Part shown: in pieces, positions 1-64,000 of the stretch | How the letters are laid out: every line of letters begins with the position of its first letter | Numbering within the stretch: position 1 is the stretch's first letter | Assembly: GCA_032139905.1 (NCBI GenBank) | Contig: JAQJDB010000006.1 | Span: forward strand, 372,001 to 436,000 | Direction of reading: 5' to 3' | Length of the DNA stretch: 64,000 nt | Source: Nitrospira sp. MA-1 | GTDB taxonomy: Bacteria > Nitrospirota > Nitrospiria > Nitrospirales > UBA8639 | Notes under the pieces: generated by a model | Seen by the model: the letters and a program-made list of their open reading frames with translations, nothing else | Told to the model about the DNA's origin: nothing | Databases searched by the model: none | Program-made: the position numbers and the translations under genes

Positions 1-1
1 C

Positions 2-385
2 ATGCAGCCCTTTGTGGATATTGCTAACTATAACCAGGGGACGACGGGGTGGGTGAGTTATAAACTGACCCTTTCGCCGGTCACGAGTGGGACCAAGGGC
101 ATGAGTATTCGTCATGGCTTAAAACAGGGCGGAAAAAGCGCCTATGGCTTGTATAATATGGCAGGGAATGCTGCCGAATGGGTCAATGATTGGTATGACC
201 GTTTTTATTATGAAGAGAGTCCCAAGAAGAATCCTCAAGGGCCGGAGGAAGGCGATTATAAAGTATTACGCGGGGGCTCGTGGGAGGACCAGCCTGTAAA
301 CTTACGGGTAACCGCCCGCTCAAAAGGGGAAGTTGATTTTCAGGACCTAACAACCGGATTTCGTTGTGCCAAGGATACGAAGTGA
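2..385 (+). CDS. SUMF1/formylglycine-generating-enzyme family protein, C-terminal part
   Basis: The reading frame runs in from the left edge, so the N-terminus is missing and the first ATG here is probably internal. The 127 visible residues carry the end of the FGE-sulfatase (SUMF1) fold: a YGLYNMAGNAAEWVNDWYD-type block at about residues 50-68, the LRGGSW block at about 89-94, and the closing GFRCA. Family members are formylglycine-generating enzymes or, more often in bacteria, proteins that only share the fold and sit with kinases or in the periplasm. The catalytic cysteines of true FGEs would lie upstream or are not obvious here, so the enzymatic role is undecided. It converges with the cupin gene, ending about 40 bases from it. 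Confidence 0.8.
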   Translation: MQPFVDIANYNQGTTGWVSYKLTLSPVTSGTKGMSIRHGLKQGGKSAYGLYNMAGNAAEWVNDWYDRFYYEESPKKNPQGPEEGDYKVLRGGSWEDQPVNLRVTARSKGEVDFQDLTTGFRCAKDTK

Positions 386-426
386 TGGTGCGACTACTCG
401 TAACAGTGGCCGCACCCGGTAAACTT

Positions 427-774
427 TTACCGTGGGGTTTGGATGAGATCGCGAAGTGACTCAACCGATTGAATTGGAGTGGAAGGGACTCGTTTTTGCC
501 CATAGAGCCAACGAGCGGTTGTTCCTCCAATATTCCGAATGGTATAGGGTGCACCGCCTGGAATATGAATTTCTTCTCCCACGGATGGGTGAACCCGCTC
601 TCCCGCTATCTCCAATTCCAATTCTCCTGACATTGCCATAAAAATTTCTTCCATATCCTGCGTGACGGCTCTCCATTCTCGTCCGGAATGATCAATCCAC
701 ACCCCACAGGAAAATCCACGAGCATGCCAATTCTTCGAAACGGTTGAGCGATCAATGATGGGGTGGCTTTTCAT
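427..774 (-). CDS. Small single-domain cupin protein
   Basis: A 115-residue protein that is essentially one cupin_2 barrel. The centre reads EEIFMAMSGELELEIAGE, then VGEEIHIPGGAPYTIRNIG, matching the two conserved cupin strands. The first motif lacks the usual His-x-His metal pair (EEIFMAMSG), so metal binding may be absent or altered. The start was set at ATG 774 because an AGAGG ribosome-binding site lies about nine bases upstream. The longer open frame upstream is not protein-like. Such proteins bind small ligands or are simple dioxygenase or isomerase relatives. Nothing in the neighbourhood indicates a substrate. Confidence 0.75.
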   Translation of the reverse strand: MKSHPIIDRSTVSKNWHARGFSCGVWIDHSGREWRAVTQDMEEIFMAMSGELELEIAGERVHPSVGEEIHIPGGAPYTIRNIGGTTARWLYGQKRVPSTPIQSVESLRDLIQTPR

Positions 775-1394
775 GATAGGCCTCTTAGAGGATAAAAGAC
801 TTATAAAAAATTCCGATGAATAAGCTGGCGATCGCCGCAATGGAGCCATTGATTCCTGCCGAAGAAGAAGTGCGGAGATGGATGCAAGTGACAAGGACAT
901 GCGCCAGTCACTCGTATTGAAGGAAATCCATGGAAAAGCACCGGCAGTGCATTCATGGGGGTAGAAAGAAGAGAATGAAAGAGAGTGAAATTTCCTCCGA
1001 ATGCGTCCACTTATATAGAGGGGACATACCCCTGTCAATGTCACAAATTGTGGAAAAGGTGTGAACGATGGTGGATAAATTCACCGTGAAATCACGAATT
1101 CCTTTGTGAAAAGGGAATTCACTATGTGGATTATGGGGATAAATATTTTTTTGACGGCTTTGTTCAATAAAAGAGTGCGAAGCCAAATAAAATCCATCAT
1201 TGATGTATAAGGTTTGTGGTGTCACGGTCCATGGGGCAACACTATTGCGGCATCTAAAGTAATTGGGGAAAATGGCTGATTTCCTATTCAGGGCACTGTC
1301 ATCTCTGGTGTGGGGCCCTGTCCTTCGCGTATATTTTTACACGAATATGGTCTGTGGTCCGCATCGAACTTTAATCTACTCTTAGAACAAGATC
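775..1394. other. Intergenic region between divergent cupin and J-domain genes
   Basis: No convincing gene is seen. It must hold the promoters of the two flanking divergent genes. An inverted repeat GAATTCC/GGAATTC with an 11-base spacer lies at 1096-1120. A membrane-like peptide frame ending at 785 on the minus strand has no start codon and was not called. Confidence 0.5.
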
Positions 1395-2300
1395 ATGATT
1401 GACGGATTGAACTATTACCAAATTCTGGGGATTCCTGAAGATGCACTCCTGAAGGAAGTGCAGAGCGCATGGCGGAAATTTGTCAAAGAAAATCATGAGG
1501 ATGTCGTCCCACAAGCGGAACGACAGGCCGCCAAGGAAAGGATGTTCAGGATCAACGAAGCCTATGCCGTGCTCAGTCACGAAGAAAAGCGGGCTGATTA
1601 CGATAATGGGTATATGCTGAATGGCGGGTCAAAAAATGAACTCGTGAGAAGTCGGGTCAGAAGAGCCAAAGAGATCCTTCTCAGGGATAGATCGCTCATT
1701 ACCAGAGAAGAGATGAAACTCATCGAATCTATCATTGATTATCTTGATAAAAACACCCAGGAAGCGTGTTTTGTCTGGATGACCGATATCTTATGTGAAC
1801 GTCCTGAAATGGCTAGACATGTAGTAACGTCCGCGTTTGATGAGCAACTGTTAGGAGCCAACAGCCAATTACTCAATACGCTTCTAGAAAAAGCGCCGTA
1901 CGCAATGACCTGGGAAAAGATCTATCTCTATGGGGAAGAAATCCTTGGGGTTGCCGGGAAGGAGAACAAAGAAAGAAATTACAACCAACTCGCGCGCATC
2001 TTGTGTCACCGGCTTGATTTAGCCAAACATTTTGTATACCCCTCATTCCAGGAGCAAGCTTCCGGTTGTGAAAGCTGCCTGCTGCCAACCTTATTAAAAG
2101 TGGCCCCAAAAGAAATTACCCAGGACCATTTTAATGATTACATTGATACCGTTCACAGCATGCGGTGGATCGTGTACGGCCAGCTCAGAAACTATAACGA
2201 GCAGGCGGTTGCCTGGATACTGAAGGCCAGACCGGATCTGGTCAGAAAGCCTGAAGAGAAACCCGCACCGAAAGAGCTGCCACTTCCCTTGCGGTCATGA
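1395..2300 (+). CDS. J-domain (DnaJ-like) protein with HED in place of HPD and a repeated C-terminal module
   Basis: The 301-residue protein opens with a J domain (about residues 5-72): NYYQILGIPEDA helix I, a helix II, and RINEAYAVLSHEEKRADYD in helices III-IV. The HPD tripeptide that activates Hsp70 is HED at residues 34-36, so normal Hsp70 stimulation is doubtful. No Gly/Phe region, zinc fingers or DnaJ C-terminal domain follow. The remaining 230 residues contain a roughly 37-residue unit twice, at 132-168 and 202-238. It is marked by ILCxR, the A-[RK]-H motif and TLLxKxAP-like endings, and a partial third copy lies near 275-283. That repeat is not one I recognise. Likely cytoplasmic, as there is no signal peptide or membrane segment. 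A scaffolding or client-binding role is inference. Confidence 0.8.
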   Translation: MIDGLNYYQILGIPEDALLKEVQSAWRKFVKENHEDVVPQAERQAAKERMFRINEAYAVLSHEEKRADYDNGYMLNGGSKNELVRSRVRRAKEILLRDRSLITREEMKLIESIIDYLDKNTQEACFVWMTDILCERPEMARHVVTSAFDEQLLGANSQLLNTLLEKAPYAMTWEKIYLYGEEILGVAGKENKERNYNQLARILCHRLDLAKHFVYPSFQEQASGCESCLLPTLLKVAPKEITQDHFNDYIDTVHSMRWIVYGQLRNYNEQAVAWILKARPDLVRKPEEKPAPKELPLPLRS

Positions 2301-2336
2301 CTTTAGAGATTAAATGCATCTATGGAATTTTTGACC

Positions 2337-2370
2337 ATCCGGCGTCATTTGAATTCAAAGGACGCCGGAT
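2337..2370. repeat. Near-perfect 34-bp palindrome downstream of the J-domain gene
   Basis: Arms ATCCGGCGTC (2337-2346) and GACGCCGGAT (2361-2370) pair perfectly. The interior TTTGAATTCAAA is itself a palindrome, so only an A/G pair interrupts the whole. The following bases are only moderately T-rich, so it could be a weak terminator for the upstream gene or a protein-binding site. Confidence 0.7.
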
Positions 2371-2463
2371 AGAGTTCATCTTTTGACTATGAGTTTGTTT
2401 TTTATTTAGGGATTAGGTGTGACTTAAGAGAAATGAACTCACCCTCATGTTTCCCAATAGGTC

Positions 2464-2658
2464 TTATTTTTCAAGGCTTAATGGATTAAATCCTTGAATA
2501 TTTAATGAAAGCTTTTTCCTGCACTTAGGGCAATTGGTGCTATCCAAATCATTATTTTTGGAATCCTTAACCAATAAACCAAAAAACGAAGCTGATCTAT
2601 GATGATCGATAGTAAAATCAAAACCACAAGGGCATTGACATTTTCTTTTGGGCGGCAT
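2464..2658 (-). CDS. Small cysteine-rich (probable zinc-binding) protein
   Basis: A 64-residue basic protein with CQCPC near the start (Cys 7, 9 and 11) and NCPKCRKK at about 42-49, the arrangement of a small zinc-ribbon-like knuckle. The start at ATG 2658 is chosen for the AAAGGAA ribosome-binding site seven bases upstream. The longer frame would overlap the nrdJ stop. It lies 35 bases downstream of nrdJ on the same strand and may be co-transcribed with it. The surrounding 300 bases are visibly more AT-rich than nrdJ, which hints at later acquisition. No named family recognised. Confidence 0.6.
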   Translation of the reverse strand: MPPKRKCQCPCGFDFTIDHHRSASFFGLLVKDSKNNDLDSTNCPKCRKKLSLNIQGFNPLSLEK

Positions 2659-2693
2659 TTCATTATTTCCTTTAATCATTTTCCCAATGATGA

Positions 2694-5600
2694 CTAGGAA
2701 CACCCGTTGGTTGATCCGCAGTTATCGCACTTTAAACAGGTCCCGTTCCTCACCATTTTGAATTGTTTACATTCCGGGCATGGATCGCCTTCATAGCCTT
2801 TTTGCCGGGCCTCTTGTACTTCCGTGATGGTCAGGGTCTCGCGCTTCATTTCCACTTTTCTGGCGACTTTCCCATGTTCTCCGTTTTTCCCAACTCCGTT
2901 GCCCACCGATTTTCGAGAAGGGAATACTTCGGGACTAATTGAAGTCGAACTGAGTGAGCGTGGGTCCACTAAACCCTCTTCGCCTTCATCCGGCATATCC
3001 GTTTCTTTTTTGAGGGCATCCACTCGAAGATCTTCGGGAGCCACCTGTTCCAGGTCGTGACGGTCCAGATAGGTGATCGCCAGTTCACGGAAAATGTAGT
3101 CGATGATCGAGGTCGACATTTTGATGTGGTCGTTGAGCTTGACCGGCCCGTTTGGCTCAAATCGAGTGAACACAAATGCGTCCACATATTCTTCAAGAGG
3201 GACGCCATGTTGGAATCCAAGAGAAATCGCAATAGCGAAACAGTTCATCAAGCTTCGAAAGGCGGCTCCCTCTTTATGCATATCCAGGAAAATTTCGCCC
3301 AGGGTGCCGTCTTCATATTCGCCGGTTCGGAGATAGATTTTGTGGCCCCCGACAATGGCCTTTTGGGTATAACCGCCTCGACGGGTTGGGAGGGGACGGC
3401 GTTTCGCCAGGTAACGGACCAATACGCGGGAAGCGGCCTGTTTCGCCACGGAGGCAATTTGCTCATTTGAGGCAGATAAATCGCCCCATTCGCTGACGGT
3501 ATTCAGCGGTTGGCTGAGTTTCGACCCGTCCCGATACAGGGCTACGGCTTTGACCATGGAAGTCCAGGACAGCATATAAGCCTCCTTAACCGATTCCACG
3601 GACGCCTCGGCCGGCATATTGATGGTTTTGCTAATGGCCCCGCTGATGAATGGCTGAGCGGCTGCCATCATCCGGATATGGGCCGGTGGAGAAATAAATC
3701 GTTGTCCTATGCGCCCGCACCGGTTGGCACAATCAAAAATTGGCAGATGTTCCGGTTTGAGATGTGGAGCGCCTTCAACGGTCATGGTGCCACAGCAAAA
3801 GTCCGTTGCCGCAAGAATTTCTTCCTGAGTGAATCCGAGAATTTTGAGAATATTTAATTGAGGACTCTGAAGTTGAGATTCAGTCAGACCTAATTTTTCA
3901 CGACAGAATTCCTCGGTGAGGGTCCATTTGTTAAACGCGAAGTGAATATCAAAGGCTCCGTCCAGCGTGGCCTCCATGCGTTCCAGCACCTCGCGGTCGA
4001 ATCCCTTGGCCAGCAACGTGTCATGGTTGATAAATGGAGCTTGTTTAAGAGTTCGGGTCCCCGTCGCATAGGTGATGATATCTTGAATCTGGCTTGAGCT
4101 GTATCCCAGATGCCGTAAAGCCGGAGGAAGGCTTTGATTGATGATTTTAAAGTAGCCACCCCCGGCCAGTTTCTTGAATTTGACCAGGGCGAAATCGGGT
4201 TCGATTCCGGTGGTATCGCAATCCATGACTAAGCCGATTGTGCCGGTTGGCGCGATGACGGTGGCTTGTGCGTTTCGATACCCGTACTGTTCACCCAGTT
4301 CCAATGCCCGGTCCCAGGATGTTTGCGCGGCTTGTAAGAGGGGTTGGGGACATTGGTCCGGTTGAATGCCCATTGGGGGAATTGTGAGCTCTTCATATTC
4401 ATCCGCCGAGGCATTGTAGGTCGCTCGGCGATGATTTCTCATCACTCGAAGCATGGCTTCGGCATTACGTGGATAGGCGTTAAAGTGACCTAATTCTTTA
4501 GCCATTTCTGCGGATGTGGCATAGGATTCCCCGGTCATCAGTGACGTAATGGCCCCGCTCCAGGCTAAGGCCTGCGGCGAATCGTAGGGAATCCCAATTT
4601 TCATCAGAATGGAACCCAAGTTGGCATAGCCAAGGCCGAGCGTTCTATAGGCAAAGCTTTTTTCAGCAATTGCGCGGCCCGGGAATCCTGCCATCAGCAC
4701 GCTAATTTCCAGGACAATTGTCCACAACCGGACGGCATGTCGAAATCCGTCTATGTCAAACTGTCCTTCCGATGTCAGAAATCGCCCTAAATTGATGGAG
4801 GCCAGATTGCACGCGGTATCATCCAAAAACATGTATTCGCTGCAAGGATTCGAGGCATTAATCCGACCATCCTGGGGACAGGTATGCCATTCGTTAATGG
4901 TTGTGTCGTATTGCACGCCGGGATCGGCGCAGATCCAGGCTGCCCAGGCGATTCGATCCCATAATTCTTTTGCCGGCATGGTCTTGCAGACCGCACCGTC
5001 GGTGCGCCTGGTCAACTTCCAATCCCCGCCTGCCTGAAGGGTCTCAAAAAATTCATTCGGAATTCGGATGCTATTATTCGAGTTTTGCCCGGAGACCGTC
5101 TGATAGGCTTTGCTATCCCAATTGGTGTCATATTCATGGAACACGAAATGGGTAAACCCTTCCTGGGCATAGCTGAACATCCGGTGAATATAGGGTTCCG
5201 GCACGGCGGCTTCCCGTGCGGCTTGGATTGCCTCACGTAAGGAATGGTTATCCCGGGGATTGGTATCGACTTGCGTGGTCCCGTCCTGACGTGGGACGTG
5301 ACAGGCCTTTAAAATGGCATTCAAATGACGTGCGCAGACTTTCGATCCGGTGACCATGGCCGCGACTTTTTGTTCTTCTATGACTTTCCAGTCAATAAAT
5401 TCTTCAATGTCGGGATGATCCAAATCCAGACACACCATTTTCGCGGCGCGGCGAGTGGTGCCTCCCGATTTAATGGCACCGGCGGCCCGATCGCCGATTT
5501 TGAGAAAGGACATGAGTCCTGACGAGCGACCGCCTCCTGATAAGGATTCTCCATCGGCCCGTAACTTGGAGAAATTGGTACCGGTTCCAGACCCGTATTT

Positions 5601-6227
5601 GAACAGGCGAGCTTCCCGAACCCACAGATCCATAATCCCGCCTTCATTGACCAAATCGTCAGAAATCGATTGGATGAAGCAGGCATGGACTTGAGGGCGC
5701 TCATACGCGTTGCGGGCCTGTTTGACCCGGTGGGTATTCGGGTCAACATAGAAATGTCCTTGTGAAGGTCCAGACAGGCCGTAGGCAAAGTGGAGTCCGG
5801 TGTTAAACCATTGGGGAGAGTTGGGCGCGGCCATTTGCCAGGCCAACATGTAACTCAGTTCGTCTTTAAAGGTTTCGGCATCTTCCGGGGTATCAAAGTA
5901 GTGATGAGTTTTGCCCCATTCCGTCCAACAACCGGCGAGTCGATGGAACACTTGCCTGGCATCACGTTCCCCTCCCAGCAGTGGGCCGCCTTTCTCATTG
6001 AGGAGTGGATGTCCCTGGTCGTCAAATTGGGGAACCCCGGCTTTACGAAAATATTTTTGGGCCAAAATGTCCACTGCCAGTTGGGACCAATGTTCCGGGG
6101 CCAGAATATTGTCTTGATGGAACACGGCTGAGCCATCCGGGTTTCGGATTTCTGAGGATCGGGTTGAGAATGGGATGGCCTGATAAGGGCTTTCACCCGT
6201 TTTTGTGAATCGACGGTCAATTTTCAT
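2694..6227 (-). CDS. nrdJ: Adenosylcobalamin-dependent (class II) ribonucleoside-diphosphate reductase
   Basis: A 1177-residue class II ribonucleotide reductase, which reduces ribonucleotides to deoxyribonucleotides with adenosylcobalamin as radical source, with or without oxygen. The N-terminal half has [10 protein letters not shown] (about 135-144), HACFIQ with an active-site Cys near 183, and GSGTGTNFS (about 212-220). Further on are the NPCSEY active-site loop and [19 protein letters not shown]. Next comes a TSCPD-type segment, and the end is a Cys-rich tail (CPEC, then CLKC and CDNC) typical of the thioredoxin-reducible C-terminus and zinc site. The start at ATG 6227 has AAAGGAG at good spacing and was preferred to the ATG nine codons upstream. 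No class I nrdAB or cobalamin riboswitch was seen nearby. Confidence 0.95.
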
Positions 6228-6820
6228 GTAGGACTCCTTTGGAAGAGACTGCAAACCTGAGGGGTAATTCTTCGGTCATTTTTTCCGCCTCATCTGGCAT
6301 TCCTGTCTTCCAAAGAGGGCGCACTAGAATTGTGCCTCTTTACTGCCAAGTATGGTCTCACGGAACGTGAAGTTCATACAATAAGCAGTGCAACCAGAAG
6401 CCATCAATGCAGTATATCGGCGAATGACTGGCCTCTAGCAGGGAAGAATTGGCTTATGCCAAATGCCTGCACACATCAAGGAAAATAGGAAAAATAAAAC
6501 CGGAAGAAATAATTGGTATAAACCAATGCCCCACAATCTATAGCGGATAGAATAAAATGTCAATACTAAATGTTGTGACTGGTGCCCACTTGATGGGGAT
6601 TTCTGTGCAGAACATGTGAGTTCAAAAAACCTAATATTTCGTGCGGAGTTCCGAATGAATTTTCATGGTTATCAACAGCCTGAAATTCTAGCCCAACAAG
6701 TTATGCACACGAAGATTATTCAAGACGAAAAAAATTAATAAAAATTTTCAGATGGCCTTTTATGGTTCTCACGACCATTCGTAAAACATGAATAATCAGG
6801 AAAGTGATAGAGGAAAAAAT
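6228..6820. other. Intergenic region upstream of nrdJ
   Basis: About 590 bases with no called gene. An inverted repeat (AAAGAG with GCAC, loop TAGAATT, then GTGC with CTCTTT, 6312-6341) lies about 90 bases upstream of the nrdJ start and would form a hairpin in its leader. I looked for the conserved core of a cobalamin riboswitch on the minus strand and did not find it. No clear NrdR box was recognised. Confidence 0.45.
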
Positions 6821-6952
6821 GTGTTCAGATTGAAAGCAGTCACGACGGGATCGGCAGTAAGTCTCTGTGCGAACATTTTGATTTGCTGCGGTATCCTATG
6901 TCACCTTATGGGTTTGTGGCAGGTGGATCAGATATGGTCCATGGGAGATTAG
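6821..6952 (+). CDS. Putative 43-residue single-span membrane protein
   Basis: A GTG start lies seven bases after an AGAGGA ribosome-binding site and opens a 43-codon frame. A basic N-terminus (FRLK) is followed by a Cys-rich hydrophobic stretch of about 22 residues (residues 11-33) that could span a membrane once, then a short polar tail. The frame ends 31 bases before the next small membrane protein gene, which has its own strong ribosome-binding site, so the two may form a pair. It is called on the ribosome-binding site and hydrophobicity only, with no family recognised. Confidence 0.4.
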   Translation: MFRLKAVTTGSAVSLCANILICCGILCHLMGLWQVDQIWSMGD

Positions 6953-6983
6953 GAGGCCTATTTTTTGAAGAAGGAGCCGAATC

Positions 6984-7274
6984 ATGTATGTGTGGAGTAA
7001 ACCCTTGGTTCTCGGGTTGGTGTTGGCGTTGGTCTTGTTGGAGGGAATGTTTTTCCTCATGATCGGGGAGGGAGGGGAAAGCCAGTTGCATGTTCGAACC
7101 ACTCAGTGGATTACGGCCAACTATGTCTTATTAATGATTTGGATCTTTGTCTGGATGTATGATCAAGCAAGGGTGAGGGGAAAAAATGTGTGGTTGTGGA
7201 TCTTGCCCTTTGCTTTGTTCCCACTGCCGACACTGGCCTTTTTTATTTTCAGGCTTCAGCGGCGGATTGCCTGA
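6984..7274 (+). CDS. Small integral membrane protein of unknown function
   Basis: A 96-residue protein with about three hydrophobic segments (roughly residues 6-27, 44-60 and 70-90) and a charged C-terminus (LQRRIA). AAGGAG sits eight bases ahead of the ATG. It converges on the trkH gene, with the two stop codons only six bases apart. No catalytic motif or named family is evident. A role near the potassium channel gene cannot be deduced because the genes are on opposite strands. Confidence 0.65.
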   Translation: MYVWSKPLVLGLVLALVLLEGMFFLMIGEGGESQLHVRTTQWITANYVLLMIWIFVWMYDQARVRGKNVWLWILPFALFPLPTLAFFIFRLQRRIA

Positions 7275-7280
7275 GCAGAT

Positions 7281-8660
7281 TTACCCGATAATCACTCGGG
7301 CCTTAGCATATCGATAGGGCTTACTGACGATGGTCTTGATGGCAAATAATCCGATCATCAATGGGCCGAACCGGCCCAAGAGCATGGATAGCATAATCAT
7401 GACTTTCCCAAAATCGGTAAAGAGTGCCGATAAGCTGAGTGCTTCGCCGTTTCCTAAAGACATGCCCACAATGCCCATGGCCGAGGTGACCTCAAACATC
7501 AGGAATAAAAACGGTTGCGACTCGGTAGAATCCAGCAGAAGGGTCATGCCGGTAATCATGACAAAAGCAAGGATGGTGAAGCAAAGAGCCCGAGTAATGA
7601 GATCCTGGGGGATTCGCCGGTTAAAGATTTCGACGTCTTTATCTCGACGCAGCATGCTTAAGATGGTCAGAAAGACGATGGCGGCAGTGGTTGTTTTGAG
7701 GCCTCCTGCCATACTGCCGGGTGATCCTCCGATGGCCATCAGTAATAACAGAAAATAGAGTGTGGCATCCCGCATGTCGATGATGTCCATCGATGTAAAT
7801 CCTGCAGTACGGGAAACTGAGTGAAAGTAGGAAATCGTCAGCTTTTTTCCGATGGAGGCGGATTGGAATGTGGAGGGATTGTTCCACTCCAATATGGTAA
7901 TCCCTATTGTTCCACCCACGATAAGCAGGGCGGTGGTTACTAATACCAATTTGGTGTGTGTCTGTAAACGAAAACGTTGCCCACGAATATTGCCGAGAAT
8001 ATCTTCAAAGACAAAAAACCCGATGCTTCCAAAGATCACCAAAATGGTGATGATTCCATTGATGGTCCAGTCTGTTTGAAATGTTTTAAAGCTATCAGAA
8101 AAAAGGGCAAACCCTGCATTGTTAAATGCCGAAATGGCATGGAATATTCCGTAATAGGCGGCTGTCCACCACGGAAAGTCGACGGCAAAGCGAAGCGTGA
8201 GCAACACCGCACCTAGGCTCTCCAATCCAAAGGTAATAATGGCTACCAGTTTCACGAACCGGACTAATCCCTGTAAATCCATGGTATTCATCGATTCGCT
8301 GAGCATCATCCTGTCTCGTAACCCAAGGCGACGCCCCAATATGAGTAAAATCATTGTGGCCATCAACGCGTACCCTAATCCTCCAATCTGAATCAACCCG
8401 AGAATTACTCCTTGCCCGAACAGGGTGAAATCCTGTGGGGTATCCATGACGATGAGACCCGTGACGCAGACGGCGGAGGTTGCGGTAAAGAGCGCATCAA
8501 GGAAGGAGATGTGAACTCCTGGATGAGTGGCGATAGGAAGCATGAGCAGGCAGGCACCGAAGAGAATGAGTCCGAGGGCAGCAGATGCCACAATCTGGCC
8601 AGGTAGTAACCGAAAGCCGACACAACGGGCTATCAGGAGTTTTCCGAAACCGTCACTCAT
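7281..8660 (-). CDS. TrkH/KtrB-family potassium uptake channel subunit
   Basis: A 459-residue polytopic inner-membrane protein of the TrkH/TrkG/KtrB superfamily, which conducts K+ (sometimes Na+) inward. All four pore-loop selectivity segments can be read: SAVCVTGL (about 63-70), SAFNNAGFAL (about 176-185), SRTAGFTSMD (about 286-295) and SAMGIVGMS (about 391-399). Each has the filter glycine. The length suits KtrB better than the longer TrkH. No gene for the cytoplasmic NAD-binding gating partner (TrkA/KtrA) lies next to it, so the partner must be encoded elsewhere. The ATG has no obvious Shine-Dalgarno sequence. Its promoter region is shared divergently with mtaB. Confidence 0.92.
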   Translation of the reverse strand: MSDGFGKLLIARCVGFRLLPGQIVASAALGLILFGACLLMLPIATHPGVHISFLDALFTATSAVCVTGLIVMDTPQDFTLFGQGVILGLIQIGGLGYALMATMILLILGRRLGLRDRMMLSESMNTMDLQGLVRFVKLVAIITFGLESLGAVLLTLRFAVDFPWWTAAYYGIFHAISAFNNAGFALFSDSFKTFQTDWTINGIITILVIFGSIGFFVFEDILGNIRGQRFRLQTHTKLVLVTTALLIVGGTIGITILEWNNPSTFQSASIGKKLTISYFHSVSRTAGFTSMDIIDMRDATLYFLLLLMAIGGSPGSMAGGLKTTTAAIVFLTILSMLRRDKDVEIFNRRIPQDLITRALCFTILAFVMITGMTLLLDSTESQPFLFLMFEVTSAMGIVGMSLGNGEALSLSALFTDFGKVMIMLSMLLGRFGPLMIGLFAIKTIVSKPYRYAKARVIIG

Positions 8661-8951
8661 TGGGTAAGGGAAGGGGGTTCGGTTGAATGTGAATCAGGAT
8701 GGGCGGATAGGGGCATCTGGTTCGAACCATCAGGAATGCCAGGCTTGGTTCATGTCCAAGCGCAGCCATTTTGTTAGAAACAATAGGAATGAGGTGGGAG
8801 ACAAAATTGAAAGACGATAGATGACTCTCGGGTAATCCCCGACTGGGCCAGACTGCATGATGATAATCGAAAAATACTAGCATGTTCGCCCGGCAATGGA
8901 AACCTGGGTTCCTGTTGTCTTGTTGTGCGGAAAGGCCTTCTTTATAATGAC

Positions 8952-10343
8952 ATGCCTATGAATTCTGAGGATTTCCAACAACCCCAACCACGGGTGACGT
9001 TCTATACGTTAGGGTGTCGACTCAATCAGGCTGAAACGGCTGTCCTTAAGGACGGGTTTCAGCAAAGCGGGTTTCTCCCGGTTGAATTTGGTCAGGAAAC
9101 GGATGTTTTTGTGATCAATACCTGCACTGTCACGGAAGGGGCCGAGGTCGATTGCCGACGAATCGTTCGCCAGGTCCTCCGTCATTCGCCCCACGCCTTT
9201 GTGGCGGTCACCGGGTGTTATGCTCAGACCGGACTTGAAGTGCTCCGCCGCATGGCCGATATTGACCTCATTGTCGGCAATCAATTCAAAATGCAGCTGC
9301 CTGAGATCATTCCACCATTTTCTCAGCTTAAAAAACAGCCTGTGCCACTGGTGCATCATGGGCGGATTGATCCTGAGAATTTTTTGATAGAAGGCGTAGG
9401 AGCCTATACCACGACTCGCGCAAATGTGAAAATTCAGGACGGGTGTCAATTTATGTGTTCGTTTTGCCTGATTCCCTTTGCCAGAGGCCGGGAGCGGAGT
9501 CGGTTTCTGGAGGATGCGGTTCGTGAGGCCGAGGAATTGGTGGAAAGAGGGCATCGTGAGTTAGTGCTGACGGGAGTGAACATCGGACAATATCGGGATG
9601 GAGCTGCCGACCTCTTGGTGCTCCTTCATCGATTTGAGGCCATTAAAGGCCTGGAGCGGATCCGTATTTCCTCAATTGAACCCACGACAGTTCCTGAGAG
9701 TCTTCTGGACTATATGAGCAGTTCCACCAAGCTGTGCCGGTATTTGCATGTGCCCTTACAGAGCGGAGATGATCGTATACTGGAGGCCATGAATCGGCGA
9801 TATTCGGTGCGAGAGTATTCGGAAGCAATGGAATCTGCTCTGAAGCGGATTCCAGATCTGTGCTTTGGAACGGATGTGCTGGTGGGGTTTCCTGGGGAGG
9901 GCTCACGAGAATTTTCGAATACGGAAGCGGTGATCCGGGATCTTCCTTTTGCGTATTTGCATGTGTTTAGCTACTCGCCCAGGCCAGGGACCGCCTCGAC
10001 CAAGTTGCCACATGCCGTGTCTCCAATAACGACAAAAGAGCGGAGTCGGAGATTGCGGGAATTATCCGATCACAAGCGAATGGCTTTCCAACAGCGGTTT
10101 ATAGGGCGACGAGTCTCGGTGTTATTTGAAGCAGCCGAAGCCGAGGGCTATTGGCCGGGGCTGACGGATAATTATATTCGAGTGGCCGTTCGTTCTCCAC
10201 ATCCGCTACGTAATACCATTCAACCGGTTGTCGTAACCGGCATCATGTCGGGTACGACGTTGGGATTGCTGGAGCCATCCTCTGAGTTCTCTCCCACGGC
10301 AAAGGATCTGTATTCTGTTTCTTCACTCGTGAGCGTTTCATAG
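8952..10343 (+). CDS. mtaB: tRNA threonylcarbamoyladenosine (t6A37) methylthiotransferase MtaB
   Basis: A radical-SAM methylthiotransferase of about 463 residues. It adds a methylthio group to t6A at position 37 of ANN-decoding tRNAs. The N-terminal UPF0004 domain has FYTLGCRLNQAE, INTCTVTE and VTGCYAQ, whose three cysteines bind the auxiliary cluster. The radical-SAM motif is CQFMCSFC within IQDGCQFMCSFCLIPFARG, and a TRAM-like segment ends the protein. TLGCRLNQ rather than TFGCQMN distinguishes MtaB from MiaB. The frame is open back to a GTG at 8925. ATG 8952 (or 8958) was chosen because a GGAAAGG lies upstream and conserved sequence starts soon after. It is followed 13 bases later by miaB. 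Confidence 0.92.
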   Translation: MPMNSEDFQQPQPRVTFYTLGCRLNQAETAVLKDGFQQSGFLPVEFGQETDVFVINTCTVTEGAEVDCRRIVRQVLRHSPHAFVAVTGCYAQTGLEVLRRMADIDLIVGNQFKMQLPEIIPPFSQLKKQPVPLVHHGRIDPENFLIEGVGAYTTTRANVKIQDGCQFMCSFCLIPFARGRERSRFLEDAVREAEELVERGHRELVLTGVNIGQYRDGAADLLVLLHRFEAIKGLERIRISSIEPTTVPESLLDYMSSSTKLCRYLHVPLQSGDDRILEAMNRRYSVREYSEAMESALKRIPDLCFGTDVLVGFPGEGSREFSNTEAVIRDLPFAYLHVFSYSPRPGTASTKLPHAVSPITTKERSRRLRELSDHKRMAFQQRFIGRRVSVLFEAAEAEGYWPGLTDNYIRVAVRSPHPLRNTIQPVVVTGIMSGTTLGLLEPSSEFSPTAKDLYSVSSLVSVS

Positions 10344-10356
10344 AAAGGCGATAGTT

Positions 10357-11730
10357 GTGAGCGGACCCTCTTTACTGATCCCTACCAGCTTGAAGGCTCG
10401 GACCCATTTGCCTGATAAAGGGCGCTATCAGGTGTATATGGAGACCTTCGGGTGTCAGATGAATGAATATGATTCGGAAATCGTTCGTTCTCTGTTAAAA
10501 ACCCGGGGATTTCAATTTACTCCGTATGATGATGAAGCCGATGTTATTTTGTTTAACACCTGTGCCATTCGAGAGAATGCCCATAATCGCGTGTATGGCC
10601 ATTTGGCCCGGTATACCAATAAAAAACAGGAACGAGGCTTAGTTATCGGGGTATTAGGCTGTATGGCTCAGAATCTGAAACAAGAGCTGATGGATACGCG
10701 CTCATTCATTGATGTGCTCGTCGGGCCAGATGGATACCGACAACTGCCCGATCTTCTCATGGATGCGTTGGAGCATCGCAAACGAGGGTTGGCCGTTGAT
10801 CTGTCTGAATACGAAACGTATGCCCATATCGTTCCGGATCGGCCGGTTGGAATTAATGGGTGGATTGCGGTCATGCGGGGCTGTGATAATTTTTGCTCTT
10901 TTTGCGTGGTGCCGTATACGCGAGGACGAGAACGTTCCCGAGATCCGGAGGGGATTATTCAGGAAGCCCATCAATTGGTCAGTCAGGGAGTTCGGCAAAT
11001 CACCTTATTGGGACAAAATGTCAATTCCTACCGGTCGGGAGAGTGGGATTTTGCCCGATTGTTAATAGCGGTTGGGGATGTTCCTGGGATTCAGCGTGTG
11101 CGGTTTATGTCTCCCCATCCCAAAGATTTTCCGCCAGCCCTGCTTGAAGCCGTTGCGGAACATCCCGCCATCTGTAAAACCATCCATTTGCCCCTGCAAT
11201 CGGCTAATGATCGAATTCTGGAACGCATGGGTCGGGGATACACTCAAAGAGAGTATCGTAAGCTGGTTGAGGCCATTCGAAAGAAAGGCCCTCTTGTTTT
11301 AACCACCGATCTCATTTGTGGATTTTGTGGAGAAACCGATGAGGAGTTCCAGGAGACCTATCGTCTTATCCAAGAGGTGGGATATCAGGCGGCATTCGTA
11401 TTTAAATATTCTGAACGAAAGCACACGATTGCGGCCAGAAAATTTGTGGATGATGTCCCTGAGCAGGTGAAGGGGGCTCGGACGAATCAGATCGTCGAAT
11501 TGCAAAAAGAAATTTCCCTTTCAAAAAACAAAGAACTCATCGGCACCAAGGTAGAAGTCATGCTGGAAGGGCATTCCAAAAAATCCGATCTGCAATGGAT
11601 GGGGCATAGCGACCACAATGTGACGGTTGTCTGGCCCAAGGATAACGAAGTCCGCCAACCAGGAGACCTGGTGCACGTTCTGGTCAGTGATGCTTCGCCT
11701 TCCACCCTTTATGGTCATGCCCAATCCTGA
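10357..11730 (+). CDS. miaB: tRNA (i6A37) methylthiotransferase MiaB
   Basis: A 457-residue radical-SAM enzyme converting i6A37 to ms2i6A37 in UNN-decoding tRNAs. It shows YMETFGCQMNEYDSE, FNTCAIRENA and LGCMAQ in the UPF0004 domain. The SAM-cluster motif CDNFCSFC lies in RGCDNFCSFCVVPYTRGRERSR, then come LLGQNVNSY, the radical-SAM barrel and a TRAM domain near the end. Translation starts at GTG with AAAGG about 11 bases upstream. Its position directly behind mtaB puts the two tRNA position-37 methylthiolases in one transcription unit. A short inverted repeat (GGGTT/AACCC) follows the stop, but without a T-run. Confidence 0.95.
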   Translation: MSGPSLLIPTSLKARTHLPDKGRYQVYMETFGCQMNEYDSEIVRSLLKTRGFQFTPYDDEADVILFNTCAIRENAHNRVYGHLARYTNKKQERGLVIGVLGCMAQNLKQELMDTRSFIDVLVGPDGYRQLPDLLMDALEHRKRGLAVDLSEYETYAHIVPDRPVGINGWIAVMRGCDNFCSFCVVPYTRGRERSRDPEGIIQEAHQLVSQGVRQITLLGQNVNSYRSGEWDFARLLIAVGDVPGIQRVRFMSPHPKDFPPALLEAVAEHPAICKTIHLPLQSANDRILERMGRGYTQREYRKLVEAIRKKGPLVLTTDLICGFCGETDEEFQETYRLIQEVGYQAAFVFKYSERKHTIAARKFVDDVPEQVKGARTNQIVELQKEISLSKNKELIGTKVEVMLEGHSKKSDLQWMGHSDHNVTVVWPKDNEVRQPGDLVHVLVSDASPSTLYGHAQS

Positions 11731-12125
11731 TGGATTTTGTGGGTTTCTGGTAACCCAAAATTCTTTATCCCATCCTCATTCCCTAAATCGCTGATTTTTC
11801 TGCGATTCCTTTTGTGTGAATCCTCCCAAACTGAAATTTTACTGAGTTTGCCGTCGTGTTTAGTTGGGAGAATCCGGCCCAATCGTACGCTGGTTTCTAC
11901 CTCAAGTCAGTTGCTCATTGTCCGATAAAACCTTTGATTACTTGTAGATTTCCGGTCGCATGGCGGAACGGAATGTCTTTCAACTTCCTGGTGCTCATTT
12001 AGAAAAAACTCCCCATACAAACGAGCAATGGAGGCCAGCCTATATCGTGTTACGTCTGGATGATTGGCTTTCGAAGGAATGTCGTTGTGATGGATGGCGA
12101 TAAAAGGCCTGAGGTGTAGCGAACA
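11731..12125. other. Intergenic region before the HDOD gene
   Basis: Nothing gene-like was recognised on either strand. The short open frames here have neither ribosome-binding sites nor protein-like composition. It presumably carries the promoter of the HDOD gene. Confidence 0.45.
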
Positions 12126-13085
12126 ATGGATGCCCAGATTCTGCAGCGTATAAAAAATTGCAAGACCCTTCCGGCGATTCCCGCGCTGCCTCTGCAAGTA
12201 CTTCAACTGTGTCGGGATGAGAGGACTACCGCTCAACGTATTGGTGACGTCATTAGTAAAGATCCATCCTTTGTCGCCAAACTGTTGAATGTGGCAAATT
12301 CCAGTTTTTACGGGGGCAGTCGCCATAAAGTGACGACGGTCACCCATGCGGTGACGTTATTGGGCATGAATTCTATTGCCACGTTAGCCTTTTGTTTTTC
12401 GTTATATCGGGATTTACGAAAAAAAGGTGGCGGAGCGTTTGATCATACCCATTTTTGGCATCGATGTATTTTGGCGAGTTTGGCCTCGAAAGTATTGGCC
12501 AAGCGCGTCCGGGTGACGAACGAAGAAGAAATTTTCCTTGCCGGATTATTGCAGGACTTGGGCGTGTTGGTGATGAGCGAGGCTTTAGGCATGGAGTATG
12601 GGTTGATATATAAAAAAGCTGCGCAGGATCATCAGGTATTGGAGACGTTAGAACAGGATCGATGGAAAACGGATCATTGCGAGATCGGGGCATGGTTGGC
12701 TGAGACCTGGGAATTGCCAGAATTATTGCGAGAATCCGTCAAAGGGAGTCATGATCCCTCCTTGGCATCCAGTAGCGATGAAGTTTCCCGGTTAACTATC
12801 CAATGTGTAGCCCTTTCGGGGCGGTTAGCTGATATGTGGTGCCACCAACAGCCGGAGATGGCTATTCAAGCAGCTATCCAATCATCAAAGGAGCTTTTGG
12901 ATATTGAACCTGAGGGACTTGTGGAAGTCGCCAAACAAATTGCTGATGGAATTCCTGATATGTCCAGCTTTTTCCAAATCAGCTTGGGGAACTCCGATGA
13001 CATTCAAAAAGTGTTGGATAATCTTGAGCAAATCGTCACGGGTATCTCTCCATCCGAAATGTCAGAACCAATCCCTGCCTTATAA
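12126..13085 (+). CDS. HDOD-domain signalling protein
   Basis: A 319-residue protein whose first 230 residues form an HDOD domain, the non-catalytic relative of HD phosphohydrolases. It begins with the typical LPAIPALPLQVLQLC helix, then ISKDPSFVAKLLNVANSSFYGG, then VTHAVTLLGMNSIATLAF. The catalytic HD pair is missing (GLLQDLG where HD proteins have HD), as expected for the family. The C-terminal 90 residues are helical and have no recognised domain. HDOD proteins act in c-di-GMP, motility or stress signalling through protein contacts. The specific partner is not visible. The gene stands alone. Confidence 0.88.
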   Translation: MDAQILQRIKNCKTLPAIPALPLQVLQLCRDERTTAQRIGDVISKDPSFVAKLLNVANSSFYGGSRHKVTTVTHAVTLLGMNSIATLAFCFSLYRDLRKKGGGAFDHTHFWHRCILASLASKVLAKRVRVTNEEEIFLAGLLQDLGVLVMSEALGMEYGLIYKKAAQDHQVLETLEQDRWKTDHCEIGAWLAETWELPELLRESVKGSHDPSLASSSDEVSRLTIQCVALSGRLADMWCHQQPEMAIQAAIQSSKELLDIEPEGLVEVAKQIADGIPDMSSFFQISLGNSDDIQKVLDNLEQIVTGISPSEMSEPIPAL

Positions 13086-13298
13086 GGCCGGGATTCCTCC
13101 AAGGTTTCTCCGCAGTCTACCTCAGCATTCAATCAGTTTAGCTCCAGTTTTATGCGAATGTATTTGCCCGTGACTTCCAATGTCAGGTGGATGGCGGGAT
13201 AAGTCCGTCGAATTACCAGGAAATGCCGAAGACCTGACCTAGGAGGTCTTGAGACATAAGGCGACATTCACTCGGGATCGTGTAGAGGGAAAGAGAAT

Positions 13299-13811
13299 TT
13301 ATCCGCTCAAGGGGACTGTCAGAATTGAGGTCCAGTCAACGGGATGTTCGCTTTTGGAGCGGATAAGATGGATCATGTCGGATGTAAAGTTGATGCGCAA
13401 ATTTTGAGATAAAGTTGACGTGATTCTATCTTTCAGTTCAAGGGAATAATGACCATACAACAGGCTGAGATGGGGCATATAGGGGCTGGGATCCTTGACG
13501 AACATTTTTCTTGCCAGTTCATGCGCATTCATGAGTGCTGTTGTTTCCTGGGTCTTTAAGAACACACATTGAAAATACTGATCAGCAAGGCCTGGTTCGG
13601 TTAGAAGAATATCGATAGGTGAAAGCGATTCACCAAGTTCCAAGCACCGAACGGATATATCCTCTTCTGTGCTTGGAAGAGAACCCAAGAGCGTCACATG
13701 CGGCTCGAAGACTGGAGCGTGATACGCTCTGCTCAAATCGGTAATGGCCTCCATGAGAATGTCGTAGGCCGGACCAGTAGGTGCCAACCAGAGGTGATAG
13801 GTGTTTGCCAC
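13299..13811 (-). CDS. 2H-phosphoesterase / cyclic phosphodiesterase-like protein
   Basis: A protein of about 170 residues with the two H-x-[ST]-x motifs of the 2H superfamily (2'-5' RNA ligase, CPDase): HVTLLG at about residue 38 and HLSLLYG at about 114, separated by the usual distance. Members hydrolyse or form 2',3'-cyclic phosphate bonds in nucleotides or RNA. The frame opens with GTG 13817, but GTG 13811 is better placed relative to GAAAGG and is used here. An ATG in between is out of frame. The layout resembles the plant and yeast CPDase subgroup more than bacterial ThpR. The true substrate is unknown. Confidence 0.75.
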   Translation of the reverse strand: MANTYHLWLAPTGPAYDILMEAITDLSRAYHAPVFEPHVTLLGSLPSTEEDISVRCLELGESLSPIDILLTEPGLADQYFQCVFLKTQETTALMNAHELARKMFVKDPSPYMPHLSLLYGHYSLELKDRITSTLSQNLRINFTSDMIHLIRSKSEHPVDWTSILTVPLSG

Positions 13812-13875
13812 ATACACCTTTCAGATTTGTTGAGAAGCGTCGGAATAACGCATTTTTATGGCCCAAAGGAGTATT

Positions 13876-14622
13876 TTAAGTAGGGATTTTTTCTTTTGGT
13901 TTTGAAGGTTTAATTCCGGTCCAGATGAGCAGGCCTCCACTCATGATCAATGCCAATGGAACGAGCATCAATACAAAGAGGTTCCCCTTGGCTTGCCAGG
14001 CTGCTGTGCCCATTGTCCCGCCGACAAAAGCCAACGCGGTGCCGAGTAAGATCAGGATAATCCTTAGGATGAAGAATGGGAACTGCTTGAACTTGCTTCG
14101 ATACGCTTTTGGAGGTTCTGCCTCTCTACCGAACAAAAGTGTTGGTCTCGTGGCCTGGGTGTTCCGTCGGTCCCCCTTTTTGCCCGGTCCACTAAGTGTT
14201 TTCTCTTCACCGGTTGTGTTCCTGATGGGCCCAAGGATTTGAAACCGGATGGCAATGAACCCTTGATTTGCGACAGAGATGTAATCCAGCCTGAGTTGCA
14301 AAAATGGCCAGATCCCCCCAGTCACAATCTGTTTGGCTACATCACCCGGAACATACCCCAACATATCCCGTTTTGTAGAAAAGATTTGCTCCGATACCCC
14401 AAATATTTTGATGGCATGAGGGTCCTGGGGATTGCTCGGTTCTTGTTCCCAGTCCAACAGATGATTGGAACCTTGGATAAACTGCCAGACAATGGTCTGC
14501 CGATCTTGAATTCCCTGAATCTCAAGGTTTTCATAGTAGACTTCATACCCGACTGGGATTGGTGGCAAGAAAGAAATGCCATCAGGCATGACGATGTTCT
14601 GCCGGTCTTTTCGTTCCGACAT
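13876..14622 (-). CDS. HIRAN-domain protein with C-terminal membrane segments
   Basis: A 248-residue protein. Residues about 35-130 match the HIRAN pattern: WEQEPSNPQDPHAIKIFG followed by GYVPGDVAKQI. In HLTF-type helicases this fold grips DNA 3' ends, and bacterial stand-alone forms are common. A charged linker (about 130-175) leads to two hydrophobic spans at about 181-205 and 212-232, then a basic tail, so the HIRAN domain would be tethered to the inner membrane facing the cytoplasm. There is no signal peptide. The 2H-phosphoesterase gene lies about 65 bases downstream on the same strand, so the two may be co-transcribed. Function unknown. Confidence 0.72.
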   Translation of the reverse strand: MSERKDRQNIVMPDGISFLPPIPVGYEVYYENLEIQGIQDRQTIVWQFIQGSNHLLDWEQEPSNPQDPHAIKIFGVSEQIFSTKRDMLGYVPGDVAKQIVTGGIWPFLQLRLDYISVANQGFIAIRFQILGPIRNTTGEEKTLSGPGKKGDRRNTQATRPTLLFGREAEPPKAYRSKFKQFPFFILRIILILLGTALAFVGGTMGTAAWQAKGNLFVLMLVPLALIMSGGLLIWTGIKPSKPKEKIPT

Positions 14623-15206
14623 GCTTCAGTCGTACCTTTTCCGTTGATTTAAGGGGGAGAAATGGTGACTTCTCTCTCGAAACAATGTCCTTTGGTCTAT
14701 TTCTTTCAACAGGGTCCTCTCTTGGGTGTGCTGCATAGAGCTTGAACCAACTCCGATCAAGCAACGGTCCATACACCATACAAAAATTCGAGGGTAAAGG
14801 AAATGCATGGAAAGATTTGTAGCTAATTGACATGTTGTCTTGGTGCGGTGTTGTTGCTTGCCCCAACAGAAGAGCGGGGAATGACCTCCAAAATATTGGC
14901 CAACTAGGAGATGTAGAGGTGATCAAACAGGAGGACTCTTTCCTATTCCGTTTCATAAGGAAAAGGAGAAGGGTGCCATGTTGAATTTGAAAGGAGAGCT
15001 ATGAATATGAGGAGGGACTATTGAGTCAAAGAGGAAAGAATTGGTTGTAGGTCCGATCTTTTTACTTTCATTATTGGGATTGGAAAAGAGTTGCTCACAT
15101 GAAAAAGACTCATCATGTAAAAATGAAGGTAAACTATGACGCCTTTAGCAATACGCCGGGAGTTTAATGGCGTCAAGAAAGATAGGATTTTCATTGACCG
15201 TGAGGA
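14623..15206. other. Intergenic region upstream of the HIRAN gene
   Basis: About 580 bases without a supported gene. A 124-codon minus-strand frame overlaps the HIRAN start and has no ribosome-binding site or recognisable protein character, so it was not called. Confidence 0.4.
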
Positions 15207-15311
15207 TTATTTTACAATCCACACAAGAATCGCGGCAAAGAGAATGAGCCACCACCGAACACTCAACGAGAACTTTTCTCCCTCGCTTTGGTAGTAAAAT
15301 CGTCTATTCAT
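15207..15311 (-). CDS. 34-residue single-span membrane microprotein
   Basis: Below usual length cut-offs but well formed. AGGAG lies seven bases ahead of the ATG. The N-terminus is polar and basic (MNRRFYYQSEGEK), then comes RWWLILFAAILVWIVK, a 14-15-residue hydrophobic span bordered by tryptophans and a lysine, and the frame ends with TAA. That is the layout of small regulatory membrane peptides. It is isolated from larger genes, about 250 bases downstream of the FG-GAP gene on the same strand, with a terminator between them. No homologue recalled. Confidence 0.55.
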   Translation of the reverse strand: MNRRFYYQSEGEKFSLSVRWWLILFAAILVWIVK

Positions 15312-15440
15312 CTCACATCTCCTCAGTTGATGATTTTCAAAATACAGGGGTATGTTGATGCTGACCATTACACATCCGACCTACATTCGAGGCCGGGTCT
15401 GTTGGGGGATGGGCCTTTCCCAATGAGCAATTGGGTCAAA

Positions 15441-15473
15441 CAAAAAAGAGCCTGCCCGATGCGGGGCAGGCTC
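15441..15473 (-). terminator. Rho-independent terminator of the FG-GAP repeat gene
   Basis: The perfect 10-bp stem GAGCCTGCCC (15448-15457) and GGGCAGGCTC (15464-15473) has a six-base loop. On the minus strand it is followed directly by a run of six T. It lies about 95 bases after the stop codon of the FG-GAP gene. Confidence 0.85.
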
Positions 15474-15566
15474 TGGGAAAAGTACCTGAAGTTAACTTTG
15501 TTTTTTTTTGCCTGAGATTTCTTCTCTTATCCTTCCTCAATGTTTCAGTGAAGGGTTTTCACCACT

Positions 15567-16445
15567 TTAGGGTTGAATGTCCCAGTCGGTGGAGACTGTG
15601 TCAGGGGAGCTGATTCCAATCAGGGTTACCCCATTCATCAGCCAGACTTTCACCTCACCTGTCGTTGTATTCTTCAAGACCACGTCCGCTTTCCCATCTC
15701 CACTCATATCCCCCACCTGCTCAATCTCCCACGCCGAGGCGATGCCGCCTAAAACTTTAGACGACGCAATAGAGGTCCCATTCATCAGCCAGATGGACAC
15801 GATGTCGCTTGTGTCATTCTTCCAGATAAGGTCGGCCTTCCCATCGCCATTGAAATCGCCCATACCGGCAATCTTCCAATCCGTGGAGGTGCTGCCGGGA
15901 AAGCCCGTGTTGGTCACTATGGTTCCATTCATCACCCACACTGCCACGGCTCCATTGCTGCCGTTACGCCATATGACATCGGCCTTGCCATCCCCAGTCA
16001 CATCTCCGACCCACTTGATTTGCCAGTTGAGCGGCACCCCGCCCGGGAAGCCGACGGCGGTCCGGAGAGTCCCATTCATCAGCCAGATGGCCGTGTTACC
16101 GTCACTGCTGTTACGCCATATCAAATCGGCTTTGCCATCGCCGTTGACGTCCCCGACGGCCTGAATGACCCAGGTGGTCGGCGCACTGCCGGGAAAACCC
16201 GTGGACGTGACGGTCGCGCCGTTCATCAGCCAGATCGCCACCGTGCCGTTGGTGCTATTGCGCCAGATGACATCGGCCTTGCCATCCCCTGTTACATCGC
16301 CGATTCCCGCGATCTGCCAGTTGAGCGGCACCCCACCCGGGAAGCCGACCGAGGTCCGGACGGTCCCATTCATCAGCCAGATGGCCGTGCTCCCGGTAGT
16401 CGCGTTACGCCATAATAAATCGGCTTTCCCGTCCCCATTGAGATC
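15567..16445 (-). repeat. Tandem 147-bp coding repeats, six copies
   Basis: Five full 147-bp units and a 141-bp last unit (plus stop). Units 1 and 3 (GGVPLNWQI type) and units 2 and 4 (GFPGS type) resemble each other more than their neighbours do, giving a 294-bp higher-order period. Long near-identical stretches lie 294 bases apart, for example around 16021 and 16315. Confidence 0.85.
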
Positions 16446-16991
16446 ATATGGGGAATTCGTGGGCAACATGATTGGAGGAGGGACTGGTCCACTCCTGGTA
16501 TCTGTTCCCGTCTGAGTCCACTGACAGGTATCACCAACGAGATCCCGACCAGCAAACGAGTAGGTCAAGGTATTGCCCGCAAGGGAACCCGTTAAAGTGG
16601 ATGTGCCGCTAAACCAAAACCCGCCGTTGAGGGTAACCACATAGGGGCATGAGGCGCTCACCGTCCCATCAGGTGAAACGGAGCCTGAGCAGGTCACTGT
16701 TTGTACAGCTGAAAATCCGTTATCAACCACGGTATCCACCTGTGTGAGGCCCCAATTGGCGCCAGTTTGATTGGTAATAGTGTAAGTATCCCCTCCAGGA
16801 TCGTTGTCGGGACCGTTATCATCTGGATCCTGACATCCCGTTGTTGAGCTGCTACTGGGGCCATCTGTCCAGGTGCCTCGAATATCCGGCACTGTCCCCG
16901 CATGCAGGCTCTCTATGGCCAAAGGCAGAAAAAGTAATCCATTTGCTAAACCCAGGATCACCGGTAAATATGTCCAATTTTTGAGCTTCAT
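15567..16991 (-). CDS. Secreted FG-GAP/VCBS-type repeat protein
   Basis: A 474-residue exported protein. A signal peptide (basic MKLKNW, hydrophobic core, cleavage likely after LHA near residue 31) leads to a Ser/Asp-rich segment with several cysteines, then six repeats of 49 residues that fill the C-terminal 290 residues. Each repeat opens with D-x-[NTS]-GDGKAD, a calcium-binding loop of the EF-hand/FG-GAP type, and contains W-[RK]-N and IWLMNG. Such repeats build beta-propellers on cell surfaces. The start at ATG 16991 follows AGGAGG. A longer frame upstream lacks a signal peptide at its start. A terminator follows. Likely function is surface or matrix binding (inference). Confidence 0.85.
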   Translation of the reverse strand: MKLKNWTYLPVILGLANGLLFLPLAIESLHAGTVPDIRGTWTDGPSSSSTTGCQDPDDNGPDNDPGGDTYTITNQTGANWGLTQVDTVVDNGFSAVQTVTCSGSVSPDGTVSASCPYVVTLNGGFWFSGTSTLTGSLAGNTLTYSFAGRDLVGDTCQWTQTGTDTRSGPVPPPIMLPTNSPYDLNGDGKADLLWRNATTGSTAIWLMNGTVRTSVGFPGGVPLNWQIAGIGDVTGDGKADVIWRNSTNGTVAIWLMNGATVTSTGFPGSAPTTWVIQAVGDVNGDGKADLIWRNSSDGNTAIWLMNGTLRTAVGFPGGVPLNWQIKWVGDVTGDGKADVIWRNGSNGAVAVWVMNGTIVTNTGFPGSTSTDWKIAGMGDFNGDGKADLIWKNDTSDIVSIWLMNGTSIASSKVLGGIASAWEIEQVGDMSGDGKADVVLKNTTTGEVKVWLMNGVTLIGISSPDTVSTDWDIQP

Positions 16992-17354
16992 GTGAAATGC
17001 CTCCTGTTGAATCCCTGACAGTTGCTTTCCACCGTTGAGTCTGAAATAAGCAAAAAATAAACCTTTTGTAGGACACAATTCTCATGGGCGTTAATCTCTT
17101 GTAGAAATGCACCCTTGTAGAATGGGGCGCATGAAAAGACTACCTGTGGCACAGGGAGCCTTTGTAGAAAAAATGTCCAAACCATCATGCCACTTTGTCC
17201 AACTACTGCCCCCTATCTGCTACGACAGTTGGCGTTAACATCTTCCTGGTTGAATACGGTCCATTAATTTCTTGCTATCCCCATTAAGAGGGTCGTACTC
17301 GATTTTTCTGTCATGATCATTAAGGCAAACAACAAAATCATTCCCACCTGGGTT
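16992..17354. other. Leader and promoter region of the FG-GAP gene
   Basis: No gene recognised. The AGGAGG ribosome-binding site of the FG-GAP gene lies at its left edge. The open frames further right are antisense to neighbours or lack start signals. Confidence 0.4.
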
Positions 17355-17858
17355 TTATCCGGTATGAAAGGGTTGAAGGAAAGAACCGGACATTCCATCA
17401 TTTTTGAAAATCTGATGACAGGATTGTTTGAGGGATTGCAGATTACACGGCTTAAAAAAGAAGCCCTGAGCTCCTTCCGATAGAAGCTGACGAAGGGCTG
17501 GGAGATCTAACGCATCGGACATTGCCAGCACAGGAATTTGGTACTCTAACCATCGTAATTCATCGAGCATGGTTCGCCCGTTCATCACGGGCATATGCAT
17601 ATCCAACAAAATTCCATCGACCCTATAATTCATCACCACGTCCAGGCCTTCCCGTCCATTTCCTGCCACATACACGTGATATTCCGAATCTTCAAGGACA
17701 GTTTTTAGTAACCCTGCCACTGAAGGATCATCTTCAACCACCAAAATATACGGCTGGTTTTAGGTGATATTTAAGGTGCAATGTGCTGGGTCTGGTGTCT
17801 CAAGTTCTGGAATTTCCCATACATCCGTCCAATGGGAAGAGGAATGCAGGTGCATCAT
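17355..17858 (-). pseudogene. Response-regulator receiver protein interrupted by an in-frame TAA
   Basis: Reading from ATG 17858, which has a well-spaced AAAGGAC ribosome-binding site, gives 32 residues. A TAA at 17760-17762 follows, and then in the same frame NQPYILVVEDDPS, the normal first strand of a CheY-like receiver. The rest is complete: acidic pair EDD, phospho-acceptor Asp in LLDMHMPVMNG, a Ser in the Thr position (AMSDALD) and the lysine in FFKPC. The only start codons after the stop are TTG 17744 or GTG 17741, with no Shine-Dalgarno, and they would cut into the first strand. The gene is therefore read as a full receiver protein with a nonsense mutation. Start at an alternative codon or a sequencing error are alternatives. 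No output domain follows. Confidence 0.7.
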
Positions 17859-18152
17859 GAATGTCCTTTCTTTCCGATTGATCATACCTATTAAAATCGA
17901 GAATTCTATTAGCGGGTTTTAAACCTTTTCCCTGGAATATCTGTAACAAAGCCGTTCAGTGAATTTGTCCGGGGGGTCGCTGGATAACAACCGGGAAAGT
18001 GGATGGCTCACTTCTGCTGGCCGCATGAAATGTCCTCAAGTTTCTTGATCAGTAAAATCAAGTGGAGGGGAAATACCTATACCAAAAAAGTGGGGCGCGT
18101 AACTCAAGGGAAGTTCCGCCCCCCCTTTCTGAGAGCCTGAATATGGTGTTGT

Positions 18153-18506
18153 TCATGTAAGAGAAGTCTGCGGTTGGGCCTCCACGGCTTCTTTTTCAGA
18201 TTGATAGATAGGAACAATCTCTGAGAGGTGGGTCGATTCTAAGAGATATTTGACCGTAGGTTGCGGGCTGACGATGCTGAGGTGAACGTGATTGGGCCTC
18301 ATCTTGTGATACCAAAGGAACAATTGTCCAAGTCCCATCGAATCAATCCAGGTAATCTCAGCAAAATTCAGGATGATATGTTGACAGCCCATTTCCTTTG
18401 CTCCGAGGATGGCGACTTCAAGGCCTAACTTGGAACTGGCATCAAAACTTCCTGAGAGGTCCAGTATTTTTGTGTTCTGCTGACAATGCTCTCTAACGGC
18501 AAGCAT
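18153..18506 (-). CDS. STAS-domain protein (anti-sigma factor antagonist-like)
   Basis: A 117-residue single STAS domain. It opens with the usual beta strand (TKILDLSGSFDASS) and has IILNFAEITWIDSMGLGQLF at about 45-64. The serine of DSMGLG is the position phosphorylated in SpoIIAA/RsbV, so control by a serine kinase (anti-sigma factor or switch kinase) is expected, although no kinase gene is adjacent. GGAGGA precedes the ATG. It lies about 300 bases upstream of the broken response regulator on the same strand. A second STAS gene sits near 22.2 kb. Confidence 0.85.
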   Translation of the reverse strand: MLAVREHCQQNTKILDLSGSFDASSKLGLEVAILGAKEMGCQHIILNFAEITWIDSMGLGQLFLWYHKMRPNHVHLSIVSPQPTVKYLLESTHLSEIVPIYQSEKEAVEAQPQTSLT

Positions 18507-19159
18507 GGGTTCCTCCTCCCTCTTTTTCGATTCCCTTAGGTTTAGCGGAAATTAGTTGGCCGATTTTACTGACTTCTGGGCTGCTGATAGTGAATAGATC
18601 TTGTTTGCCTTTTCTTGAACAGTTGACGCTCCGGGGAGAGGGGCATCAATTCCCCAGACAGGTTAAAATGAAATACGTATATGTCATGGGAAGCTTCAGC
18701 AATGAAAAGCCATGGAATTCGGCTAAGTTTAAAAATGGCATTCCGTCCGCTCGCTGAACTACATGGGAATTTTCCCGTCTCCCTAATCTGGTTAGAGATG
18801 GAAGGACTAACCCATGTGCCAATTTAATGGGAAATTGCCCGTTTGTTAGGTTGGAGCTCAGCGTCCTGGTTGAAAAGACCCGTCACAACGCAAAATCTCT
18901 TGTTGAACGAAGCATCTGGAAAGCTGGTTTTTCGTAGAAATCTCGTTTTCCTCATAGGGGATATGGCAAATAACCTGGGTGCCATCAGATGGTCAGAAGG
19001 GACCCATTATGTGCGGCGAGTCTAAATTTTTTGAGCAGGATTTTTGCGTTTCCAGCCTCGAGGCTTGAAGGTCAGGCGGTGGCGGCGGGGGATGAGGCGG
19101 ATTAACCGCGGAACAAGCGAAGAATCATCTCAGGCGAAAAATTAATCATTCACACCATA
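18507..19159. other. Intergenic region left of the insertion sequence
   Basis: No convincing gene. A 29-codon plus-strand frame starting at about 18668 has a weak AGG ahead of it and is too short to support. Repeated GGGAAATT/AATTTTCCC-like words occur near 18770-18840 without a clear structure. Confidence 0.4.
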
Positions 19160-19320
19160 ATGAACCTCCAGACAAGAAGATCCGACAACCTTCATTTATT
19201 AAATTGTGGCCCCTCACACAAGAATTCTCCTATCCGAGCCTTCTTGCTATTCACGACCATCTTAATACCAACCGGATGTTTAAAGCATAAGAGTTTACAA
19301 GGGACGGTTGGTCTTATTCG
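19160..19320 (+). pseudogene. Small ORF interrupted by the IS3-family element
   Basis: The frame from ATG 19160 has a hydrophobic stretch ending in IPTGC, a lipobox-like site, and runs into the left end of the insertion sequence. Removing the element and one copy of the TCG target repeat joins it in frame to 20599-20638 and a TAA, giving a 66-residue protein. There is no good ribosome-binding site, so this could be chance. If real, it was a small lipoprotein-like gene destroyed by the insertion. Confidence 0.3.
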
Positions 19321-19409
19321 AGAAGTGGTCCCCAGTCCTTGGACAGAATAATGAGGATGCTAAGTGAAATCTTCTGCGCTATATTTGTTTGCAACGAAAG
19401 GAGCAGAAG

Positions 19410-19700
19410 ATGGCACGACGATCCCGACGGAATCATTCCCCAGCGTTTAAGGCCAAGGTGGCCTTGGCCGCCGTCAAGGGCGAACGCACGTTGGCGGAAT
19501 TGGCCGAGCAGTTTGACGTACATCCGAATCAGATCCAAGATTGGAAGAAGCAGCTGCTGAGCAAGGCAGAACATGTTTTTGGCGCCAGTCTCGTTGCTGC
19601 TGCCGACCATGAACAGGTCCAGCAGAAGCTGCATGCCAAGATTGGCCAGCTGACCATGGAGAAGGATTTTTTAGCCACCGCGCTCGGACCCGGCCGATGA
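19410..19700 (+). CDS. IS3-family transposase OrfA (DNA-binding subunit)
   Basis: A 96-residue protein with a helix-turn-helix (SPAFKAKVALAAVKGERTLA, then LAEQFDVHPNQIQDWKKQLL) and a C-terminal leucine-zipper-like helix. These recognise the element's ends and mediate multimerisation. The start is ATG 19410 behind AAAGGAG, not the upstream TTG of the longer frame. Its last codons overlap orfB (ATGA), and the frame carries a TTTTTTA slippery heptamer shortly before its stop. Confidence 0.9.
   Translation: MARRSRRNHSPAFKAKVALAAVKGERTLAELAEQFDVHPNQIQDWKKQLLSKAEHVFGASLVAAADHEQVQQKLHAKIGQLTMEKDFLATALGPGR
19667..19673 (+). other. Programmed -1 ribosomal frameshift site (T TTT TTA) of the IS element
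   Basis: The heptamer lies in orfA phase as T-TTT-TTA, the X-XXY-YYZ pattern. The orfB frame lies at -1 and is open upstream through this site. Slippage would make the OrfAB fusion transposase, as known for the IS3 family. Confidence 0.65.
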
Positions 19701-20542
19701 CTGAGCGCAAAGCGATGCTCAAGGCCCAGCAAGGACTTTCGGTGACTCGTCAATGTCAGCTGTTAGCCGTGCCGCGTTCGAGTGCCTATGCACGGCCCCA
19801 GGATGTCTCAGCGGCAGACCTTGTTTTGATGCGCCAACTCGACGAGCTCTATCTGAAATGGCCGTTCTATGGCAGCCGTCGCCTGTGTGTTGAGCTTCAA
19901 CAACAGGGCCATAGAGTGAATCGTAAACGCGTTCAACGGTTGATGCGCAAGATGGGGATCCGAGCGATTTACCCGAAGCCGCGAACGAGTCAACCAGGAC
20001 TGGGGCACAAAATTTATCCCTACTTATTAAGAGGCCTGAGAATTGAACGTCCAAACCAGGTGTGGGCGAGTGATATCTGTTATATCCCGATGGCCAAGGG
20101 GTTCATGTATCTCACCGCCATCATAGACTGGTACTCACGTCGGGTGTTGGCGTGGCGCGTTTCGAATACGCTGGAAACGGATGCCTGTGTGGAGGCGCTG
20201 GAAGAAGCCCTCTTGCGCTATGGGGCGCCAGAGATCTTCAATACGGATCAGGGTGCCCAATATACCAGTGAGGCATTCACCGCGACACTCAAAGATCGTG
20301 GGGTGCAAATCAGTATGGATGGTAAGGGGCGTTGGGTCGACAACGTATTCGTCGAACGACTATGGCGCAGTGTGAAGTATGAGGACGTGTACCTGCGAGC
20401 CTATGAGACGCCCGCAGCGCTACGGGCTGGGCTGACTGGCTATTTCACGTTCTATAACACGGAACGCCGTCACCAGTCCTTGAATCGACAGACACCGGAT
20501 ACCGTATATTGGGCAGGTCCAATGGCAACGAAGGCGGCATAA
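19697..20542 (+). CDS. IS3-family transposase OrfB (DDE catalytic subunit)
   Basis: A 281-residue integrase-like protein. It begins with an HTH_21-type segment (WPFYGSRRLCVELQQQG, RVQRLMRKMGIRA). The rve catalytic core follows, with Asp in ASDICYIP, Asp in NTDQGAQYTS and Glu in DNVFVERLWRSVKYE, spaced as a D,D(35)E triad. The C-terminus keeps FYNTERRHQSLN. It is likely produced mainly as an OrfAB fusion by frameshifting. An ATG overlapping the orfA stop could allow separate synthesis. Confidence 0.93.
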   Translation: MTERKAMLKAQQGLSVTRQCQLLAVPRSSAYARPQDVSAADLVLMRQLDELYLKWPFYGSRRLCVELQQQGHRVNRKRVQRLMRKMGIRAIYPKPRTSQPGLGHKIYPYLLRGLRIERPNQVWASDICYIPMAKGFMYLTAIIDWYSRRVLAWRVSNTLETDACVEALEEALLRYGAPEIFNTDQGAQYTSEAFTATLKDRGVQISMDGKGRWVDNVFVERLWRSVKYEDVYLRAYETPAALRAGLTGYFTFYNTERRHQSLNRQTPDTVYWAGPMATKAA

Positions 20543-20848
20543 TGCCCAGCAGAAGTTTCACTTAGCGCCCTGTCCAGAAATCGGGGTCCACTTCTTCGTA
20601 CCCACCGAATTGACGCGTTTAGGAAAGAACCGGTATAAGGCTGGTTGTTACAGGATGGAAAGAGATTGCCCACCTAACGGATTTAAAAATTATCGCACCA
20701 AAAATTAAGACATGAAAAGATAATAAATGGTAAAGTGCATTTCATTAAGACCATGAGCGTGATAGTTTTGCTGGGGTAGCATTTATTTCATGCCAGGCAG
20801 ATGGTACTGCTTGACGAACCCACCTAACTCATTGAAAATACAGTAAAA

Positions 20849-20924
20849 GCGCCCGTAGCTCAATGGATAGAGCACTTGACTACGGATCAAGAGGTTGCCG
20901 GTTCGACTCCTGCCGGGCGCACCA
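20849..20924 (+). tRNA. tRNA-Arg (anticodon ACG)
   Basis: A complete cloverleaf with a 7-bp acceptor stem GCGCCCG/CGGGCGC and D stem GCTC/GAGC. The anticodon stem is CTTGA/TCAAG with loop CTACGGA (anticodon 20882-20884), the T loop is TTCGACT and the CCA end is encoded. The T stem GCCGG/CCTGC has one C-T mismatch (20899 with 20911). ACG would be edited to ICG to read CGU, CGC and CGA. It lies 250 bases right of the insertion sequence. Confidence 0.95.
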
Positions 20925-20994
20925 TCTTCGGTTGTTCATTTTTAGAACCCCTCACATATTTTTCCAAATCCCCCATGTGCAGATTTGCTGGGGG

Positions 20995-21023
20995 GCCAGT
21001 TTGAGAGACTGGCTCCGCTTTTT
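20995..21023 (+). terminator. Probable rho-independent terminator of the tRNA gene
   Basis: Stem GCCAGT (20995-21000) and ACTGGC (21008-21013) with loop TTGAGAG, followed after a short TCCGC by five T. An upstream CCCCC/GGGGG pairing may add stability. About 70 bases after the tRNA. Confidence 0.6.
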
Positions 21024-21471
21024 CACTTTAGACTTGAGTCATATGGATATTTTTATCCGTATTAGCTTCCGATAAGTCTCTCTTAATCCCGAGACCTTTC
21101 GTAATCAACCTCACGAGTTGCCTGATTCCGGGTTGGTCAATTGGGAATATTATTAAAATCCCTATTCGTCCCCTCAGATAAAAAATTCTTCAGACTATTT
21201 GCCAAAGACGAACAGAGGTGTGAACAAGGTGCTCGTATTGTACGGCCTTTGATATTCGGGTGACTCAAAAAATGAAATGTGTCGGGCACGAATCCATTCT
21301 TCTCGTGAAATCATCGCAAGGACCGAAGCAAAAGGGTTCTAAGTGGGGAATTTGTGGTCTGGAGAGAGACTCATACGAAGAATCCTGGGACAGACTCCAT
21401 TTTTCATTTTCACCTATACTGGACAGGCATTCGAGTCTGAAAAAAATATGGAAGATGAAAAGGGGCAGATC
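21024..21471. other. Intergenic region before the secreted protein gene
   Basis: About 450 bases with no supported gene. Open frames from 21260 or 21343 run on into the next gene or its alternative frame but have no ribosome-binding sites. Confidence 0.4.
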
Positions 21472-22122
21472 ATGGAAGAAAATATTGCGGTATTCTCAAA
21501 AATGGAATGGTGGTTACACTGTGCTCAACGATGGGGTTTCGCTTTTCTCATTGGCATGTTGTCGATTGGAAATTACCCTGTTTCGGCCGAAGTCCTTTTG
21601 GCCACGGATTTTGAATCTGGGAACCTTTCTGGCTGGACCGTGTTTTCTACCTCCAATGGAACTTTAGGGGGAAAGGGATTTCCTACGGTCGACTTGTGTA
21701 ATCATGGGACCCCGGTCTCTCCGTCTTATTGTCTTCAGATCCAAGTGGGACAGCTCCATTACGATCCTACCGGTGAGTTGCAGCAAGGTGGAGGGATTGG
21801 GCTCACCACAATGACTAATTCCGGCCTCATGCAGCTCTCAGCCCATGTGGGGGTGACCTACCATTCTCCAGATTATAAAAGGAATCTGAACGGGGGATTG
21901 TTTGAATGGGTTGTTGATGATCAAGTCATAGCGGATCTCGATGTCGGTCCGGTGGATGATGGTGACACGGCTCAGCAGCTATTCAGTGGAAAAGTCCCTG
22001 TGGCGGCAGGTCGTCATTCCATCCAGCTTCGCGTGACCCGCCCCTTTCAGAGCGGTGCCGGCAAGCCGGCGCCGGTTCAGTTTGTCGATGATGTCATGGT
22101 GGAACTCTTTCCCCAACCATAA
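21472..22122 (+). CDS. Secreted beta-sandwich-like protein of unknown function
   Basis: A 216-residue protein with an N-terminal export signal: hydrophobic GFAFLIGMLSIGNYPVSA, cleavage likely before EVLLATDFE. The mature part opens with TDFESGNLSGWTVFS, the motif seen at the start of many carbohydrate-binding or LamG-like beta-sandwich modules. A Cys pair (DLC, SYC) is followed by strands ending in QFVDDVMVELFPQP. ATG 21472 follows AAAAGGGG. Upstream ATG 21448 is possible. No catalytic residues identified. Periplasmic or extracellular binding is inference. Confidence 0.6.
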   Translation: MEENIAVFSKMEWWLHCAQRWGFAFLIGMLSIGNYPVSAEVLLATDFESGNLSGWTVFSTSNGTLGGKGFPTVDLCNHGTPVSPSYCLQIQVGQLHYDPTGELQQGGGIGLTTMTNSGLMQLSAHVGVTYHSPDYKRNLNGGLFEWVVDDQVIADLDVGPVDDGDTAQQLFSGKVPVAAGRHSIQLRVTRPFQSGAGKPAPVQFVDDVMVELFPQP

Positions 22123-22240
22123 GGGGTCCTTTGATTTTTTGAAAAAAAGGATTTCCATTGCCTGCCTCCCGGGTTAAGAGTGGAGCGAGGAAAACCGATA
22201 AAAGAAGACACTAACGGATATCATACCGAAAGAGTCTTCT

Positions 22241-22606
22241 ATGGTTATTTCCGAACGTAGTCTCAATCACGATACCCTCGTGGAAACTTTTGCAGGTCGG
22301 TTTGATCAACATGCCAGACAGGATTTTAAATGGCGGATTGATCATGCCATTCTGCAAGGTTATCGGTTTGTCATGTTAAATATGGTGGCCGTGTCATTTA
22401 TTGACAGTGCCGCACTCGGGTGGTTGGTTCTTGCTCAACGGCGTTTTCAGCGAATTGGGGGCAAGCTTGCCATCATTTCTCCGATAGGATTTGTTCGCGA
22501 TGTCCTGGAGATCACTGAAATTGGGGAATGGATCCCTATCTTTCCCAGCGAAGATGAAGCCTTGAAGACCTTTGAATCTACTAAAGAGCATTCATCGGAG
22601 CCGTGA
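22241..22606 (+). CDS. STAS-domain protein
   Basis: A 121-residue single STAS domain with FVMLNMVAVSFIDSAALGWLV at about 43-63. The serine in DSAALG is the likely phospho-switch site. It is similar in design to the STAS gene near 18.3 kb but divergent in sequence. It is followed immediately (stop and next start 2 bases apart) by a PilZ-domain gene, so a shared role in signal output is likely. No anti-sigma kinase lies nearby. Confidence 0.85.
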   Translation: MVISERSLNHDTLVETFAGRFDQHARQDFKWRIDHAILQGYRFVMLNMVAVSFIDSAALGWLVLAQRRFQRIGGKLAIISPIGFVRDVLEITEIGEWIPIFPSEDEALKTFESTKEHSSEP

Positions 22607-22608
22607 CG

Positions 22609-23019
22609 ATGGGAACATCGACCGCACTAAAACAAGATGTCTGTCGACCGTTACCCATCCCCCAAAAAAATCGACGATCTTTTCGACGGATGTTCGTCAA
22701 ACCCCACCAGGTGCTACCGGTAGCCATTCGTTGTGGACCAGACACGGTGTGTCAGGGTCGTGTGCTTAATCTCAGTCATCAAGGCATGCTCGTTGAATTT
22801 CCCGACGATCAAATTCCTCCAGTGCTGAGAGGGACCCAGGTGTCCGTCAAGCTGCATTACCTCGGTGACAGTATTTGGTTGCCTGGGCTTGTCCGGCATT
22901 GCAAGGGCCAAAAGATTGGATTTTTGTTCCCCGCCCTGACCAATCATCCCACAAGAGGGGCCAAGCACCCACTCACCATAGTTCTACATTCTCTCTCCCG
23001 CGCAGTCACCTCTCGATAA
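22609..23019 (+). CDS. PilZ-domain protein (probable c-di-GMP receptor)
   Basis: A 136-residue protein. RRSFRR (about 22-27) supplies the RxxxR arm and LNLSHQGM (about 56-63) the [DN]xSxxG motif of PilZ. A beta-barrel pattern follows (GTQVSVKLHYLGDSIWLPGLVRH, then IGFLFPAL). Both c-di-GMP-contacting motifs are present, so binding is plausible. The start at ATG 22609 has GGAG eight bases upstream; a GTG at 22603 would overlap the STAS stop. It is translationally close-coupled to the STAS gene. Confidence 0.8.
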   Translation: MGTSTALKQDVCRPLPIPQKNRRSFRRMFVKPHQVLPVAIRCGPDTVCQGRVLNLSHQGMLVEFPDDQIPPVLRGTQVSVKLHYLGDSIWLPGLVRHCKGQKIGFLFPALTNHPTRGAKHPLTIVLHSLSRAVTSR

Positions 23020-23258
23020 CATTCTTTTCTTTCCAATTCAGCCATATTCCTAACCGTGCGCGAGTATTCATCTAATACCGAGCAAAACGACAAAATGGGT
23101 CTTCCTGGTCCACCATGCCATCCCTAAAAGCACCTAACTTTAGGTTCTTGAGGAGGCGTGAAGTCGTGGGAAAGGAAGGTTGATGGGAAACTGTTTATGG
23201 ATTCCCCGAGGATAGAGAATGCCAGCATGGCCCACTTTGGGCGTATGTTGCGGGCTGC

Positions 23259-23753
23259 TTAGGATTGAGGGGAATTGCGGTGACTTGTCTTGGGCACCAT
23301 CGAGAGAGATCTAGAAGCACGCGTGGAACGGGTAATGGGTTCCTGAATGGCTAAGAGACATTCCAGGCGTGGCCGAACCGAATCGAGGTCCTTGTGCAGA
23401 TGAATTTCGGTAATGCGGTTGTCATTTAAATCGATGGACTGGCAAATGGCATCCTGCGCAATTTTGAGACCGCCATCGAGATCCCGCCGCAGAGCCGTTT
23501 TGAAGTAGAAGCGGAGGGAAAGGCTGAGGGCGTGAGTCTCCAATTTCGATAAAAATTCGGTTCGATGAGAAGATTGCCGCAACACAGTGAGTAAGTGGCT
23601 AGCCACGGCCTTTTTGTAAAGTCGCCCGGTGGAGGCCAGAACTCTTCGCCCGTTGACGGTGGCATATTGATGATTAACGCTGGGTGGCAGGGGTAAGACA
23701 ACCAAGAGTTCGCAAGGTGATAGAGTATCGCCTCCAAGATGTTCCCAATGCAT
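23259..23753 (-). CDS. RusA-family Holliday-junction resolvase-like protein
   Basis: A 164-residue protein of the RusA endonuclease fold. PLPPSVNHQY near the start, then RRDLDGGLKIAQDAICQ and DLNDNRITEIHLHK. The three aspartates correspond to RusA Asp70, Asp72 and Asp91, so resolvase activity on four-way junctions is credible. The start at ATG 23753 has AGGA six bases upstream. A TTG at 23867 would add 38 residues without a ribosome-binding site. The C-terminal 25 residues are a basic Ser/Arg-rich tail beyond the family core. RusA genes are often phage-borne, but no phage genes surround this one. Confidence 0.8.
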   Translation of the reverse strand: MHWEHLGGDTLSPCELLVVLPLPPSVNHQYATVNGRRVLASTGRLYKKAVASHLLTVLRQSSHRTEFLSKLETHALSLSLRFYFKTALRRDLDGGLKIAQDAICQSIDLNDNRITEIHLHKDLDSVRPRLECLLAIQEPITRSTRASRSLSMVPKTSHRNSPQS

Positions 23754-23919
23754 TTGGGATCCTGCGGTCTTAGCATTTAGTTTCCTATGGCCGGAGAGGA
23801 GTACAAGGCCACCCCTCACTTCTGACTGCAAAAGCTTGGGAAGGGAAGGGATACGAATAGTTCTCAATGGGACTCTATAGGGGGTGTGGCGTTGGTCGTG
23901 GGACGAGTAGGATGGCCAG

Positions 23920-24360
23920 TTAAAGGAGGCTCTGAATTTTGCTCATGCTGTGTTCAAATGTGTCTTCGTTTATATGGACAAAACGTCGCCATTCTGATGG
24001 ATTCCAGACTTCAAGGCGATGAAACATGCCGACTAACACCACTTCCTGATCCTCATCGACCGGGACCAGTTTGCGAAATCGGCCAGGGATTAAGATGCGA
24101 CCGGCTTTATCCATTTCTGAAGCTGAGGCTTCCGAGACCATGTGATACATGAAAAGGCGTCGTTGGTCTTCATCGAGAGATTGTTTGGCGTTTTCTAAGA
24201 TCTTGGCCCATTCCGGGTTGGTGTAGGCGGAAACGGGCATATCCTGCCCCTTGAGGAACATCAGGCTATTCCCGTGAGTTTCGATTTCTTCACGAATAGG
24301 ACTCGGGACAACAAATCGTCCTTTTTCGTCAATTTTACAGTAATATTGCCCAGCAAACAT
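23920..24360 (-). CDS. mraZ: MraZ-family transcriptional regulator (orphan)
   Basis: A 146-residue protein with two SpoVT-AbrB-like swapped-hairpin repeats. The first is YYCKIDEKGRFVVPSPIREEI (about 7-27) and the second ASEMDKAGRILIPGRFRKLV (about 80-99). Length and GMFHRLEVWNPSEW fit MraZ. MraZ normally heads the division and cell-wall cluster and represses it, but no rsmH, ftsL or mur gene follows. The next gene on this strand is rusA-like. A promoter candidate with TTGACT lies upstream. Confidence 0.88.
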   Translation of the reverse strand: MFAGQYYCKIDEKGRFVVPSPIREEIETHGNSLMFLKGQDMPVSAYTNPEWAKILENAKQSLDEDQRRLFMYHMVSEASASEMDKAGRILIPGRFRKLVPVDEDQEVVLVGMFHRLEVWNPSEWRRFVHINEDTFEHSMSKIQSLL

Positions 24361-24404
24361 GCAAAATGTTCCTTGGATCTCTTGAACGTCCTATCTGTGA
24401 GTGT

Positions 24405-24432
24405 AGCTTAACGAATGTTTAAGAAAAGTCAA
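24405..24432 (-). promoter_or_regulatory. Candidate sigma-70-type promoter of mraZ
   Basis: On the minus strand TTGACT is followed after 16 bases by TAAGCT. It lies about 45 bases upstream of the mraZ start. No repeated GTGG-type MraZ boxes were recognised beside it. Confidence 0.35.
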
Positions 24433-24455
24433 GTAGTTTTGCTTGAGTAGTCGAG

Positions 24456-24803
24456 CTAGTCGTCTTCTGTGGTAGGGATCCCCATATCCATATCGTCGGT
24501 ATCCATCGTGTCCATGGCCTCGTCCATGTCATCTCCCAGGTCTTCCCCCATCTCCTTTCCCATTTTTTTCATTAAGCGGGCCATGCTCTGTGGATCGTTT
24601 TCGTCCAGGTCCCCGAAGTTACTGGGATCGGCCAAGGCTTCCATTCTGGCTTCTTCCGATTTGGGTGCAGCAAAGCGGGACATGATGCGTTCCAGATTGG
24701 CACTCAGGCAATGCTTGCAGGATGGGACTGGAGCGTTTGAGGTGAGGATTAAAAAGGAATTACGTTTCCGGCAATCCTGACAACGGTATTCATAAATGGG
24801 CAT
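24456..24803 (-). CDS. FmdB-family zinc-ribbon protein
   Basis: A 115-residue protein beginning MPIYEYRCQDC, the hallmark of the FmdB regulatory family, with the second pair in SCKHC. After this 45-residue zinc ribbon it has a long acidic, Asp/Met-rich tail (repeated MD, DDMD and TDD). ATG 24803 follows AAGGAG, and the longer frame upstream is not used. Such proteins are small cytoplasmic metal-binding proteins of unproven function, often called putative regulators. It lies just upstream of mraZ on the same strand. Confidence 0.85.
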   Translation of the reverse strand: MPIYEYRCQDCRKRNSFLILTSNAPVPSCKHCLSANLERIMSRFAAPKSEEARMEALADPSNFGDLDENDPQSMARLMKKMGKEMGEDLGDDMDEAMDTMDTDDMDMGIPTTEDD

Positions 24804-25100
24804 CGAGTCGTTCTCCTTCTGATCGCAATGTACGGGCTGTATATATCGCAAACCCGGCCATTTGGGAAGAGTGGGGTTTTGGTTTCTGAGAATTGAAAGA
24901 TCTCATATGATTTAATAGAGCGAATCCCTCTCCCTCATTCTGGGAAGTCTCAAGATAAGAAGATGGTCAAAAGGGCTGTTGAGAAAGGTGAGGGAAAGGG
25001 AGAAGAAAAGGATCTGCAGATTCATTTAGATAAAACAACCAGCAGAAGAACCTTACTGGAAACCTCTTCGCCTTGATGCAGGTATTGGGAATTAATTCCC

Positions 25101-25844
25101 CTACACCATTCTAGCGAGTGTCAGCCCATACACCGGGCCTGATCCGGCACGCCGAAGCGTCTTCGCGCATTCATGCAAGGTTGTGCCAGTGGTAAAGACA
25201 TCGTCCACCAATAAAATTCGTTTGCCTTGAATGTGGGCAGGCTTGGCCACGGAAAAGGCTCGACGCAGATTCGTGAGTCGCTCTTTTCTTGATAATGAAG
25301 TTTGGGGGACCGTGGGTCGGATCCTGAGCAGGCATCCCAGTAACAGAGGAATCCCAGTGGCGTGATGGAGTTCGTTGGCTAGCAGCAGGGATTGATTGTA
25401 CTCACGTTCCCGTAATCGTTGCGGATGAAGGGGGACGGAGATGATGGCATCTAAGGGTGGTAAAGCGGGCAGCGCCTCAATCATGGCTTGGGCGAGTGGG
25501 TGAGTCAACGACAGTTTTCCACGGTATTTGAATAGGGTAATGGCTTCTTTGAGTGGGGATTGGTAGGGAAAGAGACTCCAGACTTGCGTGAGGGCCAATG
25601 GTCGTGCGCGGCAGGCTCCGCACTGATGGGCGGGGCTATGAAGGAGGGCAATGGAAGAAGCAAAAGGGCGTCCACATCGCGGACAAACGGGGTCTGGAAT
25701 AGGTTTGAGCCCATCCCAACATCGGCGACAAAAAAATGGAACGGGATCGTCGCATAAGGGACTCTGACAGCCGGCACAGGCGGTGGGAAAAATGACATGC
25801 AGGAGCGATCGGAGAAGGCGAGTCGAGGTAAGTCGTGGAGCCAT
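25101..25844 (-). CDS. ComF-family phosphoribosyltransferase-like protein
   Basis: A 247-residue ComF protein. An N-terminal double zinc ribbon (CAGC, CRRC, CPRCG, CGAC within residues 23-80) precedes a type I phosphoribosyltransferase fold. The fold has YKYRG-like FKYRGK, VPLHPQRLREREYNQ and the PRPP-binding ILLVDDVFTTGTTL. In naturally transformable bacteria ComF supports DNA uptake, and elsewhere its role is unsettled. No other competence genes are in the window. It stands alone between FmdB and the divergent ABC transporter genes. Confidence 0.92.
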   Translation of the reverse strand: MAPRLTSTRLLRSLLHVIFPTACAGCQSPLCDDPVPFFCRRCWDGLKPIPDPVCPRCGRPFASSIALLHSPAHQCGACRARPLALTQVWSLFPYQSPLKEAITLFKYRGKLSLTHPLAQAMIEALPALPPLDAIISVPLHPQRLREREYNQSLLLANELHHATGIPLLLGCLLRIRPTVPQTSLSRKERLTNLRRAFSVAKPAHIQGKRILLVDDVFTTGTTLHECAKTLRRAGSGPVYGLTLARMV

Positions 25845-25998
25845 GGAGGCGAACTTTCAGAGCTGAGGCCGACAGGGATGTAAGCCTAATATTCGTGGGG
25901 CGCCTTGGTCCATTTACCTTCGGTATGATATAGGAGGGGTAGCAAATATACCATGATTCAAGTGTGTTCCTGACTGCAGCATTTCCGGATGGGTGCCC

Positions 25999-26661
25999 AT
26001 GATTCAGTTTCAACATGTCTATAAGGAATACCCGCGCGGATCCACTCCGGTTGTGGCGTTGCGGGATGTCTGTGTGGACATTCAGCAAGGAGAATTTTGT
26101 GCGATCATGGGACCCAGCGGGAGCGGAAAAAGCACGCTATTGCATTTGGTGGCGGGGCTGGACTGGGTGACATCCGGCGACATCCTGCTTGACGGGCGAT
26201 CCTGCCTGGCGTTTGGTGATCAGGAATGGACCCGATGGCGTCGGGAACAGGTTGGGGTCGTGTTTCAGGCCTTTCATCTGATCCCGGGATTGACGATTGA
26301 AGAAAATGTAGCGCTTCCCTTGCGTTTACGAGGTGAGGTATCCGGGTCGGTGCGAACCCGGACAGCCGACATGTTGGAGAGGGTGGGGATGAGTCATCGG
26401 CTGGGTCACCGGTCGCATGAATTATCCGGAGGAGAGCAGCAGCGGGTGGCGCTTGCCCGTGCCTTTGTGCATCGCCCTCGACTGATCGTGGCCGATGAAC
26501 CCACCGGCAATTTAGATGGTGAAACCGGGGCGAGCATTGTGTCGTTGCTGCGTCAATGTGCGAAGGAATTCGGCCAGACGGTGCTCTTGGCCACCCATTC
26601 ATTACACGCCGCTCAGGCGGCGGATCGGATCGTCGCGATTCGAGACGGACAATTGGAGTAA
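25999..26661 (+). CDS. ABC transporter ATP-binding protein (LolD/MacB type)
   Basis: A 221-residue ATPase with Walker [11 protein letters not shown]-loop [11 protein letters not shown], signature LSGGEQQRV, Walker [13 protein letters not shown] and the H-loop in ATHS. The sequence is closest in type to the ATPases that power FtsX-like permeases (LolD, MacB, YbbA). Its natural partner is the 859-residue double-FtsX permease 1.4 kb downstream, although pyrD and a minus-strand regulator lie between. The ATG was preferred to a GTG two codons earlier. Confidence 0.92.
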
Positions 26662-26667
26662 TACGCA

Positions 26668-27597
26668 ATGGATCTTTCAACAGAAATTGCCGGTGTATCG
26701 TTTCCATGTGGAGTAATGAACGCGTCAGGGGCCTTGTGCGTGACGCCGGAAGAGCTGGAGGCACTTGGCAGGTCACATGCCGGCGCGATTGTGACCAAAT
26801 CCATGACACCTCATGCCCGTGAGGGCAATCCCCAACCGAGGTATGTGGCCTTTGACGGAGGCTCGATCAACTCGATGGGCCTTCCCAATTTAGGATTCCC
26901 CGTTTATGCGAAACTGATTCCAGAGTTGAAGCGGTTTGGGAAACCCGTCATCGCCAGCCTGGCCGGTCTTCATCCTGATGATTTTCTCGAAGGCGCGAAG
27001 GCCTTGGAGACCGCTCAACCGGATTTGGTGGAGGTGAATTTATCGTGTCCCAACATTCCCGGTAAGCCACAAATCGGGTATGACTTTGAGGAAACAGAAC
27101 GGTTATTGACTGAGATCCGTGCGCTGCTGACCGTGCCGTTCGGCGTGAAACTCCCGCCATACTTTGATCCGATCCATCATCAGAAAATTGCCGAGGTGCT
27201 TCAGCGAAGTGGCGTGGCCTTTGTGACGGTCATCAATTCAGTGGGGAATACCCTGGTCGTTGATCCGGAACGGGAAATGGTGGTGATTAAGCCCAAAGGG
27301 GGATTTGGCGGATTGGGTGGTAGGATGATTAAGCCCGTAGCCTTGGCCAATGTTCGCGCGTTTTGGAAGATCTGGGGTGATCGGATTCCTATTATTGGTA
27401 CAGGCGGGGTGGAGAATGGAGTGGATGTGTTCGAGCATGTGTTGTGTGGCGCCTCAGCAGTTCAGATAGGCACGGTGCTGGTTGAGGAAGGCTGCGAGGT
27501 GTTTGCAAGGCTCGAACGGGAAATTGCTGACTGCTTGCAACGGAAAGGCTATCCGTCGTTAATGGCATGTCGAGGGAAATTACGGGAGATGGATTGA
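26668..27597 (+). CDS. pyrD: Dihydroorotate dehydrogenase, class 1A-like
   Basis: A 309-residue FMN enzyme of pyrimidine biosynthesis, oxidising dihydroorotate to orotate. MNASGALC near the start, the substrate motif INSMGLPN, and NLSCPNIPGKPQIGYDFE, where Cys is the catalytic base of class 1 enzymes, are clear. The KPQ-type loop is that of fumarate-dependent class 1A. IGTGGVENG and GASAVQIGT form the FMN phosphate site. It begins six bases after the ABC ATPase gene with GGAG upstream, so the two are translated from one message, a functionally unexpected pairing. No pyrK (class 1B partner) is present, supporting 1A. Confidence 0.88.
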   Translation: MDLSTEIAGVSFPCGVMNASGALCVTPEELEALGRSHAGAIVTKSMTPHAREGNPQPRYVAFDGGSINSMGLPNLGFPVYAKLIPELKRFGKPVIASLAGLHPDDFLEGAKALETAQPDLVEVNLSCPNIPGKPQIGYDFEETERLLTEIRALLTVPFGVKLPPYFDPIHHQKIAEVLQRSGVAFVTVINSVGNTLVVDPEREMVVIKPKGGFGGLGGRMIKPVALANVRAFWKIWGDRIPIIGTGGVENGVDVFEHVLCGASAVQIGTVLVEEGCEVFARLEREIADCLQRKGYPSLMACRGKLREMD

Positions 27598-27699
27598 AAA
27601 AGTACGAATTTTGATCTGCCTGAATAGGTAAAGTCAAAATGAGCTACAGCTACTGCGCTCTTGACATTTTTATAACAGGATAGGCGAGAGATGCCTCAT

Positions 27700-27990
27700 C
27701 TAGGCCGTTGTGGTCGGGGTTGGTGGGCCTTTGGGAATGATTCGAAGCGCAATGGCTTGCCGGAGTAACTGAGCTACGTTTCTGACCCGTAGACGCCGCA
27801 TCAAGTTGAAGCGGTGGACTTCGACTGTTCGCACGCTAATGTCTAGCTGTTCGCCAATTTCACGATTAGTAAAGCCTTGAGCCACCAGGCTCAGGATTTC
27901 CTTTTGTCGGGCGGTGAGAGATTGGCCCTCGGAATTGGGTTCCAAGAGTTCTTCTGTTGATTCGGATTCAGTCACTTTCCCTTTTGGCAT
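27700..27990 (-). CDS. LuxR-type helix-turn-helix regulator (stand-alone HTH)
   Basis: A 96-residue protein consisting of an acidic leader and a GerE/LuxR DNA-binding domain (about 24-85): LTARQKEILSLVAQGFTNREI, then LDISVRTVEVHRFNLMRRLRV. There is no receiver or autoinducer domain, so activity must be set by expression or by a partner protein. It is divergent from the FtsX permease with only about 70 bases between the start codons, so it may control that gene (inference). Confidence 0.85.
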   Translation of the reverse strand: MPKGKVTESESTEELLEPNSEGQSLTARQKEILSLVAQGFTNREIGEQLDISVRTVEVHRFNLMRRLRVRNVAQLLRQAIALRIIPKGPPTPTTTA

Positions 27991-28062
27991 ATTGAGTCAC
28001 AACCCCACGCATATTTTTCTAGTAAATTTAACATACGTCCCTTACTTCCGACAACCGCTCTC

Positions 28063-30642
28063 ATGATACGAATCCTTCTCCTATTGGTCCTTGACCATGT
28101 TCGCCATCGGCCTTTTCGAGCCTTTCTCACGGTGGTCGGGGTAGCAATTGGAGTCTCGGCCTGGTTGGCCATTCGTCTGGCCAATGGGGAAGTCTATCAA
28201 TCCTTTGAACAGTCGGTAGACTCCGTCGTGGGAAAGGCGTCTATCACCCTGTCCCGAGGCACAGAAGGGATGGATGAAGCGATCATCGAGCTGATTCAAC
28301 GTCATCCTGGGGTCAAATCGGCTCATCCTATTCTTAAAATTGTTGTCACAATCCAACAAGAAGGCCTCTCCACGGGTCAGACGCTCGTGATTTGGGGGGT
28401 AGATCTTCTGAATTATGAGAAAGTCAGGCTATCAGAGGATTCGACCCCATCGATTCCGGACAATCGGTGGAAACAGCTGTTTTCTCCGCAGACGGTTTTT
28501 TTAGGGAAAGAATTTGCCAAAGAATTAGGGATGAGGGAAGGGCAGACGCTGACCGTGACGGGTCAGGGCGTCTCCCATGATCTGGTCGTGGGAGGCCTTT
28601 TGGGATCGTCTGATGCTCTTCTGCAAGGAACCGAACGACAGGCGATCATGGATATTGCTGCAGCCCAATGGTTGTTCAGTCGGTTGGGACGTCTGCATTC
28701 CATTGCCGTGGTTCCTGAGTTGGGTGTGGGGGGGGCCACGCTCATCCAAGCCTTGCAGGCCGTGGTGCCTCCGGATATTCGAATCAGTCAGTCCTCGCGA
28801 CGGACGGGGCAAGTGGAATCGATGTTGAAGGCCTTCCAGTTTAATCTCACCATGCTTAGTGGAATAGCGCTATTAGTGGGGGTGTTTTTGGTCTATAACA
28901 CGATGGCATTTTCGGTGGCACATCATCGTCGGGAGATTGGCATTCTTCGGGCACTCGGCATGGAACGGCGAGCCATCACGGGATTGTTTCTCTTGGAGGC
29001 GAGTCTGCTCGGCATTGTGGGGGGAGTCATGGGCTGTTGGTTCGGGGTCTTTCTGGCCAGCGGGTTGACGACGCTCATAGGGCAGAGTGTTGGGGAATTA
29101 TATGGCGTGACATCTTTGGCTGTCTCGCAGATTCATCCCTGGCTGTTAGCGGAGGCGATAACGATTGGGTCTGGGGTTTCCCTCCTCGGAGCGCTCCGTC
29201 CTTCCTGGGATGCCAGCACGATAGCCCCGGTTCAAGCCTTAACGGTAGGCCATTCAGAAGATGAAGAAACCGGTTCGTACAGGACGTCAGGGTGGATCGC
29301 GATATTCGCATTTGGTGCAAGTGTGGCCTTGGGTTCTATGGCCCCGTTGGATGGCATTCCGGCCGGAGGGTATGCTGCGGCATTTTGTTTACTGGTGGGC
29401 GGAACCGCTCTGGGACCTGTACTCTGCGGGTTAATTCATGAGGGGAGGGGCACATGGCAAAGCGGGCAATGGAGCCTCTTGCCGTCCCTTGCGGCAGAAC
29501 AGCTCAGCCGCAATCCCGGTCGGACCAGTGTGACTATGGCGGCGATTGTGGTCGGGTTGTCCATTATGGTTGGAGTGGGCATCATGATTCAAAGTTTCCG
29601 GCACACCGTAGAAATTTGGATTGAGCAAACGATGCTGGCGGATATCATCGTGGCTCCAGTGTCATGGTTGGGGGAACAAGAGGTCGAGAATAATACCACG
29701 GGTCTGCCGTTGACTCTGGTCAAAACGGTCATGTCGATACCAGGAGTTGAGGCGGTTGATCCCTACACGGAAACCGTGGGGGAGGTTTCAGGGCAGGCGG
29801 TGTCATTGGTCGCACGCGACATGGCCCTTCATGCCGAGCGCAGCCGATATCTGTTTGTGACAGGTGATTCCACTCCCATTTTACAAGAAACGATCGAAGA
29901 TGAAGGCGTGATCGTGTCTGAAGTGTTAGCCGGGCGGCTGGGGTTGGCGGTAGGAAGCCACTTAGACGTGAAGACGCCTTTAGGACAACAGGCCTTTCCC
30001 GTAAAGGGCATTTTTTATGATTATGCCACCGATGGGGGAAAAGTGGTCATGCACGACCAACTCTTTCGTCGGCATTGGGGGGAGACCGACGCGACCATCT
30101 TTGCGGTGTATCTCAAGGCCGGTCAGGCGCTCCCGATTGTGCGACGTGAAATCGAACAGGTGTTAAAAAATGCCATCCCCATCGTCACGATCAGTAACGG
30201 GGAACTGAAGACAGAGATTCTGGAAATTTTTGATCGGACGTTTCGAGTTACCTATGTGTTGGAGTTGATTGCCCTGAGCGTGGCCGTGCTGGGGATTATC
30301 AATACCCTCATGACCGCCATCGCGGAACGCCGGCGGGAACTGGCCACGCTACGAGCGTTGGGTGTGAGTCGCCCACAAATCCAAGGCCTGATTTTTTGGG
30401 AATCCTGCTATGTGGCTGGGTTGGGTGCCGGCTTAGGAATTCTGGTGGGATTGGCGCTGTCGGTGCTACTGATCAACGTAATCAATAAGCAATCATTTGG
30501 CTGGACCATTCAATTCACACTGCCATGGGAAACGTTGGGGATGGCTGTGCTCGTGGCGTTGTTGGCGGCGTTTCTAGGCGCGTGGGGGCCGGCCAGATGG
30601 GCCAGCCGTCAATCGATTGCTGAAGATTTAAGGTATGAATGA
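28063..30642 (+). CDS. Double-FtsX ABC transporter permease
   Basis: An 859-residue inner-membrane protein made of two MacB_PCD/FtsX units. The first has a membrane span at about 17-37 (FRAFLTVVGVAIGVSAWLAI), a long periplasmic loop and spans near 264-285, 305-330 and 360-385. The second starts at about 475 with LSRNPGRTSVTMAAIVVGLS, has a large periplasmic part, and ends with three spans after LRALGVSRPQIQGL. This ten-span, two-unit layout is typical of YbbP/LolE-like permeases that move lipids or lipoproteins or act on periplasmic enzymes. The missing ATPase is very likely the one upstream of pyrD. Substrate unknown. Confidence 0.9.
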   Translation: MIRILLLLVLDHVRHRPFRAFLTVVGVAIGVSAWLAIRLANGEVYQSFEQSVDSVVGKASITLSRGTEGMDEAIIELIQRHPGVKSAHPILKIVVTIQQEGLSTGQTLVIWGVDLLNYEKVRLSEDSTPSIPDNRWKQLFSPQTVFLGKEFAKELGMREGQTLTVTGQGVSHDLVVGGLLGSSDALLQGTERQAIMDIAAAQWLFSRLGRLHSIAVVPELGVGGATLIQALQAVVPPDIRISQSSRRTGQVESMLKAFQFNLTMLSGIALLVGVFLVYNTMAFSVAHHRREIGILRALGMERRAITGLFLLEASLLGIVGGVMGCWFGVFLASGLTTLIGQSVGELYGVTSLAVSQIHPWLLAEAITIGSGVSLLGALRPSWDASTIAPVQALTVGHSEDEETGSYRTSGWIAIFAFGASVALGSMAPLDGIPAGGYAAAFCLLVGGTALGPVLCGLIHEGRGTWQSGQWSLLPSLAAEQLSRNPGRTSVTMAAIVVGLSIMVGVGIMIQSFRHTVEIWIEQTMLADIIVAPVSWLGEQEVENNTTGLPLTLVKTVMSIPGVEAVDPYTETVGEVSGQAVSLVARDMALHAERSRYLFVTGDSTPILQETIEDEGVIVSEVLAGRLGLAVGSHLDVKTPLGQQAFPVKGIFYDYATDGGKVVMHDQLFRRHWGETDATIFAVYLKAGQALPIVRREIEQVLKNAIPIVTISNGELKTEILEIFDRTFRVTYVLELIALSVAVLGIINTLMTAIAERRRELATLRALGVSRPQIQGLIFWESCYVAGLGAGLGILVGLALSVLLINVINKQSFGWTIQFTLPWETLGMAVLVALLAAFLGAWGPARWASRQSIAEDLRYE

Positions 30643-30694
30643 AATGTGTGAATGGTCGTGCTGAAAAAAGTCTTAAGACAATGTGACAAGAGGT

Positions 30695-31711
30695 TCAGTG
30701 TGAGCAGATTTCGGCTTTTTCCGTTTCGGCTCCTTCGTATTTCACTTCCACCGTAAAGCCGAGGTCTTCGATCATCTTCCAGACTTCCTGGTGAGCAAGG
30801 CCAGGGGTCGTCAAATAGCCATCCACGAAGAGGGAGTCGGCGACATAAAGTGCCAAGGGTTGGAGCGAGCGGAGATTTTTTTCCCGTCCACCGGCCGCCC
30901 GGATTTCAGTTTTTGGGTGAAAAAACCGGAAGAGACAGAGAATTTTCAAGCAACGGATCGGTGTGAGGTTTTTCATTTCGTCAAAGGGCGTCCCTTCGAC
31001 CGGGTACAACATATTTAAGGGGATAGAATCAGGTTGGACGTCCTGTAACGCCAAAGCCAGATCTACCAGATCTTCATTCCCTTCCCCCATTCCGACAATC
31101 CCGCCGCTGCAGAGTTCTAATCCCGCCGCGCGGGCATGTTTTAATGTATCGATTCGATCTTGATAGGTGTGGGTGGTGCAAATAGAGGGGTGATAGGCTT
31201 CACTGGTATTGAGGTTATGGTTAATGCGATCAACCCCTGCTTCTTTTAGAAGGCTGGCTTGTTCGCTGTTTAATAAGCCGAGTGAACAACATATTTGAAT
31301 TGGCAGCTCTTCTTTAATCTGTTTGACGGCGCTGGTGATGTGTGTGAGTTCTGATTGTAATGGGGAGCGGCCGCTGATCACGATGCAATACCGCTGCGCT
31401 TTGGCTTGTGCGGCGCGTCTGGCACCTTCCAGCATTTTTTCAGGAGAGAGGAGAGAGTACCGCTCAATGGGGGCGGTGGAAATGGTTGATTGGGAGCAAT
31501 AGTGACAATCCTCCTGGCAGGCCCCACTTTTGGCATTGAGCAACATTTGTAGGCGGACGGTGTTGCCAAAATATCGTGACCGAATCCGATAGGCCGCATT
31601 CACCAGGTCGAGAAGCTCGTCCTGCGGGGTGTCCAGAATGGCCAAGCCTTCCTGTCGACTTGGGATGGCTCCCTCCAGCACTCGGTCTGCCAATTCATAA
31701 TATGGGGTCAT
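30695..31711 (-). CDS. bioB: Biotin synthase
   Basis: A 338-residue radical-SAM enzyme inserting sulfur into dethiobiotin. The SAM-cluster motif CQEDCHYC is at residues 65-72. The ligands of the auxiliary [2Fe-2S] cluster are recognisable as YCIV (near 108), ICCSLG (near 139) and ELCSGGIVGMGE (near 198), with the arginine in IRAAGGRE. AAGGGAG precedes the ATG. No bioA, D or F genes are adjacent. It lies 74 bases downstream of rsfS and may be the last gene of that operon. Confidence 0.95.
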   Translation of the reverse strand: MTPYYELADRVLEGAIPSRQEGLAILDTPQDELLDLVNAAYRIRSRYFGNTVRLQMLLNAKSGACQEDCHYCSQSTISTAPIERYSLLSPEKMLEGARRAAQAKAQRYCIVISGRSPLQSELTHITSAVKQIKEELPIQICCSLGLLNSEQASLLKEAGVDRINHNLNTSEAYHPSICTTHTYQDRIDTLKHARAAGLELCSGGIVGMGEGNEDLVDLALALQDVQPDSIPLNMLYPVEGTPFDEMKNLTPIRCLKILCLFRFFHPKTEIRAAGGREKNLRSLQPLALYVADSLFVDGYLTTPGLAHQEVWKMIEDLGFTVEVKYEGAETEKAEICSH

Positions 31712-31785
31712 GGGTTGTTCTCCCTTACTTTTTCTTAATATTTTCGATTACGAACCTGGGGTCCAAGGGTGAAATTCTATATAAC

Positions 31786-32223
31786 TTAGGAAAGCCTGGC
31801 GACTTTGGCGGGTGCTTTTGGCGCTCGTGCTACCTGCGGAAAGGGTGTGCGGCTTTCAGGAATAGAAATTTGTGGAGCGTCCGACCACATGCTTTCCAAG
31901 GCATAATACTTCCGGATATCTGACTTAAATATATGGACGATGATGTCTCCATAGTCGAGTAATATCCAATTGGCCGTTTCTTTTCCCTCGATCTCGGGGC
32001 TTATTTCATAGCGTGTGGACATGACCTTTTCAATAAACGAGGTAATCCCACGTACTTGAGGTACTGAATCGCCAGATGCAAAGACGAAATAGTCTGCTAT
32101 TGACGTCATCGATCCCACGTCAAGCACCAACACCTCTCCTGCTTGCTTTTCTTGAGCCGCTTGAGCGATGAAGACCGCTTGTTCGAGGGTAGGAGATGAT
32201 TTCGGTGGTGTTAGACGGGCCAT
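31786..32223 (-). CDS. rsfS: Ribosomal silencing factor RsfS (Iojap family)
   Basis: A 145-residue protein with the Iojap core (VLVLDVGSMTSIADYFVFASG, then EIEGKETANWILLDYGDIIVHIF, then RKYYALESMWSDAP). It binds ribosomal protein L14 on the 50S subunit and blocks subunit joining under nutrient limitation. The C-terminal 30 residues are an Ala/Pro-rich extension. ATG 32223 overlaps the end of nadD by 13 bases, indicating translational coupling, the standard nadD-rsfS arrangement. Confidence 0.93.
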   Translation of the reverse strand: MARLTPPKSSPTLEQAVFIAQAAQEKQAGEVLVLDVGSMTSIADYFVFASGDSVPQVRGITSFIEKVMSTRYEISPEIEGKETANWILLDYGDIIVHIFKSDIRKYYALESMWSDAPQISIPESRTPFPQVARAPKAPAKVARLS

Positions 32224-32882
32224 TGGTACAATCGTTGCTGAATTATATAGGACTCCACGGTGGGCGGCAACCAATGGCTTACGGAAGAGCCAAGGGCCAG
32301 GTGCTCCCTAATCGTCGAGGCCGATATCTCACATGGCGGGATGGATAGGAGATAAATGGTCTTGCCGGAAGGAAGAATGATGTCCAGACGCGTTGTGTCC
32401 TGTTCATCAAGGTTTTGAAATGCTTGAGGCTTTGTCGCAGGAATGAACGGCAGGGATTGAAGTTGTGTGAAGGAAACCCCTGGTCTTGAGCAGACGATAA
32501 AATGACAGAGGGTGAGCAAATGGTCCACGTTCCTCCAACTGCAGAAATCGAGAAAAGCATCCAGCCCCAGAATAAACCCCAATTCCGTTCCTTCCGGGAA
32601 TTCTTTTTTGAAATGTGTGACGGTGTCGACACTGTAGGACACTGCCGTTGATTGGATTTCGTGATCGGATACCGTGCAGTAGGGAAACGGGGCAATCGCC
32701 TGCTTCACCATTTCTAATCGATGTTGGGCTGGCGCAAGTGAGTCTGATGGTTTGTGTGGAGGATCCCCTGTCGGGACGAAAATGATCCGATCAAGGTGGA
32801 TCTTGTTGTGGACATATTGGGCAATATGCAAATGCCCATTATGGATGGGATTGAATGAGCCGCCTAAGAGGCCGATAAACAT
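32211..32882 (-). CDS. nadD: Nicotinate-nucleotide adenylyltransferase
   Basis: A 223-residue nucleotidyltransferase making deamido-NAD from nicotinate mononucleotide and ATP. The HxGH-containing GGSFNPIHNGHL is at residues 8-19, VPTGDPPHK follows, and the C-terminal SxxxxR-type motif is ISASTIREHL. Its end overlaps rsfS. The ribosome-binding site is weak, and about 95 bases separate it from proB, so it could have its own promoter. Confidence 0.94.
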   Translation of the reverse strand: MFIGLLGGSFNPIHNGHLHIAQYVHNKIHLDRIIFVPTGDPPHKPSDSLAPAQHRLEMVKQAIAPFPYCTVSDHEIQSTAVSYSVDTVTHFKKEFPEGTELGFILGLDAFLDFCSWRNVDHLLTLCHFIVCSRPGVSFTQLQSLPFIPATKPQAFQNLDEQDTTRLDIILPSGKTIYLLSIPPCEISASTIREHLALGSSVSHWLPPTVESYIIQQRLYQWPV

Positions 32883-32977
32883 CAGTCTAGAATGTTCTCA
32901 TGTGTCATTTTAGAAAGAAAAACTGCGATCTATCCCTATACCAGGGAAGATTTTTGTATAGCTGAGAGTCATGTCGC

Positions 32978-34114
32978 TTATGAAGCCTGCGGCTCAGTCA
33001 GGACCAGATTGTCCCGGTGAATGACTTCCTCATACTCCAATGTGCCCAGGAGTTGCCTGATGTCTGATGTTTTTTTCCCCTTGATGCGGTGGAGGGTTTC
33101 GGCAGAATAATTTGTGAGTCCCTGCGCGAAGGTCATTCCCTCCCGGGTAGCGCATGTGATGGGGTCTCCTGTCAGAAAGATGCCTGTGATGTCCAGAATG
33201 CCTGAGGGTAATAAACTTTTTCCTCGAAGGGTGAGTGCGGCCACGGCCCCTTCGTCCAAACGGAGTTCCCCTTTTGGTCGAAGCGTATAGGCAATCCACT
33301 GCTTTCGACTGGTCAGGGGTGATTGGTCTGACGCAAAAAACGTTCCTCCGGGCTTTCCGTTAAGGGCCTCTACTAGGGCATTGGGAGTTTCTCCATTTAA
33401 TAAGAGGGTAGGGACCCCAAAGCGTCCTGCCTGCTTGGCGGCTTTAATCTTGGTGACCATGCCTCCACGGCTGGCTTGTGTTCGAGAAGATCCCGCAAGG
33501 TCTTCAATGTCCTTGGTGACGTTGGCAACCAGAGGGATTAATTCCGCCGAAGGATTGAGGTGAGGATCCTGGCTATAGAGCCCATCGACATCGGATAGAA
33601 TCACCAGGAGATCTGCGTCGACTAGGTGGGCCACTTCTCCAGCGAGGGTATCGTTGTCCCCAAATCTGATTTCGTCGATCGCCACAGTGTCATTTTCATT
33701 GATAATCGGAATGACTCCTAGCTGAATAAGGGTATTCAAGGTATGACGCGCATTCAAAAATCGTCGACGGTTGGATAAATCCTGGTGAGTTAAGAGAACC
33801 TGGGCAATCTTGTTTTTCGTGTCTTCAAACGCCATCTCATAGGCTTGCATGAGGCGGCTTTGTCCGACGGCAGCGGCGGCCTGCTGAAGGGGTAATTCAG
33901 TGGGATAAGAAGAAATGCCGAGGTGTGCGATGCCGGCAACGATGGCCCCGGAGGAAACCACGACAATCTGTCGATTCTGAGTCTGCAGGGTGCCCAATTC
34001 CTGGGTTAAACGGTTAATACGGTCGAGACGTAAACCGCCCTGCGAAGAAGCCACCAGGCTGCTTCCAACTTTGACGACGATCTTCTTACACGCCGCTAGC
34101 ACTTGCTCGTGCAT
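32978..34114 (-). CDS. proB: Glutamate 5-kinase with PUA domain
   Basis: A 378-residue enzyme, first step of proline biosynthesis. The amino-acid kinase domain has IVVKVGSSLV, VVSSGAIVAG, NENDTVAIDEIRFGDNDTLAGEVA and LSDVDGLY. A PUA domain follows from about residue 280. ATG 34114 lies inside the last codons of obgE (19-base overlap). The open frame upstream overlaps obgE further and was rejected. proA is not present in the window. Confidence 0.94.
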   Translation of the reverse strand: MHEQVLAACKKIVVKVGSSLVASSQGGLRLDRINRLTQELGTLQTQNRQIVVVSSGAIVAGIAHLGISSYPTELPLQQAAAAVGQSRLMQAYEMAFEDTKNKIAQVLLTHQDLSNRRRFLNARHTLNTLIQLGVIPIINENDTVAIDEIRFGDNDTLAGEVAHLVDADLLVILSDVDGLYSQDPHLNPSAELIPLVANVTKDIEDLAGSSRTQASRGGMVTKIKAAKQAGRFGVPTLLLNGETPNALVEALNGKPGGTFFASDQSPLTSRKQWIAYTLRPKGELRLDEGAVAALTLRGKSLLPSGILDITGIFLTGDPITCATREGMTFAQGLTNYSAETLHRIKGKKTSDIRQLLGTLEYEEVIHRDNLVLTEPQAS

Positions 34115-35115
34115 GAAGTCTTTGCTTCCAGAACGGCGTTCCCTAAATAGGTCACAAGTGATGGGAGGCCTTCCCTGGTCACGGCCGAAATGGGAAAGAA
34201 TGGATAGTGGTGTGTGGAACAATACTCCCGTAGAGCTTCCAAGTGCTGCCCGTTTCCCTGTGAATCAATTTTTGTGGCCACGATGGCAAACGGTCGTTCA
34301 AGGAGTTCGGGGTCAAAGGCCTGGAGTTCTCTTTGTAGCGTTTCCACGATCACAATGGGATCTTCTGAAATCCATTCGGTGATATCGACCAGATATAACA
34401 AAAAGGCGGTTCGCTGGATATGTCGCAGGAATTTAATTCCTAACCCTTTCCCCTCATGAGCGCCTTCAATCAATCCTGGAATGTCGGCGACGACAAATGA
34501 CGAATGCTCCATCCATTCCACCACTCCCAAATGAGGTCGAAGAGTCGTGAACGGGTAACTGGCAATTTCTGGATGGGCAGAAGAGATCGCTGAAATCAAA
34601 GTGGATTTGCCGGCGTTTGGAAAGCCCACCAAACCGACATCGGCTAACAGTTTTAACTCCAGATTCACCCATCGCTCTTCGCCAGGGGTCCCTGGTTCGA
34701 ATTGACGTGGCGCTCGATTTGTTGACGTGGCAAAACGTGCATTGCCCTTTCCGCCTTTGCCTCCTTTGGCCACAATGGCGGTTTGTCCTTCTGCAATAAG
34801 ATCGGCAATGATGTCGCCGTCCTCGGTTTTCACGAGAGTTCCGACAGGAAGGGCAATCAGGATATCTGAGCCATTGGCTCCGTGGCAGTTCGTCTTGAGG
34901 CCTCTGACGCCGGACGTGGCCTCGTAGTGTTTTTGATATCGCAAGTCGAGCAAGGTTGAGACTCTATTGGAGGCCACAAACACCACGTCTCCTCCATCAC
35001 CACCGTCGCCACCATTGGGACCACCAAATTCAGCAAATTTTTCTCGTCGAAAGCTGCAGTGTCCGGTGCCACCGTCACCCGCTTTGATGAATATCCGTGC
35101 TTGATCAATAAACAT
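34096..35115 (-). CDS. obgE: GTPase Obg (ribosome assembly and stress GTPase)
   Basis: A 339-residue protein. The glycine-rich Obg domain (GGDGGDGGDVVF, then AKGGKGGKGNARF) covers about residues 1-158. The GTPase domain follows, with G1 GFPNAGKST, G3 DIPGLIEGA and G4 TKID. It binds the 50S subunit and links assembly to ppGpp and growth. The C-terminal OCT domain found in Bacillus is absent, as in many Gram-negatives. It forms the common rplU-rpmA-obgE cluster. Confidence 0.96.
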   Translation of the reverse strand: MFIDQARIFIKAGDGGTGHCSFRREKFAEFGGPNGGDGGDGGDVVFVASNRVSTLLDLRYQKHYEATSGVRGLKTNCHGANGSDILIALPVGTLVKTEDGDIIADLIAEGQTAIVAKGGKGGKGNARFATSTNRAPRQFEPGTPGEERWVNLELKLLADVGLVGFPNAGKSTLISAISSAHPEIASYPFTTLRPHLGVVEWMEHSSFVVADIPGLIEGAHEGKGLGIKFLRHIQRTAFLLYLVDITEWISEDPIVIVETLQRELQAFDPELLERPFAIVATKIDSQGNGQHLEALREYCSTHHYPFFPISAVTREGLPSLVTYLGNAVLEAKTSCTSKC

Positions 35116-35195
35116 ACTGATCCTTAAATCCTAGCGGACTTACAAGAGACAAATGAAGAAGATGAATTGAAAAAAGCAGGAAACGGGAAGGGAAG

Positions 35196-35450
35196 CTAGA
35201 CGGGAGGATACACGCTCACCTTGCGGCGGGCGATTCCTCCTTCAAACTTAACGATCCCGTCTACTTTGGCAAAGAGTGTGTAGTCGCTTCCAAGTCCGAC
35301 ATTTGTCCCAGGAAAGAATTTCGTTCCGCGTTGACGAACGATAATACTTCCGCCAGTCACCTTTTCACCGGCATAGGCTTTGACGCCTAAATATTGTGGA
35401 TTGCTATCGCGACCGTTGCGGGATGATCCGCCGCCTTTTTTATGTGCCAT
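35196..35450 (-). CDS. rpmA: 50S ribosomal protein L27
   Basis: An 84-residue protein starting [20 protein letters not shown], which reaches the peptidyl-transferase centre, followed by [20 protein letters not shown]. There is no cleavable N-terminal extension of the Firmicutes kind. It is co-transcribed with rplU, 34 bases downstream. Confidence 0.97.
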
Positions 35451-35484
35451 GAGTCAAACCTCCAAAGAATTTCAAAGACCAATG

Positions 35485-35802
35485 TTAAGCAGATGCCACA
35501 ATTTCAGTGATTCGAACCTGCGTGAATCCCTGACGATGGCCCTTGGTCCTTCGATAGTTCTTACGCCGTTTCTTTTTGAAAATGGTAATGGACCGGGTTC
35601 GCGCATGTCGGATAATCTCCCCTTTGACCACTGCATCTGAGATCATGGGAGAGCCGACAATCGGTGCTTGGTCCGTTTGGACAAATCGCACTGAGTCAAA
35701 TTGGATGATTGATCCAACATCCCCTTCAAGGGACTCGATTTGTAGTATACCGTTCGGTTCAGCCCGGTATTGTTTTCCACCTGTTTCGATAATTGCATAC
35801 AT
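35485..35802 (-). CDS. rplU: 50S ribosomal protein L21
   Basis: A 105-residue protein beginning [18 protein letters not shown], with the closing [20 protein letters not shown], the 23S-rRNA-binding part. First gene of the rplU-rpmA-obgE-proB series. Spaced AAGGAG lies ahead of the start. Confidence 0.97.
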
Positions 35803-35863
35803 ATGTTTAGCTCCTTAACAAACACGCATTTTGCCAGTATGTTTACATTTATGTCAAGATTTT

Positions 35864-35872
35864 AGTATATCA
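35864..35872 (-). promoter_or_regulatory. Candidate extended -10 promoter of rplU
   Basis: Minus-strand TGATATACT (TGn plus TATACT) would start transcription about 55 bases before rplU. The identical nonamer precedes the LpoA-like gene. A TTGACA (35852-35857) with CAAAAT 18 bases on is an alternative. Confidence 0.4.
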
Positions 35873-35966
35873 TCACGCGTTCTTCGTGTCTGGAAAAAAA
35901 TTCGTGATGCCCTTGGCACCCACGCCTAATTTTTTTAAAGCTTATGTCAATCGGAGAAGTATTTCT

Positions 35967-36881
35967 ATGGGGACTGTGTCAAAAAAAATCTGGATGGATG
36001 GAGCTCTTGTCGACTGGGATGAGGCCTCGGTCCATGTTCTTACTCATTCTCTCCATTATGGTCTCGCAGCATTTGAGGGGATCCGTTGTTATGAAGGCGT
36101 GACCGGATCAAGCATCTTTCGGTTAGAGGAGCATGTCGACCGGCTGTTTGAGTCTGCCCATATCACCATGATGCCCATGCCTTTTACCAAAAAAGAAGTG
36201 TCGGATGCTATTGTTGAGACGGTTCGAGTTAATCAATTAGTTTCGTGCTATATCCGCCCCATCGCGTATGTGGGCTATGGCGCGATGGGAGTGTACCCTG
36301 GTGACAACCCGATTCGTTTGGCTATTGCGGCTTGGCCATGGGGGTCGTATTTAGGGGAGGATGCGCTGGCGCAAGGCATCAGGGCAAAAATTTCATCCTT
36401 CACCCGGCATCATGTGAATGTATCCATGACTCGGGCAAAAATATCCGGATATTACGTTAATTCGATTTTAGCCAAATGGGAAGCAAAGAAGTCTGGATAT
36501 GCCGAATGTATTCTCCTTGATCCTGATGGTTATGTCGCTGAGGGGACAGGAGAAAACGTGTTTATTGTGAAAAAGGGGGTCTTAAAAACGACTCCCTTGA
36601 CCTCTATCCTTGACGGGATTACCCGGAATTCGATTCTTGAATTGGCGAGAGCCCAAAAAATCCCGGTGATTGAGGAACGGTTTACCAGGGATGCGATGTA
36701 TGTAGCAGACGAAATATTTCTCACCGGAACAGCTGCCGAGGTTACACCCGTTCGCGAATTGGATGATCGAAAAATTGGCGAAGGTAAGCCAGGGCCTCTC
36801 ACAAAATCGCTGCAGGATGATTTCTTTAGAATTGTGCGTGGCGAAAATGCGGCTTATGCCAATTGGCTGACTCCTATTTAG
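35967..36881 (+). CDS. ilvE: Branched-chain-amino-acid aminotransferase
   Basis: A 304-residue fold-type IV PLP enzyme catalysing the last step of Val, Leu and Ile synthesis. HSLHYGLAAFEGIRCYEG, then RIEGs-type substrate region, the probable PLP lysine in MTRAKISGYYVNS, EGTGENVFIVKKG and TGTAAEVTPV are in order. ATG 35967 has CGGAGAAG upstream. The longer open frame adds a non-conserved leader. It is divergent from rplU and converges with secG. Confidence 0.93.
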   Translation: MGTVSKKIWMDGALVDWDEASVHVLTHSLHYGLAAFEGIRCYEGVTGSSIFRLEEHVDRLFESAHITMMPMPFTKKEVSDAIVETVRVNQLVSCYIRPIAYVGYGAMGVYPGDNPIRLAIAAWPWGSYLGEDALAQGIRAKISSFTRHHVNVSMTRAKISGYYVNSILAKWEAKKSGYAECILLDPDGYVAEGTGENVFIVKKGVLKTTPLTSILDGITRNSILELARAQKIPVIEERFTRDAMYVADEIFLTGTAAEVTPVRELDDRKIGEGKPGPLTKSLQDDFFRIVRGENAAYANWLTPI

Positions 36882-36975
36882 GAGTTTCGCTTCCAACAGG
36901 TGGCCTCATGACCATGGGCCATTCCACCAGTTTTCCAGCTGTTAAAGTAGTTGCCGACTCACCAAAGGAAATAGT

Positions 36976-37347
36976 TTATGGAGTTGTCTGGGGGGCAGTC
37001 GTCTCTGCTGCTGGATCAACTGCGTCGGTTTCCGTTGGAGGAGTTGCCGCAGGAGTCGACGGAGAAGACGATTCATGATGGGAGGTTGGGTGAAGATCTA
37101 TCACTGTGGACGAAGTGTTGGCCTGTTTAGAAAGTAGAGCCAGGCTTAGGGATGTCAGCATAAACACAATAGCCGCTCCCACGGTGATTTTACTCAAAAA
37201 CGTACCGGGGCCTCGACTTCCAAACACCGTTTGAGAAGATCCCCCAAACGATGCGCCGATCTCAGCGCCTTTTCCTGCTTGGAGCAAGATGGCGGCAATC
37301 ATGAGAAAACAAACTATGATATGAAGAATGACAGTCAAAGTATACAT
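36976..37347 (-). CDS. secG: Preprotein translocase subunit SecG
   Basis: A 123-residue inner-membrane protein. It has two spans (about 5-25 and 53-72), with ILLQAGKGAEIGASFGGSSQTVFGSRG between them, the SecG signature. A Ser/Thr/Pro-rich tail of about 45 residues follows the second span and would lie in the periplasm or cytoplasm depending on topology. Last gene of the gap-pgk-tpiA-secG series. Confidence 0.93.
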   Translation of the reverse strand: MYTLTVILHIIVCFLMIAAILLQAGKGAEIGASFGGSSQTVFGSRGPGTFLSKITVGAAIVFMLTSLSLALLSKQANTSSTVIDLHPTSHHESSSPSTPAATPPTETDAVDPAAETTAPQTTP

Positions 37348-37378
37348 AATGTGTGCGCGTTTATTGCCGTGTTTATGG

Positions 37379-38137
37379 TTAATTGTCAGTAGCTAATGCG
37401 GCTATCTTAACAAAGGATTCTGAATCCAAACAAGCTTTTCCCACGAGAGCCCCATTTATTTGTGGAGATTGAAAGAGGCTTTTGGCATTTTCCTTGGTCA
37501 CGCTCCCCCCGTAAATGATTCTGGTTTGATTGGGTTTGATGCCCCATTGCGTGGCAAGAAAGGACCTGATTTCTCCATGGACTTCGGTCGCCTGGTCGAC
37601 AGTAGCCGCCTGGCCGGTTCCAATGGCCCAGACCGGTTCGTAGGCGATGGTGATTTTTGCTAGATCGTTTGATTCGAGACCCTTGAGGCCGTTTTGTAAT
37701 TGATGTTGAATGACTGCCTGCGTTTTATTGGATTGGCGTTCTTCCAGACGTTCCCCGACACATAATATTGGTAACAGGGCATGGTGGAGGACGGCGTGGA
37801 CTTTTTTGTTAATATCCTGGTCGGTTTCTCCGAAAATATGGCGTCGTTCGGAATGCCCAATAATGACATAGTGACAACCCACGTCCCGTAACATGGGGGG
37901 CGAAATTTCTCCGGTAAAGGCGCCTTCGTCATTTGCACAGGTATTTTGTGCGGCCAATTTGATTGGTGTGGAATCCAGCAGGCTTGAAACTGCGGGCAAC
38001 GAAATGAATGGGGGAGCGATGGCCAATTCTACCGAGGCCTGTGGTTGATACATCCGGAGAATATCCTTCACCAGCGACTTGGCCTGGGAAATGGTCTTGT
38101 GCATTTTCCAATTGCCGACAATGAATCGACGCAACAT
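37379..38137 (-). CDS. tpiA: Triosephosphate isomerase
   Basis: A 252-residue enzyme interconverting dihydroxyacetone phosphate and glyceraldehyde 3-phosphate. GNWKMHKT holds the lysine, VIIGHSERRHIFGE the catalytic His, and IAYEPVWAIGTG the catalytic Glu. The phosphate loop YGGSV is present. It sits 44 bases downstream of pgk and 31 upstream of secG. Confidence 0.97.
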   Translation of the reverse strand: MLRRFIVGNWKMHKTISQAKSLVKDILRMYQPQASVELAIAPPFISLPAVSSLLDSTPIKLAAQNTCANDEGAFTGEISPPMLRDVGCHYVIIGHSERRHIFGETDQDINKKVHAVLHHALLPILCVGERLEERQSNKTQAVIQHQLQNGLKGLESNDLAKITIAYEPVWAIGTGQAATVDQATEVHGEIRSFLATQWGIKPNQTRIIYGGSVTKENAKSLFQSPQINGALVGKACLDSESFVKIAALATDN

Positions 38138-38181
38138 GGGGACCTCTTAATTTTTGGAAGAAAAAAAGCGGGTCGCTGAGA

Positions 38182-39381
38182 TCAAAAACGATCGGGTAAG
38201 GCTGCAAGTCCCGGCATATGCTTGCCTTCCAGGAGTTGGAGTGCGGCACCACCACCGGTGGAAATGAAGGACATACTTTCCGATTCTCCTGCTCGATACA
38301 CGGCGAGAGCCGTATCCCCACCTCCTACTATCGTCTTGGCATAGGCATTGGCCACAGAATGGGCCATTGCATAGGTCCCGCGGGAAAATGCATCCCGCTC
38401 AAAGACTCCCATGGGGCCATTCCACAAAATCGTTTTGGCGTTTTCGACCGCTTCGCTGAAAAGGCGTACTGAGGCCGGCCCGATGTCCATGCCATACCAG
38501 CCAGCGGGGATTTCCTGTACCGGGACAATTTTTGTTTCCGCTTCAGGATCGAGGCTTGCGGCCACGACACAATCCACGGGGAGATAAAATTTAATTTTTT
38601 GAGCCATCGCCTGTTCGTGAATGCGTTTGGCAAAATCCAGCATATCTTTTTCGACGAGAGATTGGCCGATCTCCAAACCCATGGCTTTGATAAAGGTAAA
38701 GGCCATGCCGCCACCGATGATGACTTTATCAACCACCTTGCCAAGATTTTCAATGACCCCGATTTTCCCAGAAACTTTTGCCCCTCCCAAAATGGCTACA
38801 AACGGACGAACGGGGTTCTCCACCGTGCCTTCCAAGGCTTCGACTTCCCGTTTCATCAGAAATCCTGCTGCGGATACTTTGACATATTTGGTGATGCCAA
38901 CGGTTGAGGCATGAGACCGGTGGGCGGTTCCAAATGCGTCATTGATGTACACATCTGCCAACGAGGCCAATTGTGCTGAGAATTGGTCGTCGTTTTTTTC
39001 TTCTTCCGGATGAAAGCGCAGGTTTTCTAATACGACCACATCGCCGGGTTTGGCTTTATTGACGACCGCCTCAACTGCCGGCCCGATGCAATCGCCAACA
39101 AATTCGACCGGTTTATTCAACAGTCGCTGGAGCCGCTTGGCGACGGGAGCCAGGCTGAGCGACTGGTCGATGGTTCCCTTTGGGCGTCCTAAATGAGAGC
39201 AAAGAATGACGACAGCGTTTTCATCCACTGCACGGTTGATGGTTGGAAGGGCCGCCCTAATCCTGGAATCGTCAGTGATTTGGCAGGCTTCATCAAGTGG
39301 AACATTAAAATCCACGCGTATGAGTACGCGTTTGTTCCGAAGGTCAACCTGATCAATCGTTTGTTTTTTAAGGTGCTTCAT
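38182..39381 (-). CDS. pgk: Phosphoglycerate kinase
   Basis: A 399-residue glycolytic kinase. RVDFNVPLD and SHLGRPKG form the substrate side, and GGAKVSGKIGVIENL and VGGGDTALAV the nucleotide side. Length is normal for bacteria. It lies 75 bases downstream of gap in the glycolytic operon, and tpiA follows as a separate gene (no PGK-TIM fusion). Confidence 0.97.
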   Translation of the reverse strand: MKHLKKQTIDQVDLRNKRVLIRVDFNVPLDEACQITDDSRIRAALPTINRAVDENAVVILCSHLGRPKGTIDQSLSLAPVAKRLQRLLNKPVEFVGDCIGPAVEAVVNKAKPGDVVVLENLRFHPEEEKNDDQFSAQLASLADVYINDAFGTAHRSHASTVGITKYVKVSAAGFLMKREVEALEGTVENPVRPFVAILGGAKVSGKIGVIENLGKVVDKVIIGGGMAFTFIKAMGLEIGQSLVEKDMLDFAKRIHEQAMAQKIKFYLPVDCVVAASLDPEAETKIVPVQEIPAGWYGMDIGPASVRLFSEAVENAKTILWNGPMGVFERDAFSRGTYAMAHSVANAYAKTIVGGGDTALAVYRAGESESMSFISTGGGAALQLLEGKHMPGLAALPDRF

Positions 39382-39456
39382 GCCTTCCTTTCCCTTCCGG
39401 TGTTGATGGCTGCTTGTCGGGGGAAAGCCGGATGTTCCTTAATGAATGCGAATGTA

Positions 39457-40470
<1,014 letters not shown>

Positions 40471-40510
40471 CTAACTAAATGAGAATAAGGGAATCTTCCA
40501 TAGGCATAGG

Positions 40511-40539
40511 ATCGTAATTTCACAATAGCATGAAGTCAA
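40511..40539 (-). promoter_or_regulatory. Probable sigma-70-type promoter of the gap-pgk-tpiA-secG operon
   Basis: On the minus strand TTGACT, a 17-base spacer and TACGAT. Transcription would begin roughly 45 bases ahead of the gap start codon. Confidence 0.5.
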
Positions 40540-40663
40540 GAAAATATCACAAGGCAGGCTCAAGAAAATTCCCCGTTTTCCTTGGTTGTGAGGGCCATTA
40601 TCCTTTGTGTAGTAGAGGAATTTTTCTTCGGAAGGTTCTCGCGGATTGGGCGATTTGAGATTG

Positions 40664-41647
40664 CTAGAGAATTTTCATGGCGGTTTTCACTTCCTGCATC
40701 GTCTCGTGCGCCACGTGAGAGGCGCGTTTTCGTCCTTCTTCGACCATTTCCTGCGTCTGTTCGGGATGTTGAAGGATGGTGGCCCGTTTGTCCCACATAG
40801 GTCCGTAGCGTTCCACCATGGCGTCGGCAACTTGTTGCTTACAATCGATGCATCCAATGGCGGCGGTGCGGCAATCCCGGTCGACCTGTTTGATGACGTC
40901 GGCAGATGAATAAATTTTGTGGAAGTCGAATACCGGACAGATATCGGGATTGCCCTTGTCGGTCCGGCGAACGCGTGCCGGATCCGTCACCATGGTTTTG
41001 AGCTTTTTTCGAACGACCGGCTCGGTATCGGAAAGATTGATCGTATTGCCGTAACTTTTGCTCATTTTTCGTCCGTCGGTACCCATGACTTTGGGAAACT
41101 GTGTGAGATGTTCCTTGGGCTCGGGAAACACGGGTGAATAGAGATTGTTGAATCGGCGTCCTATTTCCCGCGTGAGTTCTAGATGGGGAAGCTGATCCTT
41201 CCCGACCGGGACAATATCGGGTTTGTATAACAAAATGTCTGCAGCCTGTAGCACGGGATAGCCTAAAAACCCATAGGTGGAGAGATCTTTTTCTTTAATT
41301 TCGTCCTGTTTTTCCTTATAGGTAGGATTTCGCTCCAACCAGGGAACTGGCACAATCATAGAGAAAAGCAAGTGGAGAATAGCATGTTCGGGAATGCCGG
41401 ATTGGACAAACACCGTCGCCCGATCCGGATCAATACCGGCTGCCAGCCAATCAATCAGTAATTCCTGTGTGAATTCTTTAATCCGGCTGGTGTCGGCATA
41501 ATTCGTCGACATAGCATGCCAATCGGCCACAAAAAAATAACATTCATATTGGGTTTGTAGGGATTTCCAATTTTCCAGCGCCCCAAGAAGATTGCCTAAA
41601 TGCATGAGCCCGCTTGGTTGCATGCCGCTGAGCACTCGTGTGGTCAT
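40664..41647 (-). CDS. trpS: Tryptophanyl-tRNA synthetase
   Basis: A 327-residue class Ic synthetase. The HIGH-equivalent PSGLMHLGN is at residues 11-19, and LERNPTYKEK, GYPVLQAADIL, PVGKDQ and GRKMSKSYGN (KMSKS loop) follow in order. The CxxC in GCIDCKQQ near the C-terminus is usual in several bacterial lineages. It follows the M50 protease gene by 20 bases, in the same transcription unit as the LpoA-like gene. Confidence 0.96.
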   Translation of the reverse strand: MTTRVLSGMQPSGLMHLGNLLGALENWKSLQTQYECYFFVADWHAMSTNYADTSRIKEFTQELLIDWLAAGIDPDRATVFVQSGIPEHAILHLLFSMIVPVPWLERNPTYKEKQDEIKEKDLSTYGFLGYPVLQAADILLYKPDIVPVGKDQLPHLELTREIGRRFNNLYSPVFPEPKEHLTQFPKVMGTDGRKMSKSYGNTINLSDTEPVVRKKLKTMVTDPARVRRTDKGNPDICPVFDFHKIYSSADVIKQVDRDCRTAAIGCIDCKQQVADAMVERYGPMWDKRATILQHPEQTQEMVEEGRKRASHVAHETMQEVKTAMKIL

Positions 41648-41667
41648 AGTCAGTATTCCGGTTCGAG

Positions 41668-42390
41668 TTAAGTGATAAATGTAGGTAAAAAGAGGCGTTG
41701 AAATATCTGAAACACCATTCCGATAAAGCTGCTTATTATGGGGATATACGAATTCAGCATCAGGAGCCCCAAAATAAGAAACATCCCATAGGGTTCCAAG
41801 TGGTTTAAGACTTCCGCAGATTTGACCGGGAGAAGACTTCGGAGAACCCGGCTCCCATCCAAAGGGGGAACCGGCAGAAGATTGAAGGAAAATAACACGA
41901 TATTAATAATCATGGAAGACAAGGCCATGGCCGTGAGGGGCACCAGGATCATTCCGAGAAGATCCCTTCGTGGTTCAACTCCTGGCTGGGGAGGCCAATT
42001 GGCCTGGATCGTAGGGTCCAGATAGAGGAACAGGGAGAGCAGCAGGCTGCTGACAATGGCCAAGAATAAATTCATGAGTGGTCCGGCAGCGGCCACAAAC
42101 GCCATGTCCCGTCTGGGGTTATGGAGTTGTGCGGGATTGACCGGAACGGGTTTGGCCCAACCAAAGACGAACCCTCCCGGAATCAGGGATAACATCAGTG
42201 GCACAATGATGCTTCCATAGAGGTCGATGTGCGGTAGGGGGTTGACGGTGAGTCGTCCCAGGTTTTTGGCAGTCTGGTCTCCAAAGAAATTTGCGACCCA
42301 CCCATGGGCGCATTCGTGTAAGACCACCGCGGCCATGAGTGGTACCAGCATGAAAGAGAGGTTATAGAGAAAAGAGGAAAGGGAATCCAT
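41668..42390 (-). CDS. Site-2 protease-family (M50) membrane metalloprotease
   Basis: A 240-residue polytopic protein with the zinc motif HECAHGW (residues 25-31, HExxH) in its first span. The third ligand region is PPLDGSRVLRSLL. No PDZ domain lies between them, so it is the short SpoIVFB/Rip-like group that cuts membrane-spanning regulators. Natural targets are not indicated. The start follows the LpoA-like gene by five bases. Confidence 0.9.
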   Translation of the reverse strand: MDSLSSFLYNLSFMLVPLMAAVVLHECAHGWVANFFGDQTAKNLGRLTVNPLPHIDLYGSIIVPLMLSLIPGGFVFGWAKPVPVNPAQLHNPRRDMAFVAAAGPLMNLFLAIVSSLLLSLFLYLDPTIQANWPPQPGVEPRRDLLGMILVPLTAMALSSMIINIVLFSFNLLPVPPLDGSRVLRSLLPVKSAEVLNHLEPYGMFLILGLLMLNSYIPIISSFIGMVFQIFQRLFLPTFIT

Positions 42391-42395
42391 GTCGC

Positions 42396-44426
42396 TTAGT
42401 TGAGTTGGGTAAACGCCTTATTGTTGACCTGGAGTAGATAGAGCCTCCGGTTCAGAATACCAGCCGAACTAAAAGAGGCAAATCCGCTCAACGCCGGCAA
42501 GTCAGAGCGTCGCACAAGTTGGTCCCAGATCCCCTGTCCGGATTGAGCGCCATGGCGGATCGTTTCCATAATCATGGTTGCCGCATCATAGGCTTGAAAG
42601 GCAAAGAGGGATGGTTCTTTTTGGAACTGACTGCGATACCGCTGAACAAACATCTGAATGTTGGGATCAGGGCTGTTTGGAAAAAACCCATCGACAAAAA
42701 TATGGCCGTCCAGGTCATGTTTGGCCCACCGAAACAACTCAGGATTATGCCAGCTATTTCCCCCTAAAATCGGCACATTCATGTCATAAAAAGCCAGTTG
42801 TGCGGCAATAAGGGCTAAGTGCACGGGCTGGCCTGGGACAAATACGGCGTCGAAACCTGGGACATAGACTGCCCGATCCTCCCCGGTTCGGGTTTTTTCA
42901 TTTTCGGTCGTGCCGTATGTGGCCAGATCTTTTTCCTTCAAGTGGCGTAATTGTTCACCAATATCGGTCTGGTCGTCGGCATACCCTTCAGAGGCAATAA
43001 TTTCCCCGCCGGAGTGCAACACTTCCTTAGCAAACATATCAGCCATTTCACGTCCATACGCTGTTTTGGGATAAATAATGCCAAAGCGATGATATCCAAG
43101 CTTGAGAATGGCATATTCTACCAGGCGTTTGGCTTGGACGGATGAGGTCATGGCGGTACTAAACCAAAATGATCCAAACTGACGCACGTTCAAGAGTGTG
43201 GAAGAAGGGGTGACAAATGGGATGGCATTTTCATCAGGGAGTCGGCCGAGTTCCTGTATCTCACGGGATAACAAGGGGCCCACAACGGCAACCGGCTGAA
43301 ATTCTTCAAGCATTTGTTGTATCTCGACGCGTAACGGGGCGGTGAGGGTCGTGGTGTCTTTGACGACCAGTCCAACCGAGGTCAGGCCCCATTGTTCCTT
43401 GGCGATTTCGAGGGCGAGACGAATGCCGTTTAACGAATCTGTGCCATAGTTTTTCATTGGACCGGAAAAAGGCAAGGCGGCGGCCACAATATGAGAGTGG
43501 AATTTGATTTTGCTGATAAATGATTGCAGGAGGGCCATCGCAGTTTGAGCATACGGGTGGGTGGGAAAACGTTTGAGAAATCCCCGGATGTCCCGTTCGG
43601 CCAGGACCTCATCTCCGTGGGCGGTATGCAGTTCAATCAACCTGATGGTCGCGATATCACCTGGATAGCGGGAGGCATAATTTTCCACCAGTTCCTGGAG
43701 GGCGGGTTCATCTAACTGTTGCAAAATCAGGGATTGAGCGAGGCCTTCTAATTCGAGTCGTTCTGTTTGATCGGCCAGACTCATTTCATTTAATAAAGCT
43801 TTTACGGCGCCCAGCGGATTGTGATTGGCTAACTCGGTTTGACGGATCAATTGAAATATTGACCGGCGTAGGTCGAGCTCAGTGGCATAGTCCAGTGCCT
43901 GATACAATTGATCCAGGGCAGGGCGATAGTCTTCTAACTCGATATAGAGCTCGGCCATCAAAACACGAGCGGGGTTCGTGGAACGCGAAAAGGGAAATTC
44001 TTCCAGGAGTTGCTTTAAAACTGTAAGGGCATCAGTCGGCTGGTGGTCGTGTTTTAGTGCGGTTGCTTGTAAAAGATAGGCCTCTTCCAGGATTTCTGGA
44101 GGAGGGAAGGAATCAATCAACTGTTCGAGAGTCGTGATGGCGGCTGCAGGATTATCTGCTTCCAGCTCCAATCTTGCCTGATCCAGAAGTGGGGAGGTGG
44201 AAGCTTGCTGGGCAAATGCCAGGTTGGTGCCTCCGCCCATGAAGGGCCACCATCCCTGGTCTAACAAGGATCCCAAGCTCCCCAGTACGAGAGACAATAG
44301 GATTCGTGGCAGATATTTGAATAAGACAGTCGTCAAAGGGAATTTACCTAAACGTTTTGGCAATGGACGGGAATGTCCGTATGGAAACAGCCTACACCCG
44401 AATAAATTTGTGAGTGGATTATTCAA
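42396..44426 (-). CDS. LpoA-like penicillin-binding-protein activator: TPR plus periplasmic-binding-protein fold
   Basis: A 676-residue exported protein. An N-terminal hydrophobic segment (about 35-72) anchors or directs export. Helical TPR-like repeats fill about 75-300. The rest is a type I periplasmic-binding fold: AALPFSGPMKNYGTDSLNGIRLALE, VVGPLLSREIQEL, FVTPSSTL, FGIIYPKTAYGREMADMF and GFDAVFVPG. This is the architecture of LpoA, which activates PBP1A, although the lipobox cysteine of E. coli LpoA is not evident. It heads the message continuing with the M50 protease and trpS. A ligand-binding role cannot be excluded. Confidence 0.8.
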   Translation of the reverse strand: MNNPLTNLFGCRLFPYGHSRPLPKRLGKFPLTTVLFKYLPRILLSLVLGSLGSLLDQGWWPFMGGGTNLAFAQQASTSPLLDQARLELEADNPAAAITTLEQLIDSFPPPEILEEAYLLQATALKHDHQPTDALTVLKQLLEEFPFSRSTNPARVLMAELYIELEDYRPALDQLYQALDYATELDLRRSIFQLIRQTELANHNPLGAVKALLNEMSLADQTERLELEGLAQSLILQQLDEPALQELVENYASRYPGDIATIRLIELHTAHGDEVLAERDIRGFLKRFPTHPYAQTAMALLQSFISKIKFHSHIVAAALPFSGPMKNYGTDSLNGIRLALEIAKEQWGLTSVGLVVKDTTTLTAPLRVEIQQMLEEFQPVAVVGPLLSREIQELGRLPDENAIPFVTPSSTLLNVRQFGSFWFSTAMTSSVQAKRLVEYAILKLGYHRFGIIYPKTAYGREMADMFAKEVLHSGGEIIASEGYADDQTDIGEQLRHLKEKDLATYGTTENEKTRTGEDRAVYVPGFDAVFVPGQPVHLALIAAQLAFYDMNVPILGGNSWHNPELFRWAKHDLDGHIFVDGFFPNSPDPNIQMFVQRYRSQFQKEPSLFAFQAYDAATMIMETIRHGAQSGQGIWDQLVRRSDLPALSGFASFSSAGILNRRLYLLQVNNKAFTQLN

Positions 44427-44462
44427 GAGCAGAATACGGTGACGACAACACTTTTCTTGTTT

Positions 44463-44471
44463 AGTATATCA
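44463..44471 (-). promoter_or_regulatory. Candidate extended -10 promoter of the LpoA-like operon
   Basis: Minus-strand TGATATACT ends about 37 bases ahead of the start codon. The same nonamer lies upstream of rplU, suggesting a shared sigma-70-like promoter style. Confidence 0.45.
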
Positions 44472-44594
44472 GGAAATTCTCTTACCAAAATAGAAGAACA
44501 TGAGAAAATCTCCCGACCGGGACCAGGACCGGCGAGGTCATCAAAAAATTTGAAGTTCTTCCATAATCATAGATGAGGGTGACATCAAGGGCTG

Positions 44595-45524
44595 ATGAGG
44601 GAATTCGTCGATCGCTATCTCACCATGTTGCAAGTAGAGCAGGGCTATGCCGTGAATACGGTTGAGAGCTATCGACGGGACCTCAGAAAGCTGGAGGGTT
44701 TTTTTCGAACACACGATATTGCCGATCCTACACATCTTTCCAAGCCGTTGTGGTTTCAATTCTTAAGCAGTTTGAAAGGCGAAGGCCTCTCCTCCTCCTC
44801 AATTGCCAGGTGCCTGGCTTCTGTCCGGGGATTTTATAAATCAATTGAGCGGGGAAAGGACGATCCGACTTTTGACGGCATGTTGAAAGGGACCCCAAGG
44901 CAATGGAGTCAATTGCCGAAATTGTTGTCCGAGGCGGAGGTGACCAGATTGCTCAATTTGCCTATCATGGCTACCAGGGAGGATTCTCGTGATGCCGCCA
45001 TGGTGGAATTAATGTATGCCACGGGTCTTCGGGTGTCTGAACTCATCAATCTGGAAATGGCGCATCTCAATCTGGATGTCGGATTTTTACAGGCGACCGG
45101 TAAGCGGGACAAACAGCGAATCGTTCCGATCGGAGATAAGGCACGCCAATTGGTCTCGGCCTATTTGCAGTCTTCCCGCCCTGCCTTTGTCAAAAAGCGA
45201 ACATCTTCGGCGTTATTTCTCACCAGGCTGGGTCGGGCCATGAGCCGGCAATGTTTTTGGAAAATCCTCAAGGATCGCACGGCTCGCGCAGGCATCACCA
45301 AGCCCATTTCGCCTCATATGCTCCGTCACTCGTTTGCCACGCATTTATTGGATCATGGGGCCGATCTTCGTTCGGTCCAAATGATGCTCGGCCATGCCAG
45401 CATTGCCACGACCCAAATCTATACCCATGTTGAGCAGGCCCGTCTCAAAAAGGTTCACGACCAATATTTTCCCCGAAAACAACGTACCAGGGTCATTGAT
45501 GCTCCCAACGGCTCTGAGTCTTGA
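44595..45524 (+). CDS. xerD: Tyrosine recombinase XerD-like
   Basis: A 309-residue site-specific recombinase that with XerC resolves chromosome dimers at dif. The N-terminal SAM-like core-binding domain (about 1-90, EQGYAVNTVESYRRDL) precedes the catalytic domain. The latter has Arg146 in GLRVSEL, Lys170 in ATGKRDKQR, HMLRHSFATH, LGHASIATTQIY with the nucleophilic Tyr, and YTHVEQARLKKVH. The C-terminal 20 residues are a basic tail. There are no phage or integron genes beside it, favouring the housekeeping role. Confidence 0.9.
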   Translation: MREFVDRYLTMLQVEQGYAVNTVESYRRDLRKLEGFFRTHDIADPTHLSKPLWFQFLSSLKGEGLSSSSIARCLASVRGFYKSIERGKDDPTFDGMLKGTPRQWSQLPKLLSEAEVTRLLNLPIMATREDSRDAAMVELMYATGLRVSELINLEMAHLNLDVGFLQATGKRDKQRIVPIGDKARQLVSAYLQSSRPAFVKKRTSSALFLTRLGRAMSRQCFWKILKDRTARAGITKPISPHMLRHSFATHLLDHGADLRSVQMMLGHASIATTQIYTHVEQARLKKVHDQYFPRKQRTRVIDAPNGSES

Positions 45525-45729
45525 GCAGGGTTAACCTCCATGCAGTTTTTTCGTTATTATGCCAAGGCACGTAAGCTTTCCTCTATCCAAAAAGAATAGA
45601 GGGAACCTTTGAGTTTGTATTCCATAGGTTGGCATATAGATGGATCGTAGGTATCCAAATTTGCAATTGGAAAAAGGCCTGTGGCAGGCTAGCATCGAGT
45701 TTAATTTATAAAATTTGGAGGGGTTGGTT

Positions 45730-45915
45730 ATGAAGTATCGGAAGCAGGTGCATTATGTGAAAGGGGTATTTGCCTGCCCCAAATGTCATCAACATTTTGT
45801 GCAAGAGAAGTGGTTGGAGGAGTTTCGGGTGCGGTGTCATAAGTGTGATTATCGAGGGGCATTAACCCATGTGTCGGTGGAAGAGCAAATAGACGAGGAA
45901 ATTGAACGACGATAG
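45730..45915 (+). CDS. Small zinc-ribbon protein
   Basis: A 61-residue protein with CPKC (16-19) and CHKC (37-40), a two-knuckle zinc ribbon, and a highly acidic end (EEQIDEEIERR). GGAGGGG precedes ATG 45730. It begins a plus-strand series of poorly characterised genes. No relation to a known regulator recognised. Confidence 0.6.
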   Translation: MKYRKQVHYVKGVFACPKCHQHFVQEKWLEEFRVRCHKCDYRGALTHVSVEEQIDEEIERR

Positions 45916-45981
45916 ACAAGATTGAATTCCTGGTAGATAGGTTCTTTAGGTGAATATAATCGGTGCCTTTCTTGCCATTCA

Positions 45982-46638
45982 ATGCTCCTCATGAAGGTGT
46001 TTCGGGGAAGTATCCTTTGGGTGTCTGTGTTTGCCGTTGTTTGGTGGTGTGGGTGTGTGCAAGTTTTCGCTCAACCTTCATCTCCCCATACACCTCCGCA
46101 AGCTAGCCATGGGCTTCAGGTTTTAGTGACTTATCATTCCCTTTCCGGTCATACAGCCGAGATGGCCAAGGCCGTGAAAAAAGGTGCTGAATCGGTTAAG
46201 GGAACCACCGTACTCCTGAAAACCGTAGGACAGGTAACAGCCGATGAATTGTTTGGCAGCGATGCGGTCATAGTAGGTTCGCCTGTCTATTGGTCCAACA
46301 TGTCGGGTGAAGTCAAATCTTTTTTTGACCGGTGGCAGTTTGAATTTGGCGTGTTTCCTGAATGGAAAATGCGCGATAAAGTGGGAGCGGCGTTTGCCAC
46401 GGGTGGACAGGTATCCAGCGGGAAAGAGGTGACGATGTTGACCATCCTGGCAGCCATGCTCGGGAACAAAATGATTGTGGTGAGTGACGGAGGAGCGTTT
46501 GGCGCTTCAGCGACGACGGAAGGCGACAGCCCTGGGATTAATGATGTGGAGCGGGCCGATGCTTGGGGCTTGGGGAAGCGTGTGGCTGAAGTGGCGGGGA
46601 TGATCAAGCGAGGACAGTCGCTTCCAGGTCAACCATGA
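45982..46638 (+). CDS. Exported flavodoxin/WrbA-like flavoprotein
   Basis: A 218-residue protein. An N-terminal signal peptide (hydrophobic about 9-27, cleavage likely after VFA near 30) is followed by a flavodoxin fold. It has the FMN-phosphate loop in YHSLSGHTAEMA and VGSPVYWSNMSGEVKSFFDRW. The segment ATGGQVSSGKEVTMLTILAAML is typical of the WrbA/NAD(P)H:quinone oxidoreductase group. Flavodoxin-fold enzymes are normally cytoplasmic, so export is unusual. Starts at 45982 or 45991 are both possible. The next gene begins ten bases later. Confidence 0.8.
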   Translation: MLLMKVFRGSILWVSVFAVVWWCGCVQVFAQPSSPHTPPQASHGLQVLVTYHSLSGHTAEMAKAVKKGAESVKGTTVLLKTVGQVTADELFGSDAVIVGSPVYWSNMSGEVKSFFDRWQFEFGVFPEWKMRDKVGAAFATGGQVSSGKEVTMLTILAAMLGNKMIVVSDGGAFGASATTEGDSPGINDVERADAWGLGKRVAEVAGMIKRGQSLPGQP

Positions 46639-46648
46639 AAGGCATTCA

Positions 46649-47332
46649 ATGAGTACGTTGCCGGGAAGCACAGATGAAAAATGGGTCATTTATTGGGAGC
46701 GGGAGTATTCCACCGCCTTTGCCCCTGAACGACTTAAGCTTGATTTTCATCCCCATCGTCCGTTGATGACCAACATGCCCTTGTCTGAGCAGCGGGAGGT
46801 TGCGGCCAGCGGATATAAGGTCATCCCGGATGATTGTGGGCCGGTTCGCTTCGCAGGGCAATATGGGTGGTTGATTCGTTCGCCGGCGGATTGTCGTATT
46901 CGAAAAAAAGGGAGTGGATTTGAATGGCAGTCTCCGCCTATTCGACCGGAGGAGCAGCTTTTGGGCTACAAATCGTTTTCAGGAATGTATGTTGATACGA
47001 TTTTGAATAGTGGATTCCCCAAGCTCTATTGCGGGATTCGTTTTTATTACCCCATGGAACTTGGCATGATGATGAAGGATCTTCCTAATCATTTTTATTA
47101 TTTCCCAAAGCGGACCTTTTCCATCTGGGAAGGGATTAAAACGCAGGAATATAAAGTGACACCGGATGATTTTCTTCCTGGCTACGCAGCCTTTGTCACG
47201 AATTTTCTGATCCAATTGGATTCATCTACCGAGGAGCCTACCACGATATTGCGTGGGGATCCCATTGGTCTTGTCGTACCGGTTTTGCTCCCCAAGCATT
47301 TTACCTTACAAGAGTTGAAGCGCACCCCCTGA
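46649..47332 (+). CDS. Hypothetical protein
   Basis: A 227-residue soluble protein with no signal peptide or membrane segment. The middle reads FAGQYGWLIRSPADCRIRKKG, and the rest is rich in Tyr, Phe and Pro. The overall character reminds me of the DUF6065-like proteins (a GW..-[ILV]-P core), but I cannot confirm this. AAAGG lies six bases before the ATG. It is probably in one operon with the exported flavodoxin gene. Function unknown. Confidence 0.55.
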   Translation: MSTLPGSTDEKWVIYWEREYSTAFAPERLKLDFHPHRPLMTNMPLSEQREVAASGYKVIPDDCGPVRFAGQYGWLIRSPADCRIRKKGSGFEWQSPPIRPEEQLLGYKSFSGMYVDTILNSGFPKLYCGIRFYYPMELGMMMKDLPNHFYYFPKRTFSIWEGIKTQEYKVTPDDFLPGYAAFVTNFLIQLDSSTEEPTTILRGDPIGLVVPVLLPKHFTLQELKRTP

Positions 47333-47546
47333 TAGAACCTCAACGCTTAATGCACGCCCAATCTCCGGTCTGAGAACACCACTTTCCTTGCCCAGAAGAT
47401 AGCCTAAATTCGAATAAAGATGTGGCGTGAATCATCTTGTATTCCGGTTTCAATTCTGTGCCGGGAACCTGCTTTGAGTGAAAGACACATGGGAGTCGTA
47501 ATGGGGGAGATTGCAGAAGCCTGTCCACCGTTAATGAAATAATAGG

Positions 47547-48317
47547 ATGGATGTGAACCTTGGTCAGCCTCAGAAGGATTTGATTATTCGCCAATGGCAG
47601 GAACTTGCTCAAGCCTGTCCAGATGGAGAAAGTCAGGCTCGCCTGGCGATGCTGTGGGACCACATCAGTCGATTCCCGGTCAGGCAGGCGGCGTCCGCCT
47701 ATGCCGAGATTGAGACAGCATATTTTCTCGCACAAGCGGGTTTTTCAGTGGCATTTTTAGAGGCGTCTGGTGGGCGAACGGCGGACTTGGAGTGTTATGA
47801 AGGCACACATCGTTTTTTTGTGGAAGTCACGGTCATTCAATCGACCCAAGGGGCCACTCGGAAATCACCTGCCGTGCGTCTACAGCCTCATCAGATTTTA
47901 GAATCTTCTGATGAGTTTTTTGAACAGGCGTTAGTCAAACGGTTGTTGTCGCGTATGGCTGAAAAAGCCAGACAATTAGAACGGTATTGTGCCCCGGTGT
48001 TGCTAGCAGTCAGTGTGCCCGATTTACCATGGGGGAAAGGGCGTCCCCAGGACATCCCTCCCTTGGATCTTCAGCGATTAGCCGCGATGTTAGTTGGAGT
48101 GGTCGTGGATGTCCCTCAGTTCAGTGCTATCCTCCTGACTTTATGGAAAGCACCGGCGCAGGAATTACGCAATCCCATTCGTATTCGCCAGGTCACGTGG
48201 GTCACCCGACCACCAGGGAATCCACGCGATCCTCGAATTCGATTGTTGGCCGTGAACCCGGTTGCTCGATATCGCCTTAGTGCTCGAGAACTGAAGAGTA
48301 TTCAGGAAGAGATGTGA
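47547..48317 (+). CDS. Hypothetical protein with a degenerate PD-(D/E)XK-like core
   Basis: A 256-residue protein. The region about 50-100 has the sequence logic of a restriction-endonuclease-like fold: helix with Glu54 and Glu56 (AYAEIETAYFLAQAGF), then GGRTADLEC with Asp80, then a strand with FVEVT where Glu93-x-Thr95 replaces the catalytic E-x-K. The lysine is missing, so catalysis is doubtful or uses another residue. The C-terminal half is alpha/beta with no known motif. No methyltransferase, helicase or phage gene is next to it. Recognition is tentative. Confidence 0.5.
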   Translation: MDVNLGQPQKDLIIRQWQELAQACPDGESQARLAMLWDHISRFPVRQAASAYAEIETAYFLAQAGFSVAFLEASGGRTADLECYEGTHRFFVEVTVIQSTQGATRKSPAVRLQPHQILESSDEFFEQALVKRLLSRMAEKARQLERYCAPVLLAVSVPDLPWGKGRPQDIPPLDLQRLAAMLVGVVVDVPQFSAILLTLWKAPAQELRNPIRIRQVTWVTRPPGNPRDPRIRLLAVNPVARYRLSARELKSIQEEM

Positions 48318-48356
48318 ACCCGAGTTGGGTAAAAGGATTGGGACAGGTGGGAGCGG

Positions 48357-48677
48357 TTAGGATGAAGGGAGTGACGCTTTGAGTGCTTCGAGGTTTTTAA
48401 TGACGAGGAGATCGCCATTCTTGGTTGCCACGGTGATGCCTTCGGTGCATATGGTCTGGCACTTCTCAAATTCGCGTGTCTGGTGAAGTGATTGAGCCAG
48501 CGCAAAATAGGCAGCTGAATACCCGGGTTTCACCAGGATACATTGCTCCAGGGCGGGAATGGCCTCTTTCCAATTTTCGTCGCTCATGTAGGCTTTCCCC
48601 AGGCCGAACCACATGGTTTCGTCCTTTGGGTCCATTTGGAGTACTTTCTTAAATTGTTCGATCTTAGGATTGGCCAT
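48357..48677 (-). CDS. Small TPR-repeat protein
   Basis: A 106-residue protein with about two and a half tetratricopeptide units: DPKDETMWFGLGKAYMSDENWKEA, KPGYSAAYFALAQSLHQTREF and a final helix. It is likely a cytoplasmic scaffold for protein contacts. It converges with the preceding hypothetical gene and is divergent from the deacetylase-like gene. A partner is not evident. Confidence 0.8.
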   Translation of the reverse strand: MANPKIEQFKKVLQMDPKDETMWFGLGKAYMSDENWKEAIPALEQCILVKPGYSAAYFALAQSLHQTREFEKCQTICTEGITVATKNGDLLVIKNLEALKASLPSS

Positions 48678-48891
48678 GGCGTAAATTCCAAGGAGATAAG
48701 ATAATGACAGACAGTGAACGAAAACCAGCCTATCATGCGGGTGTATTCGTTGTCTAAGCCATTCCCCTATGCTAGGATCTTTTTTGTTTTTCCCTCCTGC
48801 CTGTCACTAGGCGCAGGGTTTATTGCCGGTATCGGTAATCAAGTTTTTCCCCTTTGCATGATTTCCTTTTCACGTTTGGGAGTTCTGTAGC

Positions 48892-49836
48892 ATGGGACGT
48901 GTTGGATACGTTTCTCATCCGGCCTATGAGCTCCATGAGATGGGCAGAAGCCATCCGGAGTCCCCTGAGCGGCTTCGTGCGATACGCGCGCAATTAGAGC
49001 ATTCGGGAACGTGGTCCCGGCTGCATCAGGTCGCACCACGACAGGCGGAGCGGAAATGGATTGAACTCGTCCATGATTCGTCCTATGTGGAGAGTCTTGA
49101 ACGACGTTCTCCCTCAGATGGCTATGCCTCCCTGGATCCTGATACGTCGATGTGTCCGGGTACGATGGAGGCTGCCTATCTGGCAGTTGGCGCGGGGTTG
49201 GCGGCGGTGGATGCGATTATGAATGACGACATTGACCAGGCGTTTTGCGCCGTGCGGCCTCCCGGGCATCATGCCGAGGCGGATCGAGCGATGGGGTTTT
49301 GTTTCCTGAATACCATCGCGATTACCGCCCGTTATCTTCAGCAACAGTATGGCCTACAGAAGATCATGGTTGTGGATTGGGATGTGCATCATGGCAACGG
49401 CACCCAACAGGCCTTCTATGATGATCCTACCGTCCTGTTTTTTAGTACGCACCAGTCCCCGTTTTATCCCGGAACGGGTCAGGCGACGGAAACGGGAGAA
49501 GGTCAAGGAAAAGGTCTGACCATCAATGTTCCCCTCTCAGGAGGCCAGGGAGATGAGGAGTATCGGGAAATATTCCAGGAAATCCTGATTCCAGCCGCTG
49601 ACCACTTTCAACCTGAATGCATTCTGATTTCTGCGGGGTTTGACGCTCATCGTGATGATCCGTTGGCGAGTATGAGCGTAACGGAGCAAGGCTATGCCGA
49701 CATGACCACGATTGTCTCGAAGATTGCTAGGAAATTTGCCGGTGGACGAATCGTGGCATGTTTAGAGGGCGGTTATCAGCTCAAGGCATTGGCGCAATCG
49801 GTAGACCGCCATCTTCAATCTCTGTTGGATAATTAA
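48892..49836 (+). CDS. Histone-deacetylase-superfamily amidohydrolase
   Basis: A 314-residue zinc hydrolase of the arginase/deacetylase fold. RPPGHHAEADRAMGFCFLN contains the catalytic His pair, and DWDVHHGNGTQQAFYDD and GFDAHRDDPLAS supply the Asp and His zinc ligands. The catalytic Tyr position lies in LEGGYQL. Bacterial members remove acyl groups from polyamines, acetoin-linked or protein lysines, and the substrate here is not defined. GGGAG precedes the ATG. The cytochrome gene starts one base after its stop. Confidence 0.93.
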   Translation: MGRVGYVSHPAYELHEMGRSHPESPERLRAIRAQLEHSGTWSRLHQVAPRQAERKWIELVHDSSYVESLERRSPSDGYASLDPDTSMCPGTMEAAYLAVGAGLAAVDAIMNDDIDQAFCAVRPPGHHAEADRAMGFCFLNTIAITARYLQQQYGLQKIMVVDWDVHHGNGTQQAFYDDPTVLFFSTHQSPFYPGTGQATETGEGQGKGLTINVPLSGGQGDEEYREIFQEILIPAADHFQPECILISAGFDAHRDDPLASMSVTEQGYADMTTIVSKIARKFAGGRIVACLEGGYQLKALAQSVDRHLQSLLDN

Positions 49837-49837
49837 C

Positions 49838-51163
49838 GTGTTGAAATCAAAACGATCATGGAAAGCAAAAGCCTGGCTGTTGCTCCTGTTGGTGCTGGGG
49901 GCAGGGATCTATATCTTTTATACGGAAATTCGTCCCGTCGTTATTTTCGGATTACGGGAGGATTACGCGAAACCCATTCCCTATCAGCAGATTCCAGTGG
50001 GATTGCAGAGCTTAAAGGCGGAGGAATGTGGAAGTTGTCATGTCGAAATCTACGAAGAGTGGAAATCCAGTATTCATGCCCAAGCCTTTCATGATCCGTT
50101 TTTTCAAGCCTATTGGAAAAAAGATGACAATGTTTGGGTCTGTTTGAATTGCCATACGCCATTGGAGAATCAGCAACCGACTCTTATTCAAGACCTGCCC
50201 CGTGAACGAGTCGAAAAAGCCGTGCAAATTCCGAATTACCGGTACGATGCGGAATATCAACAAGAAGGTGTGACGTGCGCGGCCTGCCATGTTCGAGATG
50301 GGATGATTCTCGGGCCGTATGACGATTCGGCGGCGCCTCATCCCACAAAATTTGATCCATCCTTCAGAACGACCCAAGTCTGCTATCGCTGCCATAATGT
50401 CGTTTCGGGTCCCATGCAATTCTACAATGCGGGGCCTTGTGGCACCTATCCCGAGTATGAAGGCAAGTTTTTTATGAAGGAAAAGGGACTGATTTGTCAG
50501 AGTTGTCATATGCCTGAAGTCGAGCGGCCGGTTGCCAAGGATAGCCCTATTCGTTTCGGTCGCCGGCATCTCTGGCGGGGAGGCCATGATCCGGACATGG
50601 TCAAGCGAGCGGTCGCTGTCCAAGTTCAGGCAGAACCTCCCACCCCCCGACCTGGTGACGATGTCAAATTGACGCTGACGCTCATTAATGCAGGAGCTGG
50701 ACACAAAATCCCGACCGGGGACCCTGATCGGTTCTTTACTGTTGAATTTACCGTGCGTGATCCGAACGGCACGGTGGTGCATGAGCAATCTGATACCATG
50801 GGCCGTTGGATCCTCTGGCAGCCGGTGATTGTGGAAGTCTTAGATAACCGACTATTACCGCTGGCCAGCCGGGATTATTCCTTTGAATATGAAATCCCGG
50901 AAAATGAAAAAGGGTGGATGGTTCAGGCGCGGATTCGGTATCATATTCAGACCGATAGTCAGAATCAGATGTTGAGAAATAAATATGGGCTGACGGGTGA
51001 AGATCCATATGTTTTTACGATCTATGAACGGGAGTTCCCATTGGATGCGACCCTGTCTGCGGCTTTACAGGATCAAGAACCCGATCCTCAGGTAGGGTGC
51101 ATGGCACCATCCGATAGCCTTGTTCCTCATCATCCGGCAAATACCTCTTCACTTCATTCATAA
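49838..51163 (+). CDS. Pentaheme c-type cytochrome (cytochrome c554-like)
   Basis: A 441-residue protein with an N-terminal membrane anchor (about 12-28) and five CxxCH heme sites at residues 64, 102, 147, 182 and 220. The first has the c554 pattern CGSCHVEIYEEWKSSIHAQA. From about 240 the protein is a heme-free beta-sandwich (LTLTLINAGAGHKIPTGDPDRFFTVEF). It would sit on the periplasmic face and carry electrons. GTG start, practically abutting the deacetylase gene. A nitrogen-cycle role fits the family but is not shown here. Confidence 0.88.
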   Translation: MLKSKRSWKAKAWLLLLLVLGAGIYIFYTEIRPVVIFGLREDYAKPIPYQQIPVGLQSLKAEECGSCHVEIYEEWKSSIHAQAFHDPFFQAYWKKDDNVWVCLNCHTPLENQQPTLIQDLPRERVEKAVQIPNYRYDAEYQQEGVTCAACHVRDGMILGPYDDSAAPHPTKFDPSFRTTQVCYRCHNVVSGPMQFYNAGPCGTYPEYEGKFFMKEKGLICQSCHMPEVERPVAKDSPIRFGRRHLWRGGHDPDMVKRAVAVQVQAEPPTPRPGDDVKLTLTLINAGAGHKIPTGDPDRFFTVEFTVRDPNGTVVHEQSDTMGRWILWQPVIVEVLDNRLLPLASRDYSFEYEIPENEKGWMVQARIRYHIQTDSQNQMLRNKYGLTGEDPYVFTIYEREFPLDATLSAALQDQEPDPQVGCMAPSDSLVPHHPANTSSLHS

Positions 51164-51175
51164 AGGGAAAGCACT

Positions 51176-52045
51176 GTGGCTGAAAATTTTTTCATTGATA
51201 CCGAATCATTAGCACAAAACCTGGGACGTGAAGGCTTAGTCATTATTGATGTGCGTGGACGCGGAGCGTATACCTCTCATATCCCCGGTGCGGTTCATAG
51301 CACCTGGCATGAGTACAGCGATCCATCGGCCGTGGCAAAGGGAGTCTTAGATCCTGACCTAGGAAGAATTGAACAGCGTCTTCGATCGCTGGGTATCAAC
51401 CAGTCCAGTGACGTGGTCATTTATTGTAACCCTTTTGATAATTGGGGTGATGAGGGGCGCATGTTTTGGATGTTGACCTATTTGGGACATTCCAGCGTTC
51501 GAATTCTGGACGGTGGGTGGGTCAAGTGGACGGCAGAGCAGCGTCCCATTGACCATGAAGCGGTTCGACCAACGCTTGGTGATTTTACTGTCACGGCCAA
51601 TCCGGAACTCATTGTGAATAAAGATGGGTTAAAAAAACTGCTCAAAACACCTCACCCGGATACCATAATTCTTGATGCCAGAAGCGTCGAGGAATATGCG
51701 GGGAAGGAGATCGATGGGTTGCCTCGGGCCGGTCATATTCCTTCTGCCATCAATATCCCGTGGAATCGGTTTTTACAACCGGATGCCACGGTGAAACCTC
51801 CCGAGCAGGTCAGGGAAATATTTGAAGATCACGGGCTACGGGACAATCAGGAAATCATGACGTATTGCCTGGGTGGCGTTCGGGCGGCTTGGGTGTTTTG
51901 TTTGCTTCGATACGTCGGGTTTCCACGGGTGAAAGTCTATCCAGGATCGTGGTGGGAATGGTCCCGGGATTTCGCGGCACCGGCGGAAAAAGACGTGAAG
52001 TTATTATTTCGGGTCACCAATCAGGATCAAATGAAATCATCTTGA
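51176..52045 (+). CDS. Double-rhodanese sulfurtransferase
   Basis: A 289-residue cytoplasmic protein with two rhodanese domains. The N-terminal copy (about 8-130) lacks an active cysteine in loop position (YCNPFDNWGDEG is its counterpart). The C-terminal copy has the loop YCLGGVRAA with the catalytic Cys near residue 228, typical of thiosulfate or 3-mercaptopyruvate sulfurtransferases. GTG start after AAAGGGAAAG, 12 bases downstream of the cytochrome gene, so likely one message with it and the amidohydrolase. Confidence 0.88.
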   Translation: MAENFFIDTESLAQNLGREGLVIIDVRGRGAYTSHIPGAVHSTWHEYSDPSAVAKGVLDPDLGRIEQRLRSLGINQSSDVVIYCNPFDNWGDEGRMFWMLTYLGHSSVRILDGGWVKWTAEQRPIDHEAVRPTLGDFTVTANPELIVNKDGLKKLLKTPHPDTIILDARSVEEYAGKEIDGLPRAGHIPSAINIPWNRFLQPDATVKPPEQVREIFEDHGLRDNQEIMTYCLGGVRAAWVFCLLRYVGFPRVKVYPGSWWEWSRDFAAPAEKDVKLLFRVTNQDQMKSS

Positions 52046-52120
52046 TCTTGTGTATGAGGAATGAGAGGATAACTTAATCTCTCAGTTCAATTTCTATTTA
52101 CTTTTTCAAGGAGGTCAGGG

Positions 52121-52477
52121 ATGAGAAAGCAAGTGGTTAAGAAGGCAATTGGCATCATCGCCATACTCGGGATTCTGGTTGCAGGGGCGTGGGGGTCTGT
52201 CGCGCTTGCAGGAGCCAACCCACATGTAGCTGAAGCGATTGCTCATGCCGAGGGTGCCGTGAAACATGGCGAGCAGGGACATGCTGATGCGTTGGTTGAG
52301 CATGCTCAAGAAGCTTTGACCCACGCCCAGGGTGCTCAAAAAGACGTGAAGAATCCTCATTTAGATGAAGGTGTTCACGAACTCATGGAAGCGGTGGAGC
52401 ATGGCAAAGCTGGACATGCCGATGTCGGGACCAAGCATGCGAAAAGTGCAGTGATGCATTTGAAAGAGGTTAAGTAA
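52121..52477 (+). CDS. SmbP-like small periplasmic metal-binding protein
   Basis: A 118-residue protein. A signal peptide (basic RKQVVKK, hydrophobic core, cleavage likely after ALA near 30) leads to about 88 mature residues with 12 histidines. The mature part is an internal duplication: NPH, then AVKHGEQGHAD, and again NPH, then AVEHGKAGHAD. This helical His-rich repeat is the feature of SmbP from Nitrosomonas europaea, which binds copper and other metals. AGGAGG precedes the ATG and a strong terminator follows. Confidence 0.85.
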   Translation: MRKQVVKKAIGIIAILGILVAGAWGSVALAGANPHVAEAIAHAEGAVKHGEQGHADALVEHAQEALTHAQGAQKDVKNPHLDEGVHELMEAVEHGKAGHADVGTKHAKSAVMHLKEVK

Positions 52478-52503
52478 TCATAAAGGCTTAATCTGATAAA
52501 AAA

Positions 52504-52535
52504 GCGGGTAGAGTCCACCTCTGCCCGCTTTTTTT
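52504..52535 (+). terminator. Rho-independent terminator after the SmbP-like gene
   Basis: 10-bp stem GCGGGTAGAG/CTCTGCCCGC with one G-T pair and loop TCCAC, followed by seven T. It ends only 12 bases before the next start codon. Confidence 0.92.
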
Positions 52536-52546
52536 GTGGGGTGGTG

Positions 52547-53347
52547 ATGTCAACGATCAGTGGAGGGTTTTTCCAATTTTCTCCTGTGTTTGCAGAAGTG
52601 CAACGCAATTTGGAGACAATCCTGAATGCCATCCATACCTTTGAGGGACAGCTTCTTGTGTTTCCCGAACTTGCCCTCTCGGGATATCAATTCATTTCCA
52701 AGGACGAAGTCCGGGAGCTGTCAGAAGATATTCCTTCTGGTCCCTCCATCAAAGCCTTGGAAGAGGCCATTCGAGGACGAGATCTGCATGTGGTGGTCGG
52801 GTTGGCTGAACGAGACCATGACCGGTTATTTAATTCGGCAGTACTGATTGGGCCCAAGGGGTATATCGGGACCTATCGGAAAACCCATTTGTTTTTTGAG
52901 GAAACTCTCTGGTTTGCTCCTGGAGATACGGGATTTCTTGTCTGGGATATTGGAAGGGCCAAGGTTGGTCTTCTAGTCTGTTTTGATTGGTTTTTTCCAG
53001 AAGCCGCAAGAAGTCTGGCCATCAAGGGCGCCGATATTCTTTGCCACCCCAGCAATTTGGTGTTGCCCTATTGCCCGGATGCCATGGTGACAAGATGTTT
53101 AGAAAACAGGGTGTTTGCCATAACAGCCAATCGAGTCGGCAGGGAACAGCGTGGGGAAAAACCGGCATTGCCATTTATTGGCATGAGTGAGATTGTGGCC
53201 CCCAATGGAAGAATTTTATGTCGATCTTCCCAAAAGAACGAGGAGCTTGGTCTGTATGAGATGGATGTGGCGGAAGCTCGGGACAAACGAATCAATCCCT
53301 ATAATGATTTGCTCAAAGACCGACGTCCTGAATGGTATGTCTTATAA
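52547..53347 (+). CDS. Carbon-nitrogen hydrolase (nitrilase superfamily amidase)
   Basis: A 266-residue cytoplasmic enzyme with the Glu-Lys-Cys triad: FPELALSGY (Glu near 40), YRKTHL (Lys near 110) and LLVCFDWFFPEA (Cys near 145). It is of the nitrilase-family amidase type (omega-amidase, N-carbamoyl-putrescine amidase and relatives). The exact substrate is not deducible. ATG 52547 directly follows the terminator of the SmbP-like gene. GTG codons at 52541 and 52544 are alternatives. No promoter fits between, so it must be served by readthrough or a promoter inside the preceding gene. Confidence 0.9.
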   Translation: MSTISGGFFQFSPVFAEVQRNLETILNAIHTFEGQLLVFPELALSGYQFISKDEVRELSEDIPSGPSIKALEEAIRGRDLHVVVGLAERDHDRLFNSAVLIGPKGYIGTYRKTHLFFEETLWFAPGDTGFLVWDIGRAKVGLLVCFDWFFPEAARSLAIKGADILCHPSNLVLPYCPDAMVTRCLENRVFAITANRVGREQRGEKPALPFIGMSEIVAPNGRILCRSSQKNEELGLYEMDVAEARDKRINPYNDLLKDRRPEWYVL

Positions 53348-53513
53348 GCCGCAAGTTGCGGAATTTAAAGGCCAGGGCGGTGGCCTGGCTTGACATAACC
53401 GCGAGGATGACATAAATCCTGAAATAGGGGTGTAAACCCAAGAACCAGATTATGGTCAGGAAGAGCTTTAATCAAGAATGAATCGTTCTATTGGTAGGGA
53501 TGAGGAGGATATT

Positions 53514-54272
53514 ATGAACAGGTGGGTGGTCATTTCGATTGTGCTTCTGATGGGATTGTCCGGGTGTATGGTTTCGAAGTCGAAATATGAGGCTTCGGTG
53601 GCAGATATGGAGTCGGCCAAAGCGGAGTTGGAAAAAAGCCGGATGCATCAGGAAGCCCTTGAAGAACAAATACGCAATTTAAAGGGATTGAACGAGAAAG
53701 TTTCTACGGATTTAGAGACCATGACCACCGAGGTGCAACGGATTAAAGAAGGGCGAAAGAATGAGCACACCTTATTGGAAACACGTGAACGGGAGTTAGA
53801 TCAGGAGAAAGAGCAACTCACCTCAAAATTGCGGGTGGTCGTGGACCAATATCAAAAAGTGAAAGCGCAAAATAAAGCTCTCAAAGAGACTGTGTTGCGC
53901 TATCAGAAGGAATTAAAAGATACCCGTGAGTCTTCCATCGGGATGGCTGCTGGCGCGATGAAGCCCTCGGAAAACCCAGATATGTCCAAAAGCGGAATTT
54001 CCCCGTCAGGGGCTAGTCCGATCGTTTCGTCCAAGCCACCCTCGGCCAAAATTGTGTCTTCTCCAACACTTCCCAAAATGGGAGGGGATTTAGTCAATAT
54101 TAATAAGGCTCCCGTGAGTGACCTGGTGTTGACGCTAGGGTTAACCCGTGAAGTAGCCGAGGAAGTAGTTTCAAACCGGCCTTATCGGCTTCGTGGCGAA
54201 CTTGTGGCGAAAAATATTATTCCCAAGGCCACATTTGACGGAATCAAGGACCGTATCACGGCTTCTCCGTAA
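53514..54272 (+). CDS. Lipoprotein with coiled coil and C-terminal helix-hairpin-helix-like domain
   Basis: A 252-residue lipoprotein. The signal sequence ends in the lipobox LSGC (Cys about 18). A long heptad-rich coiled coil covers about 28-145, a Ser/Pro linker about 145-190, and the end (VNINKAPVSDLVLTLGLTREVAEEVV, then RGELVAKNII) resembles the HhH/ComEA-type domain. AGGAGG lies before ATG 53514. The localisation signal (Met after Cys) favours the outer membrane. A strong terminator follows. Role unknown. Confidence 0.75.
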   Translation: MNRWVVISIVLLMGLSGCMVSKSKYEASVADMESAKAELEKSRMHQEALEEQIRNLKGLNEKVSTDLETMTTEVQRIKEGRKNEHTLLETRERELDQEKEQLTSKLRVVVDQYQKVKAQNKALKETVLRYQKELKDTRESSIGMAAGAMKPSENPDMSKSGISPSGASPIVSSKPPSAKIVSSPTLPKMGGDLVNINKAPVSDLVLTLGLTREVAEEVVSNRPYRLRGELVAKNIIPKATFDGIKDRITASP

Positions 54273-54392
54273 TAGGCCCAATTGGCGTGGTTGGTAAGGC
54301 CATAAACCCCACAAGATTGGCTTCAAGCTACGATGGGAGGGATTGTGGAATAAGTAGATACTGACTGGAGTCAGCATAGCATTCCTCAACAA

Positions 54393-54430
54393 GGGGAACT
54401 TCATCAACAGAGATGGAGTTCCCCATTTTT
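54393..54430 (+). terminator. Rho-independent terminator after the coiled-coil lipoprotein gene
   Basis: A 13-bp stem, GGGGAACT plus TCATC (54393-54405) with GATGG plus AGTTCCCC (54412-54424), loop AACAGA, then A and five T. It lies between convergent genes and may also slow transcription of the lolD side. Confidence 0.9.
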
Positions 54431-54442
54431 ATGTGCCTGGTC

Positions 54443-55192
54443 TTATGACATTTTCGCAGTAGTGGAGCCATCCGTCAGGCAGCGATCTTCGATGATCTGG
54501 CCATCCTGCAGTTGAATCAGCCGGTCAGTTTGAAGGGAGAGTTTTTCGTTGTGGGTCACAATCACGAAGGCAGTCCCATGCGTGTGATTGAGTTTTCGTA
54601 AAAGCGCAAATAACTCATCACCGGTATGTGTATCGAGATTGCCTGTCGGTTCATCAGCCAACACCAGGTCAGGGTGCCGGATCAAGGCTCTAGCTACAGC
54701 GACACGTTGCTGCTCTCCTCCGGATAATTCCCCTGGTTTATGATGCAGGCGGTGAGAGAGTCCCACTTCAGACAGGAGAGATTTTGCCGCGTCCATGGCC
54801 TGCTGTTTGGGAATTTTTTGAATGAGCGCTGGAAGGTAGGTGTTTTCCAATGCGGTAAATTCCGGCAGAAGGTGATGAAATTGAAAGACAAATCCTATGG
54901 ATCGATTCCGGAATCCCGCTAACGCCGTTTCGCTGACCCGGAACATATTCTTGCCTTCAAACAGGACCTCTCCGCTGGTCGGGCGATCCAATGTCCCCAT
55001 AATATGGAGCAACGTACTTTTCCCTGCTCCTGATGCTCCGACAATCGACACCATTTCCTTTCGCGCTAAGGTCATGGTAATGCCGTTGAGGACATGCACC
55101 GTTTGCTTGCCCATCTGAAATGAGCGACAAAGATTGTCAATGGAGACCAATGGCACTTGGGGAGTGAACTCTGGGGCGATGGGGTTATTCAT
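54443..55192 (-). CDS. lolD: Lipoprotein-releasing ABC transporter ATPase LolD
   Basis: A 249-residue ATPase. Walker [12 protein letters not shown]-loop [16 protein letters not shown] with the LolD-typical FHHLLPEF, signature [15 protein letters not shown], and Walker [17 protein letters not shown] are all intact. It overlaps lolC by eight bases. With LolC it extracts lipoproteins from the inner membrane towards LolA. Confidence 0.95.
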
Positions 55193-56471
55193 AACGTAGT
55201 GCGCTGACTGGATCTAGCTTCGCCGCTTGCCATGAGGGATAGAACGTGGCGGCAAAACTGATGAGGATGGCCGAAGTGGCGACCAACAGCACATCCAAGG
55301 GCAGGATATGAACGGGAATTCGGGATATGTAATAGACGGAAGCGTCGAAGGTCCAATAATTCTGAATGAGCCACAAAAAGGTATAGCCGAGAGGGACCCC
55401 GATGCCTGTTCCCACGATACCGATCACCAAGCCGTTTAGCATGAAAATCCGCATGATGGCTCCTGGCGTGGCGCCCATGGCTTTGAGGATGGCAATTTCA
55501 CGTTGTTTCTCGTTGACGATCATCGTCAAGGTTCCCACGATATTGAACGACGCGACCAGGGTGATTAAGACGAGCAGAAGAAACATCATGGTCTTTTCGA
55601 GTTTCAATGCCGAAAACAAATTGCGATTTAATTGCATCCAATCACGGGCAATGAAGGTGGAACCGAGTGTGGCTTCCAGGCGTTGGGCAATCTGCTGCGC
55701 CAAAAATACATCGTTGACTTTGACTTGAATCCCTGTCACCGTTTCACCGAGATTGAAAAATTTCTGGGCTTCTTCCAGGCTGATATACGATAACGACGAA
55801 TCATATTCGAACATGCCGGATTCGAACACACCGACAACGGCATAGGGTCGAATCTTCGGTGTCATGGTTAACGAAGTCATGGGGCCGACAGGGGACACGA
55901 CGTTGATGGTATCGCCGATAAACACGCCAAGCCGAAAGGCCAGCTCCTTGCCCAAAATAATTCCGGGAGGATTGGAGGGCGCAGGAGTGGGATTGTCCTG
56001 GTCAGAATTGGGAGATGTCGATGTGAGTGGAGTAACTGGGCGAGTCAGGTCAGCCAAATCCCCGAATTTCATGTTCGTTTGTAAATCGGTCACGAGTGTT
56101 TCCTGCGAGGGCTGAATGCCTCGAAGGATGATCCCCTGCACGGCTGTTTTGGAGGTGACGAGCACTTGTTTGAAAATAAACGGGGCAGCCGCTACTACAT
56201 CGGGGACAGCTTCAATCTGACCGACCAGGTCCGCATAGCCTTTCATGTCATTGCTGCCACGTTCCTGGACGATCACATGCGCGGTCGTGCCAAGAATTTT
56301 CGATTGGAGATCCTCCTTAAAGCCGGTCATGATGCCAAGCGTGCCAATGAGTGCTGCGACACCAAGAGTGATCCCGGTGATGGAGATAAACGTGTTCAGC
56401 GAAATCGTTCGTTGCCGACGCTTGGCCCGAAGATACCGCAGCCCGACTAATATCTCATACGGGAGAGTCAC
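55185..56471 (-). CDS. lolC: Lipoprotein-releasing system permease LolC/LolE
   Basis: A 428-residue FtsX-type permease. The N-terminal span (about 24-48) follows RRQRTISLNTFISITGITLGV. A large periplasmic domain covers about 50-280 and three spans follow near 285-310, 330-360 and 385-410. Only one permease is encoded, as in species with a LolCE hybrid (often named LolF). GTG start overlapping lysS by four bases (GTGA). Confidence 0.93.
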   Translation of the reverse strand: MTLPYEILVGLRYLRAKRRQRTISLNTFISITGITLGVAALIGTLGIMTGFKEDLQSKILGTTAHVIVQERGSNDMKGYADLVGQIEAVPDVVAAAPFIFKQVLVTSKTAVQGIILRGIQPSQETLVTDLQTNMKFGDLADLTRPVTPLTSTSPNSDQDNPTPAPSNPPGIILGKELAFRLGVFIGDTINVVSPVGPMTSLTMTPKIRPYAVVGVFESGMFEYDSSLSYISLEEAQKFFNLGETVTGIQVKVNDVFLAQQIAQRLEATLGSTFIARDWMQLNRNLFSALKLEKTMMFLLLVLITLVASFNIVGTLTMIVNEKQREIAILKAMGATPGAIMRIFMLNGLVIGIVGTGIGVPLGYTFLWLIQNYWTFDASVYYISRIPVHILPLDVLLVATSAILISFAATFYPSWQAAKLDPVSALRYE

Positions 56472-57955
56472 AAAGGCCGATCCGGTCGAAGTTGCGGAAA
56501 GAGAATGACATCGCGGATCGAGGCCTGATTGGTGAGGAGCATGACGAGTCGATCAATCCCGATACCTTCCCCTGCGGTGGGAGGCATGCCATATTCAAGG
56601 GCTCGGATAAAGTCCTCGTCCAGATAATGGGCTTCGTCGTCTCCCGCATCCCGCAGGGCCACCTGGGCTTCAAATCGTTGTCGCTGGTCTAACGGATCGT
56701 TTAACTCCGAAAATCCATTCGCTAATTCCCGTCCACCGATAAAGAGTTCAAAGCGGTCTGTCAGGGCCGGGTTGGATTCTTTTTTTCTGGCCAAGGGGGA
56801 AATTTCGATAGGGAAATCGGTAATGAATGTTGGTTGAATCAATGTTGGCTCGACAGTGGCTTCAAAGAGGTTGACGAGAATGTCGACGTGGCTGGCTTTC
56901 GGAGCACAATCAACACCTAACCGTTTTGCCGCGTCCACGGCTTTCTTGTGGTCGGACAAGACCTCAGGGTCTAACTGGTTGACCTCTACGATCGAGTCCA
57001 AATAGGGGAGGCGACGCCAGGGGGGCGCCAGGGAAATGCTTTGCCCCTGGTAATCTACCGTCGGACCTCCGCATACTTCCAGACTTAAGGTGTGAAACAA
57101 CTGTTCGGTCAGGTCCATCAGATCATGATAATCCGCATAGGCCTGATAAAATTCCAACATGGTAAATTCCGGATTATGTATGGTGGAAATGCCTTCATTG
57201 CGGAAATTTCGGTTAACTTCAAAGACGCGCCGGAATCCCCCGACAATGAGGCGCTTGAGGTATAACTCGGGTGCCACACGCAAATATAAGTCCACGTCGA
57301 GGGTATTATGATGAGTCACAAACGGGCGTGCTGTGGCTCCGCCAGGGATGGAATGCATCATCGGCGTTTCCACTTCGAGATATTCCCGTTCCGTGAGGAA
57401 CGAACGAATGGTATTGATGATTCGACTGCGCGTGCGGAATACCTGGTGCACCGATGGATTGGCAATCAAATCCACATAGCGTTGCCGATACCGGGTTTCG
57501 ATGTCGGTGAGTCCATGCCATTTTTCCGGAAGAGGCCGCAGTCCTTTCGTGAGAAAGGTGAGTGTATGCACTTCCACCGTGAGTTCGTCGGTTTTGGTTC
57601 GGAATAACTTGCCTTCCACTCCGATCCAATCCCCTAAATCAAAGGTCTGCGAAAGTTCGTAGGACTGATCCCCAAGCAGATCTTTCTTAAGATAGACCTG
57701 GAGACGATGGCCTTCTTCCTGTAAGGCCGTGAAGGCGGCTTTGCCAAAACGACGCATGGCCACAATGCGTCCGGCCACCGTGCACGAAATCGGGGTCCCT
57801 TCAAGCTCTTCTTTGGTCAAGTCCGAATACGATTGAAGAATGGTCTCAAGCGTGTGGGTGGTGGGAAAACGTGTACCAAAGGGACGGAGGCCACCATCCT
57901 GAAGAGCGTGGAGTTTTTCCAGCCGTTGTTGTCGTTGTTCGTTTAATTCTTCCAT
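56468..57955 (-). CDS. lysS: Lysyl-tRNA synthetase, class II
   Basis: A 495-residue synthetase. The OB-fold anticodon-binding domain (about 60-150, VAGRIVAMRRFGKAAFTALQ) precedes the class II core, with motif 1 in FLTEREYLEVETPMMHS, motif 2 FRNEGISTIHNPEFTMLEFYQAY and motif 3 GIGIDRLVMLLTN. Nothing atypical was seen. It is coupled to lolC (GTGA overlap) and about 200 bases downstream of prfB. Confidence 0.96.
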   Translation of the reverse strand: MEELNEQRQQRLEKLHALQDGGLRPFGTRFPTTHTLETILQSYSDLTKEELEGTPISCTVAGRIVAMRRFGKAAFTALQEEGHRLQVYLKKDLLGDQSYELSQTFDLGDWIGVEGKLFRTKTDELTVEVHTLTFLTKGLRPLPEKWHGLTDIETRYRQRYVDLIANPSVHQVFRTRSRIINTIRSFLTEREYLEVETPMMHSIPGGATARPFVTHHNTLDVDLYLRVAPELYLKRLIVGGFRRVFEVNRNFRNEGISTIHNPEFTMLEFYQAYADYHDLMDLTEQLFHTLSLEVCGGPTVDYQGQSISLAPPWRRLPYLDSIVEVNQLDPEVLSDHKKAVDAAKRLGVDCAPKASHVDILVNLFEATVEPTLIQPTFITDFPIEISPLARKKESNPALTDRFELFIGGRELANGFSELNDPLDQRQRFEAQVALRDAGDDEAHYLDEDFIRALEYGMPPTAGEGIGIDRLVMLLTNQASIRDVILFPQLRPDRPL

Positions 57956-58153
57956 AACTTACATGGCTCTACTGATTCATGAAGGTGAACATTCTCTTAT
58001 ATTCCTCTGGTGAGGTTCGACCACTCTTATGTTAAGGAAACGGCCAAATGATTGAAATATTTAACAACCCCTCGATGGTTGTCTAGCCAGCCTATGGAGC
58101 GCGAATATGTTCGGTGATGAATCATGAAGGCCGAGTATCGGACGTGGATGCTG

Positions 58154-59276
58154 TTAATTGGCCGGCATGTGTGAAGCTTTCGAGGCCTTCATCGTTAAGT
58201 ACGCTTCAATGAAAGAGTCCAGCGCTCCATCCATGACCGCAGCGACATTGCCTGACTCATGGTTGGTCCGGTGGTCCTTGACCATTTGATACGGTTGGAA
58301 CACATACGAGCGAATTTGGCTACCCCAGGCAATATCTTTCTTCTCCCCGACAATATTTTGAAATTCAGCGTCCTTCTTTTGTTGTTCCAGCTCATACAGC
58401 TTGGCTTTTAACACCCGCATGGCGCCAATCCGGTTTTGCAATTGCGACCGTTCATTTTGGCATTGCACCACGGTTCCTGTGGGAAGATGGGTCATGCGAA
58501 TAGCCGTTTCCACCTTGTTCACATTTTGCCCGCCTGCCCCGCCCGCGCGAAAGGTATCGATTTTCAAATCCTTATCGTCAATTTCAATTTCAATATCGTC
58601 GTCCAATTCCGGATAAACCCCCACTGCGGCGAACGAGGTATGTCGACGCTTGTTGGCGTCAAAGGGGGAGATCCGAACCAGCCGGTGCACGCCAGCCTCT
58701 GAATGCAGGTATCCATAGGCCAATGGACCGCCAATGGCCAAGGTTACGCTTTTGATCCCCGCTTCATCGCCTGGTTGCAGATCGATGGTTTCCACTTTGT
58801 ATCCGCGTTCCTGTGCCCATCGAAGATACATGCGCATGAGCATCTGTGCCCAGTCCTGGGATTCGGTTCCCCCTGCTCCGGGATTAATGCTGAGAATGGC
58901 ATTATTCTGGTCATGTTCGTCCGATAACAGTTGTTCCAAGCGCCAGGCTTCCAGCGTGGCCTCAATGTCTTTAATGCCCTTGCTCCACTCGGCTTCCAGT
59001 TCCGGATCGCCCTGTTGGCCAATCAGATCAAGAATGGCGAGAAGGTCATCCCGTTGCTGGTCGAGTTGGTGAAGGCGTGCGAGTTGGCGTTCGATCTCGG
59101 ATTGACGTCGTCCGGCTTTGGCGGCCTGACGGGGGTTGTTCCAAAAATCCGGTTGGGAGGTCTCCCGCTCGAGTTCTTCCAGTTCAGTTGTTAGCCGGGG
59201 AACGTCAAAGATACCTCCGGAATTCCAGAATGGTGTCGTTGATTTTTTCCATTCGAATGCGAATATCTTCGAGCAT
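58154..59276 (-). CDS. prfB: Peptide chain release factor 2 with programmed +1 frameshift
   Basis: The gene is split into a 23-codon start frame (ATG 59276, AGAGGAG upstream) ending in CTT TGA and a long frame that opens after the shift, together encoding 373 residues. The second part has the release-factor tripeptide SPF in [11 protein letters not shown] and the catalytic GGQ in [14 protein letters not shown]. An N-terminal helical domain is also present. Recognition of UGA by RF2 at its own shift site gives autoregulation. Annotating only the ATG at 58939 would miss the first 110 residues. Confidence 0.95.
59204..59219 (-). promoter_or_regulatory. Programmed frameshift signal of prfB
   Basis: On the minus strand CGGAGG (an internal Shine-Dalgarno), TAT, then CTT TGA C. 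CTT slips to TTT so that GAC is read after it, the pattern known in E. coli RF2. Confidence 0.93.
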
Positions 59277-59296
59277 GGGCAGCACTCCTCTCGTGG

Positions 59297-60925
59297 CTAT
59301 ATCGGTGAAGACCGTGGTTTGCGCGTGGAAAGCGGTGTGGTAAACCGACACCAAGTAAACAAAATACCAGCCATTATAACACAACCCCAACTAAAGACAT
59401 CCCCAAATTGCGTATAAAAGGTGGGTGATGAGGAACGGAGTGGCACTAATCCCATCACCGCCTGTTCTGAGAAAATTGATGTCTGGGAAAGGATGAGTCC
59501 GTCCGGGGCAATGAAGCCGGAAATGCCGGTATTGGCTGATCTGGCAAAGGCCAAATGATTTTCCACGGCACGAAAGACGACCATGCCGAAATGTTGATAC
59601 GGCGCAGCAGAATCCCCGAACCAGGCATCATTGGTAATGGTGACGAGGAAATTGGCACCCTCCTGGGCCATCCGGCGAACCAGATCAGGAAAAATCACCT
59701 CGAAACAAATAGCCACTCCGAATCTCGGACCACTGTCGGGGGGCACCGTTGGGACTTGCATGGTCATGACTCCCTGGCCGGATTTGAAGTCGCCGATCCC
59801 CACCACGAGCTTATCCAGAAAAAAGAGAATTGACCGCAAGGGAATGTATTCCCCAAAGGGCACCAGATGCCGCTTATCATACCGGTCTGAGACCCGACCT
59901 TCAGCCGTCACCAGAAAGGCACTGTTATACAAATACGGCCGGCCGTCTTGTTGAAATCGAAGCGTGGGGCTGCCAAATAGCAATGAGCTGTGCGTATCTT
60001 TTGCAATATCAAGGACCTGGCTCTGATAGGCGGGTTCCCGCTCGAAGAGAAACGGTGTGGCCGCTTCCGGCCAAATGAGCAGATCGGTATTCTTTCCGGC
60101 TTGTTGGCTGAGCGAGGTGTAGCGTCGGAGTGTCTCATCCCGGTAGGCCTCGTTCCATTTGACGGCTTGATCAATATTGGCTTGGACCAACCCAATCGAC
60201 AGCGTGCGTGCCGAGGCGTCAAGGTTGGCTTGTTCCTGCATCCGCCAGGCTCCATAGGCCAAAACGAGACTCAGCGCGCAGCCAAAGCCTGCTACGGACG
60301 CCCAGGGTCCGGGAAGGGGCAAGCCACGTGTTTTGGCGTAAATCCACAAGAGGAGGGAGGTTAGCGCAACATTTCCCATGACGAGTAAAAATGACACGCC
60401 ATAGACTCCCGTCACGTCGGCAAATTGAATAACCGCAAGCCATTGGTATTGGGAATAGCCCAAGAGCGCCCAGGGAAACCCGCTTAACGCATAGGTTCGC
60501 ACAAATTCCAAGGCGACCCACAAGGCGGGGGCTCCCAGCCACAAGAGGTTGGGACACGTGCGTTGGAACTTGGCATATCCCCAGCCATAGATGCCCATGT
60601 ATAGGCCAAGATAAGCAGCCAAAAGGAGCATCAACAGGGCACTTACGATGAACGGCACTTGACCAAATTGATGCATGGCCGTGATGACCCATGTCACGGT
60701 TCCCGCAAAGGCGATGGTTCCCGACAGCCATCCGTAAAGCAACGCCCGTCTTGGCGGGAGGTCATGAATGATCATGTGGAGGGGAATCAACACCAACCAG
60801 GCCAGCCAACCGAGATCAAAGGGCGGGAAGCTCAGAGGATGAAGGATACCGATGAAGGCGAGAGCGAAAAAAAGGGCCCCTGCCCTGCGAGACGGAAAGG
60901 AAAAAGGTGGAATGGTCTGCCCCAC
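59297..60925 (-). CDS. lnt: Apolipoprotein N-acyltransferase
   Basis: A 542-residue inner-membrane enzyme adding the third acyl chain to lipoproteins. About six N-terminal spans are followed by a nitrilase-type periplasmic domain with Glu in IWPEAATPFL, Lys in YDKRHLVPFGEYIP and Cys in VAICFEVIFPDL. A final span anchors the C-terminus. The GTG start has a poor ribosome-binding site. prfB begins 20 bases after its stop, and lolCD lie downstream in the same direction, grouping lipoprotein maturation and sorting. Confidence 0.94.
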   Translation of the reverse strand: MGQTIPPFSFPSRRAGALFFALAFIGILHPLSFPPFDLGWLAWLVLIPLHMIIHDLPPRRALLYGWLSGTIAFAGTVTWVITAMHQFGQVPFIVSALLMLLLAAYLGLYMGIYGWGYAKFQRTCPNLLWLGAPALWVALEFVRTYALSGFPWALLGYSQYQWLAVIQFADVTGVYGVSFLLVMGNVALTSLLLWIYAKTRGLPLPGPWASVAGFGCALSLVLAYGAWRMQEQANLDASARTLSIGLVQANIDQAVKWNEAYRDETLRRYTSLSQQAGKNTDLLIWPEAATPFLFEREPAYQSQVLDIAKDTHSSLLFGSPTLRFQQDGRPYLYNSAFLVTAEGRVSDRYDKRHLVPFGEYIPLRSILFFLDKLVVGIGDFKSGQGVMTMQVPTVPPDSGPRFGVAICFEVIFPDLVRRMAQEGANFLVTITNDAWFGDSAAPYQHFGMVVFRAVENHLAFARSANTGISGFIAPDGLILSQTSIFSEQAVMGLVPLRSSSPTFYTQFGDVFSWGCVIMAGILFTWCRFTTPLSTRKPRSSPI

Positions 60926-61142
60926 GTCAAAAGGGACCCACGGTGGTTTTCAGGGGCGAGCCCTGCTGTCGTATCAGGTGCGGCCGTATGGTCAATCCGG
61001 AATAATACCCAGGAATCAGTAGAGATTTCGGCTGGAAAGGGAAGAAGTAATGATAACAGTCGAACTGATGAACACGATTCAGGGCTACAAGAACGCCAAA
61101 TGGGACATACCGTTCACCTCGCATGAACGGCCCTAGGAACGA

Positions 61143-61334
61143 CTAGACGGCTTTTTGGACCAATCCGGACCGCAGGCAACGGGTGCAGACCTTGATGCGT
61201 TGAGCGGCACCTTTCACCAGTGCACGTACCGTTCGCAGATTTGGGCGAAAAATTCTTTTTGTCCGATTATTCGCGTGGCTGACATTATTTCCCACTAAGC
61301 GGTTTTTTCCGCACACGTCACATGAAAAAGCCAT
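61143..61334 (-). CDS. rpmB: 50S ribosomal protein L28
   Basis: A 63-residue protein with CDVCGK near the start and CTRCLRSG near the end. The four cysteines form the zinc-binding (C+) version of L28. GGGAGAAG precedes the ATG, and a promoter candidate lies about 70 bases upstream. It is the first gene of the series leading to lnt. Confidence 0.95.
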
Positions 61335-61668
61335 GGTCTTCTCCCTGGATATTTAAAATGACCGAATTGTCGATTAGAGTCTGTTTGTTACCACAGGTGC
61401 CATTGTACACACAAGCCCCTGACAATCAAAGCAGTTCTTATGTTGGAAAATAGAGGCGAACGATTCTACCATTACCTCATGTAAGGAGGAATGGTATCTG
61501 GGAGACTGGGTGGAATGGAAAAAAAGTGCGGACATCCCACCACGGATCGAAACATAACCCCATAAAATTCGACTATCTTTGCAGAGACTGGTCGTGACCT
61601 ATTCAGTCCGCCAAGTTTCACCACCTACGGTTAGATTAAGAGGGAATGGCCGCACGGGTCTGTCATGC
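61335..61668. other. Intergenic region upstream of rpmB
   Basis: No gene recognised. It holds the rpmB promoter candidate and the end of the large minus-strand gene. No T-run hairpin was recognised after that gene's stop. Confidence 0.4.
61402..61429 (-). promoter_or_regulatory. Candidate sigma-70-type promoter of rpmB
   Basis: Minus-strand TTGATT, 16 bases, TACAAT. Transcription would start about 60 bases ahead of rpmB. Confidence 0.4.
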
Positions 61669-63987
61669 TTACGATGGACATTTGATCTCCGTGAGATCAA
61701 GAGCCACGGTCGGGTCTAAAAATCCGATTTTCATCCATGGGAAATCGGGGTACAAACTATTTACATTATTATCTACATCCTCATAGGAGAGGTGCGCGGA
61801 ATATTGAATGGTTGCCGTGTTGTCCTTATCCGACTCCGGTGATTTGGCATAATCGATATTCAGGGAATAGGGTTTCAAAGCGCTGTCCCAACTGTTAGAG
61901 ACTTTCTTTTCCTCTATCCAACCCCCGTCACTTTTTGTTCTGAACCACGCAAGGGCAAGAGACGCCTGTTTGAGATGCTCTTTGTCCTTCTCTTTTATCT
62001 TTATATCCCAGTGTCCACCTAAGTTTCCAATCGTGAGTATTTTTAACTGAAATGAATAGGTACAATTCGCGTTCGTTCCCAGTTGCAATTTTGTCTCCCG
62101 GTGCGCTGCGGCTTTGGCGGTATATTGTAAGTTTGAGTCAGCGGAAGGTGTTATCGCGGCCCAAATATGGGGCCCCGTTTGATCACCCGCATTAGGGGAG
62201 GCATTATTGTATCCAATTTTAGGTACCCAGGTTGATGTGGCATTTTCCCAATGTGTAAAGGGGCTGACTCCGAATCTCCCAAGTCCTTTTCCGAATCCCC
62301 CGGATGTGGCAAGGGGAGAATAGGTGAAGTAGCCGTAGGGATAGCCCAGATTGGCATACAAGTAATACTGAAAACACGGGCCACGTGGATTCCCAAGATG
62401 GGTACAGGTGACCGGAGATGCATCATCGGCGATCCCGTAGCGCAGACTTACAGCGTAATTGCTCCCTTCAGTTAGGGCTTTCTTCCCTTTGTCGATAAAG
62501 GTGATCGCAAAGTTGGTCCCCTTGTCACTATCCTTCGTGAACGTGATGTCAAAGGTCAAAGGATCAATGGTGACATAATTGCCATCGAAAGCCAGCCGTC
62601 CCCAATTGGTAATAAACTTAGAGTCGTTTGCAGTAGAGTTCCATCCCACAAACTCAATTGGTTTGCCCGCGTCGGCCTGAGCAATCAATGTGTTTCCTTG
62701 CTTGACGACATATTGGCCATTAGCCCCACGCAAGTAACCTAGAGCATTTTTGTCTGCTGAAAGTCCGGTATATTCAAATGTAAACGTCTCCCATGCGCCT
62801 AAAGTCCGACTATTCGCCATCACGACATCTTTTTTCTTTGATACGAATGTGATTTGGTTAAAATTCCGATCTCTCAAGACTACGTTGACCGTTTGATTTG
62901 GCAATAATTGGACACGCTTGGGACCAGTCACCTCATAACGACCCAAGGGCACATTGCGGAAATCATACCGAATAAGTCGGTACTCATTATTGTGTCCCAT
63001 AATGGTTGAAGTATCGCCGGACTCCTTCCAGTTGATATATCGAAGTCCCGCAAACTGGCTGGCCGTGCCCGTGCCAGAACTATTGTAGGGTTGTCCCTTG
63101 ATCGTGATGGTGTTGGTTTTTTCATCGACCGTAAATCGGTCTGGTGTATATTCTGACGTCCCAACGGTTCCTGTCCCAGCCCATCCAATCGTTTCCGTAG
63201 GTCCTGGGGTTTGTATTCCGGGAGGCAGCAAATGGTAGGCCAGATATAGGGAGCCATCCTTCTCTTTCGCGCCACGGGCGCTGACGCACAGTCCTACTGA
63301 TCCCACTTCTCCCGAATTCAGGCTAATGGTAGAGACGGCGAGTTGATAACTGGAGCTACCATAATATTTGTTGGCTATGGCTGGATGCTTTTTCCAAGGC
63401 GTTGGCTTCCCTTGATATCCGGCTAGGGATGTAATGATGAACCGCTCGGGCCCTGCATTCGCAAGCGCCCAGACTTTGGCCATCTGTAACCCTGAGGGAC
63501 AATCGGCAATCGTGGGGAGGAGGGGGGGAGGTACAAACGGCCCGGAATAGGTGAAGTCAAGTTCGAATCCCGTTTGGTTTTGATCATTGGCTGACAAAAC
63601 CCTGGCCGTCAGAGCTCCCTGGGGTGGGGCGTTTGGATCAGGGGAAGCATTAACCGAAGAGAGACTACTCCTTCCTAGAACGCGATGCGAGATGAAATCC
63701 ACCCGTTGCAAAATAAGGCTGGTGCTATTCTCCCATATTAACCCTAGGTCTGAGGTGCTGGCGTTTGTGGCGTTAAAGGCGTCCCGCGCAATGGCATAGT
63801 TGGTTCCCAGTACTACCGTTTGCTCCACAACTTCCCGGAAGGATTCAAATTGGTCCAAGATATTCTTTAAATAGTTCAGGTACTGAGATTTGATGGATGA
63901 GTTCTCCAATGGTACCGGTAGAACATGGGCACAGTTCACGTACAAATTCAAGCCCTTCGATTGCAGCAGGACATATCTCATAAACAT
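61669..63987 (-). CDS. Large protein of unknown function, probably extracytoplasmic; 5' end may lie outside the window
   Basis: At least 772 residues. The frame stays open to the right edge, and the first ATG here is not followed by a signal peptide, so the real start is probably beyond the window. The first 100 residues are helical (FESFREVVEQTVVLG). Most of the rest is predicted beta-rich, with many Gly, Asn, Thr and aromatic residues, and scattered cysteines (CTHLGNPRGPC, NCTYSFQ) suggest disulfides. No catalytic motif, repeat unit or anchor was identified, and I do not recognise the family. Confidence 0.6.
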   Translation of the reverse strand: MFMRYVLLQSKGLNLYVNCAHVLPVPLENSSIKSQYLNYLKNILDQFESFREVVEQTVVLGTNYAIARDAFNATNASTSDLGLIWENSTSLILQRVDFISHRVLGRSSLSSVNASPDPNAPPQGALTARVLSANDQNQTGFELDFTYSGPFVPPPLLPTIADCPSGLQMAKVWALANAGPERFIITSLAGYQGKPTPWKKHPAIANKYYGSSSYQLAVSTISLNSGEVGSVGLCVSARGAKEKDGSLYLAYHLLPPGIQTPGPTETIGWAGTGTVGTSEYTPDRFTVDEKTNTITIKGQPYNSSGTGTASQFAGLRYINWKESGDTSTIMGHNNEYRLIRYDFRNVPLGRYEVTGPKRVQLLPNQTVNVVLRDRNFNQITFVSKKKDVVMANSRTLGAWETFTFEYTGLSADKNALGYLRGANGQYVVKQGNTLIAQADAGKPIEFVGWNSTANDSKFITNWGRLAFDGNYVTIDPLTFDITFTKDSDKGTNFAITFIDKGKKALTEGSNYAVSLRYGIADDASPVTCTHLGNPRGPCFQYYLYANLGYPYGYFTYSPLATSGGFGKGLGRFGVSPFTHWENATSTWVPKIGYNNASPNAGDQTGPHIWAAITPSADSNLQYTAKAAAHRETKLQLGTNANCTYSFQLKILTIGNLGGHWDIKIKEKDKEHLKQASLALAWFRTKSDGGWIEEKKVSNSWDSALKPYSLNIDYAKSPESDKDNTATIQYSAHLSYEDVDNNVNSLYPDFPWMKIGFLDPTVALDLTEIKCPS

Positions 63988-64000
63988 TGACTCTATCCAT

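Follow-up and report, generated by a model that had tools for sequence, protein, structure and literature searches.

A derived in-frame stop codon separates a CheY-like receiver from its start codon in Nitrospira sp. MA-1 and probably marks a young pseudogene

In-frame stop codons are common in bacteria and mostly short-lived, and the genes that carry them show dN/dS ratios that are raised yet below 1; many of these genes have been argued not to be pseudogenes, and reduced expression has been suggested as one possible role of the stops (Belinky et al. 2021, PMC7918605). The two-component gene sets of myxobacteria differ mainly by lineage-specific loss, and small lesions there give rise to pseudogenes (PMC4603909). 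Here we describe a response regulator gene interrupted by one TAA in a stretch of 64,000 nucleotides (G000:C6:372001-436000, hereafter the window) from Nitrospira sp. MA-1, a Nitrospirales genome of 4.76 Mb in 7 contigs with a completeness of 99.98%. The nearest relative is Nitrospirales bacterium NPIRA06 (G003; contig BQIZ01000058.1), in which the gene order is the same on both flanks of the locus. As detailed below, the gene is very probably a recently inactivated one, encoding a single-domain CheY-like response regulator that is dispensable in the genus.

A first-pass annotation of the window had placed an AAAGGAC site, ATG 17858 and 32 codons ahead of a TAA at 17760-17762, followed in the same frame by a CheY fold. 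This layout was confirmed from the sequence, and the locus comprises the following features, all on the minus strand:

18153 to 18506, minus strand: STAS-domain gene (PF01740), the upstream flank and gene-order marker, intact and 99% identical in G003.
17863 to 17869, minus strand: Shine-Dalgarno-like AAAGGAC, seen in the sequence and conserved in G003.
17763 to 17858, minus strand: N-terminal leader of 32 codons, with homology to that of the intact orthologues (sequence and orthologues).
17760 to 17762, minus strand: in-frame TAA from AAA (Lys), the codon found in G003, G017, G009 and G002.
17355 to 17759, minus strand: stand-alone CheY-like receiver, otherwise open, with its stop at 17355-17357 (PF00072, E 8e-25; orthologues).
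17739 to 17744, minus strand: TTG-GTG, the sole candidate restart codons close to the stop, within strand beta-1 and lacking a Shine-Dalgarno site (sequence).
15567 to 17078, minus strand: FG-GAP repeat protein gene (PF13517/PF01839), the downstream flank of the locus.

The AAAGGAC (17869-17863) lies 4 bases before ATG 17858, from which 32 sense codons specify the leader MMHLHSSSHWTDVWEIPELETPDPAHCTLNIT. The TAA (17762-17760) ends this leader and the frame then resumes as NQPYILVVEDD, remaining open for 134 codons up to its own TAA (17357-17355). In a Pfam profile search this second part matched PF00072 (Response_reg) only (E 8e-25), with no output domain. The acidic pair (EDD), the phospho-acceptor Asp (LLDMHMP), the Ser (AMSD) and the Lys (FFKP) are all present, in agreement with the first reading of the receiver motifs as intact. 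By these sequence features the receiver half is that of a single-domain, stand-alone CheY-like response regulator.

As regards the surroundings, a sigma-70 promoter scan and an Rfam search returned nothing relevant. The number of repeats, or their alignment, in the FG-GAP gene differs among the window, G003 and G018, as split matches and offset repeats show. An IS3-type insertion (HTH_Tnp_1 and rve transposase) occupies positions 19320-20595 on the plus strand and is missing at the corresponding position in G003. The genome holds another three full-length, near-identical copies of this element and several diverged ones, and the element has therefore probably been active recently.

In G003 the leader and the receiver form one open frame, MMHRHSSPHWTDVWEIPDLKTPDPTHCTSNIAK-NQPYILVVEDD, and their pairing in the window is therefore not due to chance. 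The G003 gene has a conserved leader, and recognisable versions of it occur in G017, G009 and G002 (consensus roughly NPE.ETP...HDH....K); a chance juxtaposition with an unrelated leader was thus discarded, and these relatives did not show the arrangement that had been put forward as fatal to the case, a start right at the receiver with no conserved codons upstream. At the stop itself the window reads ACC TAA AAC CAG and G003 reads GCC AAA AAC CAG, so that the codon differs by one A-to-T substitution and the length is unchanged. A frameshift or an indel was rejected as the lesion, length and frame both being preserved relative to G003. Comparison of the codon in close relatives, the check suggested at the outset, gave AAA (Lys) in G017, G009 and G002 as well, and TAA occurs at this site in none of the orthologues found among 20 genomes of the genus. 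These alignments indicate that the window TAA is derived, by a single-base nonsense change from AAA; of the origins envisaged for a nonsense mutation (CAA or AAA), the four relatives thus support AAA as the ancestral codon. Separately, the C-terminal tail of the G003 receiver (L146 10480-10540) diverges abruptly after about residue 150 from the tails of the window, G017 and G018, as does the 3' flank of the G003 gene, which suggests that this part of G003 was replaced locally or recombined. A literature search on NPIRA06 found no paper.

The same locus is decayed in two further genomes, each represented by a single contig. In G018, the gene has several in-frame stops and small deletions, the acidic pair is changed (EDK) and the Lys region is lost; in G010, a deletion of about 250 bp has removed the C-terminal half of the receiver. 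The DNA of the flanks is about 90–92% identical to the window in G003 and about 77–85% in G018, G010 and G017. As the gene is intact in G003, the nearest relative, the lesion in the window arose separately from those in G018 and G010. The gene is therefore broken in three of the five genomes that have the STAS-receiver order (window, G003, G017, G018 and G010), and it has been lost repeatedly in the genus, with independent lesions in G018 and G010.

Between the window and G003, leader plus receiver differ by 16 nonsynonymous and 11 synonymous changes (dN/dS 0.40), compared to an N:S of about 127:281 for twelve neighbouring genes pooled. N:S is thus raised relative to the neighbours for leader plus receiver (Fisher p = 0.005) and for the receiver alone (9:7, p = 0.05), although these counts are small, do not separate the periods before and after the stop, and show an excess that is not clearly confined to the window branch. 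As the pairwise dN/dS is nonetheless about 0.36-0.40, and hence <1, selection was at work during at least some of the period after the divergence from G003. Four receiver changes are found in the window only (W58S, G59E, H78Y and L135F), at sites otherwise conserved, or nearly so, in the orthologues. The G003 copy is also fast-changing, which suggests that the gene was weakly constrained even before the stop appeared.

We propose that the ancestral product was a protein of about 167 residues, in which the receiver was preceded by a short, variable N-terminal leader, and that one A-to-T change converted lysine codon 33 from AAA to TAA. A ribosome starting at 17858 would now yield a 32-residue peptide that ends just before the receiver and, with no ribosome site ahead of the TTG and GTG, little or no receiver would be expected. 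The change may have struck a gene under weak constraint, one lost repeatedly in a genus whose genomes each hold dozens of other receivers; a receiver-domain search of the MA-1 genome gave 71 matches, including a paralogous domain 62% identical. Against a pseudogene, it must be said that the receiver has a single lesion and keeps all its catalytic residues. Another receiver of this genome, at G000:C7:691396-691640, is a fragment with a frameshift, and is one of three damaged receivers.

We weighed this young pseudogene against readings in which a receiver is still made. The gene would be intact, with AAA as its true codon, if the TAA came from an error in sequencing or assembly, or from a variant present in a minority of the assembled population, as might be thought from a lesion of one base in an A-rich run (TAAAA vs AAAAA in G003) within a frame that is open elsewhere. 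However, the substitution leaves the length unchanged, unlike most homopolymer errors, which add or remove bases; the assembly is in 7 contigs and 99.98% complete, and the neighbouring genes compared with their G003 counterparts show no visible breaks in the window. Random errors would also not pick a gene that two relatives have inactivated independently and that has other unusual changes in the window only, and an error is in our view unlikely. Small amounts of receiver could also arise if ribosomes, having terminated, reinitiated at TTG 17744 or GTG 17741, or if there were basal readthrough of the TAA; the receiver would then have reduced function, and the stop would act as a crude down-regulator. 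The otherwise open receiver with its active-site residues, the TTG located 15 bases past the stop and thus within reach of a terminating ribosome, the dN/dS <1 and the precedent for low-level expression (PMC7918605) are consistent with this. However, both codons are preceded by CACCTAAAACCAGCCGTATATT, which contains no Shine-Dalgarno site, and a restart there would, judging from the CheY fold, delete the beginning of strand beta-1; G017 has TTA in place of the TTG, which is therefore not a conserved start, and the stop is private to the window among the relatives examined. Such residual synthesis is quite improbable, and it is very unlikely that the stop is a tolerated dimmer, with a receiver supplied at a few per cent by TTG/GTG restart or basal readthrough and the low dose kept by selection. 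If it were, the same strategy would apply to a second receiver gene of this genome (G000:C7:1510720-1511052, minus strand), which is otherwise open and has one private in-frame TAA where G003 and G019 have CAA (Gln); close relatives of this second receiver were found in only 3 of the 20 genus genomes.

Ochre suppression or a recoded TAA was rejected, as no suppressor tRNA (anticodon UUA) is present among the 44 tRNA genes found in the genome, a list that includes no Ile-GAT or Ala-TGC tRNA and may be incomplete. Programmed readthrough, in which a downstream RNA structure would allow the synthesis of a short and a long product, could draw on the 120 nt past the stop, which fold slightly better than shuffles (z -2.1). 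However, the same helix occurs in G003 (z -1.6), whose frame has no stop, and G017 lacks it (z 0.4). The helix is therefore a property of the coding sequence rather than of the stop, and was dismissed as a readthrough signal. With TAA in none of the orthologues found among the 20 genus genomes, we hold programmed readthrough to be extremely improbable. Taken together, the regulated readthrough or reinitiation that the first-pass annotation had also entertained is unsupported: no relative examined shares the stop, the tRNAs found include no suppressor, the TTG and GTG have no ribosome site and the gene is dead in two relatives.

As a young nonsense pseudogene, the locus would show a signalling gene at an early stage of loss: the sister copy is intact, the window copy has one nonsense change, and two more relatives have decayed copies at the same position in the chromosome. 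It would also illustrate the turnover of receiver gene sets in the Nitrospirales. An annotation begun at the TTG would show a working response regulator where there is probably none. The case is one of ordinary gene loss rather than a novel mode of decoding a stop codon. It fits both the frequent, short-lived stops of bacteria (PMC7918605) and lineage-specific loss (PMC4603909). Like the cases of Belinky et al. 2021 (PMC7918605), it has a single, derived and recent stop in an otherwise open gene, with a pairwise dN/dS that is raised but <1; that study focused on stops shared by at least two genomes, whereas the window stop is found in one genome and two relatives have lost the gene independently. 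As in the myxobacteria (PMC4603909), a signalling gene is lost in a lineage-specific manner, although the phylum is different and the window lesion is a point nonsense change and not an indel. Finally, the receiver half matches the PF00072 profile and keeps the active-site residues like single-domain CheY-like regulators but, in contrast to these, the ancestral protein would have carried a short, poorly conserved N-terminal leader, and in the window the receiver is severed from its start codon.

Follow-up and report, generated by a model that had tools for sequence, protein, structure and literature searches.

A five-gene cassette pairing a pentaheme cytochrome with a zinc deacylase and a rhodanese in the order Nitrospirales

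Genes for an HDAC-like deacylase, a pentaheme cytochrome, a rhodanese, an SmbP-like protein and a nitrilase-superfamily hydrolase, in that order, make up an ancient cassette of the order Nitrospirales. We came upon it in a 64,000-nucleotide stretch of Nitrospira sp. MA-1 DNA (hereafter the window), taken from a genome of 4.76 Mb in 7 contigs. The preliminary description of this DNA had noted a tight unit of the first three genes; the finding is wider than that, being a five-gene and order-wide cassette. No published account of it was found in the article listings, abstracts and main-text passages searched, and within that literature the initial remark that the gene mix matches no known pathway stands. 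Among the Nitrospirales are widespread nitrite oxidisers as well as comammox bacteria, and an order-wide cassette, the trio of which also occurs in a further family (f4), provides a concrete handle on activities of these bacteria besides nitrite oxidation. Among the functional readings weighed below, we favour a role of the cytochrome in sulfane-sulfur redox over a grouping of genes by shared expression alone, followed by nitrile handling and then by nitrogen-oxide electron transfer.

The gene row and the conservation of its order

The three plus-strand reading frames of the preliminary description, lying 1 and 12 bases apart, were borne out by their coordinates and Pfam matches (Table 1), and the spacing widens to 75 bases between rhodanese and SmbP and 63 between SmbP and the carbon-nitrogen hydrolase. 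Over 93 loci the deacylase-cytochrome gap has a median of -4, such that the stop codon of the first gene overlaps the start of the second, and this overlap is found in most loci. A single message for deacylase, cytochrome and rhodanese is plausible from this arrangement. The transcription unit probably extends into the SmbP-like and hydrolase genes as well, and the trio would then be the leading part of a set of five. A scan showed 0 terminator-like sites on the plus strand from 52045 to 52541, although this is a weak test (4 sites in the scan as a whole versus 4.4 expected from shuffles).

Table 1. Genes of the conserved row and its divergent neighbour in the window
Feature	Position	Strand	Basis and remarks
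TPR protein	48357..48677	-	Pfam TPR; divergent, upstream of deacylase; not counted in transcript
HDAC-like zinc deacylase, predicted class II type	48892..49836	+	PF00850 Hist_deacetyl, 361.6 bits
Pentaheme cytochrome, c552/ExtKL kind, predicted membrane-anchored	49838..51163	+	Multiheme Pfam families; five CxxCH
Tandem rhodanese, probably cytosolic	51176..52045	+	PF00581 in two stretches
SmbP-like metal-binding protein	52121..52477	+	PF16785, 98.4 bits; hydrophobic N-terminus (probable export signal)
Carbon-nitrogen hydrolase, nitrilase superfamily	52541..53347	+	PF00795, 144.6 bits

Gene neighbourhoods, the comparison of which had been set as a test beforehand, were compiled for the best 80 of 272 cytochrome relatives in public genomes, a choice that favours cassette-type cytochromes. 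Within these best 80 loci the contiguous deacylase-cytochrome-rhodanese trio was present in 72, the trio plus SmbP in 69, all five genes in a row in 67 and the divergent upstream TPR gene in 71. The order is therefore not unique to this genome, an outcome that the preliminary description had named as refuting; named relatives belong to the Nitrospirota and include the cultured Ca. Nitrospira defluvii and N. moscoviensis. The eight loci lacking the trio comprise three truncated by contig ends, four lone cytochromes and one (L072) in which approximately 1.2 kb separates the cytochrome from the rhodanese. In the window's own family a strong cytochrome match (best E < 1e-90) was recovered from 40 of 48 genomes, the other eight being 64-90% complete, and all 20 examined loci of this family, which partly come from the same genomes as the 80, hold the three genes in the same order.

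To judge this order against background rearrangement, we turned to 36 loci of the sister family with room on both sides. There the TPR, deacylase and rhodanese genes were each present in 35 loci and the SmbP and nitrilase genes in 34, versus 0 of 36 for seven other, outer neighbours from the window. The cassette has therefore been held together, and preservation merely through slow rearrangement is rejected. The tight deacylase-cytochrome spacing combined with such far-reaching order is more than chance.

The pentaheme cytochrome and the proteins encoded beside it

All 55 aligned cytochrome rows, like the window's own protein, carry five CxxCH motifs. The preliminary description had called this protein c554-like, a label that did not hold up: cytochrome c554 contains four hemes, no match to the Pfam c554 family was obtained at E 0.001, and sequence and model instead place the window's protein with the pentaheme c552/ExtKL kind. 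Indeed, its predicted structure (a heme-free model with pLDDT 78.6) found the pentaheme c552 5ZE8 as best Foldseek match over its length (E 4e-14, TM 0.52/0.58), while the next matches covered beta-sandwich domains alone. A profile search also matched 5ZE8, and a PHROGs search gave no result. Model and fold search together thus return a c552 fold with a C-terminal Ig-like beta domain, preceded in the window's protein by one predicted N-terminal membrane helix.

Outside the heme motifs, histidines 80, 168, 244, 250 and 289 are invariant in 55 of 55 rows, and H369 is present in 54 of 55. With five extra invariant histidines all five hemes could be bis-His ligated, fitting an electron carrier. 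Alternatively, H289 may be part of a reaction site: Asp295, six residues further along, is the position aligned with the MccSep selenocysteine. Cysteine C201 (window 50438-50440), likewise outside the heme motifs, is invariant in 55 of 55 rows; it aligns with a cysteine of both c552 and MccSep, and may serve as a ligand or carry sulfur.

The closest known systems each share only part of this picture. Thermochromatium tepidum c552 (PDB 5ZE8) likewise has five hemes, with the heme segments arranged in the same order and a beta domain at the C-terminus, but is 18% identical, and the window's protein differs in its predicted N-terminal membrane helix and probably in gene setting. PMC11976967 unites ExtKL and cable-bacteria proteins in a single pentaheme family that has an Ig-like domain and resembles c552, and these features of ExtKL and MccSep are shared by the window's cytochrome. 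However, the latter scores 65.4 against the cut-off of 250 for the ExtKL equivalog NF040886, and it has Asp295 at the selenocysteine (X) position of the MccSep motif GHxIPxG-x-P, where we took Sec or Cys to mark an ExtKL motif, Cys variants being counted by assumption. Similarly, the Geobacter ext cluster contains both the rhodanese-like extH and a pentaheme gene (PMC5877670); in contrast to that cluster, the window's row contains a deacylase, and a porin, 10-/12-heme cytochromes, cytochrome b and a Rieske protein are absent among the ten proteins around it.

For the deacylase, catalytic motifs are conserved in 107 rows, and its His-His, Asp-His-Asp and Tyr motifs, which we take to form the zinc site and catalytic tyrosine, align with those of HDAC6 and the class II HDAC-like bacterial deacylase 5ji5. 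The protein, with class II enzymes and 5ji5 as its nearest relatives, is thus predicted to be a class II-type zinc deacylase, differing from known members in that its gene adjoins that of a multiheme cytochrome. The rhodanese resembles tandem rhodaneses (PDB 1uar; SseA-type) in having two rhodanese domains with the catalytic cysteine in the second. It departs from the SseA type in its loop CxGGxR, which holds catalytic C231 in 39 of 39 rows, and in scoring 117.9 against the PRK11493 cut-off of 250, and therefore we do not call it a mercaptopyruvate enzyme. Its N-terminus has no hydrophobic segment and no export signal, and for lack of the former it is probably cytosolic.

Departure of the cytochrome and spread of the parts

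In 74 genomes from three sister-family genera the cytochrome gene adjoins the deacylase gene in 39, lies elsewhere in 25 and is absent from nine, one genome being without a deacylase match; some of the genomes scored as apart (G116, G365) were assigned from fragments at contig edges. With 34 of these 74 genomes either lacking the cytochrome or carrying it at another site, an obligate three-part machine is rejected. At 12 examined loci the row reads deacylase-rhodanese-SmbP-nitrilase without the cytochrome, and the TPR gene diverges from it in 11, the contig of the other (L170) ending before the TPR position. That deacylase and rhodanese still lie side by side at these 12 loci speaks against one joint pathway. 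In a tree of 97 cytochromes, a selection of relatives from which the partial copies of G155 were left out, 26 lone copies form one clade inside the sister family (support 100/99), so a single exit from the cassette accounts for them. Genomes that are without the cytochrome alone are natural knock-outs, and the role of the cytochrome is therefore testable by comparison.

These departures lend weight to the main rival reading, which we hold to be possible, if somewhat less probable than the one we favour: the genes would be expressed from a common promoter, perhaps under one condition such as envelope or metal stress, with no pathway in common, and the cytochrome would be a separable early joiner that some lineages have since lost or relocated. 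Its clean absence at 12 loci and the lone clade agree with this, as does the observation that in other Nitrospirota classes, where cytochrome relatives are 39-55% identical, most cytochrome loci have none of the remaining cassette genes nearby. However, such an operon of convenience would have to account for an order that persists across families from which the outer neighbours have vanished, for the stop/start overlap between deacylase and cytochrome genes at most loci, and for a cytochrome-rhodanese adjacency that recurs outside the order.

Comammox metabolism as the cause of cytochrome loss is unsupported as a clean rule. In genus g11, ammonia monooxygenase (AMO) was present in 12 of 23 genomes with the cytochrome adjacent, 19 of 23 with it apart and four of seven with it absent, related genomes being counted separately.

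Some lone-type cytochromes have recognisable surroundings. In 9 of 28 loci (L108, L173, L175, L180, L185, L191, L194, L200 and L201) the gene ahead of the cytochrome, on the same strand, encodes a membrane protein of 239-342 aa that looks TVP38-like by eye, and in L108 an ORF judged SQR-like by eye follows. One genome (L179/L180) has both an intact cassette copy and a second, split cytochrome copy (L180:7514-8766).

Beyond the two families above, parts of the cassette occur in different combinations. All five genes in order were found in two genomes of family f3 (L159, L204), with a larger gap after the rhodanese, while a third (G383) gave weak cytochrome matches and no deacylase or rhodanese match. 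In family f4 the deacylase-cytochrome-rhodanese trio is present in 3/3 genomes (L160, L161, L205), and SmbP and nitrilase genes are not in the examined stretch, which for L205 is just 5.3 kb. A genome of another order (L147) carries the cytochrome-rhodanese pair; the deacylase search of that genome was negative, yet a 69-residue fragment at the L147 contig end scores as a deacylase. SmbP and nitrilase seem to have joined the cassette last, given the f4 trio without both and the cytochrome-rhodanese pair alone in L147.

The nitrilase is also central to a second rival, in which deacylase and nitrilase would cleave small amides or nitriles for nitrogen scavenging or cyanide handling, the rhodanese would convert released cyanide to thiocyanate and the cytochrome would be incidental. 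Small amides may be substrates of class II-like bacterial deacylases (PMC11532494), the window's hydrolase is close to archaeal nitrilase structures, and the two C-N hydrolases and the sulfurtransferase stay together where the cytochrome is gone. We nevertheless consider this reading improbable, as the trio lacks a nearby nitrilase at 3/3 f4 loci, and nitrile hydratase, cyanase and thiocyanate genes were not seen in the row.

The window's genome also encodes tandem pentaheme cytochromes (L181:7417-8754 and 8805-10061, at G000:C6 ~672-675 kb), which are 23-27% identical to the window's. They probably correspond to the pentaheme pair of N. moscoviensis that PMC12342949 reports near NxrC and TorD in a nitrite-linked cluster. 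The tandem pair was present in the tested f1, f2 and f3 genomes (3/3 for f3) and in 0/3 f4 genomes. Judged by this proxy for NXR, the trio is not bound up with nitrite oxidation, since all three f4 genomes have it.

These distributions bear also on the rival we consider least likely, and very doubtful, namely a part for the cytochrome in nitrogen-oxide electron transfer within nitrification, either c554-like or as a relative of nitrite or hydroxylamine enzymes. Within the order the cytochrome is carried mostly by named nitrifiers, and hydroxylamine-linked multiheme proteins have a similar first heme segment. Against this are set the absence of a c554 family match, the relatives in other Nitrospirota classes, the f4 trio without the nitrite-linked pair, and, across three genera, an occurrence that does not cleanly follow that of ammonia monooxygenase.

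Sulfur genes beside the cytochrome and its candidate role

Outside the order, deep Nitrospirota relatives of the cytochrome adjoin DsrE, DsrH, SQR-like oxidoreductase and TauE genes, and in L214 a secreted rhodanese starts approximately 2 bases after the cytochrome. Counting over 36 cytochrome places in 33 genomes outside the order, with neighbour rows compiled by eye, weaker extra cytochrome matches in the same genomes omitted and expected values taken from full counts, we found DsrE or rhodanese within 1 kb at at least 7 places, versus 0.50 expected (Poisson tail 1e-6), and within 5 kb at at least 8, versus 1.69 expected (4e-4). These tails ignore kinship and are guide values: the seven sulfur-linked places fall in five families, and G062/G095 and G068/G085, which share genera, were counted apart. 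The DsrE association was noticed before counting and is post hoc, while the rhodanese part follows from the window's own row. Among the matches listed, 29 of the 36 places have neither gene within 1 kb.

We favour, at a probability of roughly 0.4, a sulfane-sulfur redox role for the cytochrome in which the rhodanese is its partner. In this picture the cytochrome would be an electron-transfer protein, fixed to the periplasmic side of the inner membrane through its N-terminal helix, and would give electrons to, or take them from, a sulfur reaction in the periplasm that involves sulfide, sulfane sulfur or sulfite; the cytosolic tandem rhodanese would handle sulfane sulfur on the inner side. The cassette would then be an aid to sulfur redox or sulfur detoxification rather than a nitrogen pathway. 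Deacylase, SmbP and nitrilase would be accessories expressed together with it, and any regulatory action of the deacylase on acyl-lysine would be a guess.

Consistent with this reading are the retention of the trio (72 of the best 80 loci and every examined window-family locus), the fold and profile match to pentaheme c552, the invariant non-heme cysteine, the f4 trio without the nitrite-linked pair, the sulfur-related neighbours outside the order (including those in L214 and L147), and the Geobacter cluster that has both a rhodanese-like and a pentaheme gene. Several points weigh against it: most outside places have no DsrE or rhodanese close by among the matches listed, deacylase and rhodanese are retained in the 34 sister-family genomes where the cytochrome is absent or elsewhere, the membrane is predicted to separate the cytochrome from the rhodanese, and deacylase and nitrilase are left without explanation. 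Of the nitrogen or sulfur redox function suggested in the preliminary description, then, the sulfur half gains from the DsrE and rhodanese neighbours, and the nitrogen half, as nitrite oxidation, loses by the f4 trio.

The linkage of the cytochrome to rhodanese or DsrE genes also suggests what this fold, described chiefly from electroactive bacteria, may do. A bolder version, which we think rather unlikely, would make the cassette an ancestral Nitrospirales sulfur-redox set that predates nitrite oxidation, in which the cytochrome drains or feeds electrons, the rhodanese is dedicated to this purpose and the deacylase is a regulator. Were it true, a sulfur side-metabolism would lie hidden in nitrite oxidisers, and the pentaheme fold of the selenite-linked ExtKL would gain a sulfur-linked branch without selenocysteine.

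Two further settings of non-cassette cytochromes were observed. In the distant Nitrospirota genome of L214 (876-3262) a CxxCH protein with NPCAAK repeats, the pentaheme cytochrome and the secreted rhodanese form a row, and AmpG-like transporters, recognised by eye, lie a few kb from the cytochromes of L146, L148, L152 and L068.
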